IMG/VR virus record: IMGVR_UViG_3300050821_006434
Coordinates: 1 to 38,444 of that record
DNA from: a virus
DNA: 38,444 nt
Direction: 5' to 3' (one strand)
Positions 1-38,444 of the stretch are shown in pieces; the stretch's first letter is position 1, and the number at the start of each line of letters is the position of its first letter. Below the pieces are notes generated by a model. That model ran no database searches. It saw only the letters and a program-made list of their open reading frames with translations, and was not told the origin of the DNA. The position numbers and the translations under genes were made by a program.

Positions 1-997
1 TGTCTGTCTTAAAAGTAAGCTGATAAAAAAGATGGCCATCGAGTTTGACCAAAAAACCACTACAGTCTTCTGGGGCCTTAAGCGTTGAAAAGAGATAATC
101 TATGCCGTCGGTTGAGACTTCAGTTATATCAGCGCCTGTTGTATACATGATGACGGGACCCGCTTCCTCGCTTATCCCGACCCATACAATATAGTTGCCT
201 TGATATGCGATAGAACTTGGGTTGATACACCCATAGTCTATGCTAATGGAGTTGTTGCGTGTCCATGGGAACAATGCGCCACCTGTAAACGTCCATTGCT
301 CGGCGACTGTGTTCCCCATCACAAAGGTCATGTTTCCACGTCCTGGCATTGGTACTACGGCTTGAACAGTATCTGGTTTTGTTGTTAGTTGTCCAATGTA
401 TGGTGGCAATGTTGGCCATATAAGGCCATTGCTTGGAAGTGACAACCTCCATTCTGGAGTTCCTAATGATGCTACAATAAAATAGGTGTTTTGAAATGAC
501 AAGAAACCTGGTTTAAAATCTAAGGGTATTAATGTTTGTGTTGGCGTCAATTGTGTGGCACTTTGCGCTATGCTAAATATTGCAGTTTTCTGGTCATAAA
601 TATAAATATGTAGGCCATCAGAGAAAGCCACTTGTCCGGCCGTGTTCTCGGCAATAAAGACCTCTCCTGTTGTAGTAGTTAGGTTTCCAACAAATTGAGG
701 AACAAGTGCTTCATTAAAGTAGACGACTTCTGCACCAACAACCGCATAAAGCCTGTTAAATACTGTGGAGGTATGGTCGCCCCTGCCTTCACCGGATGAT
801 GCTATTTGCTGGATGAACATGAACCCTGCATAGTCAACCAAAAAGCCATCACTAATCATCATATTGAATGTTTGTGATTGGTTTATTTTGGGATATCTGC
901 CATAGGTGTTGCTTCCCACTATGTCGATTGGGATCTCAAACAATCCTTGTGAGTTCATAGGCGCTAGAGGACTAGCGCGTGTCCCTTCGTCTGCCAT
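1..997 (-). CDS. P22 gp10-like tail/DNA-stabilisation protein, N-terminal part (gene continues at 38444)
   Basis: This is the first 332 codons of a 539-residue protein. The last codon is split across the window ends and the frame continues without a break at 38444, finishing at 37822. The start at 997 follows AAGGACGG at good spacing (protein begins MADEGTRASPLAPMNSQGLF). The family in P22 forms a hexameric ring below the portal that closes the DNA channel after packaging. The sequence is rich in short beta-type segments with repeated YxxNG-like turns, as expected for a beta-propeller-like connector protein. P22 gp10 is 472 aa, so this one is somewhat longer. The neighbour upstream is a small membrane protein; downstream come a 101-aa protein and the ejection proteins, in the order of P22 late genes. 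The family call rests on position, size and general resemblance, not on an alignment. Confidence 0.75.
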   Translation of the reverse strand, partial: MADEGTRASPLAPMNSQGLFEIPIDIVGSNTYGRYPKINQSQTFNMMISDGFLVDYAGFMFIQQIASSGEGRGDHTSTVFNRLYAVVGAEVVYFNEALVPQFVGNLTTTTGEVFIAENTAGQVAFSDGLHIYIYDQKTAIFSIAQSATQLTPTQTLIPLDFKPGFLSFQNTYFIVASLGTPEWRLSLPSNGLIWPTLPPYIGQLTTKPDTVQAVVPMPGRGNMTFVMGNTVAEQWTFTGGALFPWTRNNSISIDYGCINPSSIAYQGNYIVWVGISEEAGPVIMYTTGADITEVSTDGIDYLFSTLKAPEDCSGFLVKLDGHLFYQLTFKTD

Positions 998-1028
998 TTA
1001 ACCGTCCTTGGTTAATTCAACTACTTAA

Positions 1029-1217
1029 TTAAACAATCCACCTAAACCCATGCGCCATAAGCCCCAATAGGCTAAAAAAACCTGTTCCCATCAAGCCTAA
1101 CATCCATTTCTGAGTAGACTCAATGCGCTCAAGTGTTTTTTCAATCTCTATGTCTTTCTGCTTAATCAATTCTATGTCCAGTTGTTCTCTGGTATATAAC
1201 TCACTACTACCGTTCAT
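1029..1217 (-). CDS. small protein with N-terminal coiled coil and C-terminal membrane segment (XhlA-like architecture)
   Basis: A 62-aa protein: residues about 8-35 are charged and heptad-like (EQLDIELIKQKDIEIEKTL), followed by one hydrophobic segment at about 40-60 (MLGLMGTGFFSLLGLMAHGF). This coiled coil plus C-terminal transmembrane layout is that of XhlA-type haemolysin/holin accessory proteins, which suggests a membrane or lysis role, but no diagnostic motif is visible. The start follows AAAAGGCAATAAA and lies 1 nt after the stop of the upstream membrane-protein gene, so the two are probably translated together. The gene sits between that protein and the gp10-like gene. Confidence 0.6.
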   Translation of the reverse strand: MNGSSELYTREQLDIELIKQKDIEIEKTLERIESTQKWMLGLMGTGFFSLLGLMAHGFRWIV

Positions 1218-1218
1218 T

Positions 1219-1617
1219 TTATTGCCTTTTTCCTGCTTCTAAAATTGGCATTCCGGCTTCTGTTGGAATGTATATTACCTTGTCATTGGTATGTTGCAAT
1301 GAATCAATCCACAAGTATCTTAAATACCCTTCATTGCCCTTGAGGCTTTCACCAATTATTTTGTTGGCCAGAGCCACACCTTTTGCGCGTTCTACTTCTG
1401 CGGCAGCGAGCATAATAGCAGCATCTTTTTTGGCTTCTGCTTCCCGTACTACAATTTTCCGGTTCCACTCGGCACGCTTTAATTCAGCTTCGCCTTTTAG
1501 TGCAGATGACCATAAATTGTACTTTGCATAACATCCGCCAATACAAAAACAAAACAATACTATTGCTATTACAAGCGCCAAAAACCCAATTATCATGTGT
1601 TTTAAATCATCGTCCAT
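1219..1617 (-). CDS. membrane protein resembling the C-terminal half of SPFH/prohibitin-type proteins
   Basis: A 132-aa protein with one N-terminal transmembrane segment (residues about 8-30) followed by a long Ala/Glu/Lys-rich helix (about 36-90) containing VREAEAKKDAAIMLAAAEVE and the AKGVALANKIIG stretch, then IYIPTEAGMPILEAGK near the end. The alanine-rich helix followed by a short 'VIYIPTEAGMPI' segment is typical of the tail of prohibitin/HflK-type SPFH proteins; the globular SPFH domain itself is missing. Start follows AAGGGTCTTAA. It is co-directional with the structural genes and directly upstream of the small XhlA-like protein. Role unknown; a membrane-associated lysis or virion function is possible. 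Confidence 0.65.
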   Translation of the reverse strand: MDDDLKHMIIGFLALVIAIVLFCFCIGGCYAKYNLWSSALKGEAELKRAEWNRKIVVREAEAKKDAAIMLAAAEVERAKGVALANKIIGESLKGNEGYLRYLWIDSLQHTNDKVIYIPTEAGMPILEAGKRQ

Positions 1618-1665
1618 TTAAGACCCTTATATGTTGTTGAATTTCAACGAATCATATCATAACTT

Positions 1666-2370
1666 CTAAAAAGGCCACCATCCCTGGGACAAGTTCACAA
1701 ACTGCCAATCGAAGGTCGCGTTGGTTGTAAAGAAAGACCTCTTTGTGATTGACACGTCTGCGGGACTTACAGACTTCAATTTTTTAACAATCTGCTTGAG
1801 CTTTTCAGCGCATGTATCTGGGAATGTCTGGCCGTACTCACAGCATATGTACTGTGCGAGAGCAAACCGTAAATATTCTATGTAAAACAAATCATAAGTT
1901 AGCGATATGTCCTGAAACTCTGTAACATCAGACAGCGCAAACTTGCCCCAAATGTTTACTAGATAGTTTTGGTTAGGAACAAAGTATAAAAACAAGTTCG
2001 CCCCACCTAAGCATCGTTCATATCGATAACTAAATGGCAATGCCTGAAGATTGTCGACACGAGGTGTGCTGAAATATTCTTTTCGTGTTAACGAGTTCAT
2101 TGAGAACCGTACGTCCCCAATATTAAAAGTCGTTGTGTCGGCTTCTGCCAAATTAGGAATAAAATACTCTTCTTGTCCCTGGACTGTCGTAATCTGAAAA
2201 TTCTGGTAATAGGGTATGAGTTGTAAGTCTGAGAACTTTACATCCAAGAGCGCATTTAAGAGATACAGACCATCATCCATCTGTGAGCCTGAAATGGTCT
2301 GTAAATCACGTGCGAGCACTTGCGAAAGGAAATATGCCCTAGTTATAAGTTGCCCTGCTAAATAGGCCAT
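1666..2370 (-). CDS. head-tail connector / tail accessory protein in the P22 gp4 position
   Basis: A 234-aa protein starting MAYLAGQLITRAYFLSQVLA. The start at 2370 is chosen because GGGAGGAAAT lies just upstream; an in-frame start at 2412 would lack a site and overlap the upstream gene. The N-terminal half looks helical, followed by a beta-rich segment (QITTVQGQEEYFIPN, then GDVRFSM). In P22 the gene after coat encodes gp4 (166 aa), which binds the portal and begins tail assembly. This protein is longer and lies between a structural protein and the membrane proteins that precede gp10. The assignment is mostly by position and by the helical-then-beta layout seen in connector proteins. Confidence 0.55.
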   Translation of the reverse strand: MAYLAGQLITRAYFLSQVLARDLQTISGSQMDDGLYLLNALLDVKFSDLQLIPYYQNFQITTVQGQEEYFIPNLAEADTTTFNIGDVRFSMNSLTRKEYFSTPRVDNLQALPFSYRYERCLGGANLFLYFVPNQNYLVNIWGKFALSDVTEFQDISLTYDLFYIEYLRFALAQYICCEYGQTFPDTCAEKLKQIVKKLKSVSPADVSITKRSFFTTNATFDWQFVNLSQGWWPF

Positions 2371-2386
2371 ATTTCCTCCCCTCAGC

Positions 2387-3178
2387 TTACACGAACCAGG
2401 TATAACCAGCAACGCTAATTGCTACAGCGTCACTACCGCTTGATACTTTGTAGTTGATTACAGGGGATGAAACAGTTGAAATCACTACAGATTGTGCAAG
2501 CAAATTGCTAAGCGTGGTTGTGTGCGCGGTGCCTGTGACAACAGGTGCTGTAATGATTACCTGATCGCCTATGCCATTTCCTGACTGCATCCTCAATGTA
2601 TCTGCGGCTGCATTTCCTGAGTAGTTTGTGAAAATGGAAACAGGTGTATTATTAACATTAGGCACAAGTGTAATCAGGTTTACGTTGGCATAAGTTGTAG
2701 ATGCACCAGCGGTCACCGCAGTTGCCTGGAAGGCATCATAGGTAAATGATCGTAAAGTGGAGTTTCCTGCTGTCCAATAACCTTTGAGGAAATGCACACT
2801 TGCATCACTTGGTGCATAACCAATAAGCAAGAATGCACTATAGCCAAATGGCATTAGAGGCGCTGTAAGGGATGTTGAAATCACGGCACCTGTTGGATTA
2901 AATGTGACAGGATCCCACACAAGATAAACCGCATACATTGTACTAGCAGCAAATGTTCCCTGGTCAAGGCCATTCAAACCATTAACGGCTGCATTGATTA
3001 CAATAGTGCTGCTTGTGCTAAGCTGAAAAGTACCAGTTGAATCCAAGCAGCTACCAGGAGCAATGTCCAACAATGTGTTAGGGGTCGTAGCATCATTGCT
3101 AATACCAAAGCCATTGATGTAATAGGGTTGGTATTGGCCATATTGTACGTAGGTTTGTGTATCGTAAGTTTCTGACAT
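2387..3178 (-). CDS. probable virion structural protein of unknown role
   Basis: A 263-aa, Ser/Thr/Ala/Asn-rich, beta-type protein starting MSETYDTQTYVQYGQYQPYY. The start at 3178 has AAGGATATT upstream; the longer frame to 3235 is not supported by a site. Low-charge sequence with repeated short hydrophobic strands suits a surface or decoration protein of the capsid or tail. Its gene lies downstream of the coat gene, from which it is separated only by the HNH gene, and ends 17 nt before the next gene. I do not recognise a family. Confidence 0.65.
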   Translation of the reverse strand: MSETYDTQTYVQYGQYQPYYINGFGISNDATTPNTLLDIAPGSCLDSTGTFQLSTSSTIVINAAVNGLNGLDQGTFAASTMYAVYLVWDPVTFNPTGAVISTSLTAPLMPFGYSAFLLIGYAPSDASVHFLKGYWTAGNSTLRSFTYDAFQATAVTAGASTTYANVNLITLVPNVNNTPVSIFTNYSGNAAADTLRMQSGNGIGDQVIITAPVVTGTAHTTTLSNLLAQSVVISTVSSPVINYKVSSGSDAVAISVAGYTWFV

Positions 3179-3244
3179 TGTAATATCCTTATTCAAATTG
3201 TCCTTATGGCTTACCACATATCCGCTATATGGCAAGTCGTTCAG

Positions 3245-3790
3245 TCATTTTCCTTCGTTTTGGTGGTGCTCCATATGATGTTTTCTACATAACCACCTAA
3301 CTTGTAGGGGCTTATAATAATCATCATGATGTGCCTCTATCTTCTTTTCCGTACCACAAACTTCACATGGCTCCTTTATCAATATTCCCTCAGATATGTT
3401 TTTCCATGTCAGTTTACGAACAGCATCTTTATATTTTTGTTCGGGAGTTTTAATTCTGGCTTTTCGCATGGCATATTTACATGACCAGCAATAGCTTTCA
3501 TTTTTAAACTTCTCTCCCTTTTCCATTTTGCATTTACTGCAATAGATGCTTCTTCCCATGCCTTTCGGATTTTCTGGCCTCCTTCCTAATTCAAGGCTCT
3601 TAGCCTGCCATCTTGCACGCTTACATTCATTACAATAACTATCTTTAATATTCTCTTTCTTATTGCCACAATTTGCGCAATCAGGCTTTGCTCTTTTTTT
3701 CCACATTTCGCGATTACATGCTAAGCAATAACCACTCTTGGGATTTTCCTTAACCTTCTTACATGTGTAGCAATAAATGCTTCTATTCAC
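3245..3790 (-). CDS. HNH endonuclease with tandem zinc-ribbon repeats (free-standing homing type)
   Basis: A 181-aa protein read from a GTG at 3790 that follows AAGGGG at good spacing ([14 protein letters not shown]). Four CxxC...CxxC units occur in the first two thirds (YCYTCKK/YCLACNR, DCANCGN/YCNECKR, YCSKCKM/YCWSCKY), then a basic stretch, then a C-terminal HNH module at about 140-178 with [15 protein letters not shown] and [11 protein letters not shown]. The two histidines of AHHDD and the final HH are the expected catalytic and metal ligands. HNH proteins of this type nick DNA and spread by homing; the ribbons probably bind DNA. The gene interrupts the coat-to-connector order of the P22 group and has its own 5' palindrome, which suggests a recent insertion. 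No intron is needed, since the flanking genes are intact. Confidence 0.85.
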
Positions 3791-3798
3791 TTGTGCCC

Positions 3799-3834
3799 CT
3801 TGTATTATATTAAACACTCATTATATAATACAAG
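3799..3834. repeat. 12-bp perfect inverted repeat between coat and HNH genes
   Basis: Arms CTTGTATTATAT (3799-3810) and ATATAATACAAG (3823-3834) are perfect complements around a 12-nt spacer. The element lies in the coat-HNH gap just upstream of the GTG start of the HNH gene. On the minus strand there is no T-run after it, so it is not a classical terminator; it could stabilise the coat mRNA end, limit HNH translation, or mark the insertion edge. Confidence 0.7.
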
Positions 3835-3857
3835 TGGCTTTTAAGCCAGTATTAGAC

Positions 3858-5192
3858 TCATAAGGGAAAAATCATTCTCATCGAATCTTCCGCTATAAGA
3901 CTGCTACCCCATGTACAGTCCCTAACATACGATCTGTTGTCCTTACCAAATTGAACACCCCAATAATGTCTAAGGGACGCACCAGACTCTTTGTCTTTAA
4001 AGTAGACTGTTTCGAAAGGTGATTGGTTAGGCAAACGAGGCATTGCCAAGTAGAAACTGTTACCAGCGTCCATCCATCCTGCTTGGTGAGAAGGAACCGG
4101 AGTTATAGTCATTCCCGCTTGGATAACGTTGTTGATGTTTTGGTTTTGATTTTGCGCGGATACTAAACCAATGCTGTTATTGATAGTCTGAATATTTATA
4201 ACAATAGTTCCTGCAACTGAGTTTGCATTAGCTATCGCCCTAAATTGCACAGGCAGACGGGTTGGTTGATGACCAATAAATGTCAAGAACCTCATATTAG
4301 GTTTGCCAGAAACGCCATCATTAAACTGGAACAAATCGCCAGCCAGTACAGCATTGGCGGCCGTTGAACCTGTCGGTTCAGTGACGGTTATTTGGGTTAC
4401 GTTAACACCTGTAGGGTCGTTGGTTGAAACTACTGTCAGTACGTTGTTCGGTGCAGCAGCATTAGCTACAAAACCTGATATATGAATAGGCAGAAGGTTT
4501 GAAACACCCCACTTAACATCAAGACCGGCGTAAGAACCAAGCTCCCAAGCCTTAGAGATTTCGTTGTTTCGGTCTGGTGCGAATTGGTTCAATCCTGTTC
4601 CAACTATTGCAGGAACTAAGTCAATTGGTATAACTCCGCGCTTCATGTGCGTAGATGCGCCAAATGCGGTAAAATTTGCCCAGGATTGCGCTAATTGCTG
4701 ATAGGAATTTATGGGCGTGACTCCATCCCCATAGAACCTGAATGGTCCACTGTTGATTTGCGCTGTTCCAAATTCAGGACTATTCGGGTTATTTCCTACA
4801 ACACCTGAAATGATGTTTTTCAGGATGTCTGACTCAATCCCGGCGCCAATTTCCTTGGCCGCTGCAATCCCAAACCTGTCCATGTATTGCTCAACATTGA
4901 AAATAAACTGCTCATCTGTATAAGCAGCAGACACGTTTTTCGCTTGTGAGCAAATTAGGGATTGCAGTCGTTGCACTGAAGGTTGTTCAGTGATGACTAG
5001 GCCATCGTATGATATATACCGTGGGGTACAATCGAATGTGATAACATCGCCCAAGTTACCAGGGCGTTCGTTGAATTCTTCTAGTGATTTGTTGGCATTG
5101 GAGATTCCCCAATACTCGTTATCAAGCCAGGCTAGCTCTGATTTAATATAGAGCTGTACGTTTTGTAAAATATTGACTGGTGTATTAGCCAT
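3858..5192 (-). CDS. major capsid (coat) protein, P22 gp5-like
   Basis: A 444-aa protein whose gene directly follows the scaffold gene, as in P22 (coat 430 aa). The start has GAGAGGAATTGCA upstream. The N-terminal 200 residues contain helix-rich segments such as YMDRFGIAAAKEIGAGIESD and the segment around 'SYQQLAQSWANFTAFGASTHMKRG' region, consistent with the spine helix of the HK97 fold. Between about 250 and 345 there is a Val/Thr-rich beta segment that would fit the inserted telokin-like I-domain of P22 coat. The C-terminus carries the DNRSYVRDCTWGSS strand region. Role: forms the icosahedral shell with scaffold. Identification is by synteny, size and fold pattern. Confidence 0.85.
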   Translation of the reverse strand: MANTPVNILQNVQLYIKSELAWLDNEYWGISNANKSLEEFNERPGNLGDVITFDCTPRYISYDGLVITEQPSVQRLQSLICSQAKNVSAAYTDEQFIFNVEQYMDRFGIAAAKEIGAGIESDILKNIISGVVGNNPNSPEFGTAQINSGPFRFYGDGVTPINSYQQLAQSWANFTAFGASTHMKRGVIPIDLVPAIVGTGLNQFAPDRNNEISKAWELGSYAGLDVKWGVSNLLPIHISGFVANAAAPNNVLTVVSTNDPTGVNVTQITVTEPTGSTAANAVLAGDLFQFNDGVSGKPNMRFLTFIGHQPTRLPVQFRAIANANSVAGTIVINIQTINNSIGLVSAQNQNQNINNVIQAGMTITPVPSHQAGWMDAGNSFYLAMPRLPNQSPFETVYFKDKESGASLRHYWGVQFGKDNRSYVRDCTWGSSLIAEDSMRMIFPL

Positions 5193-5247
5193 TGCAATTC
5201 CTCTCCATGTGAATTTACTTCACAAAGAGTGAACCGCATGGCTATGC

Positions 5248-5982
5248 CTATTTGAATTTCTTGACTAATAAACGCCTCAAGTCTTCCTGTGACATGTCAT
5301 GCTGGCTCATCTCCTTGTTGCCAGATGTTGTCGAGGACTTAATTTGTGACATCGGATCTCGAGCACGAACCTCTTCATCTTTCGCTGTTTGGTTCGTCTT
5401 TATGGAATCACTTAAACTTTTCAATGCTTTCTGTGCTTGATATGGCTGGTTGTGCGCCATGTTTAACAACGACTCCATCTTGGAGGGGTTGTCTAGCACT
5501 TCTTTCATTATGTCCCCTGTGTTCTCCATTTGGTTTGCCATAGCAATAAAGGAGTGCATCCTAGGATCATTATAGTTTAAATTGTTAAGTTCCTGCTCTA
5601 AGCCAGGGTGTTGTTGTTCAGCAGCCTGCATCTTTTGAACAAATGTATTTACCATTTGGTCTTGTTGCAGCTTCTGTACATGCTGTTGTAAGGCAAGAGG
5701 TGCGCGCTCAGAAATCATGCGCTCAATATCAGCCTGGGACATTTGCGCCATCCCACCTAGTTGCTGTGGTGCTGGTGCTTGTTGTTCAGGCGCTTGTGGC
5801 GCTTGTTGCTGTAGTTCCATTAAAGCCTCTCTCTTCCCTCGTTCATATGCTTTTGCCTTTTCGCGATCCACGACCTTTTTTACAACGTCACTTGGAAACG
5901 ATTTTTTCGGCTGTTCACCTTCAGGCTTAGCATCTGCAACAGGCTCTACATCCTGGATTACATCCTCTAAATCTTCTGTCAT
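5248..5982 (-). CDS. scaffolding protein, P22 gp8-like position
   Basis: A 244-aa, highly charged and Gln/Ala/Met-rich protein directly upstream of coat. It has an acidic N-terminus (TEDLEDVIQDVEPVADA), a KKxVDREKAKAYERGKREAL helix, a Gln/Pro-rich linker (QQQAPQAPEQQAPAPQQ), helical middle segments and a basic C-terminal tail ending VKKFK, which suits coat binding as in P22 scaffold. Scaffolds direct procapsid assembly and then leave. Start follows AAGAGG. A TATAAT promoter and RNA element B lie in the 270-nt upstream gap, so the gene may have its own expression control. Confidence 0.85.
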   Translation of the reverse strand: MTEDLEDVIQDVEPVADAKPEGEQPKKSFPSDVVKKVVDREKAKAYERGKREALMELQQQAPQAPEQQAPAPQQLGGMAQMSQADIERMISERAPLALQQHVQKLQQDQMVNTFVQKMQAAEQQHPGLEQELNNLNYNDPRMHSFIAMANQMENTGDIMKEVLDNPSKMESLLNMAHNQPYQAQKALKSLSDSIKTNQTAKDEEVRARDPMSQIKSSTTSGNKEMSQHDMSQEDLRRLLVKKFK

Positions 5983-6008
5983 AAATCCTCTTTATCGACT
6001 TTTATAAG

Positions 6009-6040
6009 CGGTGTCACCGTGAAATCATCGTTACGTAACG
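6009..6040. promoter_or_regulatory. two palindromes in the scaffold leader
   Basis: CGGTGTCACCG (6009-6019, odd-length palindrome) and CGTTACGTAACG (6029-6040, perfect 12-bp palindrome) lie between the promoter at 6090-6118 and the scaffold start. They could be operators or short RNA hairpins in the 5' untranslated region. No protein can be assigned. Confidence 0.45.
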
Positions 6041-6089
6041 TGTAAAGAATCGGCCAGGTTCGCGTGTGGCGACGTGAGTTACTAACTTT

Positions 6090-6118
6090 ATTATACGCAA
6101 TACTTTGTTTTACTACAA
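6090..6118 (-). promoter_or_regulatory. sigma70-type promoter for scaffold/coat
   Basis: On the minus strand, TTGTAG (6113-6118) is followed after exactly 17 nt by a perfect TATAAT (6090-6095). It is placed about 110 nt before the scaffold start and directly after RNA element B. It would give extra transcription of scaffold, coat and following genes. Confidence 0.6.
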
Positions 6119-6123
6119 GTTGA

Positions 6124-6251
6124 TGATGATTGGCAGGAATTGCACCTACTATACCCAACGTATTTACTAATGTCCCTACCCAGGATTAAGTATGGCCTTA
6201 TGCAAAGCCTTTTTGTTTGGATCCGCTTCACTGTCAGCAGCGCAATCATCA
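6124..6251 (-). ncRNA. tRNA-like structured RNA element, copy B
   Basis: Read on the minus strand: 5' arm TGATGATTG (6243-6251) pairs perfectly with CAATCATCA (6124-6132), 9 bp. After a 2-nt linker comes a hairpin, CTGCT/AGCGG, with loop GACAGTGA (6228-6235). At the 3' side GTAGG/CCTGC (6133-6149) encloses loop TGCAATT and stacks directly on the closing stem, as T-arm and acceptor do in tRNA. The 73-nt insert contains a further hairpin GGCTTT/AAGGCC with loop GCAT (6194-6209). Both conserved loops are identical to those of copy A at 21475-21688 while stem sequences differ in compensating ways. The element begins 3 nt after a small gene's stop and lies before the scaffold promoter. Confidence 0.75.
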
Positions 6252-6254
6252 TAA

Positions 6255-6341
6255 TTACTTCATACAATCTTTTTTCACCATCTTTTTAACAAGCTTCTTG
6301 TCTTCTTTCACATCAGGATGTTTCTTGGATTCTTTCTTCAT
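6255..6341 (-). CDS. 28-aa lysine-rich peptide
   Basis: ATG at 6341 follows GGGAGCG and encodes a peptide with 13 Lys among 28 residues (MKKESKKHPDVKEDKKLVKK, then MVKKDCMK). It overlaps the end of the upstream small gene by 29 nt and ends 3 nt before RNA element B. It matches the composition of the neighbouring basic small proteins. Function unknown; could be a chance frame. Confidence 0.45.
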   Translation of the reverse strand: MKKESKKHPDVKEDKKLVKKMVKKDCMK

Positions 6342-6501
6342 GATAATAACGCTCCCATTCAGTAGTAGCATAATATAACTCTCTTGATATCTCTAAGGCC
6401 ATTATGCGATAACTTTGCCAATTGGCTTTGGATTCAAGCTTTCCCAGGTCTTGTATGACTTCTCTTACTCTGTTTTTAAACCATTCATGTCTAGGCAGCA
6501 T
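6313..6501 (-). CDS. hypothetical small protein
   Basis: 62 aa starting MLPRHEWFKNRVREVIQDLG, predicted almost wholly helical with a Tyr/Glu-rich end (YYATTEWERYYHEERIQ). The start is fixed by a TAATG overlap with the stop of the upstream 47-aa gene and by AAAGGG upstream, indicating coupled translation. No family recognised. Confidence 0.6.
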   Translation of the reverse strand: MLPRHEWFKNRVREVIQDLGKLESKANWQSYRIMALEISRELYYATTEWERYYHEERIQETS

Positions 6502-6644
6502 TACTTTTTCCCTTTGCATGAGTTCATCTCTTTCATTTTGCCATGGTGCTTTTTAGCTTCTTTCAAGTGGTGCTCTGCCTCTTTTACTTTTGCCATTGCC
6601 TCTTTTTTATGATGCATGTGCATTTTTTTATGGTCTTCTTTCAT
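6501..6644 (-). CDS. 47-aa His/Lys-rich small protein
   Basis: Starts MKEDHKKMHMHHKKEAMAKV and continues with EHHLKEAKKHHGKMKEMN; about half the residues are Lys, His or Glu and it should form a single amphipathic helix, with possible metal binding through the HxHH clusters. Too short for usual gene finders. Its TAA overlaps the next ATG (TAATG). Belongs to the run of basic small proteins between portal and scaffold. Confidence 0.6.
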   Translation of the reverse strand: MKEDHKKMHMHHKKEAMAKVKEAEHHLKEAKKHHGKMKEMNSCKGKK

Positions 6645-6655
6645 TGTTATTTTCC

Positions 6656-6850
6656 TTAATAACCTAATGGATCAAATCCACCTTTGTTTCTTCGGACAAT
6701 GTCCTTCCCTTTTTTCTCATAAAGTAGCTTTCCTTCTTTATCTCTCATCTTTAGTCTTTCTTCATGAAGTTCTTTATAGGGATCGTTTGCCATTTCCTTT
6801 ATTTTCTCTTTTGCATTAGAGAGTTTTTTTTCTATGGCTTCCAGGATCAT
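6656..6850 (-). CDS. hypothetical small helical protein
   Basis: 64 aa, MILEAIEKKLSNAKEKIKEM at the start and a conserved-looking tail (YEKKGKDIVRRNKGGFDPLG). Helical and basic. It is coupled to the upstream gene by an ATGA overlap. No family recognised, though its tail 'NKGGFDPLGY' looks like a short peptide tag that could be checked for conservation. Confidence 0.65.
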   Translation of the reverse strand: MILEAIEKKLSNAKEKIKEMANDPYKELHEERLKMRDKEGKLLYEKKGKDIVRRNKGGFDPLGY

Positions 6851-6990
6851 TTCATGCCCCTTTGTTCTTTGTACTGATTCTTGTATTTCTTGTCTTTAAG
6901 GTCTTTTTCAGCACGTTTTTCCGTACGTCCCTCATTGTTTTCGTTCTTTGTACTACGCTTGCACTTATCAGACATTTTTTGGTAGGTCAT
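6847..6990 (-). CDS. 47-aa basic hypothetical protein
   Basis: Start at 6990 chosen because AGGAGCGGCAAA precedes it; the frame is open further upstream but without a site. Starts MTYQKMSDKCKRSTKNENNE; dominated by Lys, Arg, Glu and Asn. It overlaps the next gene by ATGA. Function unknown. Confidence 0.55.
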   Translation of the reverse strand: MTYQKMSDKCKRSTKNENNEGRTEKRAEKDLKDKKYKNQYKEQRGMK

Positions 6991-7006
6991 TTTGCCGCTC
7001 CTTGGT

Positions 7007-7222
7007 TTATTGATTGCGATCCTTTCGCATCTTTGCTTTGTACTTAACATCTTCGGTTTGCTTAGTCTTTCCTCGTTTGCGCTCTTCAATGGCCTCACGT
7101 TTTCCTACGGTGAGCGGGTCAACCACTGGCATCTCTTTTCTTTTTATTGGCTTGCCGGAAGTGCCCCCTTCCTTCATTGGCTTTTTGGCCTTTGGCTTTG
7201 GTTTCATTGACTCGTAGGCCAT
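7007..7222 (-). CDS. basic Pro/Lys-rich small protein
   Basis: 71 aa starting MAYESMKPKPKAKKPMKEGG, then PIKRKEMPVVDPLTVGKREA. GGAGAAAGGGA precedes the start. The sequence looks disordered at the N-terminus and helical at the C-terminus and may bind nucleic acid or the capsid. It overlaps the upstream 111-aa frame by about 100 nt, which is unusual; both frames have plausible starts. Confidence 0.55.
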   Translation of the reverse strand: MAYESMKPKPKAKKPMKEGGTSGKPIKRKEMPVVDPLTVGKREAIEERKRGKTKQTEDVKYKAKMRKDRNQ

Positions 7223-7454
7223 TCCCTTTCTCCGTTAGATTGACAAGATACTTATTAATTTCTACTAAAAAATTGTGCATTATATCGTGCTGTTCTTCAA
7301 GCAATTTTATTCGGCCAGAAAGCTTTTGGTTTTCCAAGAAGGACTTGTTTGCATGGTGCTTTGCTTCACAGAGTTGGTTTGTTATAAACCAATAATCTTT
7401 ATGCATTTGCCTTTGGTAGCGTTGCGCAAGATATGCTTTAATTCTTTTTATCAT
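7119..7454 (-). CDS. hypothetical helical protein, long overlap with the next gene
   Basis: 111 aa; residues 1-75 (MIKRIKAYLAQRYQRQMHKD, later coiled-coil-like LENQKLSGRIKLLEEQHDIM) look like a real protein, whereas the last 35 residues lie over the next gene and look like its shadow. The start is coupled to the upstream gene by an ATGA overlap and has GGAAAG upstream. Either the overlap is genuine or the gene has lost its original stop. Confidence 0.5.
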   Translation of the reverse strand: MIKRIKAYLAQRYQRQMHKDYWFITNQLCEAKHHANKSFLENQKLSGRIKLLEEQHDIMHNFLVEINKYLVNLTEKGNGLRVNETKAKGQKANEGRGHFRQANKKKRDASG

Positions 7455-7594
7455 TTCTTTTTCTTCTTTCCGCGTCTTGCTTCCGAGTATGCAATTGCCA
7501 CAGCCTGCTTTTGTGGCTTTCCAGCTGAAATTTCTGCCTTAATGTTGTTTTTAAACCCTGGGCTTCCAGGTTTTGCGCCTTTTGTTAGTGGCAT
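7451..7594 (-). CDS. 47-aa conserved phage small protein (MPLTKGAKPGSPGF type)
   Basis: Starts MPLTKGAKPGSPGFKNNIKA, then GKPQKQAVAIAYSEARRGKK and a poly-Lys end. From memory, small proteins with 'KPQKQAVAIAYSEA' are common in phages of many hosts and have no known role. GGAAGAAATAAA precedes the ATG; the stop overlaps the next start as ATGA. Confidence 0.75.
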   Translation of the reverse strand: MPLTKGAKPGSPGFKNNIKAEISAGKPQKQAVAIAYSEARRGKKKKK

Positions 7595-7595
7595 T

Positions 7596-7778
7596 TTATT
7601 TCTTCCTTATTTTTCCAAGGGTTTCGGCAAGATTTGCACGTTTGCGCTCAAGGGGGTTCTTGCTGTGCGCGGCCTTAGCAAGCTTCTTGGCGGGTATTTT
7701 CTCTCCAATAGGCACATGTAACTCTTTATGTAAGGCGCCTTTTTTTATGTGCATCTTCTGTATGAATTTCTCGGCCAT
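7596..7778 (-). CDS. conserved phage small protein (MAEKFIQKM type)
   Basis: 60 aa, starting MAEKFIQKMHIKKGALHKEL and containing GEKIPAKKLAKAAHSKNPLE. This type of very basic small protein is, from memory, widespread in phages and unannotated. Start follows GGAGAACGAAG; its 5' end overlaps the upstream gene by about 50 nt. It precedes the 47-aa gene by 1 nt and is probably co-translated with it. Confidence 0.75.
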   Translation of the reverse strand: MAEKFIQKMHIKKGALHKELHVPIGEKIPAKKLAKAAHSKNPLERKRANLAETLGKIRKK

Positions 7779-7935
7779 CTTCGTTCTCCATCACATTGTG
7801 TTTAACGCTATCAATTTCAGCTATAAGCATATGCCGCAATCGCTTAATTGTAAGCTTTGGTTCATCTTCAATAAGTTTTGCAATAGCATTAAGTGTGCCT
7901 ATGTACATAGCGTACTCGGCCTTGGTCAAGTCCAT
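7726..7935 (-). CDS. hypothetical helical small protein
   Basis: 69 aa from the ATG at 7935 (MDLTKAEYAMYIGTLNAIAK), chosen for AAGGAAGGG upstream and a one-base TGATG overlap with the upstream stop. Alternating helices with a polar tail (VMENEDGREIHTEDAHKK). No family recognised. Its last 53 nt overlap the next gene. Confidence 0.6.
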   Translation of the reverse strand: MDLTKAEYAMYIGTLNAIAKLIEDEPKLTIKRLRHMLIAEIDSVKHNVMENEDGREIHTEDAHKKRRLT

Positions 7936-8138
7936 CAAACCCTTCCTTGCAATATATTTTGAATAAGATTCATGCAATTAGGATGCAATTTATCAAGCTT
8001 CTTTTTAAATTCATATAGATATGCAATTGCTTGTTGCATATCTTCCTCTTCTGATCGGTTCCATCTTGATTCTGTAGGATATGCCAGTCTTTCCTGTGCG
8101 CATTGTGCAGCAGCTTCTGTATTTAAATTATGTAGCAT
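7935..8138 (-). CDS. small protein, paralogue of the gene at 25496-25696
   Basis: 67 aa, MLHNLNTEAAAQCAQERLAY, with the C-terminal segment AYLYEFKKKLDKLHPNCMNL. The protein at 25496-25696 shares the layout: short N-terminal helix, Glu/Asp-rich middle, then FLYSFKQALNELHPSVLPII. Two copies in distant operons suggest a helical protein useful in more than one context. Start follows AGGGAGTTTTAAA; longer in-frame starts are not needed. Confidence 0.65.
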   Translation of the reverse strand: MLHNLNTEAAAQCAQERLAYPTESRWNRSEEEDMQQAIAYLYEFKKKLDKLHPNCMNLIQNILQGRV

Positions 8139-8139
8139 T

Positions 8140-8352
8140 TTAAAACTCCCTAGTTTGTTTCCCATAACGTGTTTCAAGATTACGCTCATAGAGGCGTTTC
8201 ATCAACTTATTGCGATCGTTATTACTAATGCCATCAGTATGGCGAAACATAGCATCATGTATAGTATGTCGGTCATGTCCCATTGCCTCCAATCGTTCAA
8301 CGCCGCCGCGTTGGTCCAAGTCATTCGCTGTTATCTTGTACTTGCTCGGCAT
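8140..8352 (-). CDS. conserved hypothetical small phage protein
   Basis: 70 aa, MPSKYKITANDLDQRGGVER, then LEAMGHDRHTIHDAMFRHTD and KLMKRLYERN. The 'GHDRxTIHxAM' helix-turn-helix-like core could bind DNA, but no family is recognised. Start follows GGAGGATTCACGCT. It lies inside the end of the upstream membrane-protein gene by about 30 nt. Confidence 0.65.
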   Translation of the reverse strand: MPSKYKITANDLDQRGGVERLEAMGHDRHTIHDAMFRHTDGISNNDRNKLMKRLYERNLETRYGKQTREF

Positions 8353-8521
8353 AGCGTGAATCCTCCATGGTAAATAGTTGTTTTTGTAATGCTTGATAGT
8401 TTGTTTTTAGTGATTTAATGCTTAAATGCATGTTAAACATACATAAACAAGCGGCTAACAATGCGTATGTCATTAATACTAAGATTACATCTTTATATTT
8501 ATTCTTTTTTTCCAGGTTCAT
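8321..8521 (-). CDS. small single-pass membrane protein
   Basis: 66 aa: short basic N-terminus (MNLEKKNKYKD), one transmembrane segment at about 12-34 (VILVLMTYALLAACLCMFNM), then a coiled-coil-like soluble tail (LKTNYQALQKQLFTMEDS). N-in topology is expected from the positive N-terminus. This resembles spanin or Rz-like arrangement only in general layout. Start overlaps the portal stop by 23 nt with GGAAG upstream. Confidence 0.6.
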   Translation of the reverse strand: MNLEKKNKYKDVILVLMTYALLAACLCMFNMHLSIKSLKTNYQALQKQLFTMEDSRYAEQVQDNSE

Positions 8522-10682
8522 TTTTTACTTCCTTTATCTTGTGGTGTAATTCCACAGTCTTTCTAATAGACTCATGATGATCCATCTTCTGCTTGTGCTC
8601 GATATCAGCCATTTTGGCTGCTGCATCCAGGCTATGCGCTACAATCTCAGCTTGTGCCTTTTCACGTTGTACGGCGGCTGTAACCTCGGATTGCTCGGCC
8701 TCATGCTGGACAAGGATGGCCTCGTTCTGGACTTTTTCCTGTTCTAGTGCAAGCTCTGCCATCTTGATTTGCTGGTCAAAGTGCTGTTGGTCGCCCTTCA
8801 TTTCAAGTTCATGGGCTTCCAGTTCAACCTTATGAACATCTGTTTGAGCTTTGATCATCCTAGGGTCGTTTTGCATCATCTGTTGCTGCATTTGCATCAT
8901 CTGGGCTTGTTGTTGTTTCTGTTGCTCCATCCATTGGGCAGCGGCCTCTTTAAGCCTATCTGCACCATATATTGTTAGGTTGTCCAGGAGTATAGGCAAG
9001 CCAAAGTCACTACTAAAGAACTCTGCCAATTTTGGATTGGCTTGGGTCAATCCTATGATAGACTCCAATGCGCGGTTCTTTTCAACCTGGAAGTTCACGC
9101 CTGCATCAATCTGAACCTTTATGGCACCCTGTTCGTAGTTGATTGCAGGTTTTCCAGGGGCGTTGATGTCTTGATAAATCCTGTCCCCTGCTTTGTTTAC
9201 TACTGGTATGGTTCTTCGCCCTAGCAAATACTTTGGCATAAGGTCAACATGTATTCTCGCCATCTGTTCAAGGCCAGCCAGATACCCAATTGTATATGGC
9301 ATGCCAGCCGCGTTGTCTGCATTCGAGGCCTCTATTATAGCCTTGCCTGATATATAATCGTGTGCATTTTCGGGGTTTGATGCACCACTACCTAAGATGG
9401 CTTGTATAAACTGTATTGACTGATTAAAAGTACCCATGACCTCTGGAGGAAGCGCTGGATATTGCACTTCGCGAATAGGTGTAGGTATGGGCTTATCGGG
9501 ATTGTTTTCGCTATATGCGCGTACGACAATCGTGCTACAGGTCTGAGGGTTGGTCAGGTTGTTTATATAGTCTTGCTGCTGGGGAATGGCCTCTTCCATG
9601 ACGATAAACTTGGAGCTAGACAGGTTGTCTGTTGAGTTGGTTATAGCAATACCCATGAAGTTCATCATGTCTTGCGCACCTTTGGCATGATAATAATAGG
9701 GCTTTGTGAACTGGTATGAGGTATTGGTATGTCCTTTGCACAGAATGTCACTGTTTCCGTCAAAGAACACGTGAGGAAGATAACAGTAGTCGGTGTCGCT
9801 TTCTTCTAATATTTGGTCACGGATAAACTTAGTATTGTGCAGAACATCGATAACGGTCATGCGACTTGCTACAATCTCAGGAATTTGCTCAATGATGTTG
9901 TTATCATCCCAGTATTTCTGTAACTTCTCATAGTTCTTTGCGGTCATGACCTTACCATCAGCGAGCTTGACTATTTTGACACGCTTTTTCACTTTTTCGT
10001 ACATATCGCATACAAGGATTACGATATTGTCGTACATATCTTTATATGACCATTGATAAGACTCTATGAAGGTCGCATCTGCTTTCTCGGACAAGCTCAC
10101 CTTCGGGAATTGTTGCTTCAAGTCTTCGGCAATCACGGGATACATCTCAAAACTGTAACTTCCGTCGCCTTTATGGGGAGCTCGAGCCAATGGGTCAAAG
10201 CCTACCATCGTCGCATCAAAGCACTTCTCCCAGAATATATCCTGATTTAGGCTCATTGGAGATTGAAAGTCTGTATATACCTTGGCCGCTGAGAATCCCC
10301 CGCCTAGCATGTCTTTATAGACCTCGTTGCCAAAGCTGTTCTTGTTAGCATCATGGATTTTATGACGAATATTGCCCTCAACGGTCTGTATGACCTCATC
10401 AGGGATTGGAACGCCTTCGCTAGGTGTGACCATAATAGATGGCTCATGCATTGCGAATTCACCAAGCTTTCGGGATACGCTAGCCGCGCCTAGGTTAAAT
10501 TCTAACTGCGGGCGATTTAAGGAGGTCAACATACCTTTTTGCTGTTCGTTCAGGGTTTCTCGGAATGTATAGTGTTTGAAGTCACGGAAGCGTTGACAGT
10601 TATCTTTGAAATATATGTAGGATGATTCTACGCGTTTGCATAATAAGTGTAGTTTTTCGCCTTCACTGGCTTTCATGGTCAT
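8499..10682 (-). CDS. portal protein, P22 gp1-like
   Basis: 727 aa, practically the size of P22 portal (725 aa). It follows TerL, as expected. The N-terminal part carries the wing/stem-type alternation (RPQLEFNLGAASVSRKLGEF region) and the C-terminal 130 residues are a long Gln/Met/Glu-rich helix (QQKQQQAQMMQMQQQMMQ, later VQREKAQAEIVAHSLDA), matching the helical barrel of P22 portal that senses packed DNA. The portal forms the dodecameric channel at one vertex, binding terminase, coat and gp4/gp10. Start is the first of two ATGs, with AAAAGGAC upstream. Confidence 0.9.
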   Translation of the reverse strand: MTMKASEGEKLHLLCKRVESSYIYFKDNCQRFRDFKHYTFRETLNEQQKGMLTSLNRPQLEFNLGAASVSRKLGEFAMHEPSIMVTPSEGVPIPDEVIQTVEGNIRHKIHDANKNSFGNEVYKDMLGGGFSAAKVYTDFQSPMSLNQDIFWEKCFDATMVGFDPLARAPHKGDGSYSFEMYPVIAEDLKQQFPKVSLSEKADATFIESYQWSYKDMYDNIVILVCDMYEKVKKRVKIVKLADGKVMTAKNYEKLQKYWDDNNIIEQIPEIVASRMTVIDVLHNTKFIRDQILEESDTDYCYLPHVFFDGNSDILCKGHTNTSYQFTKPYYYHAKGAQDMMNFMGIAITNSTDNLSSSKFIVMEEAIPQQQDYINNLTNPQTCSTIVVRAYSENNPDKPIPTPIREVQYPALPPEVMGTFNQSIQFIQAILGSGASNPENAHDYISGKAIIEASNADNAAGMPYTIGYLAGLEQMARIHVDLMPKYLLGRRTIPVVNKAGDRIYQDINAPGKPAINYEQGAIKVQIDAGVNFQVEKNRALESIIGLTQANPKLAEFFSSDFGLPILLDNLTIYGADRLKEAAAQWMEQQKQQQAQMMQMQQQMMQNDPRMIKAQTDVHKVELEAHELEMKGDQQHFDQQIKMAELALEQEKVQNEAILVQHEAEQSEVTAAVQREKAQAEIVAHSLDAAAKMADIEHKQKMDHHESIRKTVELHHKIKEVKNEPGKKE

Positions 10683-10706
10683 GGCTTAAAGTCCTTTTAA
10701 GCGTTT

Positions 10707-10949
10707 CTAATATCTTTTTATTAAATCCAATATAGGTTTTAAGTATTCTTTGACTCTTTCTTCTGTAGCTGCCTGTCCTAGTGGAAAATATGCAGACGAT
10801 CCATCCTTATATTTTATGCTTAACATCCATCCACCGAGCAAGTAGGGGCAATTCTTTTTGTTTGCTTTATAGTAATAGCAATCTTCAAGGTCTGCATGAT
10901 TAAGTAAAGCATCTATATCAAAGTCATCTGTTATTGTCTGTCCAAACAT
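10707..10949 (-). CDS. hypothetical protein between TerL and portal
   Basis: 80 aa from ATG 10949 (MFGQTITDDFDIDALLNHAD), chosen for AAAAGGATTTTA upstream; longer in-frame start lies inside TerL. Contains KDGSSAYFPLGQAATEERVK, suggesting a small alpha/beta domain. No family recognised. Position suggests a packaging or head accessory. Confidence 0.65.
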   Translation of the reverse strand: MFGQTITDDFDIDALLNHADLEDCYYYKANKKNCPYLLGGWMLSIKYKDGSSAYFPLGQAATEERVKEYLKPILDLIKRY

Positions 10950-10968
10950 TAAAATCCTTTTAAGCGGT

Positions 10969-12522
10969 CTAGCTGTATAGTTTAGCGCGAGCCTCATTAT
11001 ACTCACGGCTCTTTTTTCCAATTATACCAGCTATGTCATTTTTTGTATCATTGTTTAGTGCGTGTTCTGGCATGGCGAACGTTAGGGCTAGCGCGTCGGC
11101 TTCGTCTGGGGATCTTATACCGCGCTTCTTCATATCAGCTTTCTTTTCCATGACTAAGCGACTATTGGAGTCCACAGTGTACCGTATCCCGCAAAGATCT
11201 GCATGTAAACTGTCCTCGTCTGGTATTTGGCATGGCTGGTCATCCATCCATTTTTTGAGTTCTCCCCAAAGTTCCGCTCGTTTATTGTAGTAGCGACGGC
11301 TATCCAATGGCGTGGATCCACTGTTGACAGATACCAAGATTCCCCCGTGTCCAAGTTCCTTGAGCCTGTCGACCACCCCAGCTCCAAGGCCGCCCACGTC
11401 GACGAAAACCTTGAAGGGTTGCTCGGTAAGTATGATATTGTGTACGATCCCAACAATCTCCATTGTGTCTTTCTTGCTGTAACTCTCTTTGCCATAAGCA
11501 ACCCTACCTTTGCGCCTTATGATGCATGACCTATCATCCCCAAAGCGTGCTGGGTCAACGCCTAGCAGTAGTCTCCCATACTTTTCTGCGACTGTCTTTC
11601 GACAACGCATTACAAGGTCTGACTGTATGTACGAGTCCTCGCCGGTAAGTTGGAAGGCTTCAGTACTATTAAATGGGTATTCTTGTTTGAAGCCTTTCTC
11701 ACCATCCGTGCCATTCACTGACAACTCTGCAATCTTGTTGCGACGCCAATATAGTTGGTCGTCGGTGAGAAGATATTGGCTTGCAAGCTCATCTTCTTCG
11801 GCTGTTCTGGAGTAGTCGGATGGTATCGCTATCTTATATTCATCCTGCCAGTACCACGGCACAAATATTGCTATATATTCGGATTGTCCGGCCTCGGCCT
11901 TCTGCCATACCTGGTGAAAGTAATTACCTACACCATTAGCGGTTGACTCTAATATCACCTCAGTACCTGGCGCATTAGGAACTGCTTGCAGTATTCCCTT
12001 TGCGTGTTCCTCGGCATTATTCCAAAAGCCTACCTCGCTCCCATGCAATAGCTGAATAGTTGCAGAGCGCCCTACAGATTTGTTCTCAGCGGTACCTAGC
12101 TTGTAACCGGAGTCTAGCCTACCGAATATAAGTTCTTTGCTATTCGAGGTGGTAACCTCAGGCTTTACGAGTGGTGGCGTATTATCATAGAAACGTTGTG
12201 CCATTTTGTAGAGATTTTGGGTTGCATCTAATGCGTGAGTGAGGATGAATGCTTGTGCGCCAAATCTATGCGTGACTTGATGGTAAAACCTGCCACCTAC
12301 ATATGTAGAACAGCCCTGTTGGCGCCCTTTCAATATTATGGCACGTACCTTACCTGTAAGTGCCTTTTGTTCTTCTAGTCTTGCGTGTATGTGCTTTTGG
12401 GCTTTGTTGATTTGAAATGGCTCAATCCTGCCTTCTTTAGTGCGGATTTTGAGGCATTTTGAGGAGTAGTGTAAGAAGTCGTTTTTCAGGGAAAGTCGTA
12501 TTCTGCGCTCTTGTTCATCCAT
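10969..12522 (-). CDS. terminase large subunit (TerL), P22 gp2-like
   Basis: 517 aa (P22 gp2: 499). The ATPase Walker A is GRQQGCST (66-73), with the acidic segment HGSEVGFW (160-167) as Walker B and LESTANG (191-197) as coupling motif. The C-terminal RNase H-like nuclease has GVDPARFGDD (321-330), FVDVGGLGAG near 372 and SPDEADALALTFA near 480, carrying the metal-binding aspartates. TerL pumps DNA into the procapsid and cuts at headful. The gene overlaps the TerS stop by 8 nt, so translation is coupled. Confidence 0.95.
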   Translation of the reverse strand: MDEQERRIRLSLKNDFLHYSSKCLKIRTKEGRIEPFQINKAQKHIHARLEEQKALTGKVRAIILKGRQQGCSTYVGGRFYHQVTHRFGAQAFILTHALDATQNLYKMAQRFYDNTPPLVKPEVTTSNSKELIFGRLDSGYKLGTAENKSVGRSATIQLLHGSEVGFWNNAEEHAKGILQAVPNAPGTEVILESTANGVGNYFHQVWQKAEAGQSEYIAIFVPWYWQDEYKIAIPSDYSRTAEEDELASQYLLTDDQLYWRRNKIAELSVNGTDGEKGFKQEYPFNSTEAFQLTGEDSYIQSDLVMRCRKTVAEKYGRLLLGVDPARFGDDRSCIIRRKGRVAYGKESYSKKDTMEIVGIVHNIILTEQPFKVFVDVGGLGAGVVDRLKELGHGGILVSVNSGSTPLDSRRYYNKRAELWGELKKWMDDQPCQIPDEDSLHADLCGIRYTVDSNSRLVMEKKADMKKRGIRSPDEADALALTFAMPEHALNNDTKNDIAGIIGKKSREYNEARAKLYS

Positions 12523-12877
12523 TATCGCAGTCTAAGGCCTTAAGACCGTCTTCGTGGGTGACAGTGACATTGTTTTGTACCTCTTTTTTGTCCGCCCAGC
12601 CAAAACGGTTTTTCATGTTCATGTACCAAAGCGTGGAATTAAATGTATCAGAATGAAGCTGAGTGCGCCCATTTTTTACCCACCAGCCATGAGAATACTC
12701 TCTGCCCTTTTTTACGGCCTCCCGAAATTCTTCGTGTTCATCCATCCATCTGTAGACAGTTGTATAGCCGCAATCAAGCTCTAATCCTAGCTCTTCGATG
12801 GAAGCGCCTTCTTTCAAAAGCTCAATAGCTATATCGCAATATTCTGGTTTGTAATCGCTAGGTCGGCCAACAGCCAT
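12515..12877 (-). CDS. terminase small subunit (TerS)
   Basis: 120 aa. N-terminal helix-turn-helix: KPEYCDIAIELLKEGASIEE followed by LDCGYTTVYRWMDEHEEFRE, the DNA-recognition helix. The rest is helical (AVKKGREYSHGWWVKNGR) with a possible TerL-binding tail. TerS recognises the packaging site (pac) and recruits TerL. Position directly upstream of TerL supports the call. ATG overlaps the preceding 47-aa gene's stop as TAATG. Confidence 0.85.
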   Translation of the reverse strand: MAVGRPSDYKPEYCDIAIELLKEGASIEELGLELDCGYTTVYRWMDEHEEFREAVKKGREYSHGWWVKNGRTQLHSDTFNSTLWYMNMKNRFGWADKKEVQNNVTVTHEDGLKALDCDNG

Positions 12878-13020
12878 TATTTTCTCTTATCTTTTTGTTC
12901 TACAGATTCAGCAACCTTAACATGCCCAACACCCTTGCATCCAGGACACTCTTTAACCAACCCGCCAAGGCCAATTATAGTCCGCCTACCCACACATGTT
13001 TCGCATCTTGTTGTCGTCAT
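12877..13020 (-). CDS. 47-aa zinc-ribbon peptide (two CxxC)
   Basis: Starts MTTTRCETCVGRRTIIGLGG and contains CPGCKGVGHV. Two CxxC knuckles 18 residues apart, each followed by Gly, as in a DnaJ-type zinc finger half. It is the first gene of the late operon, with GGGGCTTTAC before the ATG, and is coupled to TerS (TAATG). Similar tiny ribbons are common in phages; possible RNA or protein chaperone role, not proven. Confidence 0.7.
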   Translation of the reverse strand: MTTTRCETCVGRRTIIGLGGLVKECPGCKGVGHVKVAESVEQKDKRK

Positions 13021-13045
13021 GTAAAGCCCCTGTTTATATTGCATC

Positions 13046-13074
13046 ATTATATAGCATATTTACAAATATGGGAA
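13046..13074 (-). promoter_or_regulatory. late leftward promoter with operator-like palindrome
   Basis: Minus strand: TTCCCA (13069-13074), 17-nt spacer, perfect TATAAT (13046-13051), about 25 nt upstream of the first late gene. The spacer holds an inverted repeat, CATATTT-AC-AAATATG (13055-13070), well placed for a regulator to block or activate RNA polymerase. Together with the rightward promoter at 13101 this forms a divergent control region. Confidence 0.65.
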
Positions 13075-13100
13075 TAACTAAAATAAATAGTAAATAAATA

Positions 13101-13139
13101 TTGACACTGTTAAGATTGCTTGATAATATGTATGCATAC
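13101..13139 (+). promoter_or_regulatory. early rightward sigma70 promoter and GTATGCATAC palindrome
   Basis: Perfect TTGACA (13101-13106), 17-nt spacer and TAATAT (13124-13129). A 10-bp palindrome GTATGCATAC (13130-13139) covers the expected transcription start and may be an operator. It drives the small-gene operon starting at 13162. Confidence 0.8.
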
Positions 13140-13161
13140 CAACAACAAATAGGAAAATAAA

Positions 13162-13353
13162 ATGAAGATAAAAAAAACAGACATAGAAAATATCATAACC
13201 TGCATAGAAATACATACAAAAGAATATCTAGATAGACGCGAGATCTTAAGGGAAAAAATAAGGGAGTGGGAAGGAGAGCATGGGGAGATAAACAAGAAAT
13301 ATAAGGAAAGGTTAGATGATATTAGAAACGATATTTTATGTGATGCGATTTAA
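13162..13353 (+). CDS. early hypothetical helical protein
   Basis: 63 aa, MKIKKTDIENIITCIEIHTK, then a strongly charged helix (YLDRREILREKIREWEGEHG). First gene after the rightward promoter, with AGGAAAATAAA before the ATG. Possibly an early host-takeover or regulatory protein. No family recognised. Confidence 0.65.
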   Translation: MKIKKTDIENIITCIEIHTKEYLDRREILREKIREWEGEHGEINKKYKERLDDIRNDILCDAI

Positions 13354-13367
13354 GAGGATAAACAAAA

Positions 13368-13541
13368 ATGAAAACAACCGAAGCAATAGAACACATACAA
13401 GAAATAATTTCTAATAATGGTTTAGATATAGACGACCTAGCAGCTTTAGTAATATGGGCATACGATAAAGGATGGGCAGAAGGACGTGAGGACTATATAG
13501 AAGAACAACAAGAGAGGAGATCAAGATGCGGCCAGAAATAA
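13368..13541 (+). CDS. early hypothetical small acidic protein
   Basis: 57 aa starting MKTTEAIEHIQEIISNNGLD and ending EGREDYIEEQQERRSRCGQK. Helical; AAGAGGATAAACAAAA precedes the start. It overlaps the next gene by 16 nt. No family recognised. Confidence 0.6.
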   Translation: MKTTEAIEHIQEIISNNGLDIDDLAALVIWAYDKGWAEGREDYIEEQQERRSRCGQK

Positions 13542-13747
13542 ACGACTACAAAATCCTATATCAAGCTTCAAAATATTATGTATTAAATCCGTATGATCTT
13601 TACGCCATGCCATGCCTAAAAATATCTGGTAAGGGATGGGAAACTAGGAAAGATGCCGAGATAGCAATAGAAGATCATTATGAACGTGACTTAAAAACCT
13701 ACGAACGCCTCAAAGACCTAGGTCGTAGCTTCCCGGACAATGACTAA
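13526..13747 (+). CDS. early hypothetical small protein
   Basis: 73 aa, MRPEINDYKILYQASKYYVL then GWETRKDAEIAIEDHYERDL. GAGAGGAGATCAAG precedes the ATG. The pattern (short strands, then a long charged helix) suggests a small alpha/beta fold. Function unknown. Confidence 0.65.
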   Translation: MRPEINDYKILYQASKYYVLNPYDLYAMPCLKISGKGWETRKDAEIAIEDHYERDLKTYERLKDLGRSFPDND

Positions 13748-13763
13748 TAACTAAGGAGCTAAA

Positions 13764-13943
13764 ATGACAGGCAGAGAACAAAACCTAAGGATAATCAGAA
13801 TAGAGAGCATAACAAACGCACTGTACATGGCAGAATCAGCAGAAGAAATATGGGAAGCGCTGCAACCTATATGCTTGCAGAATATTAAAGTACTGCATGA
13901 TATGTGTATGGAATTACTAATTGATAAAGAAGAAGATAATTGA
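13764..13943 (+). CDS. early hypothetical small helical protein
   Basis: 59 aa, MTGREQNLRIIRIESITNAL, then EEIWEALQPICLQNIKVLHD. The start follows AAGGAGCTAAA. Hydrophobic heptads suggest oligomerisation. It ends 8 nt before a GC-rich hairpin, so it may be the last gene of its transcript segment. Confidence 0.6.
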   Translation: MTGREQNLRIIRIESITNALYMAESAEEIWEALQPICLQNIKVLHDMCMELLIDKEEDN

Positions 13944-13951
13944 GTCTAAGA

Positions 13952-13978
13952 CCCCGGGAAGCTAACAGAAACCCGGGG
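13952..13978 (+). terminator. GC-rich hairpin, possible terminator or attenuator
   Basis: CCCCGGG (13952-13958) pairs perfectly with CCCGGGG (13972-13978) around a 13-nt loop, followed by AATTTGT rather than a real T-run. It stands between two short genes of the same operon, so partial termination or mRNA stabilisation is more likely than full termination. Confidence 0.5.
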
Positions 13979-14009
13979 AATTTGTAACAACCAACAACGG
14001 GATATTATC

Positions 14010-14240
14010 ATGAAACACAAACATGTCAACTACATAGGAAGTATAGCAATGACACTAACGGACTTGTGCGACACAAAATTTGTATTTAAATGCCAAGAAG
14101 AAAACAAAATGTACTTTGATTATTGCTTGACGGCGAAAGTACATGATTATTACTATTACCAGTCAATAAATGATAATGACATCCAAAACTTGCGAATGAA
14201 TTGCAAGAAGATACTGGAAGCCACGGAGGGTTTAAAATGA
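14010..14240 (+). CDS. early hypothetical protein
   Basis: 76 aa, MKHKHVNYIGSIAMTLTDLC, Tyr- and Cys-rich middle (FKCQEENKMYFDYCLTAKVH), and a helical end. Start follows a weak GGATATTATC. Overlaps the next gene by ATGA. No family recognised. Confidence 0.6.
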   Translation: MKHKHVNYIGSIAMTLTDLCDTKFVFKCQEENKMYFDYCLTAKVHDYYYYQSINDNDIQNLRMNCKKILEATEGLK

Positions 14241-14365
14241 GAGACATTGATAGCTATATGGGTGATGAGCCTGAAATAGACGCGGAACTACGAGAAAGAC
14301 AAGAATCATATTACGAGGAACATGCGGATGACTTTAAATACACTGAGGAATGGCTAAATGGATAA
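14237..14365 (+). CDS. 42-aa very acidic peptide
   Basis: MRDIDSYMGDEPEIDAELRE, then RQESYYEEHADDFKYTEEWL. More than a third of the residues are Asp or Glu. DNA-mimic or inhibitor proteins of phages are often this acidic, but this one is short and the idea is only a guess. GGAGGGTTTAAA precedes the ATG. Confidence 0.6.
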   Translation: MRDIDSYMGDEPEIDAELRERQESYYEEHADDFKYTEEWLNG

Positions 14366-14627
14366 GTCTATATTCACAGATAAACAAATAGAAAACCTAA
14401 CAAAAAACTTAACCCGAATTAGGGGGGCATTAGCCAATATTGAAACAGGAATTCATAGTGAAGATTATATTAATCAATTTCGTTCTGGAGATATTCTTAT
14501 TGCCTTGACCAAGGCATTCGAAATAATAATAGAATTACAAACCGATAGTGTTACCAATACAATAAACATGTTGAAAACAGTATATAATATGGATGTCTCA
14601 ATTATTAATGATGTAGAAATCCATTAA
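14358..14627 (+). CDS. early hypothetical helical protein
   Basis: 89 aa, MDKSIFTDKQIENLTKNLTR, with a long hydrophobic helix (DILIALTKAFEIIIELQTDS). Last gene of the early operon; start overlaps the previous stop region, and its last 30 nt overlap the convergent gene at 14598-14840. No family recognised. Confidence 0.65.
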   Translation: MDKSIFTDKQIENLTKNLTRIRGALANIETGIHSEDYINQFRSGDILIALTKAFEIIIELQTDSVTNTINMLKTVYNMDVSIINDVEIH

Positions 14628-14840
14628 AAACTTATTAGCCCGAAAGCGCCCCTGGTTTTGTCCTAGGGGCAATCCTAAATCCCATTCCTCACAATACCTT
14701 CGACATGCCTCGCGCTGTTGCCATTCAGGTAGGTCTCGTATTGTGCGCTCAATAAACCTAATATCGTCCTTTAATAGCTTGTAGCCCTTCTTTGCCGCAT
14801 AGGTTTTAAAATCCCTGTAAAACCATCCTTTGATAGGCAT
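14598..14840 (-). CDS. hypothetical basic protein downstream of the tRNA-like gene
   Basis: 80 aa from ATG 14840 (MPIKGWFYRDFKTYAAKKGY), placed after an AGGATG site. A longer frame reaching 14942 would read through the tRNA sequence and is rejected. It contains FIERTIRDLPEWQQREACRR, probably helical and nucleic-acid binding. Last gene of the leftward accessory block; converges on the early operon. Confidence 0.65.
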   Translation of the reverse strand: MPIKGWFYRDFKTYAAKKGYKLLKDDIRFIERTIRDLPEWQQREACRRYCEEWDLGLPLGQNQGRFRANKFLMDFYIINN

Positions 14841-14863
14841 GACATGCATCCTGCATAAAAACA

Positions 14864-14932
14864 TCCCCCAGCTTGGAATCGAACCAAGATCGGTCGCGAA
14901 CAGGCGACACTCTACCATTGAGCTACTGGGAA
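14864..14932 (-). tRNA. tRNA-like gene, possibly tRNA-Asn (GTT), with an abnormal anticodon loop
   Basis: Minus strand. Acceptor TTCCCAG pairs with CTGGGGG (two terminal U-G pairs), TA at 8-9, D-arm GCTC/GAGT with loop AATGGTA, and a perfect T-arm CTTGG/CCAAG with loop TTCGATT. The discriminator base is A and no CCA is encoded. The anticodon arm GTCGC/GCGAC closes only 6 nt, CTGTTC, instead of 7. If C-T occupy 32-33, the anticodon is GTT with C at 37, where a purine is normal. All tertiary-contact positions otherwise look intact. It lies alone between unrelated small genes. Confidence 0.6.
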
Positions 14933-15045
14933 AAACATACACCCACTAACAACAAAACAACATGCATCAATATAATCAAATGGTATATTTTTAATACAAC
15001 GAACTAGCAGTATAATACCAAGTGCACAGCCCACTAGGTGGTTTG

Positions 15046-15318
15046 TCATAATTCGACCAAACCCACATAACATTCTTGACCGCAATGCTTACATAACCCT
15101 AAATTCCCAGCATATGCCCTGTTAATCAAGACCCCGTCCCATTCGTGTTTACATTGTTGTTCTGGTATGTCACAAAAATAACCATAGCTTATCGGGGGGG
15201 TAGGCTTGCCCATTTTCTTAAGACCACGCAGCCGTGAACGCTCCTGGCTTGTCATTTTGCGCCCGCACTTACCAGTGCATTTTGGGCTAGCGCAGTATAT
15301 TTTGTCTTGGAACGTCAT
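15046..15318 (-). CDS. hypothetical Cys-rich zinc-binding protein
   Basis: 90 aa from ATG 15318 (MTFQDKIYCASPKCTGKCGR). Cysteines: YCASPKCTGKC near the N-terminus, then CDIPEQQCKHEWDG, then LCKHCGQEC, giving two probable zinc sites. Its start overlaps the upstream stop as ATGA and follows GGGTGG. End of the tandem NDFTKEEL block and functionally perhaps part of it. Confidence 0.65.
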   Translation of the reverse strand: MTFQDKIYCASPKCTGKCGRKMTSQERSRLRGLKKMGKPTPPISYGYFCDIPEQQCKHEWDGVLINRAYAGNLGLCKHCGQECYVGLVEL

Positions 15319-15524
15319 TTTCCACCCGTTGGGGTCTGGTCGCACTTCTCGCAATAGGTACCATTTACCCATTCGTGATCACAATAGTTTTCTATCATTG
15401 ACTTTATTTTATTAAATATGTCCATTTCTTTGTTATTTTCAAATGTTTCAACATTTTTTATTTCACAACTATCTACGCCCCAGCATAATAGAAACTTAAG
15501 CTCTTCTTTCGTGAAATCATTCAT
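15315..15524 (-). CDS. NDFTKEEL-family zinc-ribbon protein, copy 5
   Basis: 69 aa, MNDFTKEELKFLLCWGVDSC ... KSMIENYCDHEWVNGTYCEKCD. One of five tandem paralogues sharing three blocks: the MNDFTKEEL start, a helix ending (I/L)xNYCDH(D/E), and a terminal CxxC. The Cys-x-His plus CxxC would bind one zinc. Coupled to its neighbours by short overlaps. No known family named. Confidence 0.75.
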   Translation of the reverse strand: MNDFTKEELKFLLCWGVDSCEIKNVETFENNKEMDIFNKIKSMIENYCDHEWVNGTYCEKCDQTPTGGK

Positions 15525-15702
15525 CTAAAACTTTCCCGCATTTCTCGCATTCAAGCGTAAAATAAGAAATTGGAACTAACTTGTCATGATCGCAATATTT
15601 CAGAATCAAAGAACCTATTTTTTTTAATAGTTCTTTTGTCTTGTCGAAATTAGCCAAATAGCAGTACATTAACTCTAGCTCTTCTTTAGTAAAGTCATTC
15701 AT
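15517..15702 (-). CDS. NDFTKEEL-family zinc-ribbon protein, copy 4
   Basis: 61 aa from ATG 15702 (MNDFTKEELELMYCYLANFD), chosen by homology to the other copies. The middle helix carries KKIGSLILKYCDHDKLVP and the end has LECEKCGKVLDE. Overlaps the previous and next genes by 8 nt each. Confidence 0.75.
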   Translation of the reverse strand: MNDFTKEELELMYCYLANFDKTKELLKKIGSLILKYCDHDKLVPISYFTLECEKCGKVLDE

Positions 15703-15895
15703 CCCCAGCCTCGCAAAAATCCAATAAAGCATGAGCAAATATCAATGCCTGGCGTTTATTCAAAAACAATGAGGCTTTCCAGTGAGTCAGATCTCTTTTT
15801 TCATCACCTTGAATCGCAACCAAAATATCACCGTTGCTATCATAATTAATCGATATTTCGGTTTCGTTTGTGTCTTTAAAATTTAATGTTTTCAT
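15695..15895 (-). CDS. hypothetical small protein inside the tandem array
   Basis: 66 aa from ATG 15895 (MKTLNFKDTNETEISINYDS), then ILVAIQGDEKRDLTHWKASL and a helical end. It lacks the NDFTKEEL and CxxC blocks and so is unrelated to its neighbours, although it is overlapped by both. Beta-hairpin then helix is likely. Start lies just after the tiny 18-aa frame. Confidence 0.6.
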   Translation of the reverse strand: MKTLNFKDTNETEISINYDSNGDILVAIQGDEKRDLTHWKASLFLNKRQALIFAHALLDFCEAGDE

Positions 15896-15897
15896 AA

Positions 15898-15954
15898 TCA
15901 ACGCCCACCATTCTTGATTTCATATTCTAGATCTTCTTTCTTGAAGTCATTCAT
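15898..15954 (-). CDS. 18-aa remnant or minimal NDFTKEEL copy
   Basis: MNDFKKEDLEYEIKNGGR then stop. It matches the first nine residues of the tandem family (MNDF-KEEL type) but ends before the zinc-binding part. ATG overlaps the previous stop by ATGA, as for the full-length copies. Probably a truncated duplicate, or a leader that couples translation to the next gene. Confidence 0.5.
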   Translation of the reverse strand: MNDFKKEDLEYEIKNGGR

Positions 15955-16217
15955 TTATCGACCTCCAATAAATCCACGATTTCACTAAAATCATAATATT
16001 TAAATTTCCCCCATAATTTAAGCCCGCACTTTTCGCATTCACATTTTGCGTTAGGGCAATAGCAATCAGGAAGAAATTCATGATCGCAATAGTTCTCTAT
16101 CAATTCTTTTATTTTGCTTAGTAATTCTATACAGTCACTATTTTGTCTAAATATATTAACGTTCTGCAAAGCTAAATGTTTTAGCATGATTAATTCTTCT
16201 TTAGTGAAATCATTCAT
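15951..16217 (-). CDS. NDFTKEEL-family zinc-ribbon protein, copy 2
   Basis: 88 aa, MNDFTKEELIMLKHLALQNV, then LIENYCDHEFLPDCYCPNAK followed by CECEKCGLKLWGKFKYYD and a C-terminal extension. More cysteines than other copies. Start coupled by ATGA to the upstream copy. Longest of the five. Confidence 0.75.
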   Translation of the reverse strand: MNDFTKEELIMLKHLALQNVNIFRQNSDCIELLSKIKELIENYCDHEFLPDCYCPNAKCECEKCGLKLWGKFKYYDFSEIVDLLEVDK

Positions 16218-16420
16218 AACTTAAGCCCGCATTTAGTGCAACTACATTGCGAATCAGGACAGCCACAGCAGGGATTTTCCCAGTCATGATCACAATAGTT
16301 TTCTATCATAGATTGTATTTTGTTGATCAATTTTTCACTATATAATGCTGAATCGCCATCCAGCCACCATGACATCCCATCTAATATTGATTCTAGCTCT
16401 TCTTTCGTAAAGTCATTCAC
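16214..16420 (-). CDS. NDFTKEEL-family zinc-ribbon protein, copy 1
   Basis: 68 aa from a GTG at 16420 (reads V/M-NDFTKEELESILDGMSWW), chosen by homology with its neighbours. Includes SMIENYCDHDWENPCCGCPD and ends SCTKCGLKL. The longer frame to 16513 would overlay the upstream gene. GTG use may lower its level relative to other copies. Confidence 0.7.
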   Translation of the reverse strand: MNDFTKEELESILDGMSWWLDGDSALYSEKLINKIQSMIENYCDHDWENPCCGCPDSQCSCTKCGLKL

Positions 16421-16679
16421 GATTGAAAATCCCAGGCAAAACAATCCCCAAACACACGGCCTGCACCACCATCTCCAATACAGAATATTTAAAATGATTA
16501 ACAAATATACCATTCATTATTGACACTGCAGAGAATTGTAAAAGCTTGTAAAGTATATGGTTTTGCATTAACCATCTGAAAAATCCACGCTTAACAGGCT
16601 TAAAAGGTTCACTTAAATAACAATAACAACATCCGCTTTCTAAATCATTAGGTACTTTGCAATTCGGGCATAGGTTCAT
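16413..16679 (-). CDS. small membrane protein with N-terminal zinc ribbon
   Basis: 88 aa from ATG 16679 (MNLCPNCKVPNDLESGCCYC). CPNC and CCYC form a likely zinc ribbon. Then a hydrophobic C-terminal half at about 40-85 (LQFSAVSIMNGIFVNHF, then LEMVVQAVCLGIVLPGIF) with one or two membrane segments. ATG overlaps the previous stop (TAATG). Zinc ribbon plus membrane anchor resembles 'double-zinc-ribbon' small membrane proteins of unknown role. Confidence 0.65.
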   Translation of the reverse strand: MNLCPNCKVPNDLESGCCYCYLSEPFKPVKRGFFRWLMQNHILYKLLQFSAVSIMNGIFVNHFKYSVLEMVVQAVCLGIVLPGIFNRE

Positions 16680-16855
16680 TATAAGCAACCCATAAAGTTT
16701 TCCCGAGCACGTTCACACGCCGTCTCAGCCTCAAGGTCACACAAAACCTTCCGTACTGCCTGCATACAATCAATCGCAGTAGCAATATCATGCGTATTGC
16801 AATCAAGGGATATTTGGTTAAGTAGCTCGTGTAGTTTTACGCTGTCGATTTGCAT
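16679..16855 (-). CDS. hypothetical small helical protein
   Basis: 58 aa, MQIDSVKLHELLNQISLDCN then CMQAVRKVLCDLEAETACER. Helical, with several Cys. TAATG couples it to the next gene; it begins inside the end of the first DUF551 gene. No family recognised. Confidence 0.6.
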   Translation of the reverse strand: MQIDSVKLHELLNQISLDCNTHDIATAIDCMQAVRKVLCDLEAETACERARENFMGCL

Positions 16856-17043
16856 TTCGGCTCCTCAATCGCCATCCAATGGGTCACATTACAAGCACAA
16901 TACCTACCCCAATCCTCATAGTAATACCAATGGCCGTCGTCGTAAATTACAACATCATAGCCTAGGTGGCCGTTACTTGTTGTGTTTATCAAACATACGG
17001 TTTTTCTGGGTGGCAGTTGTTCGGTAACGCTAATCCATTTCAT
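16837..17043 (-). CDS. DUF551-type protein, copy 3
   Basis: 68 aa from ATG 17043 (MKWISVTEQLPPRKTVCLIN), chosen by homology to the two next copies. DUF551 marks are WISVxxxLPP at the start, a GHWYYYEDWG middle, and VTHWMAIEEP at the end. Short ORFs of this family are common in phages and prophages; function unknown. Coupled to the upstream copy by ATGA. Confidence 0.8.
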   Translation of the reverse strand: MKWISVTEQLPPRKTVCLINTTSNGHLGYDVVIYDDGHWYYYEDWGRYCACNVTHWMAIEEPKCKSTA

Positions 17044-17252
17044 TCTGGGAACTCCGGTAATTCTGCCCAATGTGTTACGACTACCAGTTCATTCAGCATA
17101 TTCGTTCCATAAAACATACAACAATGTGTCCAAAAGCCAGTATGGGTCAAATGTCCAATCATTATCTCTTTATTGTGTTTTTCTGCAATTGCGAAATACA
17201 TAACCTCATGATAGGGATCGGGAAGTCTTTCTTCTACGCTAATCCAGTTCAT
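17040..17252 (-). CDS. DUF551-type protein, copy 2
   Basis: 70 aa from ATG 17252 (MNWISVEERLPDPYHEVMYF), with GFWTHCCMFYG and VVTHWAELPEFPE. The start lies in the last codons of the previous copy, in another frame, so the duplicated genes overlap by 14 nt. Confidence 0.8.
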   Translation of the reverse strand: MNWISVEERLPDPYHEVMYFAIAEKHNKEIMIGHLTHTGFWTHCCMFYGTNMLNELVVVTHWAELPEFPE

Positions 17253-17463
17253 TGGGTAATTCCTCAACCAAAAACCAATGAGTAACATATTTGCACCTAG
17301 ATCTTGAAATATTATCAATCAAAAGCCATGGAGAACAAACTATTTGCTCTTTGGGTATAGGGCTATAAATGCATCCAGAAATTAATCCATCTGCAATTTT
17401 CCTGTAAACTACTACAAACTGTCCAGGTTCCGGTAGATCATCTTCTACGCTAATCCAGTTCAA
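17239..17463 (-). CDS. DUF551-type protein, copy 1
   Basis: 74 aa read from a TTG (MNWISVEDDLPEPGQFVVVY), then a SPWLLIDNISRSRCKYVTHW ending and LVEELPNEL. Same blocks as the two downstream copies. TTG overlaps the stop of the 28-aa membrane peptide. Confidence 0.75.
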   Translation of the reverse strand: MNWISVEDDLPEPGQFVVVYRKIADGLISGCIYSPIPKEQIVCSPWLLIDNISRSRCKYVTHWFLVEELPNELD

Positions 17464-17546
17464 CGGTCACTCCTAATGTAAAAGCAAATAGCGACGCACA
17501 AACATATAATAGCAACTATGAGAACGCTTGCTTCATTGTTGCTCAT
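17460..17546 (-). CDS. 28-aa single-pass membrane peptide
   Basis: MSNNEASVLIVAIICLCVAI then CFYIRSDR: short polar N-terminus, about 17 hydrophobic residues, and a positively charged end, which favours N-out insertion. Overlaps the upstream gene and the TTG of the DUF551 gene. Small membrane peptides can act as antiholin, toxin or regulator; no evidence for which. Confidence 0.5.
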   Translation of the reverse strand: MSNNEASVLIVAIICLCVAICFYIRSDR

Positions 17547-17694
17547 TCTTAGCCTTAACCTCATCATGCAACCTCTTGATGCTTGCAGCAACTTGCTTAA
17601 CATCATCGCTAGTGTCTTTAGCTAAGTCTATGATCTCACCCGCATGCGCCAGAGCCAAATCCACCATCTTTAAAATTATTGCTGCGTGTCCCAT
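17533..17694 (-). CDS. hypothetical small helical protein
   Basis: 53 aa, MGHAAIILKMVDLALAHAGE then IIDLAKDTSDDVKQVAASIK. Amphipathic helix likely to self-associate. GGAGCAACACA precedes the ATG. It follows the replication gene by about 100 nt, in the same direction. Confidence 0.6.
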   Translation of the reverse strand: MGHAAIILKMVDLALAHAGEIIDLAKDTSDDVKQVAASIKRLHDEVKAKNEQQ

Positions 17695-17797
17695 TGTGTT
17701 GCTCCTTCTAAAATTTTGTTAACAATAGCTTAAAATATATGATTATTGCAACTAGGGCTAAAAGCTCCAAATTTGGGTCAAATTTCAACGCGAATAC

Positions 17798-18655
17798 CTA
17801 TCGCTCCAATCCCAATGACTGCCTCATTTTGGCGCGCTCAGCCAAGAATGCTTGGCTTGGCTCGTGTGGTTTTTGTGGTTGTTCTCTTGTAAATACCACA
17901 TTTGCAATTATCCCACGCTCTAAGATTTCTTTCTTTAGTCTGATGGCGTTTTTTTCGTCTTCTATTTTCTGGATATCTTTATCACGGAAGTATTTCTCTT
18001 CTTTCTCTTTGATGGACTTCGAGGTAATACCTTCCCAGCCATCTGGGATGTTCCACCGATTCTGCTTTACGAGGGAGACGGCTATATTAACCCACTTATC
18101 ATCTTCACCAGGTGGCTTGGTCTTTACGTAGAAAAGAACCTGAGAGATCAAATCTTGCGACGGTGTAACGTCAGCTACTTCGAAGCGGTTTTCAACAAGG
18201 TTTTCAGTGCTCAAAAAAACGTCTTTTCCCTTTGGGTTCCTTTTTGGGTTCTTATTATGGTTCCGTGTAGTAATTTTACTACTGGTGGTAGTAGTAATTT
18301 TACTACTGGTACCCGTGGTAAAATTACTACTAGTTCCGTTATTGGTACTAGTGGTAATTTTACTACTGGTTGTGGATAACTTTATTTCGTCTCTAGCTTC
18401 GACTCCTACTAGCCTATATACGAAAACCTGTCCTTTTTTGTCACCTGTTTTTATCATTAAACCTTTCGTTTGGAGTGACTTAAGTACTTTATGAATTGTT
18501 TTTCTTGATATACCAGTATCTAGCTCTAGTCTTTTCCAGGAAGGCCAGGATTCATGCGACTCTCCGGCTCTGTCTGCAAATGACAATAAGATTAGCTTTT
18601 CGGTAGGTGTTACGTTCTGGGCTTTCCAAGCCCAACGGATTGCGTCTATGCTCAT
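17798..18655 (-). CDS. winged-helix replication initiator, lambda O-like
   Basis: 285 aa. N-terminal winged helix-turn-helix at about 1-88 (AIRWAWKAQNVTPTEKLILL, then LELDTGISRKTIHKVLKSLQ with the wing GDKKGQVFVYRLVG). Residues about 90-142 are a Ser/Thr/Asn-rich linker encoded by the iterons. The C-terminal part (VLFYVKTKPPGEDDKWVNIA onward) is helical and may bind a helicase or loader. The layout, DNA-binding domain, linker over the origin, partner-binding domain, is that of lambda O and other phage O proteins. It would bind the internal iterons and recruit the host helicase. Confidence 0.8.
   Translation of the reverse strand: MSIDAIRWAWKAQNVTPTEKLILLSFADRAGESHESWPSWKRLELDTGISRKTIHKVLKSLQTKGLMIKTGDKKGQVFVYRLVGVEARDEIKLSTTSSKITTSTNNGTSSNFTTGTSSKITTTTSSKITTRNHNKNPKRNPKGKDVFLSTENLVENRFEVADVTPSQDLISQVLFYVKTKPPGEDDKWVNIAVSLVKQNRWNIPDGWEGITSKSIKEKEEKYFRDKDIQKIEDEKNAIRLKKEILERGIIANVVFTREQPQKPHEPSQAFLAERAKMRQSLGLER
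18267..18379. other. probable origin of replication: iterons plus DnaA box inside the initiator gene
   Basis: Hyphenated palindrome GTAGTAATTTTACTAC occurs at 18267-18282 and 18291-18306 (24 bp apart); a closely related copy GGTAATTTTACTACTGGT lies at 18353-18370, and an inverted related copy GGTAAAATTACTAC is at about 18317-18330. Directly after, TGTGGATAA (18371-18379) is a perfect DnaA box (TTATCCACA on the other strand). This is the arrangement of lambda ori within gene O. AT-rich DNA adjoins on both sides. Confidence 0.8.
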
Positions 18656-18912
18656 AGTTGAAATACCTTCTTAAAAGGGTTTGTTGGGATAAATGTTTCT
18701 ATGCCGAGTTTTTCAGGATTTAAAGATTGGAATTGATCGAATCCTTTCTGGCCTTCTGGGGTTTGGATAAACTTTATGATTTCTTCGTAGGTTTTTTCTT
18801 GTGGGTTTTTTAGTTTGCTTTTACATTCTTTGTACAGATAATTGATGTAATCGGTTCTTGTTGGTGTGTAGCTGTTTTCTTTTGATCTTTGCGTGTTATA
18901 ATCTCGATGCAT
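18652..18912 (-). CDS. hypothetical protein upstream of the initiator
   Basis: 86 aa, MHRDYNTQRSKENSYTPTRT, then YLYKECKSKLKNPQEKTYEE and a 'GFDQFQSLNPEKLG' end. AAGGAGTTTTAAAT precedes the start, and the stop overlaps the initiator start by 4 nt (ATGA). First gene of the leftward accessory/replication operon. Might assist the initiator, but no family recognised. Confidence 0.65.
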   Translation of the reverse strand: MHRDYNTQRSKENSYTPTRTDYINYLYKECKSKLKNPQEKTYEEIIKFIQTPEGQKGFDQFQSLNPEKLGIETFIPTNPFKKVFQL

Positions 18913-18978
18913 ATTTAAAACTCCTTAGGTTTTATTTATGTGATTGACCCTTGGTTGGGGTTTCTCTTGTTAGTAAGG

Positions 18979-19017
18979 AACAAAAAAGGCCACGGAATAT
19001 GAATGATCTTTTTTGTT
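18979..19017. repeat. 10-bp inverted repeat in the leader of the replication operon
   Basis: AACAAAAAAG (18979-18988) pairs with CTTTTTTGTT (19008-19017) across 19 nt. On either strand it forms a weak A/U stem with T-rich flank, so it could be an attenuator or antitermination-type element before the replication operon. Confidence 0.5.
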
Positions 19018-19081
19018 TTTGTGTAAGTAAATGTTTCGACCGCCAAGTTTCTACATTTACGCCAGTTTAAATATTATCCGT

Positions 19082-19100
19082 AAGAGGCAGGAAGCCTCTT
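19082..19100 (-). terminator. hairpin at the end of the 60-aa gene
   Basis: AAGAGGC (19082-19088) pairs with GCCTCTT (19094-19100) with a 5-nt loop, right at the stop of the gene at 19099-19281. No T-run follows on the minus strand, so termination is uncertain; mRNA stabilisation is an alternative. Confidence 0.45.
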
Positions 19101-19281
19101 AGTACTCTTCACTTATATGCTTGTTATCACGAAAACCATCAATAATGTCTCCGTCTCCTTCCGACATAATAAACTCATCAAAATCTAATTCAGACCTTTC
19201 TGCTCCCTTTTGACGAGAAAATATAGGAAATGTTCTTTCAAACAGATCATTCACGAATTTCTTGTTCTTCTTAATATCCAT
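19099..19281 (-). CDS. hypothetical small protein
   Basis: 60 aa, MDIKKNKKFVNDLFERTFPI, then an acidic middle (ELDFDEFIMSEGDGDIIDGF). The start follows GGAGGCTTAAT. Lies between a 51-aa gene and the hairpin at 19082-19100. No family recognised. Confidence 0.6.
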   Translation of the reverse strand: MDIKKNKKFVNDLFERTFPIFSRQKGAERSELDFDEFIMSEGDGDIIDGFRDNKHISEEY

Positions 19282-19296
19282 ATTAAGCCTCCGTAC

Positions 19297-19452
19297 TTAT
19301 ATTGGGTTTTTAATCATGTACTGATAACACGCATCCACGAAATCAAGTAATTGATCGCGCTCTTCACTTCCGCGCTCCATGCCAATAGAGCGCACTTTGT
19401 CAACAAATGCCTGGGTCGTCCGGTATAACTGCCTAATTAAATCGTCTGTCAT
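19297..19452 (-). CDS. hypothetical small helical protein
   Basis: 51 aa, MTDDLIRQLYRTTQAFVDKV then MERGSEERDQLLDFVDACYQ. GGGGAAACTAA precedes the ATG. Too short for most gene finders but in the same direction and spacing as its neighbours. No family recognised. Confidence 0.55.
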   Translation of the reverse strand: MTDDLIRQLYRTTQAFVDKVRSIGMERGSEERDQLLDFVDACYQYMIKNPI

Positions 19453-19473
19453 TTAGTTTCCCCAAAATATCGA

Positions 19474-19659
19474 TTATGCATCTTTTCTATTAGCCTTTAA
19501 AGCCCTGTCTGTCATGACCTCTATTTGGCATTGATAATGATATGGGATCTCACGTCCTGCTTGTTTCCATAAGGACAGGGTTTGTTTTGTGATACCCAAA
19601 GCCCTGGCAAGCCTAGAATAATTATGATTGTAATAAGTTACAGCTTCATCTAATGTCAT
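19474..19659 (-). CDS. Cro-like helix-turn-helix regulator
   Basis: 61 aa from ATG 19659 (MTLDEAVTYYNHNYSRLARA), chosen because the Cro family starts this close to its first helix. The helix-turn-helix is LARALGITKQTLSLWKQAGR, followed by IPYHYQCQIEVMTDRALKAN, very like P22 Cro (similar length, similar 'YRLEIVTAGALK' C-terminal helix). It should bind operators around the divergent promoters at 19.69 kb. No CI-type repressor stands opposite it, so it may control lytic timing only. Confidence 0.8.
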   Translation of the reverse strand: MTLDEAVTYYNHNYSRLARALGITKQTLSLWKQAGREIPYHYQCQIEVMTDRALKANRKDA

Positions 19660-19686
19660 TTTATTTTCACTTTTGTTATAAAACAT

Positions 19687-19716
19687 TTGACAATGATACA
19701 TTTATTTTGTTATTAT
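19687..19716 (+). promoter_or_regulatory. rightward promoter of the recombination operon
   Basis: Perfect TTGACA (19687-19692), 18-nt spacer, TATTAT (19711-19716). On the opposite strand TTGACG at 19724-19729 could be the -35 of the Cro gene, giving overlapping divergent promoters. An inverted repeat CGTC...GACG (19724-19737) sits just downstream and could be a Cro operator. Confidence 0.7.
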
Positions 19717-19764
19717 GTCTATACGTCAATACCGACGCATGTTAACGAACTGAACAGGTGAGAT

Positions 19765-20163
19765 ATGTTGAACAACCAACTTTTAGAGGACAATGTAAAA
19801 GCATTGGATTTTGTTAATTTCCAGATAGCCGAGCTTTTGGATATTAAGCAGAAGCTAGAACTAAAGATAATTGATGGAATAGGACACAACTACGAGGGAT
19901 CGCGAACCTACGAAGTAGGAAAGCACAAAGTAACCATCAAGACAGACCTTATATACTCGCTAGACAAAGAAGAATATCAAATATACAAATCACAAATTCC
20001 CTCAGAGTTTAACCCTATCAAAGAATCAATAAAATATGAGGTAGATAAACGCATTATGAAAAAATGTGATGAATACGCGTCTAAGGATGACATGATGATG
20101 TTGTCAAACTTTATTACCACAAAACCTGCAAAAGCAAACGTTAAGATAGGGGCAAACATTTAA
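19765..20163 (+). CDS. hypothetical protein of the recombination operon
   Basis: 132 aa, MLNNQLLEDNVKALDFVNFQ, with an N-terminal helix then beta-rich KVTIKTDLIYSLDKEEY and a C-terminal acidic/basic helix. Coupled to the Sak4-like gene (the frames meet at 20163 with TAATG). Similar small proteins precede phage recombinases, but I do not recognise a family. First gene after the promoter at 19687, with GAACAGGTGAGAT before the ATG. Confidence 0.65.
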   Translation: MLNNQLLEDNVKALDFVNFQIAELLDIKQKLELKIIDGIGHNYEGSRTYEVGKHKVTIKTDLIYSLDKEEYQIYKSQIPSEFNPIKESIKYEVDKRIMKKCDEYASKDDMMMLSNFITTKPAKANVKIGANI

Positions 20164-20936
20164 TGAGCATTCTAGACAAAATAATAACCCTAAAGCCCGC
20201 GGCTCCACGTATAACTATATACGGGAAGCCAGGAATAGGAAAAAGCACACTGGCTAGCCAGTTTCCAAAGCCTCTGTTCCTTTTGACTGAAGACCCTAGG
20301 CTTGACGGGATAAATGCCGTACCGACAACCAAGACATTTTTGGAGTTCTGGGAGAATCTTAAAGAACTATTGGCCATTGAGGACTTTCCATACGAGACGA
20401 TTGTAATTGACTCAATCTCAAAGCTTGATGCCCAAATAACCAAACACATCATAGACGAAGAAACAAACAACGGTGGCAACAAAAACAAGGTTACAACTTT
20501 GGGTGCTGCATGTGGCGGCTACGGGAAAGGATATGAACGAGCGCAAAGCATCCACCGGGCAGTAAAAGCGCAGCTGGACAAGTTTGTTGATAGGGGGATT
20601 GCGGTCGTGTTTATAGCGCATCTAGCAATTACTAAGTACAAAGCCCCAGATTCCGACGACTACGACATTTACTCTATCATTATGAACCATGATAAATCGC
20701 GTGAAGTCTATATAGATGACGTGGACGCTGTCTTGTTCGGTAGGCTTCAATCATTTACAGATACGCTAGACAGTGGTAAAAACATTGTTAAGAGCACAGA
20801 GCAAAGGATATTGGTTGCGTCGGTAAACGATGTGAACGTTGCAAAGAACAGGTTTTCAATGCCATCGCAAATACCTATGGAGTTTGAAGAACTTGCAAAA
20901 TACATCCCGTTTTATAATCAAGGAGAGACACAATGA
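20163..20936 (+). CDS. Sak4-type RecA-like ATPase (single-strand annealing)
   Basis: 257 aa. Walker A GKPGIGKST (21-29) and Walker B TIVIDSIS (79-86), then a VVFIAHLAITKYK segment with the conserved His after the beta strand, typical of RecA/DnaB-like ATPases called Sak4. The length is also typical. Sak4 proteins promote annealing of SSB-coated single strands and are the phage alternative to Redbeta. The directly downstream gene codes for an SSB-like protein, the usual partner. TAATG and ATGA overlaps bracket the gene. Confidence 0.85.
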   Translation: MSILDKIITLKPAAPRITIYGKPGIGKSTLASQFPKPLFLLTEDPRLDGINAVPTTKTFLEFWENLKELLAIEDFPYETIVIDSISKLDAQITKHIIDEETNNGGNKNKVTTLGAACGGYGKGYERAQSIHRAVKAQLDKFVDRGIAVVFIAHLAITKYKAPDSDDYDIYSIIMNHDKSREVYIDDVDAVLFGRLQSFTDTLDSGKNIVKSTEQRILVASVNDVNVAKNRFSMPSQIPMEFEELAKYIPFYNQGETQ

Positions 20937-21466
20937 GCTTTTGGCAATCACAATCAGGAACACCAATAGATGGAAGTGCGGAAAACGCGCATGTTGGGTC
21001 ATTGACCCCAATACCCAACGATACAACTGCCCCTGTTAGCATAAAGAGCATTGACCTTAAGAATTTCAACGGAGATGAGTTTTACCAGGCGGTTTATAGG
21101 ATCATAGAAGGTGACTACAAAGGCAGAGACGTTAGACATAATATTAAATGCTTCCAGGCAGATAAAAGCAAGCGCGATAGAGAGGTAAATATGCTTATGC
21201 GCCTGTACAAGGTGTGCGGAAAGACCCCCCCTGAAGATCATGCTCCAGACAATGATGAATTGCTGCCCTTAAGAGGTAGCGTCATAGGCGTTAAAATACA
21301 AGAATGGTTTTTCGATGGCAAAGAAGGAAACTGGATAAGTGAGATACATCCAGTAGATGATAAATTTAAGACAGAGACTGGTATCAAGGCAGTACACGAC
21401 TTAAGCAGTGCATTTAGCAGGAACGAGTCTAGGAAATCTGGGATTGATGATGATGTGCCGTTCTAA
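20933..21466 (+). CDS. SSB-like protein with acidic C-terminal tip (DUF669-like)
   Basis: 177 aa. It has a beta-rich core (SIKSIDLKNFNGDEFYQAVY, then GSVIGVKIQEWFFDGKEGNW) suitable for an OB-type or DUF669 fold, and it ends in GIDDDVPF, the acidic 'DDxPF' tip with which bacterial SSBs call their partners. Its place between Sak4 and the nuclease fits a strand-exchange module. Start overlaps the Sak4 stop by ATGA, with GGAGAG upstream. RNA element A begins 8 nt after its stop. Confidence 0.8.
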   Translation: MSFWQSQSGTPIDGSAENAHVGSLTPIPNDTTAPVSIKSIDLKNFNGDEFYQAVYRIIEGDYKGRDVRHNIKCFQADKSKRDREVNMLMRLYKVCGKTPPEDHAPDNDELLPLRGSVIGVKIQEWFFDGKEGNWISEIHPVDDKFKTETGIKAVHDLSSAFSRNESRKSGIDDDVPF

Positions 21467-21474
21467 TTGAACTA

Positions 21475-21688
21475 TGACAATAGCATCGCGGACAGTGACG
21501 CGACCTTAGATATGATAGGAGTGTGATAATGGGTGCTCTCGCTATTTGGTAACAAATAGGATAATCCATGAGAGCCTTGGCGTATAAGGGGCGCAACAAG
21601 AACTGACCATTTATCAATTGTTGAAAAGTCCCGGTTATATTTTTCAGCGAGTACCGCACATAGCAGGTGCAATTCCTGCCTATTGTCA
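21475..21688 (+). ncRNA. tRNA-like structured RNA element, copy A
   Basis: Closing stem TGACAATAG (21475-21483) with CTATTGTCA (21680-21688), 9 bp. Linker CA, then hairpin TCGCG/CGCGA with loop GACAGTGA (21491-21498). At the 3' side GCAGG/CCTGC (21663-21679) closes loop TGCAATT and stacks on the closing stem. The 159-nt insert folds further: GCTCTC/GAGAGC enclosing CTATTTG/CAAATAG capped by a GTAA (GNRA) tetraloop at 21542-21559, CAACAA/TTGTTG and CGGT/ACCG. A tiny frame with AGGAG site (MGALAIW) starts at 21522 within it. The element fills the gap between SSB-like and nuclease genes. See copy B at 6124-6251. Confidence 0.75.
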
Positions 21689-21710
21689 ACCTTACTTACA
21701 GGAGAACAAA

Positions 21711-22373
21711 ATGCTAAAAGGACAATCAATATCAAAGCTAATAGACGAAGCGGTAGTGAAATCGCATGTTGACGAAAATAGAGATTATATAGGTTCATCT
21801 TCTATTGGAAACCCTTGTTCGCGTGCTATTTGGTACGCGTACAAAGGGCATGAGAAAAAGCCCCTTACCGCCAAGCAGATACGCACGTTTGAAATGGGCA
21901 AGATACTTGAGGAGATGATTAAGGAGCAGGTGCGATTGCTTGGATTCCCTCTAAATGACGGCTCACAGTTTACGGCTTGCTACGACGATGAGGTGAAGGT
22001 TTTTCAGGGAAATGTAGATGGTCTGCTTGAGATAAATGGGCGTTATGTGGTTCTTGAAATAAAGACCGCTAATGATGCAAACTTTCAGGCGTTTTTTAAG
22101 AAAGGTTTAAAAGCATGGAGCCCTTCGTATTATGCCCAGGTTCAAGCTTACATGGGAATGAAGGGTGTTTCGGAAGCATATATAGTTGTATTAAACAAGA
22201 ATACCGCAGAACTTCACGATGAGCATGTTCAATTTGATGATATTTTTTATCATGAACTAAAGGCAAAGGCTAAGATCATATCAGAAGCAGAAGACCCTCC
22301 AGAACGTATTAATAAGAGCCCTTTGTTTTATGTTTGTGGTATGTGTCAGTATAAGGAAGTTTGTCATGGGTGA
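21711..22373 (+). CDS. Cas4/RecB-type PD-(D/E)XK nuclease with iron-sulphur cysteines
   Basis: 220 aa from ATG 21711, which follows AGGAGAACAAA; the longer frame to 21618 would lie in RNA element A. Active-site residues: Asp103 in GNVDGLLE and Glu116-x-Lys118 in VLEIKTA, then the QVQAYM motif (about 143-148). Cysteines at 36 (NPCSRAI) and at 209, 212 and 218 (CGMCQYKEVC) would bind a 4Fe-4S cluster as in Cas4/AddB. It probably trims DNA 5' or 3' ends to make the single strands annealed by the Sak4-SSB pair. Confidence 0.85.
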   Translation: MLKGQSISKLIDEAVVKSHVDENRDYIGSSSIGNPCSRAIWYAYKGHEKKPLTAKQIRTFEMGKILEEMIKEQVRLLGFPLNDGSQFTACYDDEVKVFQGNVDGLLEINGRYVVLEIKTANDANFQAFFKKGLKAWSPSYYAQVQAYMGMKGVSEAYIVVLNKNTAELHDEHVQFDDIFYHELKAKAKIISEAEDPPERINKSPLFYVCGMCQYKEVCHG

Positions 22374-22548
22374 TGAAAATGCATTATTTAATATATCAAA
22401 GCTATTTTCTGACATATCGGATTCTTTGTGCGATATACGTCGCGATCTAGGGGTAATATGTGAGGGATTGATTGCTTTGGGAGACATGTTGGAAGATATA
22501 AATGCTAAAACTACGTCCTTACCAGGAAAAATGCCTAACTGTACTTAA
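22366..22548 (+). CDS. small coiled-coil protein
   Basis: 60 aa from ATG 22366 (MGDENALFNISKLFSDISDS), helical, with heptads (LFSDISDSLCDIRRDLGVIC, then ALGDMLEDINAK). Overlaps the nuclease stop by 8 nt and the helicase start by 47 nt. May be a structural or coupling peptide. Confidence 0.55.
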   Translation: MGDENALFNISKLFSDISDSLCDIRRDLGVICEGLIALGDMLEDINAKTTSLPGKMPNCT

Positions 22549-24241
22549 GTCACGTCTTAAAGAAACAGACGAGCCTCTCCTGGTAAACGCAAGCGTTGGT
22601 AGCGGCAAGTCGGTGATTATAGCTGAATTGCTTCTTGTCATCGAGCGTGCAGGATGGCGTGCATTGTGTCTCACGATGAACAGTACGCTAATCAGGCAGA
22701 ACCATGATACCTACGAATTACAAGGAGGTAACCCAGGTATTTATTGCGCAGCGTTAGACAAGAAAGAAATAAGCCCTCGTGTGATTTTTGCATCTCCATT
22801 GTCAGTAATTGGTGCAATAAAAAAAATGGAATTATTTAGTTTGATTCCTTTTAATCTTGTAATAATAGATGAATGTCATAACATAAATATTCATGATCCA
22901 ACTACTATTTATATGAAAATATTTAATTGGTATTCAGCGAGATCCAAAGATGCAAATGAGAAAATTAGATTTGTTGGTCTAACAGGAACACCCTATAGAG
23001 GCAAAGGCCATAGCATAGTAGGGGTTGACCAGTTTTTCAAAGAGGAAGTATGCTCCATAAGCGCTGAATGGCTGATCTCAAAAGGATACCTAACAAAACC
23101 AATTTGGGGTTTATCACCATATAAGCTAAAATACAACTTTGACGACATCAAGACAAACTCGTTCGGAAAGTTCAATAATAATGAAATTAAAAAGGAGTTT
23201 GACCGCAGACCTCGCTTGACGGCACAAATAATGAAAGAGGTACAGAAAATAGTACAGAACAGGAGTGGTGCATTTATCTTTGCAACAAGCATTGAACATT
23301 GCAAGGAGTGTATGCTCTGGTTGCCAGAGAATGAAACAGCCCTGATTACAGGCGATACATCCGACTATTTAAGACATCAATACATTACAAGTGCCAGGAG
23401 CGGTGAAATAAAGTACTTGGTAAACGTTAACGTACTTTGTACTGGCGTGGATGTTCCTAACTTTGATACTGTTGTTTTTGTGCGACCCACTGAGTCCCTG
23501 GTTCTATACATGCAAGCTATAGGTCGCGGACTACGACTTTATCCTGGAAAGCAAGATTGCCTTGTTTTGGATTATGCGGGGAATTTAGAACGCCATGGTG
23601 ACATAGACAATCCAATTATTAATGAGGCAATCAAGCAACAGTCAAACAACGATCCTGACTACTGTATCCCTTGTTATGAGTGCCAAACGTTTAATAAAGT
23701 AACTGCTAGGCGTTGTATTGGGTCTTTGAATCAAGAAAGATGTAGCCATTATTTTGAGTTTAAGGATTGTGTTAAATGTGGTATTAAGGATGATATTACG
23801 GCGCGTTATTGCAGAGAATGCAAAGCTGAGATATTAGATCCAAACAGAAACCTTACAGGGATGGCAGCAAACCCAGAGACTATAACCATTGAAATAAAGC
23901 GTTCTCATTTTGGAGTAAAATTACAACCTAATTATCAAAAAGTTGTATTTTATGCTTACTACGAAACAAAAAAACATTGGCCTAAAAAATACATTACAGA
24001 AGAGTACACGACTTGGACAAAAAAAGCGCGAGATTACTTTTATTTCACTTTTGTTAAAAAACAATTTAAAGACTCATCTGGCGCTTATCCTAATATTAAT
24101 GATTATTATTTTTTGGACAGAGTCATAAAAAGAAAAGAAATTAAAGAACCTCGTAGCCTTGTTATTGCAAAAACAAACGACAATGAGTATAAGATCATAA
24201 AAAAAATATTTAGCGAAGAACATGCCACAATTAACAGTTGA
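22502..24241 (+). CDS. SF2 DNA/RNA helicase with C-terminal zinc domain
   Basis: 579 aa; GGAAGATATAA precedes the ATG. Q/Walker A region SVGSGKS (31-37), DECH box (123-126, NLVIIDECHN), motif III LTGTP, motif V LVNVNVLCTGVDVPNFD, and motif VI QAIGRGLR. The C-terminal third has two zinc ribbons: IPCYECQ with RRCIGSLNQERC, and DCVKCGIKDDITARYCREC. This is the layout of the phage UvsW/DEAD-like SF2 helicases associated with recombination and origin unwinding. It follows the nuclease in the same operon, so it probably processes ends or branches. Confidence 0.85.
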   Translation: MLKLRPYQEKCLTVLKSRLKETDEPLLVNASVGSGKSVIIAELLLVIERAGWRALCLTMNSTLIRQNHDTYELQGGNPGIYCAALDKKEISPRVIFASPLSVIGAIKKMELFSLIPFNLVIIDECHNINIHDPTTIYMKIFNWYSARSKDANEKIRFVGLTGTPYRGKGHSIVGVDQFFKEEVCSISAEWLISKGYLTKPIWGLSPYKLKYNFDDIKTNSFGKFNNNEIKKEFDRRPRLTAQIMKEVQKIVQNRSGAFIFATSIEHCKECMLWLPENETALITGDTSDYLRHQYITSARSGEIKYLVNVNVLCTGVDVPNFDTVVFVRPTESLVLYMQAIGRGLRLYPGKQDCLVLDYAGNLERHGDIDNPIINEAIKQQSNNDPDYCIPCYECQTFNKVTARRCIGSLNQERCSHYFEFKDCVKCGIKDDITARYCRECKAEILDPNRNLTGMAANPETITIEIKRSHFGVKLQPNYQKVVFYAYYETKKHWPKKYITEEYTTWTKKARDYFYFTFVKKQFKDSSGAYPNINDYYFLDRVIKRKEIKEPRSLVIAKTNDNEYKIIKKIFSEEHATINS

Positions 24242-24347
24242 TGAAATAGAAGAAATAATATTGATATTAATAAACTATTCTATCGATATAGAAATAGTAA
24301 CAAACCTTATAGAAAAATTAAAAAACAAGATAAGGGAACCAAAATGA
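24222..24347 (+). CDS. 41-aa helical peptide
   Basis: MPQLTVDEIEEIILILINYS then IDIEIVTNLIEKLKNKIREP. Strongly Ile/Leu-rich, amphipathic helix; could be a partner peptide or coupling element. Overlaps the helicase end by 20 nt and the next gene by ATGA. Confidence 0.5.
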   Translation: MPQLTVDEIEEIILILINYSIDIEIVTNLIEKLKNKIREPK

Positions 24348-24832
24348 GCTGCATAACAAAAATACTAGAAATGAAAGGTGAAAAAGAGTTTTTGCTACAT
24401 GATGGACATGTTGCCGTTGAAGGCGGTGGGGTCTATAAAGATCATGAGTATTTAATTGTGTTAAACAGCCTTGGCCATCGGTGCGGATATGTTGCATTAA
24501 AGCCTGAGCATGAATACAGCAAGCCTAAATATTATTATGATGACCTTGATATTGAGTGCCATGGCGGTTTGACGTTTATGAGCGCACAACATAGCTTAAA
24601 AGAACTGCTTCCAGTGGTATGTAACGATGTTTGGATAGGGTTTGACTGTGGGCATTGTACTGATTTATCGGACACGGAAGCATATAAAAAATATTATGGC
24701 GAAGAAGTCGCCAAGAGCAAAGAAGATTTTTTTAAAATGGATGAATATAGATTTGAACATTCAAGCATGAAGACCTTTGAGTATGTTGAACAGGAATGTC
24801 ACAAAATAATAGACCAATTGGTGGCAGCATGA
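24344..24832 (+). CDS. conserved phage hypothetical protein with 'CHGGLTF ... WIGFDCGH' motifs
   Basis: 162 aa, MSCITKILEMKGEKEFLLHD. The segments DIECHGGLTFM and VWIGFDCGHCTDLSD recall a family I have seen repeatedly in phages without a function assigned; Cys/His placement suggests metal binding. Coupled to the previous peptide by ATGA and to the next gene by ATGA. Confidence 0.7.
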   Translation: MSCITKILEMKGEKEFLLHDGHVAVEGGGVYKDHEYLIVLNSLGHRCGYVALKPEHEYSKPKYYYDDLDIECHGGLTFMSAQHSLKELLPVVCNDVWIGFDCGHCTDLSDTEAYKKYYGEEVAKSKEDFFKMDEYRFEHSSMKTFEYVEQECHKIIDQLVAA

Positions 24833-25029
24833 ATAATGATCGTATGACATCCAAAGACGCAGCAAAATATCTTGGAATAAAGTTAAGCACATTATGGGAA
24901 TGGAGAAATCGCAGTATTGTAGAATTGCCTTATTACAAAATTGGGAAAAGAAAGTTTTTTTACATGAAAAAAGATTTAGATAATTATTTAGAGAAATGTA
25001 GAGTTGATTTTATAGAACCTGAACAATAG
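24829..25029 (+). CDS. excisionase/MerR-like helix-turn-helix protein
   Basis: 66 aa from ATG 24829 (MNNDRMTSKDAAKYLGIKLS), overlapping the previous stop as ATGA; the track-length extension into the preceding gene is not needed. Contains TSKDAAKYLGIKLSTLWEWR and KIGKRKFFYMKKDLDNYLEK, the winged-helix pattern of the AlpA/Xis (HTH_17) type. It may be a DNA-binding regulator; as no integrase was found, an excisionase role is unproven. Confidence 0.7.
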   Translation: MNNDRMTSKDAAKYLGIKLSTLWEWRNRSIVELPYYKIGKRKFFYMKKDLDNYLEKCRVDFIEPEQ

Positions 25030-25381
25030 GCACCCCAAAGTAAGAGCACACCGTATCCACAACATCCTGCGCCCCAAAACACACACAAGCAAAATAGCCA
25101 TCTTTGGAAGTTTCATCAATAAACCGTGCTTGCTCTATGCTAAGTCGTCCTTTATCGGTTTTGACTTCAATCCATAATCCATGGAAATTTTTTTGAGCCT
25201 TAGGCCAAAATAAGTCTGCAACACCTTTCTTGACACCCATGCGTTTAAGCGTGGAACCATATTGATGGGTAGTCTTGCGCTCATTAGCAATATGAATTGT
25301 AGCGCTGGCAATATCAGGGTAATAGTGGCGTAAACAGTCCAATGCCTTAATCTGTACAATATCTTCATTTTTGACCTTCAC
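25010..25381 (-). CDS. VRR-NUC endonuclease
   Basis: 123 aa read from GTG 25381 preceded by AAGGATACCATAC; a TTG at 25432 is an alternative. Motifs: GVKKGVADLFWP (metal-binding Asp), GLWIEVKTDKGRLSIEQARF (Glu-x-Lys and Gln), and CVCFGAQDVVDTVCSYFG at the end. These are the signature of the VRR-NUC PD-(D/E)XK family (structure-specific nuclease, as in phage Holliday-junction resolvases). It is convergent with the last rightward gene, overlapping by 20 nt. Confidence 0.85.
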   Translation of the reverse strand: MKVKNEDIVQIKALDCLRHYYPDIASATIHIANERKTTHQYGSTLKRMGVKKGVADLFWPKAQKNFHGLWIEVKTDKGRLSIEQARFIDETSKDGYFACVCFGAQDVVDTVCSYFGVPIVQVL

Positions 25382-25446
25382 GTATGGTATCCTTACCACT
25401 ATTTTTATGCCAGGCAGGCCAAAAAAACTCAAGTGTGGATCTTGAG

Positions 25447-25474
25447 AAAAAAGGAGAGCCTCCCTGGCTATTCC
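25447..25474 (-). terminator. rho-independent terminator
   Basis: Minus strand: GGAATAGCC, loop AGGGA, GGCTCTCC followed directly by TTTTTT. The stem has one bulge. It stands after the 66-aa gene at 25496-25696. Confidence 0.65.
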
Positions 25475-25495
25475 AGTTTAAATCTTAACTCATTG

Positions 25496-25696
25496 TTAAT
25501 CAATGGTGCTTTTAATCATAGACTCAATTATCGGTAAAACAGATGGATGAAGTTCGTTTAAGGCTTGCTTGAATGAATATAGAAAATCAATCCCGCGTTT
25601 TAGGTCTTCTTTCTGGTCTCTGGTGGATTTTGGGTTTCTGGCAAAACATTCTTCGGTTTCATGCTCATGGCGTTCAGTAATTAATTTTGACAACAT
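25496..25696 (-). CDS. small protein, paralogue of the gene at 7935-8138
   Basis: 66 aa from ATG 25696 (MLSKLITERHEHETEECFAR); ends GIDFLYSFKQALNELHPSVL. Shares the 'F/YLYxFKxxLxxLHP' core and overall plan with the other copy. It has its own promoter at 25748 and terminator at 25447, so it is transcribed as a single gene. Unknown function. Confidence 0.65.
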   Translation of the reverse strand: MLSKLITERHEHETEECFARNPKSTRDQKEDLKRGIDFLYSFKQALNELHPSVLPIIESMIKSTID

Positions 25697-25747
25697 TTTA
25701 AATCTCACAAATACAACTCATCCTTAAGGCCAATCCGTTGGGGCTGG

Positions 25748-25776
25748 ATAATACACCTTTTCGTTGATACGAACAA
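25748..25776 (-). promoter_or_regulatory. leftward promoter for the 66-aa gene
   Basis: Minus strand: TTGTTC (25771-25776), 17-nt spacer, TATTAT (25748-25753), about 50 nt before the start codon. Confidence 0.55.
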
Positions 25777-25838
25777 TATGATAGGAAATTCATGAAAACA
25801 CACTAAATTGATGTTTTAGTGCTAGTATACTTTAACTA

Positions 25839-25854
25839 AAACCGAATTCGGTTT
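25839..25854. promoter_or_regulatory. 16-bp perfect palindrome, operator candidate
   Basis: AAACCGAATTCGGTTT is fully self-complementary. A degenerate partner, ACCTAATTCGGGT, lies about 10 nt to its right. A nearby hairpin CACTAAA/TTTAGTG lies at about 25801-25821. The sites are between the end of the collagen-like gene and the single-gene promoter, so they may be operators for that gene. Confidence 0.55.
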
Positions 25855-25880
25855 ATACAAAACCTAATTCGGGTAAATAT

Positions 25881-26498
25881 TTAATCAGCTTTCAAAAGCA
25901 CCATCTTAAGATACGCACTGTTTGTTTGCGCATTAGTCCCCAAGGTGGGCGCTGTCAAAGTAACTGCATTCACCGAGGTATTTGCTAATTGCAAAACATC
26001 TCCTGCGGTAAAATGTACAAAAACATCAGCAACAATCTCATTAGCTTGCTGTGATGGTGACAATGTCATGTTAGCAAAAGTACTACCAGGAACAATTGCA
26101 CCATTTTGGAAGAGAGACAAAGTCCAAACAGGCAATGGGCTTGGTATTGGATTTAAAGCACCACATAGACCCGTCGAAACATCATACCAACCCGACTTGT
26201 TTACTGTTATCTTGCCATTGCTAGCAGCTTGAGACACATCGATATTAGAGGTTGCAAAGATGGTCTTCTCTAATGTTACGAATTGACCTGGCTGATTAGC
26301 GCTAGGAGAAGGAGACAAAGTTTGTGGAAGAATAGAATAAACTTCTGCAAACTCTGGTGCTGAACCTACAGGAGGAATAGGAGAGCCAGGGCAATTAACA
26401 CAACTACCTGGAACGCCTTGTGGTCCTTGAATACCTTGTGGTCCCTGTTCCCCTTGCATAGACTTGCTACAAGGATCACAACATTTATGATCACTCAT
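25881..26498 (-). CDS. collagen-like protein with C-terminal C1q/TNF-like jelly-roll
   Basis: 205 aa. N-terminus is Cys-rich (DHKCCDPCSK), then a short Gly-X-Y collagen stretch (GEQGPQGIQGPQGVPG at about 17-33), then a Pro/Ser linker and a beta-rich domain of about 140 residues containing GWYDVSTGLCGALN and FVHFTAGDVLQLANTSV, as in BclA/C1q-like trimeric heads. Likely a trimeric surface or receptor-binding appendage. The start follows GGAGAAATAAAA. Similar proteins occur in phages and in bacterial spore coats; host capture by phage is possible. Confidence 0.75.
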   Translation of the reverse strand: MSDHKCCDPCSKSMQGEQGPQGIQGPQGVPGSCVNCPGSPIPPVGSAPEFAEVYSILPQTLSPSPSANQPGQFVTLEKTIFATSNIDVSQAASNGKITVNKSGWYDVSTGLCGALNPIPSPLPVWTLSLFQNGAIVPGSTFANMTLSPSQQANEIVADVFVHFTAGDVLQLANTSVNAVTLTAPTLGTNAQTNSAYLKMVLLKAD

Positions 26499-26599
26499 TT
26501 TTATTTCTCCGTAAAAGTTATAGGACTTACTACGAAGACAAGTATAGCAGTTAAAATATAAAACAAATAGTTTAATTAACTTACTGAATATACTCTTTA

Positions 26600-26760
26600 T
26601 TTAATGGTATATCTAAAAGATATCAATAGAGTATACCCGTGTGATAGTTTTGATATACCTTAGAAATATCCTTGTTTTTGATATCAATAGGGTATGATAT
26701 TTGATTTTGATAGTATGATATCAGTAGATATAGTGTCTTTTGATAGTTTGCCCTATCATA
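26600..26760. repeat. cluster of GATATCA repeats in an AT-rich intergenic region
   Basis: GATATCA(A/G)TAG occurs at 26619-26629, 26680-26690 and 26717-26727, and shorter TTTTGATA(T/G) copies fill the spaces (near 26648, 26676, 26706, 26739). Spacings of 61 and 37 bp are not a multiple of ten. The cluster precedes the collagen-like gene on the minus strand, so it may be an operator array or a partition/recombination site. Not CRISPR: no regular spacers. Confidence 0.6.
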
Positions 26761-27043
26761 TTAAATGCATCAAATGCTTGTATGCAAACTTTTCACTAGA
26801 AATATGTGTCCTTTCATCTCTAGCATTATAATCCCACAAAGTACGAGATACAGATGCTCCACGCTTGTCCATCCATTGCGAACATTTATCTAATATCACG
26901 GTTATTTCCTCTATTAGACTAATGACTGTTTCATCTTGCATAGGCAGTCGCCCTTTGTGCCTACGCCTTATCTTATGAAGTTCACGCCCAACTGCTATGG
27001 CTTCATTTCTGAAGCCATGCCATATTTCCATATTAAAATGCAT
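26756..27043 (-). CDS. hypothetical helical protein
   Basis: 95 aa, MHFNMEIWHGFRNEAIAVGR, with RRRHKGRLP then a helix VISLIEEITVILDKCSQWMD and a His-rich end. AAGGAAGATT precedes the ATG. Last gene of the tail-fibre operon; possibly a fibre-assembly chaperone by position only. Confidence 0.6.
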   Translation of the reverse strand: MHFNMEIWHGFRNEAIAVGRELHKIRRRHKGRLPMQDETVISLIEEITVILDKCSQWMDKRGASVSRTLWDYNARDERTHISSEKFAYKHLMHLI

Positions 27044-27051
27044 AATCTTCC

Positions 27052-27990
27052 TTATAATACAGAATAGCCAATAAATATTGTGCCGCTAATGCTTGCAACT
27101 GGTGCGCTATTATAAATAGTCAATGTTGCAGTTCCTGTGCCTGGTACAACACTAAAATTAATATTTTGATTGGTATTAGTCCCGCCTTGTACTGTTAGTC
27201 CAATTACAGACGTTGCAGTAATCTTAGTATTTGTCCAGGTTATCGCATAGGTAGAGCCTGCAGTCACCGTAAGTGATGATGTGGTTATAACCCCTGCATT
27301 GCCACTTGCGGTAACGGCATTGGCGGCTTCCGTACCGTTGACTTTAGAAAGCGTTATTTGACCGGTAGATGCCATGACGTTTGCCGCATCTTTTCGCATA
27401 ATATTGGTTGCAAGAAAGCCTGAGTCAACCATCAACCCTGCGGTTCCTGAGTTAACAGGAAAGTTCCCGGTGACAAATGGGGTGGTAGTTGCGCCTACCA
27501 AAACTTGTCCTGCTGCATTTGCGGGGTCTGGAATGCTTATGATTGTTGCCTGCCCCATTGCGTCATTGCTAAAGGTGGTAACTGTATTTCCAGTATTCGC
27601 CACGGCCTCAAATACAAACGATCCTTTGTTTGCAGTAGCAGGATAAGAAATAAAGAAGCCTTGGGTTCCACTAGACCCCGCTTGAATATTGCCCTGAACA
27701 ATGAAAGGCACAGGAACGTCAACGGCAGGAGCCGCTAATGACCATACGCCTGCTGATACTTTAAGTTGAAGTATATAAAGAACAGGGCGAACTCCAATGC
27801 CTGGGCTCGTCTTAGTTGAAACAAGCGCCATCATATTGTCTTGTAAGGCATTGATGTATTCTGAGGAAACGCCATTTAAATAACCTGCTGTGGTCACTGC
27901 GGCTATCGTGTCATTGGTTTCTATGTATACCCAGCTAGGCGTTCTATTTGATACTCCTGCTTGTCCTATTTGTATTGATTTTATGCTCAT
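27052..27990 (-). CDS. tail-associated beta-rich protein
   Basis: 312 aa, MSIKSIQIGQAGVSNRTPSW. The N-terminal 190 residues look globular; the second half (about 195-312) has repeats of Thr/Ala-rich strands (GQITLSKVNGTEAANAVTAS, then GNAGVITTSSLTVTAGSTYA). Typical of phage fibres or head-surface proteins. The start follows AGGGAAATAAG. One of a run of beta-type proteins after the main tail-fibre gene. Confidence 0.65.
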   Translation of the reverse strand: MSIKSIQIGQAGVSNRTPSWVYIETNDTIAAVTTAGYLNGVSSEYINALQDNMMALVSTKTSPGIGVRPVLYILQLKVSAGVWSLAAPAVDVPVPFIVQGNIQAGSSGTQGFFISYPATANKGSFVFEAVANTGNTVTTFSNDAMGQATIISIPDPANAAGQVLVGATTTPFVTGNFPVNSGTAGLMVDSGFLATNIMRKDAANVMASTGQITLSKVNGTEAANAVTASGNAGVITTSSLTVTAGSTYAITWTNTKITATSVIGLTVQGGTNTNQNINFSVVPGTGTATLTIYNSAPVASISGTIFIGYSVL

Positions 27991-28002
27991 CTTATTTCCC
28001 TA

Positions 28003-29064
28003 TTATTGATAATATTCATAAACAACAATAATTCCTGCGGAACCAAGTCCTCCAGCAGCTCCGCTTGCACCTGCTCCACCTGCCGTTCCAGCGCCTCCAA
28101 CGGCGTAAGAATAGGTTGCGGCAGGTGACGTTATTATCCCATCGACATATGCACCAGACATACCTCCTGTTACAGAACCCGTAGCCGCACTCCCTCCTGC
28201 TCCACCACCGCCTGACCCTGTGTTGGTATTAGCTCCGGTTCCATTAACACCGCTTGAACCACCAGGTCCGCCTCCTCCAAATACGCTATTCGCACCTACG
28301 CCGCCTGTTGAATTTATAAGATTGGTTCCTATTCCTGCTAGCCCTCCTGAGACAGCAATACCAATTGCAGTACCAAGACTTGCAGTAGCTGGGGTTGATG
28401 AGGCTCCGCTATTACCGCCATTAGCAACAATCAAGGTCGTTCCAAAGGTTGTATTTCCACCTGCTCCTCCTACGGTACTTCCAGAAGTTCCCGAGCCATT
28501 ACCACCTGCGCCACCACCAACAGCAAGGACTCTTATGTACAATGGTGGTGGGCTTGTTGGTGTGGTATAAGTGCCAGAACCCGTGGTAAATTTTTGAACC
28601 GTAGGTGCTGTAAAGCTCTTTGAAGAATAGTCCGAGTTCCAACCTGCTGCTGTTGTGACCCCAGTATTGATGCATGTAAATACCGCTTGGGTTCCTGCAC
28701 TCATAGCTGTAATTGTATTTGCACCAGAAGACTGTACCGTAACAACACCAGTAGAATTGTTTACTATCAAAAATGATTGGCCAAGCACCAAGGTTGATGT
28801 TACTGGCATTGTCACAGTTTGGGTCGTAGAGCCCGTAAAAAACTGCTGAAACGTGCTGCCTACTGTCAAAACGGTTGTGCCTGCGGCTGTGGCAGTCGTG
28901 GTATATGCCTCAATATTGTTATTGGCAGTTAGGTTCTTGTTGGCATCCCATCCAGCAAAGGCCGTTGCCGAAGGTGCTACAGTAACTGCATTTACTCCTG
29001 TGCCACCATCTACGACAGGAAGTGGCGTTGTGCTGTTGGCATTGACGCTATTATTAGTTGTCAT
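28003..29064 (-). CDS. glycine-rich tail-tip/adhesin protein
   Basis: 353 aa. N-terminal half has strand-rich sequence (TVLTVGSTFQQFFTGSTTQT, then VTMPVTSTLVLGQSFLIVNN), and the C-terminal third is very Gly-rich (GGGAGGNGSGTSGSTVGGAG, later FGGGGPGGSSGVNGTGANT), ending IIVVYEYYQ. Glycine-rich domains of this type form polyglycine II sandwiches at phage fibre tips that bind host receptors. AAGGAAACACT precedes the ATG. Such regions are variable between relatives. Confidence 0.7.
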   Translation of the reverse strand: MTTNNSVNANSTTPLPVVDGGTGVNAVTVAPSATAFAGWDANKNLTANNNIEAYTTTATAAGTTVLTVGSTFQQFFTGSTTQTVTMPVTSTLVLGQSFLIVNNSTGVVTVQSSGANTITAMSAGTQAVFTCINTGVTTAAGWNSDYSSKSFTAPTVQKFTTGSGTYTTPTSPPPLYIRVLAVGGGAGGNGSGTSGSTVGGAGGNTTFGTTLIVANGGNSGASSTPATASLGTAIGIAVSGGLAGIGTNLINSTGGVGANSVFGGGGPGGSSGVNGTGANTNTGSGGGGAGGSAATGSVTGGMSGAYVDGIITSPAATYSYAVGGAGTAGGAGASGAAGGLGSAGIIVVYEYYQ

Positions 29065-29073
29065 AGTGTTTCC

Positions 29074-29622
29074 TTACGCTACAGTTAAGTTTCCTTGTGC
29101 AGACAAAACCACAAATGTTGTGTTTGCGGTCACACAAAGAATTTGAACGGTATCCCATTGGTTTGTGCTTGTCAGACTTCCGGCACTTGACGTTGCAAGG
29201 TTACCAAAATGACACGTCTGTCCTGTGTTCATTTGAAGTATCCAACCAGCCGCGCCCTTTCCTGCCACACCAAAGACCGAACCTTCAGCGGCTGTTGCAG
29301 GAAGCGTCACTGTAGTTTGTCCGGCATTTGATATAATGTAGCCATTGTTGACCGCGGCGGCCTGCGTGGTTCCTGATACGTCGTTCCAAACAAGCCCACC
29401 AACACCTGTTGACGCAATAGTAATTGACCCAGTGGCTGAGGTTATGTTGATACCAGCGCCTGCAGTTAGCGTCGCGGCAGCGGGATCGCCTGCGGTAGTT
29501 CCAATTGGTATTTGGCCAGCTCCCAGCAAAAGACCTGTTTGATTTGCTGCGGCCTGGCTTAAAAGGATACTGTGCGCGGCCACATTAGGCGAGGCATTAT
29601 TAGTTGTATTATTAGTTGTCAT
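29074..29622 (-). CDS. tail-fibre-like small protein, paralogue of 29635-30078
   Basis: 182 aa, MTTNNTTNNASPNVAAHSIL. From about residue 85 it matches the next gene (NNGYIISNAGQTTVTLPATA with GWILQMNTGQTCHFG, then TSTNQWDTVQILCVTANTTF; the neighbour has VVGNSVDGWTIAQNAGQSIN and SSTNQYDQITFFCVVANTTW). AAGGACGGACTCAA precedes the ATG. Probable receptor-binding or fibre-tip module, duplicated. Confidence 0.65.
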   Translation of the reverse strand: MTTNNTTNNASPNVAAHSILLSQAAANQTGLLLGAGQIPIGTTAGDPAAATLTAGAGINITSATGSITIASTGVGGLVWNDVSGTTQAAAVNNGYIISNAGQTTVTLPATAAEGSVFGVAGKGAAGWILQMNTGQTCHFGNLATSSAGSLTSTNQWDTVQILCVTANTTFVVLSAQGNLTVA

Positions 29623-29634
29623 TTGAGTCCGTCC

Positions 29635-30078
29635 TTAGACTATAGTTAAATTGCCTACTGCTCCCGTCACGTTCCATGTCGTGTTTGCGACCACGCAGAA
29701 AAATGTAATTTGGTCATATTGGTTTGTTGATGATGTTGAACCACCCACACCACCAGTCGTCGATTTATTTCCCATATTTATTGATTGTCCGGCATTCTGG
29801 GCTATTGTCCATCCATCAACGGAGTTTCCTACTACCTGTATGATTGTGCCAAAGGCAGCTGTTAGTGGAAGGGTAAAGGTCACCAAACTTGTTGGGTCAT
29901 TGGCCACATAGATTGTATTGACTGCCATTGCTTGAGTTGGCGTTGTCACGTTTACAATATCTGAGCCAAATATAGGTGCTGTAAACTGAAAGTTTGCTCC
30001 AGCTCGAAGCCCTACGATAATGTCCCCTGCTATTAATGCGCCTCCGTTGGGAAAGGCACTCCATTTGATATCTGCCAT
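29635..30078 (-). CDS. tail-fibre-like small protein, paralogue of 29074-29622
   Basis: 147 aa, MADIKWSAFPNGGALIAGDI; beta-type, with the shared C-terminal module ending NTTWNVTGAVGNLTIV. The start follows GGAGTGATTAC. Slightly different lengths and shared blocks show tandem duplication and divergence with the neighbour. Confidence 0.65.
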   Translation of the reverse strand: MADIKWSAFPNGGALIAGDIIVGLRAGANFQFTAPIFGSDIVNVTTPTQAMAVNTIYVANDPTSLVTFTLPLTAAFGTIIQVVGNSVDGWTIAQNAGQSINMGNKSTTGGVGGSTSSTNQYDQITFFCVVANTTWNVTGAVGNLTIV

Positions 30079-30082
30079 GTAA

Positions 30083-30268
30083 TCACTCCGTGATCATTAA
30101 ATTCAATCCATCTTCAGTAAGCATAAAAATGCCAGTCTCTGTAATCATATGAAACGTGCCAGGTGGCGTTGGCACAAACCCTAAAGATACGCTTTCATCA
30201 AATGGGCTTATCGTTAATGGGTCTTCATTAGTAAGATTAAATCCCAATACATTGTTTAGCGTTCCCAT
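30083..30268 (-). CDS. small protein with TEDGL repeats
   Basis: 61 aa. The C-terminal third is repetitive: MITETGIFMLTEDGLNLMIT. The same kind of run occurs in the gp10-like protein near MITEITEVRMLTEDGLNEMV. Start codon has no good ribosome site and lies 1 nt after the previous stop, suggesting translation by reinitiation. Confidence 0.6.
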   Translation of the reverse strand: MGTLNNVLGFNLTNEDPLTISPFDESVSLGFVPTPPGTFHMITETGIFMLTEDGLNLMITE

Positions 30269-30269
30269 T

Positions 30270-30632
30270 TTATGTCAAGCTTGCATAATTGTTTAACACT
30301 TGAAGCTCCACGCAAATAAAAGGGCTTGTGGCATCTGATGTTATAAAGCTTATGGTGCTTCCGGCCTTTACTTGTCGACCTGCGGGGTTTAATACATTGC
30401 TTGTCGTGCCGACCGTTCCCCCAGGGACTGTTGCCGTGGTCGTAAAGTTCACCCAAATATTAGCGCCTGGTGTGTAGGTAAATATTGCAAGCCAGTATTC
30501 AAAGTTGGATGGTACGACAAAATGTTGTTCAGTGCTGGCAGCAAGTGAACCTGCCCATATATCGTATGTTGGTATGACCCCAAAGGCATTGTAGCCATTG
30601 AAATCGCGCGTCATGCATAATTTTGTAGACAT
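30270..30632 (-). CDS. beta-rich tail-associated small protein
   Basis: 120 aa, MSTKLCMTRDFNGYNAFGVI, then SLAASTEQHFVVPSNFEYWL and NVLNPAGRQVKAGSTISFIT. It resembles a single jelly-roll-type domain such as those in fibre accessory proteins. AAGGAGTGGTTTAA precedes the ATG. No family recognised. Confidence 0.6.
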   Translation of the reverse strand: MSTKLCMTRDFNGYNAFGVIPTYDIWAGSLAASTEQHFVVPSNFEYWLAIFTYTPGANIWVNFTTTATVPGGTVGTTSNVLNPAGRQVKAGSTISFITSDATSPFICVELQVLNNYASLT

Positions 30633-30658
30633 TTAAACCACTCCTTGGTTATCAATGT

Positions 30659-32839
30659 TTAAGGTAAAACTCCTAGCCTTGCGTCTGCTATGTAATAAAG
30701 CCCTAAGACTCCGCTAACGAAAAACAATGAATTAGATACCGTCTTCCCGCCCGAGCCATTTGTTACAGATGCCACAGGGTTTGCTGCTGTTGGTACTGAA
30801 ACTATTGGTCTATAAGTGATTCCAGATAAGCCCGGGAATACAACTTCCCAAGAAGTTGCAAATGTCACATCTGGATTTATAAAATCTATATTCCCAGAAC
30901 CATTTGCAAAAAATAAAAATGTGGTAACTAAATTAATTGTTGGAACTGCGCTATATACAGTAAGACTTGGAACAACCGCTCTTTTTACGGTCTTATAGTC
31001 AATTGTAAAAGCAGAAGGATACATTTGTACTGTTGGTTGAGGAGAAGCCCCGGGAAGAGCTTGAGAATCCATGTTTATTTCTCTGAATTCATATTGCGTC
31101 GTATCTTCATAATAATATTGGCAAAGCCTCAATGTTTGGTCAAAGGATAAGGGAGCGGGACGCGTGGGAATATCTCCGGGAACACAAGATGTCGACTGGA
31201 CTACAACATTTGTTCCAGAGGTAGGGCATGAAAACGTTACTACTATCGCAAAGTTTGCCGTGGTTGAATTATTTGCGGTATTGTCCCAGCTTGAAAAACC
31301 AAAATCAGATAGACTTGTTCCTAGAGTGACTTGATTTGAAAATGCAAGGCCTTGGTTTATTTGCGCCCAATTTGCCGCTGTCAATGTAAATACCCCGTTG
31401 GCGGCAAGTGTGCCAATGCTTGTAGGAAGCGTAGGTATCGAGCTTGATAAATTTCCGTAAAACAAATAAACCCGTGCAACCACATTTGATGTCGAAGCAA
31501 AGGCATATAGATTTACAGATAGTCTGCTTAATGCTGTCAACAAAGCTTGTTTTGAAGAAAGATATTGAAGCATATAAACTGCTTCACTTGGGTTGGTCGT
31601 AGCAAACTGGAAGCCCCCTATAGTTGATTGTGCAACATTTACTGTTCCTACAACACTGCAGCATATTGTTTGATCCCATACATATTTCGGAGAATTAGTA
31701 AACGAGGTTATTGGGCTAAGATCGCTATTATGAATTTGCTTTGGATTCATCGCAAAATCCCACCCCACCAAAAGACTAGAAATAGGCTTAAAGTTCAACT
31801 TTGGCTGGAAGTAATGAAACAGATGATCAATTTCCCGCTCAGGCGTTTCCTGGATATATCCAACAATGGTATTGTTGATTGCTGCGGCTAGCTGCACGCA
31901 TGAAATATTTACTGATACACCATTGGGTATGACGATGCTTACATTCACAAAGCCATTGCCTACACCTGGATTTGTTATAGATATAGGCGTTGCATTGGCG
32001 ATTACGGAATAGTCTGCGGATACTGCGGTTCCCGAGGCTAGCGTTTGTGGTGCGCCTGTAATAGACGGCGTATAGGTCATGGACAATGTCACATTTGCAC
32101 CATTGCTTTGAGCAATGAAAGTCGCTGAAACTGGAGTGCTTGCAAGTATCCTTGGGGCTAGTATCTTTTGTGTTAGCTGGATGGGAAGGGAGAATCCTGT
32201 GGTGCTTATGCCTAACGCGTATGCCGGATTTCCGATGTTGTTCGTGGCTCCTGATATTGGGATTTGCCAGACATTTACGGTTCCTGTTCCTGTTGTGATT
32301 ACTGACCAATCAGGTGCAATCTCCGTTGTGACTGTGCCACTTGCGATGTTGAATGTCTGTGGATTTGTAGATGTGGCAGTTGTTGGGAAGTCTACGTCTA
32401 CGAATTGACCGTTGGAGATGATGTTGTCAGACGTGCTTGTGTTTCCACCACCTCCGCCTTCTGCGGATACTCCTGGCCAGTTTGGAATATCAAATTGAAA
32501 CACACCTGTACTACTATAGACCGTAATGTAATAATTATCAGCAGTTGTAGATGGTGGTTGATCATTTGGGGTGCCAGCAAAAGGCCAAAGATAAATAGGG
32601 ATGTTGCCGCCACTGGAATCTATATAGGTACCAATGCCTGAAAGCTGTAATACAGAGCCTATGTTTACATAGGAATAACTACCAGGACCTGTGCCTACCA
32701 GTTCATAAACATCTTTTGGGGTTGTTCTTGCATTATCATGAAAAAAACTTACAAAGCCGCCAGCCAGGGGAACATTTAGGGTCTTGTCCCATAGCTGCTG
32801 CTGCAAAGGTGGCATAATAACGGCTTGGTTCAATACCAT
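30659..32839 (-). CDS. tail fibre / tailspike protein
   Basis: 726 aa from ATG 32839 (MVLNQAVIMPPLQQQLWDKT), preferred over the first ATG at 32851, which lies on top of the AAGG site. Residues 1-60 (LAGGFVSFFHDNARTTPKDV) are typical of virion-attachment ends of phage fibres, which often start with 'LAGGxVxFF'. Then a G-rich hinge (SAEGGGGGNTSTSDN near 130), carbohydrate-binding-like beta domains, and a C-terminal beta region (LSGITYRPIVSVPTAANP). Role: host recognition. The gene starts the leftward fibre operon and is followed by the accessory fibre genes. Confidence 0.8.
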   Translation of the reverse strand: MVLNQAVIMPPLQQQLWDKTLNVPLAGGFVSFFHDNARTTPKDVYELVGTGPGSYSYVNIGSVLQLSGIGTYIDSSGGNIPIYLWPFAGTPNDQPPSTTADNYYITVYSSTGVFQFDIPNWPGVSAEGGGGGNTSTSDNIISNGQFVDVDFPTTATSTNPQTFNIASGTVTTEIAPDWSVITTGTGTVNVWQIPISGATNNIGNPAYALGISTTGFSLPIQLTQKILAPRILASTPVSATFIAQSNGANVTLSMTYTPSITGAPQTLASGTAVSADYSVIANATPISITNPGVGNGFVNVSIVIPNGVSVNISCVQLAAAINNTIVGYIQETPEREIDHLFHYFQPKLNFKPISSLLVGWDFAMNPKQIHNSDLSPITSFTNSPKYVWDQTICCSVVGTVNVAQSTIGGFQFATTNPSEAVYMLQYLSSKQALLTALSRLSVNLYAFASTSNVVARVYLFYGNLSSSIPTLPTSIGTLAANGVFTLTAANWAQINQGLAFSNQVTLGTSLSDFGFSSWDNTANNSTTANFAIVVTFSCPTSGTNVVVQSTSCVPGDIPTRPAPLSFDQTLRLCQYYYEDTTQYEFREINMDSQALPGASPQPTVQMYPSAFTIDYKTVKRAVVPSLTVYSAVPTINLVTTFLFFANGSGNIDFINPDVTFATSWEVVFPGLSGITYRPIVSVPTAANPVASVTNGSGGKTVSNSLFFVSGVLGLYYIADARLGVLP

Positions 32840-32879
32840 ATCGAATATCATCCTTGATATTTAGTGTTTCAATTATACA

Positions 32880-33446
32880 TTAGCTTTCCGACAAACTCCA
32901 TTCTTCGATGGGAAGTATCAAATCATCTTCTGGCAATAGTTTTAGTCTCTTAAGTGCTTTTTTGTCTTGTATGTAATTGTTGTATTGGAGTTGGGTTTCT
33001 AGGGGAAAAGAACAAGACCCTTCTTTATGTTTTAAAGAAAGAGATGTTTTCTTATATAGCCCTCCCCTACTAGTGTTCAATTTCTGATAGGGGACGCCTA
33101 CTAGTGTCGAACTTTTATACTGTTCTCTTTTTATTCTATTTCCTACTAGTGTCAAAATTCTGGACAATATTCTTCCGCGCTTAAATTTTCTATTTGATGT
33201 AAGACCTATACGCTCAATCAGCCTATATTTTTCAAGTTTATTCAATGCATCAAAAACTGTGGTTCTATGAAAACCAGTTATTTCTGATAACTTCATAGCT
33301 GAATAGGGAAAGGGCTTGTCATTTCTAATAAGAAAACCTAGAAGCTTATAAAATACTGATCTTTCTACTCCTGAAAGTTTTAGACGTTTATATGCGATTT
33401 CAAAGACAAGACCATTTAAAGACTTGGTTGTTTTGTAGGTGCTCAT
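32880..33446 (-). CDS. winged-helix protein with internal iteron-like DNA (possible second initiator or regulator)
   Basis: 188 aa, MSTYKTTKSLNGLVFEIAYK. Winged-helix core at about 20-95: SGVERSVFYKLLGFLIRNDK, then MKLSEITGFHRTTVFDALNK and LEKYRLIERIGLTSNRKFKR. The C-terminal half is basic and low in complexity. The plan (DNA-binding domain, then a linker encoded by repeats) resembles the initiator at 17798-18655, although sequence similarity is not obvious. It has its own promoter (33533-33561) and follows the terminator of the structural operon. Confidence 0.65.
   Translation of the reverse strand: MSTYKTTKSLNGLVFEIAYKRLKLSGVERSVFYKLLGFLIRNDKPFPYSAMKLSEITGFHRTTVFDALNKLEKYRLIERIGLTSNRKFKRGRILSRILTLVGNRIKREQYKSSTLVGVPYQKLNTSRGGLYKKTSLSLKHKEGSCSFPLETQLQYNNYIQDKKALKRLKLLPEDDLILPIEEWSLSES
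33066..33152. repeat. three CCTACTAGTGT direct repeats inside the winged-helix gene
   Basis: CCTACTAGTGT occurs at 33066-33076, 33097-33107 and 33142-33152, with similar 3' context (T/C then NAA and TT). Spacing is 31 and 45 bp, near three and a little over four helical turns. As in the main initiator, the repeats lie in the linker-coding part downstream of the DNA-binding domain. Possible iterons of a second origin or autoregulatory sites. Confidence 0.65.
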
Positions 33447-33482
33447 TTGATATACTTTTCCCGTTCTTGATGGAACAACCTG

Positions 33483-33518
33483 AAAGCCGAGCGGGCGCTA
33501 ACCCATATGTTCGGCTTT
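33483..33518. promoter_or_regulatory. 8-bp stem-loop in the leader of the winged-helix gene
   Basis: AAAGCCGA (33483-33490) pairs with TCGGCTTT (33511-33518) across 20 nt. On the minus strand it lies just after the promoter at 33533, near the mRNA 5' end. On the plus strand it is followed by ATTTTTATTT and could end a rightward transcript. Confidence 0.5.
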
Positions 33519-33532
33519 ATTTTTATTTATGG

Positions 33533-33561
33533 ATTGTACGTTGATGCTAAATTAAAGGCAA
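33533..33561 (-). promoter_or_regulatory. promoter for the winged-helix gene
   Basis: Minus strand: TTGCCT (33556-33561), 17-nt spacer, TACAAT (33533-33538), about 90 nt before the start codon at 33446. It directly follows the terminator at 33558-33586. Confidence 0.6.
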
Positions 33562-33586
33562 AAAAAATCCCGAAGGTTCGGGATTT
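33558..33586 (-). terminator. strong rho-independent terminator of the late operon
   Basis: AAATCCCGAA (33565-33574) and TTCGGGATTT (33577-33586) form a perfect 10-bp stem with a 2-nt centre. On the minus strand it is followed by a run of eight T. It lies after the last ejection-protein gene and the 20-aa peptide. Confidence 0.85.
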
Positions 33587-33603
33587 ATAAACAACAACAA
33601 ATA

Positions 33604-33666
33604 CTATTTAGACAAATGCAAATACACCCAATAGGCACCAAATATTGCAGACAAAATTAATAACAT
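33604..33666 (-). CDS. 20-aa membrane peptide
   Basis: MLLILSAIFGAYWVYLHLSK, nearly all hydrophobic with a positive end, preceded by GGAGTTAAC at ideal spacing. It lies 50 nt after the last ejection-protein gene and 18 nt before the operon terminator. Size and composition fit a small membrane-acting peptide (toxin-like or lysis-related), but coding is unproven. Confidence 0.5.
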   Translation of the reverse strand: MLLILSAIFGAYWVYLHLSK

Positions 33667-33715
33667 GTTAACTCCAATTAGTTTGTCATAAGAATATTAT
33701 ATTTATAGCCATATA

Positions 33716-35440
33716 TCAATCATTATGTGCAGTAAATATCTTCCCAATTAAATATTTTAATCCCTGTGCTCCAAGAGTACCAGCAGCAGCGCCACCAACA
33801 AGCTTTGTTCTTGTTGACAATTGTTCTTCATAATTTTTTCGTTCCCGTCCTATTTTTGTTGTTTTCTTATTCATTCTACCAATTGCATTTTTATATCTAT
33901 TTGCCATATAAACAATATGTTCTAATTTTTGTTTCTCTTCAGCTTTTAATAAGCCGGATGTAACCTTATCATGCAAAAGAGAATTTATTTTTGCAATTTT
34001 TTTATCAAAATCCTGACCTGTTAAAGGATTTTTCTTTCCTTCAGTCACATGTCCAAGTAAGGCTTTTTTGAAATCTTGAGATCCAAACAAATATTTTCTT
34101 ACAGCTTCATTTTCAGGTTGTAGCAACTCTCTGTAGAAACTGTCAGATATTTTTCCTAGCTTTGTATCTGATCTCCAAGCCTTAGCAAAGGTTGGATTAT
34201 ATTTTATAGGAGCGCCAACCGTTTCATATACCTTGTTTATTTTAGCAAACTTCTTTGCTTCTTCAGGTGTCATTGTTCCTTCAACCCTAGAAGTTGCGTC
34301 TTGAGAAACTTTTTGTAACTTTCTTCCTGTGTCTAAAAGGCTTTCTTTCTCACCTTGAGTTAGGTTTTGGCTTTTGGCTTTCTTAAATGCTAATCCTGAA
34401 GCATCGCGTGTTTCTCGCATGAACCTAATATAATCTTGAAGTTTTGAATTCTTGGCTGGCACTTCTATTTCATATGGGTTTCCAGCCTCATCCAATATAT
34501 TTGAGAATTTTATCTTAGGACTGATCCCTTCAGCCTCTTTAATGGTGCTTCTCGGAACACCTGCTATATCAGACATTTGATTATGAAGTTCATGTAATTC
34601 ATAAGGATTTTTTATTGGTTTTTGACCTATTTTCCCTTGTCCGTATTCCCCATATGATTTTTCAAAATATGAATTCAATTTCTTCTTGCTGCCGCCAAAA
34701 GCTTCAGACAACGCTTTTGCAGTGTCCACGAAATGCTCTTGAGGCAAAATACCTCCTGCTTTTTCAGTGGCTTTTTGTTCAAATTGCTCGCCTTTGCCTG
34801 TAATACGGCTAAGAGACTCCAATAGTTTAGTTTCATATTCCTTGAGGTTCTTAAGAGATTCTGATGGCCTGGTCATCCAGTTATAGGCATCTTTGACACC
34901 CCTCATAGCCATGGGAATGGCACTTCCTGCTGCACCTAATGTTGTGCCTAGCAAAGAGTTATCAGGGTCTGCCTCAAGCCCCCCAATGATGCCACCAGGA
35001 ACAACCGTTTGTGCTGCTCGCATTGAAGGAGAAGCGCCTTTTGCTACAAATGCTTCCGATCCGGCAACTGGAATTGCAAATGGAGATATGAAGTTTCCAA
35101 CATCCTTGCCAAATTGTCCTGCGGTGCTTTCAGGGGCATATCTATTAAAATCAGCTCTAGGTACTTTGTAATCGCTTTTTTTCCCTGTCCATGCTTCATA
35201 TCCCTTGATAAATGGATAGTGCAAGCCTTGAGCTACATTTGCCCCTATATCGCTTAGACCATGTGCTATTCCAGGAAAAAGACCCATTTCGTAATCGGCA
35301 ACGTTTTTAAAAAAACCCTGTTGTTTTTCAGGTGCTGGCATCCCTTCAAGCTGACTAAGCAAGTTTGGATCAGTTACTTCTGAATTTAACTTATTTAGTA
35401 GTTCTGGATCGGTAACTTCCTTTTTTACTTTTCGTACCAT
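33716..35440 (-). CDS. ejection (DNA-injection) protein, P22 gp16-like position
   Basis: 574 aa (P22 gp16: 609). N-terminus has repeated VTDPELLNKLNSEVTDPNLL, then a Gly/Ala-rich middle (GGLEADPDNSLLGTTLGAAG) of the type that inserts in membranes, then long charged helices (ESLLDTGRKLQKVSQDATSR) and a Gly-rich end (TKLVGGAAAGTLGAQGLKYL). Such proteins are ejected with the DNA and form the transenvelope channel. Third of the three ejection genes, overlapping the second by 16 nt. Start follows AAGGAAAATGGAAA. Confidence 0.75.
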   Translation of the reverse strand: MVRKVKKEVTDPELLNKLNSEVTDPNLLSQLEGMPAPEKQQGFFKNVADYEMGLFPGIAHGLSDIGANVAQGLHYPFIKGYEAWTGKKSDYKVPRADFNRYAPESTAGQFGKDVGNFISPFAIPVAGSEAFVAKGASPSMRAAQTVVPGGIIGGLEADPDNSLLGTTLGAAGSAIPMAMRGVKDAYNWMTRPSESLKNLKEYETKLLESLSRITGKGEQFEQKATEKAGGILPQEHFVDTAKALSEAFGGSKKKLNSYFEKSYGEYGQGKIGQKPIKNPYELHELHNQMSDIAGVPRSTIKEAEGISPKIKFSNILDEAGNPYEIEVPAKNSKLQDYIRFMRETRDASGLAFKKAKSQNLTQGEKESLLDTGRKLQKVSQDATSRVEGTMTPEEAKKFAKINKVYETVGAPIKYNPTFAKAWRSDTKLGKISDSFYRELLQPENEAVRKYLFGSQDFKKALLGHVTEGKKNPLTGQDFDKKIAKINSLLHDKVTSGLLKAEEKQKLEHIVYMANRYKNAIGRMNKKTTKIGRERKNYEEQLSTRTKLVGGAAAGTLGAQGLKYLIGKIFTAHND

Positions 35441-36804
35441 TTTCCATTTTCCTTAACATAAGTTTTTCCATTTATAATTTTTTCATCTTCGATCTCTTCA
35501 GATTCATTGCCATGATGCATATTCTGTTCATGCTCAAATTGCTTATCAGGATCAAAGTAATAATCTTGCGTCGCAGGAATGCTTTTTAATGCTTTCTTTT
35601 CAGCTTTGTTTAGTTCTTGTTGCCATCTCATGCCTGCTTTTAAGTTAGCACTCGCAGGAACGAGGCCTTCTTTGATCCATTTTTTAATTCTTGCAGAAAC
35701 ATCATCGGCCTTTAAAGATTCCGCATATCTATTGTAGGTCTGGTTGGTTCTTCCTGCTTGGAACCTAGAGGCCTCTGAAACAGTTGTATTTGTTAATGCT
35801 TTATCTGCTACCAAAAGATCATCAATCATTTTTGCTGACTTTTTATCCGTATTATATTTTCTTGCAGCCTCTTCCATCTTAAAAGTAGCTCCTGGCCCTG
35901 AAAATGGTGCGGCTCCTTTAAAAGCCAAAGGATATAATGAATTAAATAACGAAATATTCTTAGCAGATTCTTTTTGCTTTTCGGTAGTCTGTTTTTTAAA
36001 TCCTATTGTTTGACCTGTATTTGGATCTTTAATTTCTGTGTCGCCTGGTTTTAACCCATTTAGTTGACGGTGTCTAATATCTGATAAATCTTCTTGTCTT
36101 TGGGACTTGGCTTTTTCTATGGCTTCAGCTTGTTTAACTACTGTACTATTTTCACCGTATTGTTGTTTTAATCTAAGCATACTTTCCGCATCACGAGCGC
36201 TTCCTGTTAGTGCTGCTTCCTTGTTCGTAGGAGGTGTCAGTCCGGCTTGCTTATAAAACATGGCCTTCATAAAATCATCTTTATTTATTCCAAAAGGCAA
36301 TTGTTGACCAGTAGGTTGTGGTGATGGTTCTGGTTGAGGAGCAAACATTCCTTGTCCACCAGGTGTAAATTCTTCTTTAGGATTGCTCCTTAAAAGTTGT
36401 TCTGCAAATGAAGTTGGTGCTTCTGTCTTTGGTTCTGCAACAGTAGAACCAACATTATTTCTTTTGTCACTAAAATAATCATTCATCATATCTTGATAAA
36501 ATTTAGCTTGTTTTGCCTTGGATAATTGCGCATCATATTGAGCCTGTAACATCTGCCTTCTTAATGGCAATAGAGAAAGCTCTCCTTGCTTTCCTTGTAA
36601 TGTAGCCGCCTCTTGTTGCATAGCATATTTTGCCTTCGCCTCATTTATCTTATTAGCAAGCTCTTTCCCAAACTCAGTATTTTGATGTGTGCGTGGCATA
36701 TATCCCAACTCCATCCCTTGCTTAATGGCAGACATATAATCAGGAACAGAAGACTTTAGTGGATTATCACCCACAATATTAGGCAAATTAAATTGAATTG
36801 CCAT
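35425..36804 (-). CDS. ejection (DNA-injection) protein, P22 gp20-like position
   Basis: 459 aa (P22 gp20: 471). Very helical, Gln/Ala/Lys-rich (KQGMELGYMPRTHQNTEFGK, then QMLQAQYDAQLSKAKQAKFY), with a Pro/Gln linker (QPEPSPQPTGQQLPFGINKD) and a helical C-terminal half (DKKSAKMIDDLLVADKALTN). Order gp7-gp20-gp16 is as in P22. ATG overlaps the previous stop as TAATG with GGGAGGTCAC upstream. Confidence 0.75.
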   Translation of the reverse strand: MAIQFNLPNIVGDNPLKSSVPDYMSAIKQGMELGYMPRTHQNTEFGKELANKINEAKAKYAMQQEAATLQGKQGELSLLPLRRQMLQAQYDAQLSKAKQAKFYQDMMNDYFSDKRNNVGSTVAEPKTEAPTSFAEQLLRSNPKEEFTPGGQGMFAPQPEPSPQPTGQQLPFGINKDDFMKAMFYKQAGLTPPTNKEAALTGSARDAESMLRLKQQYGENSTVVKQAEAIEKAKSQRQEDLSDIRHRQLNGLKPGDTEIKDPNTGQTIGFKKQTTEKQKESAKNISLFNSLYPLAFKGAAPFSGPGATFKMEEAARKYNTDKKSAKMIDDLLVADKALTNTTVSEASRFQAGRTNQTYNRYAESLKADDVSARIKKWIKEGLVPASANLKAGMRWQQELNKAEKKALKSIPATQDYYFDPDKQFEHEQNMHHGNESEEIEDEKIINGKTYVKENGKWYEK

Positions 36805-37496
36805 TAGTGACCTCCCATGTTTCCAAGGAGTTTCAAGATGTCTTGATGATTAGAATAGTCGCCATATCCAGACAAGGCCGAACTTGCGCCTCCAAAGATG
36901 TTTTTCCAGGAGTTGGCGCTGTTTTCATTTTCTTGGTTCTTGGCACCATACGCCATGTTTGCTTTTTGGCCTGTAATGTTTGCAAGCATATTTGCATAAT
37001 CTGTATTTGCACCATATCCTTGGTTTTCTATGCCTTGCTCCCCGCTTAACCCTGCTCCATATAGACCCATGACGTGGTTTAAATAGTCCTCAAAGTCTTT
37101 GCTATGGAGATCCATGGCCTTATCAGCCGAGTACTGTTGGTGCTGCATAGATCCTGCCATGCCACCTGCGGCTTGTGCGTTTGTAATCTCGCGCATGGCT
37201 TCCTCTAGGCGAGATTTATACCCTGGAGACTCCTTATATCCTGCTGCAAACTTGTCATACATGGCATTGGGATCGCCAATCAATTTATCATATTCACTTT
37301 TTGTTTTAGTAAGCGCATCATTGCCAGCATTCATATAAGGCTGATAATAAGGATTCATCTGGCTTGGGATATTGTTAAGATAAGGATTGGCCGCATTCAT
37401 AGGCGCATTTGCGCGTTTCTTGTTTCCAAATAGACCAAACAAGCCTCCTGCGGCTGACATAAGCCCTGGGGCCATGGACAATAGTGCTGGTAACAT
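36804..37496 (-). CDS. ejection (DNA-injection) protein, P22 gp7-like
   Basis: 230 aa, practically the size of P22 gp7 (229). Start at 37496 (MLPALLSMAPGLMSAAGGLF) follows AAGGAGCGTGAA; a longer frame reaching 37550 is not needed. N-terminal hydrophobic Gly/Ala-rich segment, then a helical body with repeated Ala/Gln (NAQAAGGMAGSMQHQQYSAD). First of the three ejection-protein genes. Confidence 0.8.
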   Translation of the reverse strand: MLPALLSMAPGLMSAAGGLFGLFGNKKRANAPMNAANPYLNNIPSQMNPYYQPYMNAGNDALTKTKSEYDKLIGDPNAMYDKFAAGYKESPGYKSRLEEAMREITNAQAAGGMAGSMQHQQYSADKAMDLHSKDFEDYLNHVMGLYGAGLSGEQGIENQGYGANTDYANMLANITGQKANMAYGAKNQENENSANSWKNIFGGASSALSGYGDYSNHQDILKLLGNMGGH

Positions 37497-37506
37497 TTCA
37501 CGCTCC

Positions 37507-37812
37507 TTATGAATGTAGCACGTTCTTAAATGTTGGCACTCCGGCCACATATATACAGACCATCAACTGGTCTGTGTCTGTATTATAAATCAATGTTCCC
37601 CTCTGGCAGGTAAACTCACCTTGAGGGTTTGTGCCATTTTGTATAATCAATATATTAGCAGAATTCTGGGCTGGAGGCACCAAGCCCTCATCACTCGTGA
37701 CCGACTGCAATGACTGCACTAAGTTCTGTCTAAACTGGTATTCAGGGGCTGTAGGATTTCCTTGTTCGTCTGTCATCGGGCTAACAGGCAAATCAGGGAT
37801 GTTGGTTGGCAT
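37507..37812 (-). CDS. small virion or assembly protein in the P22 gp26/gp14 position
   Basis: 101 aa, MPTNIPDLPVSPMTDEQGNP, with a beta-type C-terminal half (CQRGTLIYNTDTDQLMVCIY). AAGGAAATTTT precedes the ATG. It sits between gp10-like and gp7-like genes, where P22 has the tail needle gp26 and the assembly protein gp14. It lacks the long coiled coil of a needle, so I do not claim either. Confidence 0.6.
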   Translation of the reverse strand: MPTNIPDLPVSPMTDEQGNPTAPEYQFRQNLVQSLQSVTSDEGLVPPAQNSANILIIQNGTNPQGEFTCQRGTLIYNTDTDQLMVCIYVAGVPTFKNVLHS

Positions 37813-37821
37813 AAAATTTCC

Positions 37822-38444
37822 TTATAAATAGGCCAAGACTTCACCAGGGCCTACAACATAACGGCTAAATCCTTCAAATTGTAGTCGGGCTGTAAAGTCG
37901 TTCGCGCGTCCCAACCTCTGGAATATAAACCTTGATTTGCGTCTTCCGGTCAAGTTCATATTGAGCGATACACTGTTCCCATAGGTTTCTCCACCATCAC
38001 GCGATATGGCCAAAAATACTTCCATGTTACGTGTTACAGTACCACTCATACTATTAAATGAATTTTCAGTGACCATCTCATTTAGGCCATCTTCTGTAAG
38101 CATCCGTACTTCAGTAATTTCTGTAATCATGTATTCGGGGAATGTCGTATTGTCAAAATTGGGCTGTCCTTGTTCTATGGTAAAGCCAAGGCTTCTGAAG
38201 ATAAGTGGACGCTGTGAAGGGAGCCTTATTGGTGAGCAAATTCTAACGCGCGGTATTACGCCAAACATATTTTGATATTGGTAAGTGGTAAATTGCGTAC
38301 CAAAGGCATAAAGATTGCCATCATTAAAGCTTACAAAATAATAAGTATTGTTAAAGAATACTATCTTTCTTGCTGGATGATAATTTTCGTTCTCATCTGT
38401 AATCGTGAAAAACTTATTATTAGTAAGGTCTAATGCAAGAGTAA
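37822..38444 (-). CDS. P22 gp10-like tail/DNA-stabilisation protein, C-terminal part (gene starts at 997)
   Basis: This is the remaining 207 codons plus two bases of the codon split across the window ends; together with 1-997 it is 1,620 nt or 539 aa plus stop. The joined frame reads NYHPARKIVFFNNTYYFVSF, DGNLYAFGTQFTTYQYQNMF and then GVIPRVRICSPIRLPSQRPL, with no stop. It contains the TEDGL-type run MITEITEVRMLTEDGLNEMV and ends GPGEVLAYL. The joining is the main evidence that the window is a closed circle. Confidence 0.75.
   Translation of the reverse strand, partial: TLALDLTNNKFFTITDENENYHPARKIVFFNNTYYFVSFNDGNLYAFGTQFTTYQYQNMFGVIPRVRICSPIRLPSQRPLIFRSLGFTIEQGQPNFDNTTFPEYMITEITEVRMLTEDGLNEMVTENSFNSMSGTVTRNMEVFLAISRDGGETYGNSVSLNMNLTGRRKSRFIFQRLGRANDFTARLQFEGFSRYVVGPGEVLAYL

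Follow-up and report, generated by a model that had tools for sequence, protein, structure and literature searches.

Locus and flanking genes

The DNA analysed here, referred to as the window, is a viral record of 38,444 bases. It carries genes for a terminase, a portal protein, a major head protein, a Sak4-like annealing protein, a single-strand DNA binding protein (SSB) and a Cas4-type exonuclease, and these marker genes identify it as the DNA of a tailed phage. Two copies of a tRNA-like RNA element, A and B, are found within it. Copy A (21475-21688, + strand, 214 nt) had been placed in a gap between the genes for SSB and a nuclease, and the flanking genes bear this out: upstream is the SSB gene (20933-21466, +; PHROG 9002, E 9e-16), with its stop codon 8 nt before the start of the copy, and downstream is a Cas4-domain exonuclease gene (21711-22373, +; PHROG 1990, E 1e-57), which is preceded by AGGAG at 21700-21704 (+). 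Copy B (6124-6251, − strand, 128 nt) lies within a leftward operon that holds structural genes, and a stop codon is located 3 nt before it.

The window has further features outside the two copies. An odd tRNA gene at 14863-14933 (−) is the sole tRNA match in the window (match at 14864-14932; Rfam tRNA, 40.6 bits); ARAGORN sees a 6-nt anticodon loop there and cannot name the anticodon, and the same odd gene is present at 12260-12330 (−) of a related contig, L032. Repeated ORFs at 15363-16513 (−) encode tandem small cysteine-rich proteins with NDFTKEEL and YCDH motifs in four to five copies, and at 16837-17463 (−) there are three small tandem ORFs with starts near MNWISVEE/LP and a spacing of about 210 nt.

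Anatomy of the two copies

Copy A begins with the 5′ strand of a closing, acceptor-like stem of 9 bp (TGACAATAG, 21475-21483), which pairs with the 3′ strand CTATTGTCA at 21680-21688; no CCA follows the latter. The linker CA (21484-21485) corresponds to tRNA positions 8 and 9, in which C8 is the proposed partner of G14. It is followed by a D-like arm (21486-21503) with a 5-bp stem that reads TCGCG-GACAGTGA-CGCGA, the loop being at 21491-21498. A T-like arm (21663-21679), also with a 5-bp stem, reads GCAGG-TGCAATT-CCTGC with its loop at 21668-21674, and directly abuts the closing stem. The minimum free energy fold of copy A (−68.3 kcal/mol, z −3.3, with none of 200 shuffles as good) holds all of these parts. 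The arms assigned in the preliminary description are each present where they had been drawn.

Between the D-like and T-like arms, an insert of 159 nt (21504-21662) occupies the place that the anticodon arm and the variable loop have in a tRNA. The structured nature of this insert and its GNRA tetraloop, both proposed earlier, are upheld by a hairpin at 21542-21559 capped by GTAA, which by eye has a counterpart with a GCAA loop in the related element L077:397-611. Further into the insert, the motif TATAAGGGG (21583-21591) is complementary to part of the motif TCCCGGTTATAT (21629-21640), and the pair is also present in L077:397-611; judged from this complementarity, the two motifs could possibly form a loop-loop contact.

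Copy B repeats this plan on the minus strand with a shorter insert of 73 nt (6222-6150). Its closing stem (6251-6243 with 6132-6124) is formed by TGATGATTG and CAATCATCA, its D-like arm (6240-6223) by CTGCT and AGCGG, and its T-like arm (6149-6133) by GTAGG and CCTGC. Common to both copies are the 9-bp closing stem, the 2-nt linker and the 5-bp D-like and T-like arms; the loops are identical, and the stems differ through compensated changes.

Family membership and covariation

A 16-nt T-arm pattern had at least 119 matches in viral DNA, and the complete element is present in a good part of those listed; further scans together with a structural descriptor extended the collection to about 90 distinct members. 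The consensus consists of an 8-bp closing stem (extended to nine pairs in about 60%), a linker of C plus G or A, a 5-bp D-stem with the loop GACAGTGA, the insert, then A, and a 5-bp T-stem with the loop TGCAATT. The outermost closing-stem pair is kept in 29 of 48 relatives; the 9-bp stem described earlier thus stands for copies A and B, and across the family the stem is one of 8 bp to which many members, including A and B, add a ninth pair.

Covariation was assessed in an alignment of 48 members from which A and B were left out. Paired combinations occupy 96.9% of its cells, a figure that is inflated because the descriptor demanded most of the pairs, and two-sided changes occur in 17 of 19 pairs; the multiplicity of pair types per position is not accounted for by the descriptor's pairing demand. 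The covariation score is 0.645, against 0.167 when shuffled (0 of 500 as high) and at most 0.114 with slid partners, and the closing stem of copy A is among the stems that covary.

The covariance model R1 was trained on the 48 other sequences, again without A and B. A scan of the window with R1 recovers exactly the two copies, A with 66.8 bits (E 1.5e-16) and B with 65.8 bits (E 2.9e-16), the next best match having 7.8 bits, and the assignment of A and B to one family is in this way borne out by a model that had seen neither. A covariance-model search had been set beforehand as the check on the family; in the retrieved loci, 127 matches reached 40 bits or more, a count that takes in the training rows and some near-identical contigs. 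Homologues that combine the loops GACAGTGA and TGCAATT with stems that covary are therefore numerous, as the proposal of a tRNA-like family implied, and the family and its fold are well supported.

The limits of the family are less sharp than those of the model. A second branch (L260:1754-1885 (−), L261:7421-7624 and L262:2511-2624) has the D-loop CACGGTGA, the linker GG and the canonical T-loop TTCGACT, and its R1 scores are weak, so that R1 probably does not capture the whole family. The T-loop TGCAATT also occurs in ordinary phage tRNA genes of L013, L026, L069 and L099, so that membership cannot be judged by this loop on its own. In a D-loop scan with GTTTGGTGA, 14 of 15 matches had none of the other parts and only L256 was real. 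No real match to isolated phages was obtained by blastn with the element or its consensus arms; BLAST needs longer conserved blocks than the element offers, and this result does not show absence from isolated phages. Relatives sought through the neighbouring exonuclease were not found in viral contigs.

Among bacterial genomes, the D-arm pattern gave 20 matches, of which five are clear full elements (L238, L239, L243, L247 and L251), which makes the family an essentially phage-borne one; the remaining matches, with few exceptions, have no matching T-arm and stem and serve as a negative control. A prophage copy (L280:9612-9807) in a single-contig Legionellales chromosome adjoins the terminase small subunit gene, and the other members found outside viral records are in few genome or MAG contigs, the element being rare in bacterial genomes. 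One of these, L239:5058-5167 (−), is in a 995-kb Planctomycetota MAG contig near a type I restriction specificity gene, and could be either a chromosomal copy or what is left of a prophage.

The tRNA-like body and its elbow

With positions numbered according to tRNA elbow geometry (PMC4810234), the loops of the element can be compared with those of tRNA pair by pair. In 103 typed members the 18-55 pair is A.G in 98, G.U in four and A.U in one, and the 19-56 pair is G-C in 96, A-U in three, G-U in two and A-C in two. C8 is found with G14 in 100 of the 103, and L261 has G8-C14, as the sequences of L260 and L262 also read. The two loops change together: the D-loop GACAAYGA goes with the T-loop TGTAATT in four of six loci, from two separate lineages, and the D-loop CACGGTGA or GTTTGGTGA, when in a full element, goes with the canonical T-loop TTCGACT or TTCGATT. 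In tRNA numbering these joint changes are 19-56 from G-C to A-U and 18-55 from A.G to G.U. Scans with the D-loop only, which are blind to the T-loop, agree with the elbow pairs; the rare elbow states represent few lineages. The length of the D-loop before AG varies (GAC-AG, GTTT-AG), as it does in tRNA.

The stacked acceptor and T stems, the D-arm and the elbow are thus features shared with tRNA, with an acceptor stem of 8 to 9 bp and a closing/T stack of 13 to 14 bp, compared with 12 bp in ordinary tRNAs. Covariation of the stems together with that of the elbow means that selection maintains the fold of a tRNA body in this RNA. An elbow of the tRNA type is kept, and in most members it has a different 18-55 pair, A18.G55 in place of G18-ψ55; the covarying elbow can be regarded as a natural experiment in rebuilding the tRNA body. 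A transposon-like element with terminal repeats was considered and rejected, as the sequence of the closing stem varies from member to member, with compensated changes.

An anticodon arm (5 bp with a 7-nt loop) after the D-arm was found in two of 129 members, compared with 3.3 expected in shuffles, and an anticodon arm hidden in the insert was accordingly rejected. No CCA is encoded, even in L229, where all the neighbouring tRNAs encode CCA. These findings bear on whether the elements could be decayed or intron-bearing tRNA genes nearing loss, for which there is some basis in the copies with the canonical loops CACGGTGA and TTCGACT and in four inserts that hold a second canonical T-arm where none was expected. 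This reading is largely refuted and very improbable: strong selection, visible as compensated changes, acts on the stems and elbow, unlike in pseudogenes, anticodon-arm-like hairpins are no more frequent than in shuffled sequence, and the inserts have neither constant splice ends nor an intron core. The four second T-arms, of the GTTCGA type, are in the inserts of L047:2645-2773 (−), L230:3163-3311, L006:2742-2915 and L005:12887-13016 (−); that of L047 is enclosed by a 7-bp stem, like a tRNA-like domain nested in the element.

The insert

Insert length ranges from 29 to 254 nt, with a median of 87, and the inserts are structured wherever a test was feasible. One of the shortest members, L027, is 86 nt long as a whole. 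The inserts are hypervariable, 91 being singletons with no sequence relative, and on average they fold only slightly better than their shuffles (mean z −0.7). Given this mean z and the lack of relatives for most inserts, a specific cargo function is weakly supported. One small insert subfamily has covarying hairpins of its own, including a GNRA-capped hairpin, and insert subfamilies are kept over 77 to 86% identity with compensated changes. The insert of copy A and that of L077:397-611 share the GNRA hairpin and the two complementary loop motifs; RNAalifold misaligned these two inserts, so their homology rests on comparison by eye. The type of insert is not tied to the neighbouring genes.

The contrast between a constant body and a variable insert could be explained if the body itself were the active part, as a decoy or inhibitor of a host tRNA-binding protein such as a tRNA-modifying enzyme, RNase P, the CCA-adding enzyme or a tRNA-targeting defence nuclease, with the insert varying either neutrally or to evade recognition. 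Fold and elbow are indeed strictly kept while the sequence of the closing stem drifts, some phages have several copies per genome, and an RNA that has no anticodon arm cannot decode. A decoy of a synthetase would, however, need a constant acceptor sequence, which the element does not have, anticodon nucleases would miss an RNA with no anticodon arm, and the compensated changes within insert subfamilies do not result from neutral drift alone. We regard such a decoy as doubtful.

Genomic position

The elements lie between unrelated genes, often no more than 10 nt past a stop codon, and no constant neighbour gene was found among the family loci, for which reason a cis-regulator of one particular gene was rejected. 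The nearest upstream ORF is co-directional in 66 cases and opposite in 20, so that the coding strand is the usual location. L018 and L033 have one insert and the flanking orthologues in common, yet one of these genes has the element on one side in L018 and on the other side in L033.

Most copies, including A and B, are located between protein genes and outside tRNA arrays. Elements in L229, L011, L115, L166 and L123 are embedded in tRNA arrays, 5 to 20 nt from tRNAs, a spacing like that of tRNAs themselves, and seven elements are within 150 nt of a same-strand tRNA called by ARAGORN, compared with 0.6 expected if placement were random (no more than 5 in any of 2000 trials). Tandem copies are also encountered, with four in L253, three in L166 and several in L133. 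Those of L253, a 118-kb phage contig, occupy about 700 nt (2201-2915, +) in a region rich in other possible structured RNA, and the middle copies have shortened D-loops and the T-loops TGAAAAT or TGCGAAT.

Positions of this kind could suggest that the element serves in cis as punctuation, a tRNA-like fold in a polycistronic mRNA that is cut, or that blocks exonucleases, so that the flanking mRNAs are separated or protected and the insert is filler. The location of copies between operon genes, shortly after stop codons and mostly in the sense orientation (as for both A and B), agrees with this, the varying neighbours would suit a generic signal, and inserts that are largely unalignable are what filler would look like. 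A plain hairpin or T-arm minihelix would suffice for punctuation, though, leaving 100-nt inserts with covarying hairpins unexplained, and tandem copies and copies in tRNA arrays separate no mRNAs. On balance punctuation in cis seems unlikely, though it deserves some weight.

Proposed function

The reading that we favour, and to which we would give an even chance, is that the element is a stable phage RNA excised by host tRNA enzymes, in which the tRNA body is the scaffold and the variable insert a cargo that acts in trans. The element would be co-transcribed with its neighbours and then excised by the host enzymes of tRNA maturation, RNase P at the 5′ end and either RNase Z or exonucleases at the 3′ end. 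Cleavage by RNase P or RNase Z, suggested earlier, is plausible from the position of the element, and RNase P is known to cut phage M3 RNA, phage C4 RNA and those precursors of T4 tRNAs that have no CCA (PMC11143913). The tRNA body would then act as a processing signal and as a nuclease-resistant scaffold, and the hypervariable insert would be the working part, active in trans during infection, for example as a ligand or decoy for a host RNA, nuclease or RNA-binding protein. Counting against this reading are the location of most copies, A and B among them, outside tRNA arrays, the weak case for a specific cargo function, and a closing/T stack that is longer than in ordinary tRNAs. A more specific version can be offered only tentatively: the element may be a natural tRNA scaffold with an A18.G55 elbow, by which host machinery is made to excise and stabilise a cargo, and the counter-host functions exerted in trans by that cargo may diversify in an arms race.

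The family, with more than 100 detected members in unrelated neighbourhoods and no entry in Rfam, shows that phages carry a sizeable class of tRNA-like RNA that has gone unannotated.

Comparison with known RNAs

A search of Rfam 15 at the gathering score, covering the window and 14 carrier loci, gave only tRNA matches and no match to GOLLD, ROOL or any other family; at weak thresholds there were only chance matches and the bare shared T-arm. Copies A and B are not called as tRNA by Rfam at the gathering score or by ARAGORN. No description of the RNA family was found in the open literature, most preprints and subscription papers being outside the search. As the preliminary description had supposed, the family appears to be undescribed.

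The closest likeness is to tRNA (RF00005), in the D-arm, the 5-bp T-arm with a 7-nt loop stacked on the closing stem, the elbow pairs 18-55 and 19-56, and the presence of copies inside tRNA arrays; in tRNA-Sec (RF01852) the acceptor/T stack is extended too. The element differs from both in having no anticodon arm, an insert of 29 to 254 nt, no encoded CCA, A18.G55 in most members, a closing stem of 8 to 9 bp and scores below the Rfam gathering score.

In tmRNA (RF00023) there is likewise a tRNA-like domain in which a large insert replaces the anticodon arm, and in the bacterial Y RNA YrlA, a modular noncoding RNA, a tRNA-like domain mimics the D, T and acceptor arms (PMC8394870), resemblances that could be taken to mean that the element is a divergent form of one or the other. 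We find this hardly credible. No match to either was obtained at the gathering score, and the only tmRNA signal is a fragment of 13.8 bits on the shared T-arm of L261. The phage element is far shorter than tmRNA and its D-arm has a full 5-bp stem; a tag reading frame would hardly fit into the shortest inserts, of 29 to 31 nt, and there is no constant G-U in the closing stem, whose pairs are almost all Watson-Crick, that would correspond to the G3-U70 alanine identity pair. YrlA is similar in length to the phage element, but in YrlA the Ro60-binding stem made by the two ends is separate from the tRNA-like domain, whereas the ends of the phage element form the acceptor-like stem on the T-arm. 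The Legionellales host of the prophage copy has a tmRNA of its own, and the Ro60/TROVE domain (PF05731) is absent from that genome, from the window and from two phage records. The earlier conclusion that the element is neither a standard tRNA nor a tmRNA therefore holds.

Among phage RNAs, GOLLD and ROOL are noncoding RNAs of phages and prophages, of unknown function and often near tRNA islands (PMC12286853); they are established families, much larger than the phage element and with other folds. Species 1 RNA (rnaC) and species 2 RNA (rnaD) of T4 are stable phage RNAs of unknown function within a tRNA cluster. Close to the 3′ end of the former is a T-arm of the tRNA type, GGTTCGAATCC, and the molecule also contains a large extra domain; unlike the phage element, neither has a D-arm with GACAGTGA. 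R1 finds nothing in the T4 region (L252) at E values up to 1, and rnaC was rejected as a homologue. The old question of the role of stable non-tRNA RNAs in phage tRNA clusters is reopened by the present family, and two resources for addressing it are now at hand: a covariance model, and a prophage copy whose host chromosome is a single contig.

In the laboratory tRNA scaffold, a tRNA body carries an RNA cargo in place of its anticodon arm. If the insert is a cargo, the phage element would be a natural counterpart of this design; the laboratory scaffold is man-made and the phage body has an elbow of its own and no encoded CCA, so that the comparison is one of working principle only. By kind, the element belongs with the tRNA-like noncoding RNAs, such as tmRNA, YrlA and T4 species 1 RNA, and it is a member of none of them.
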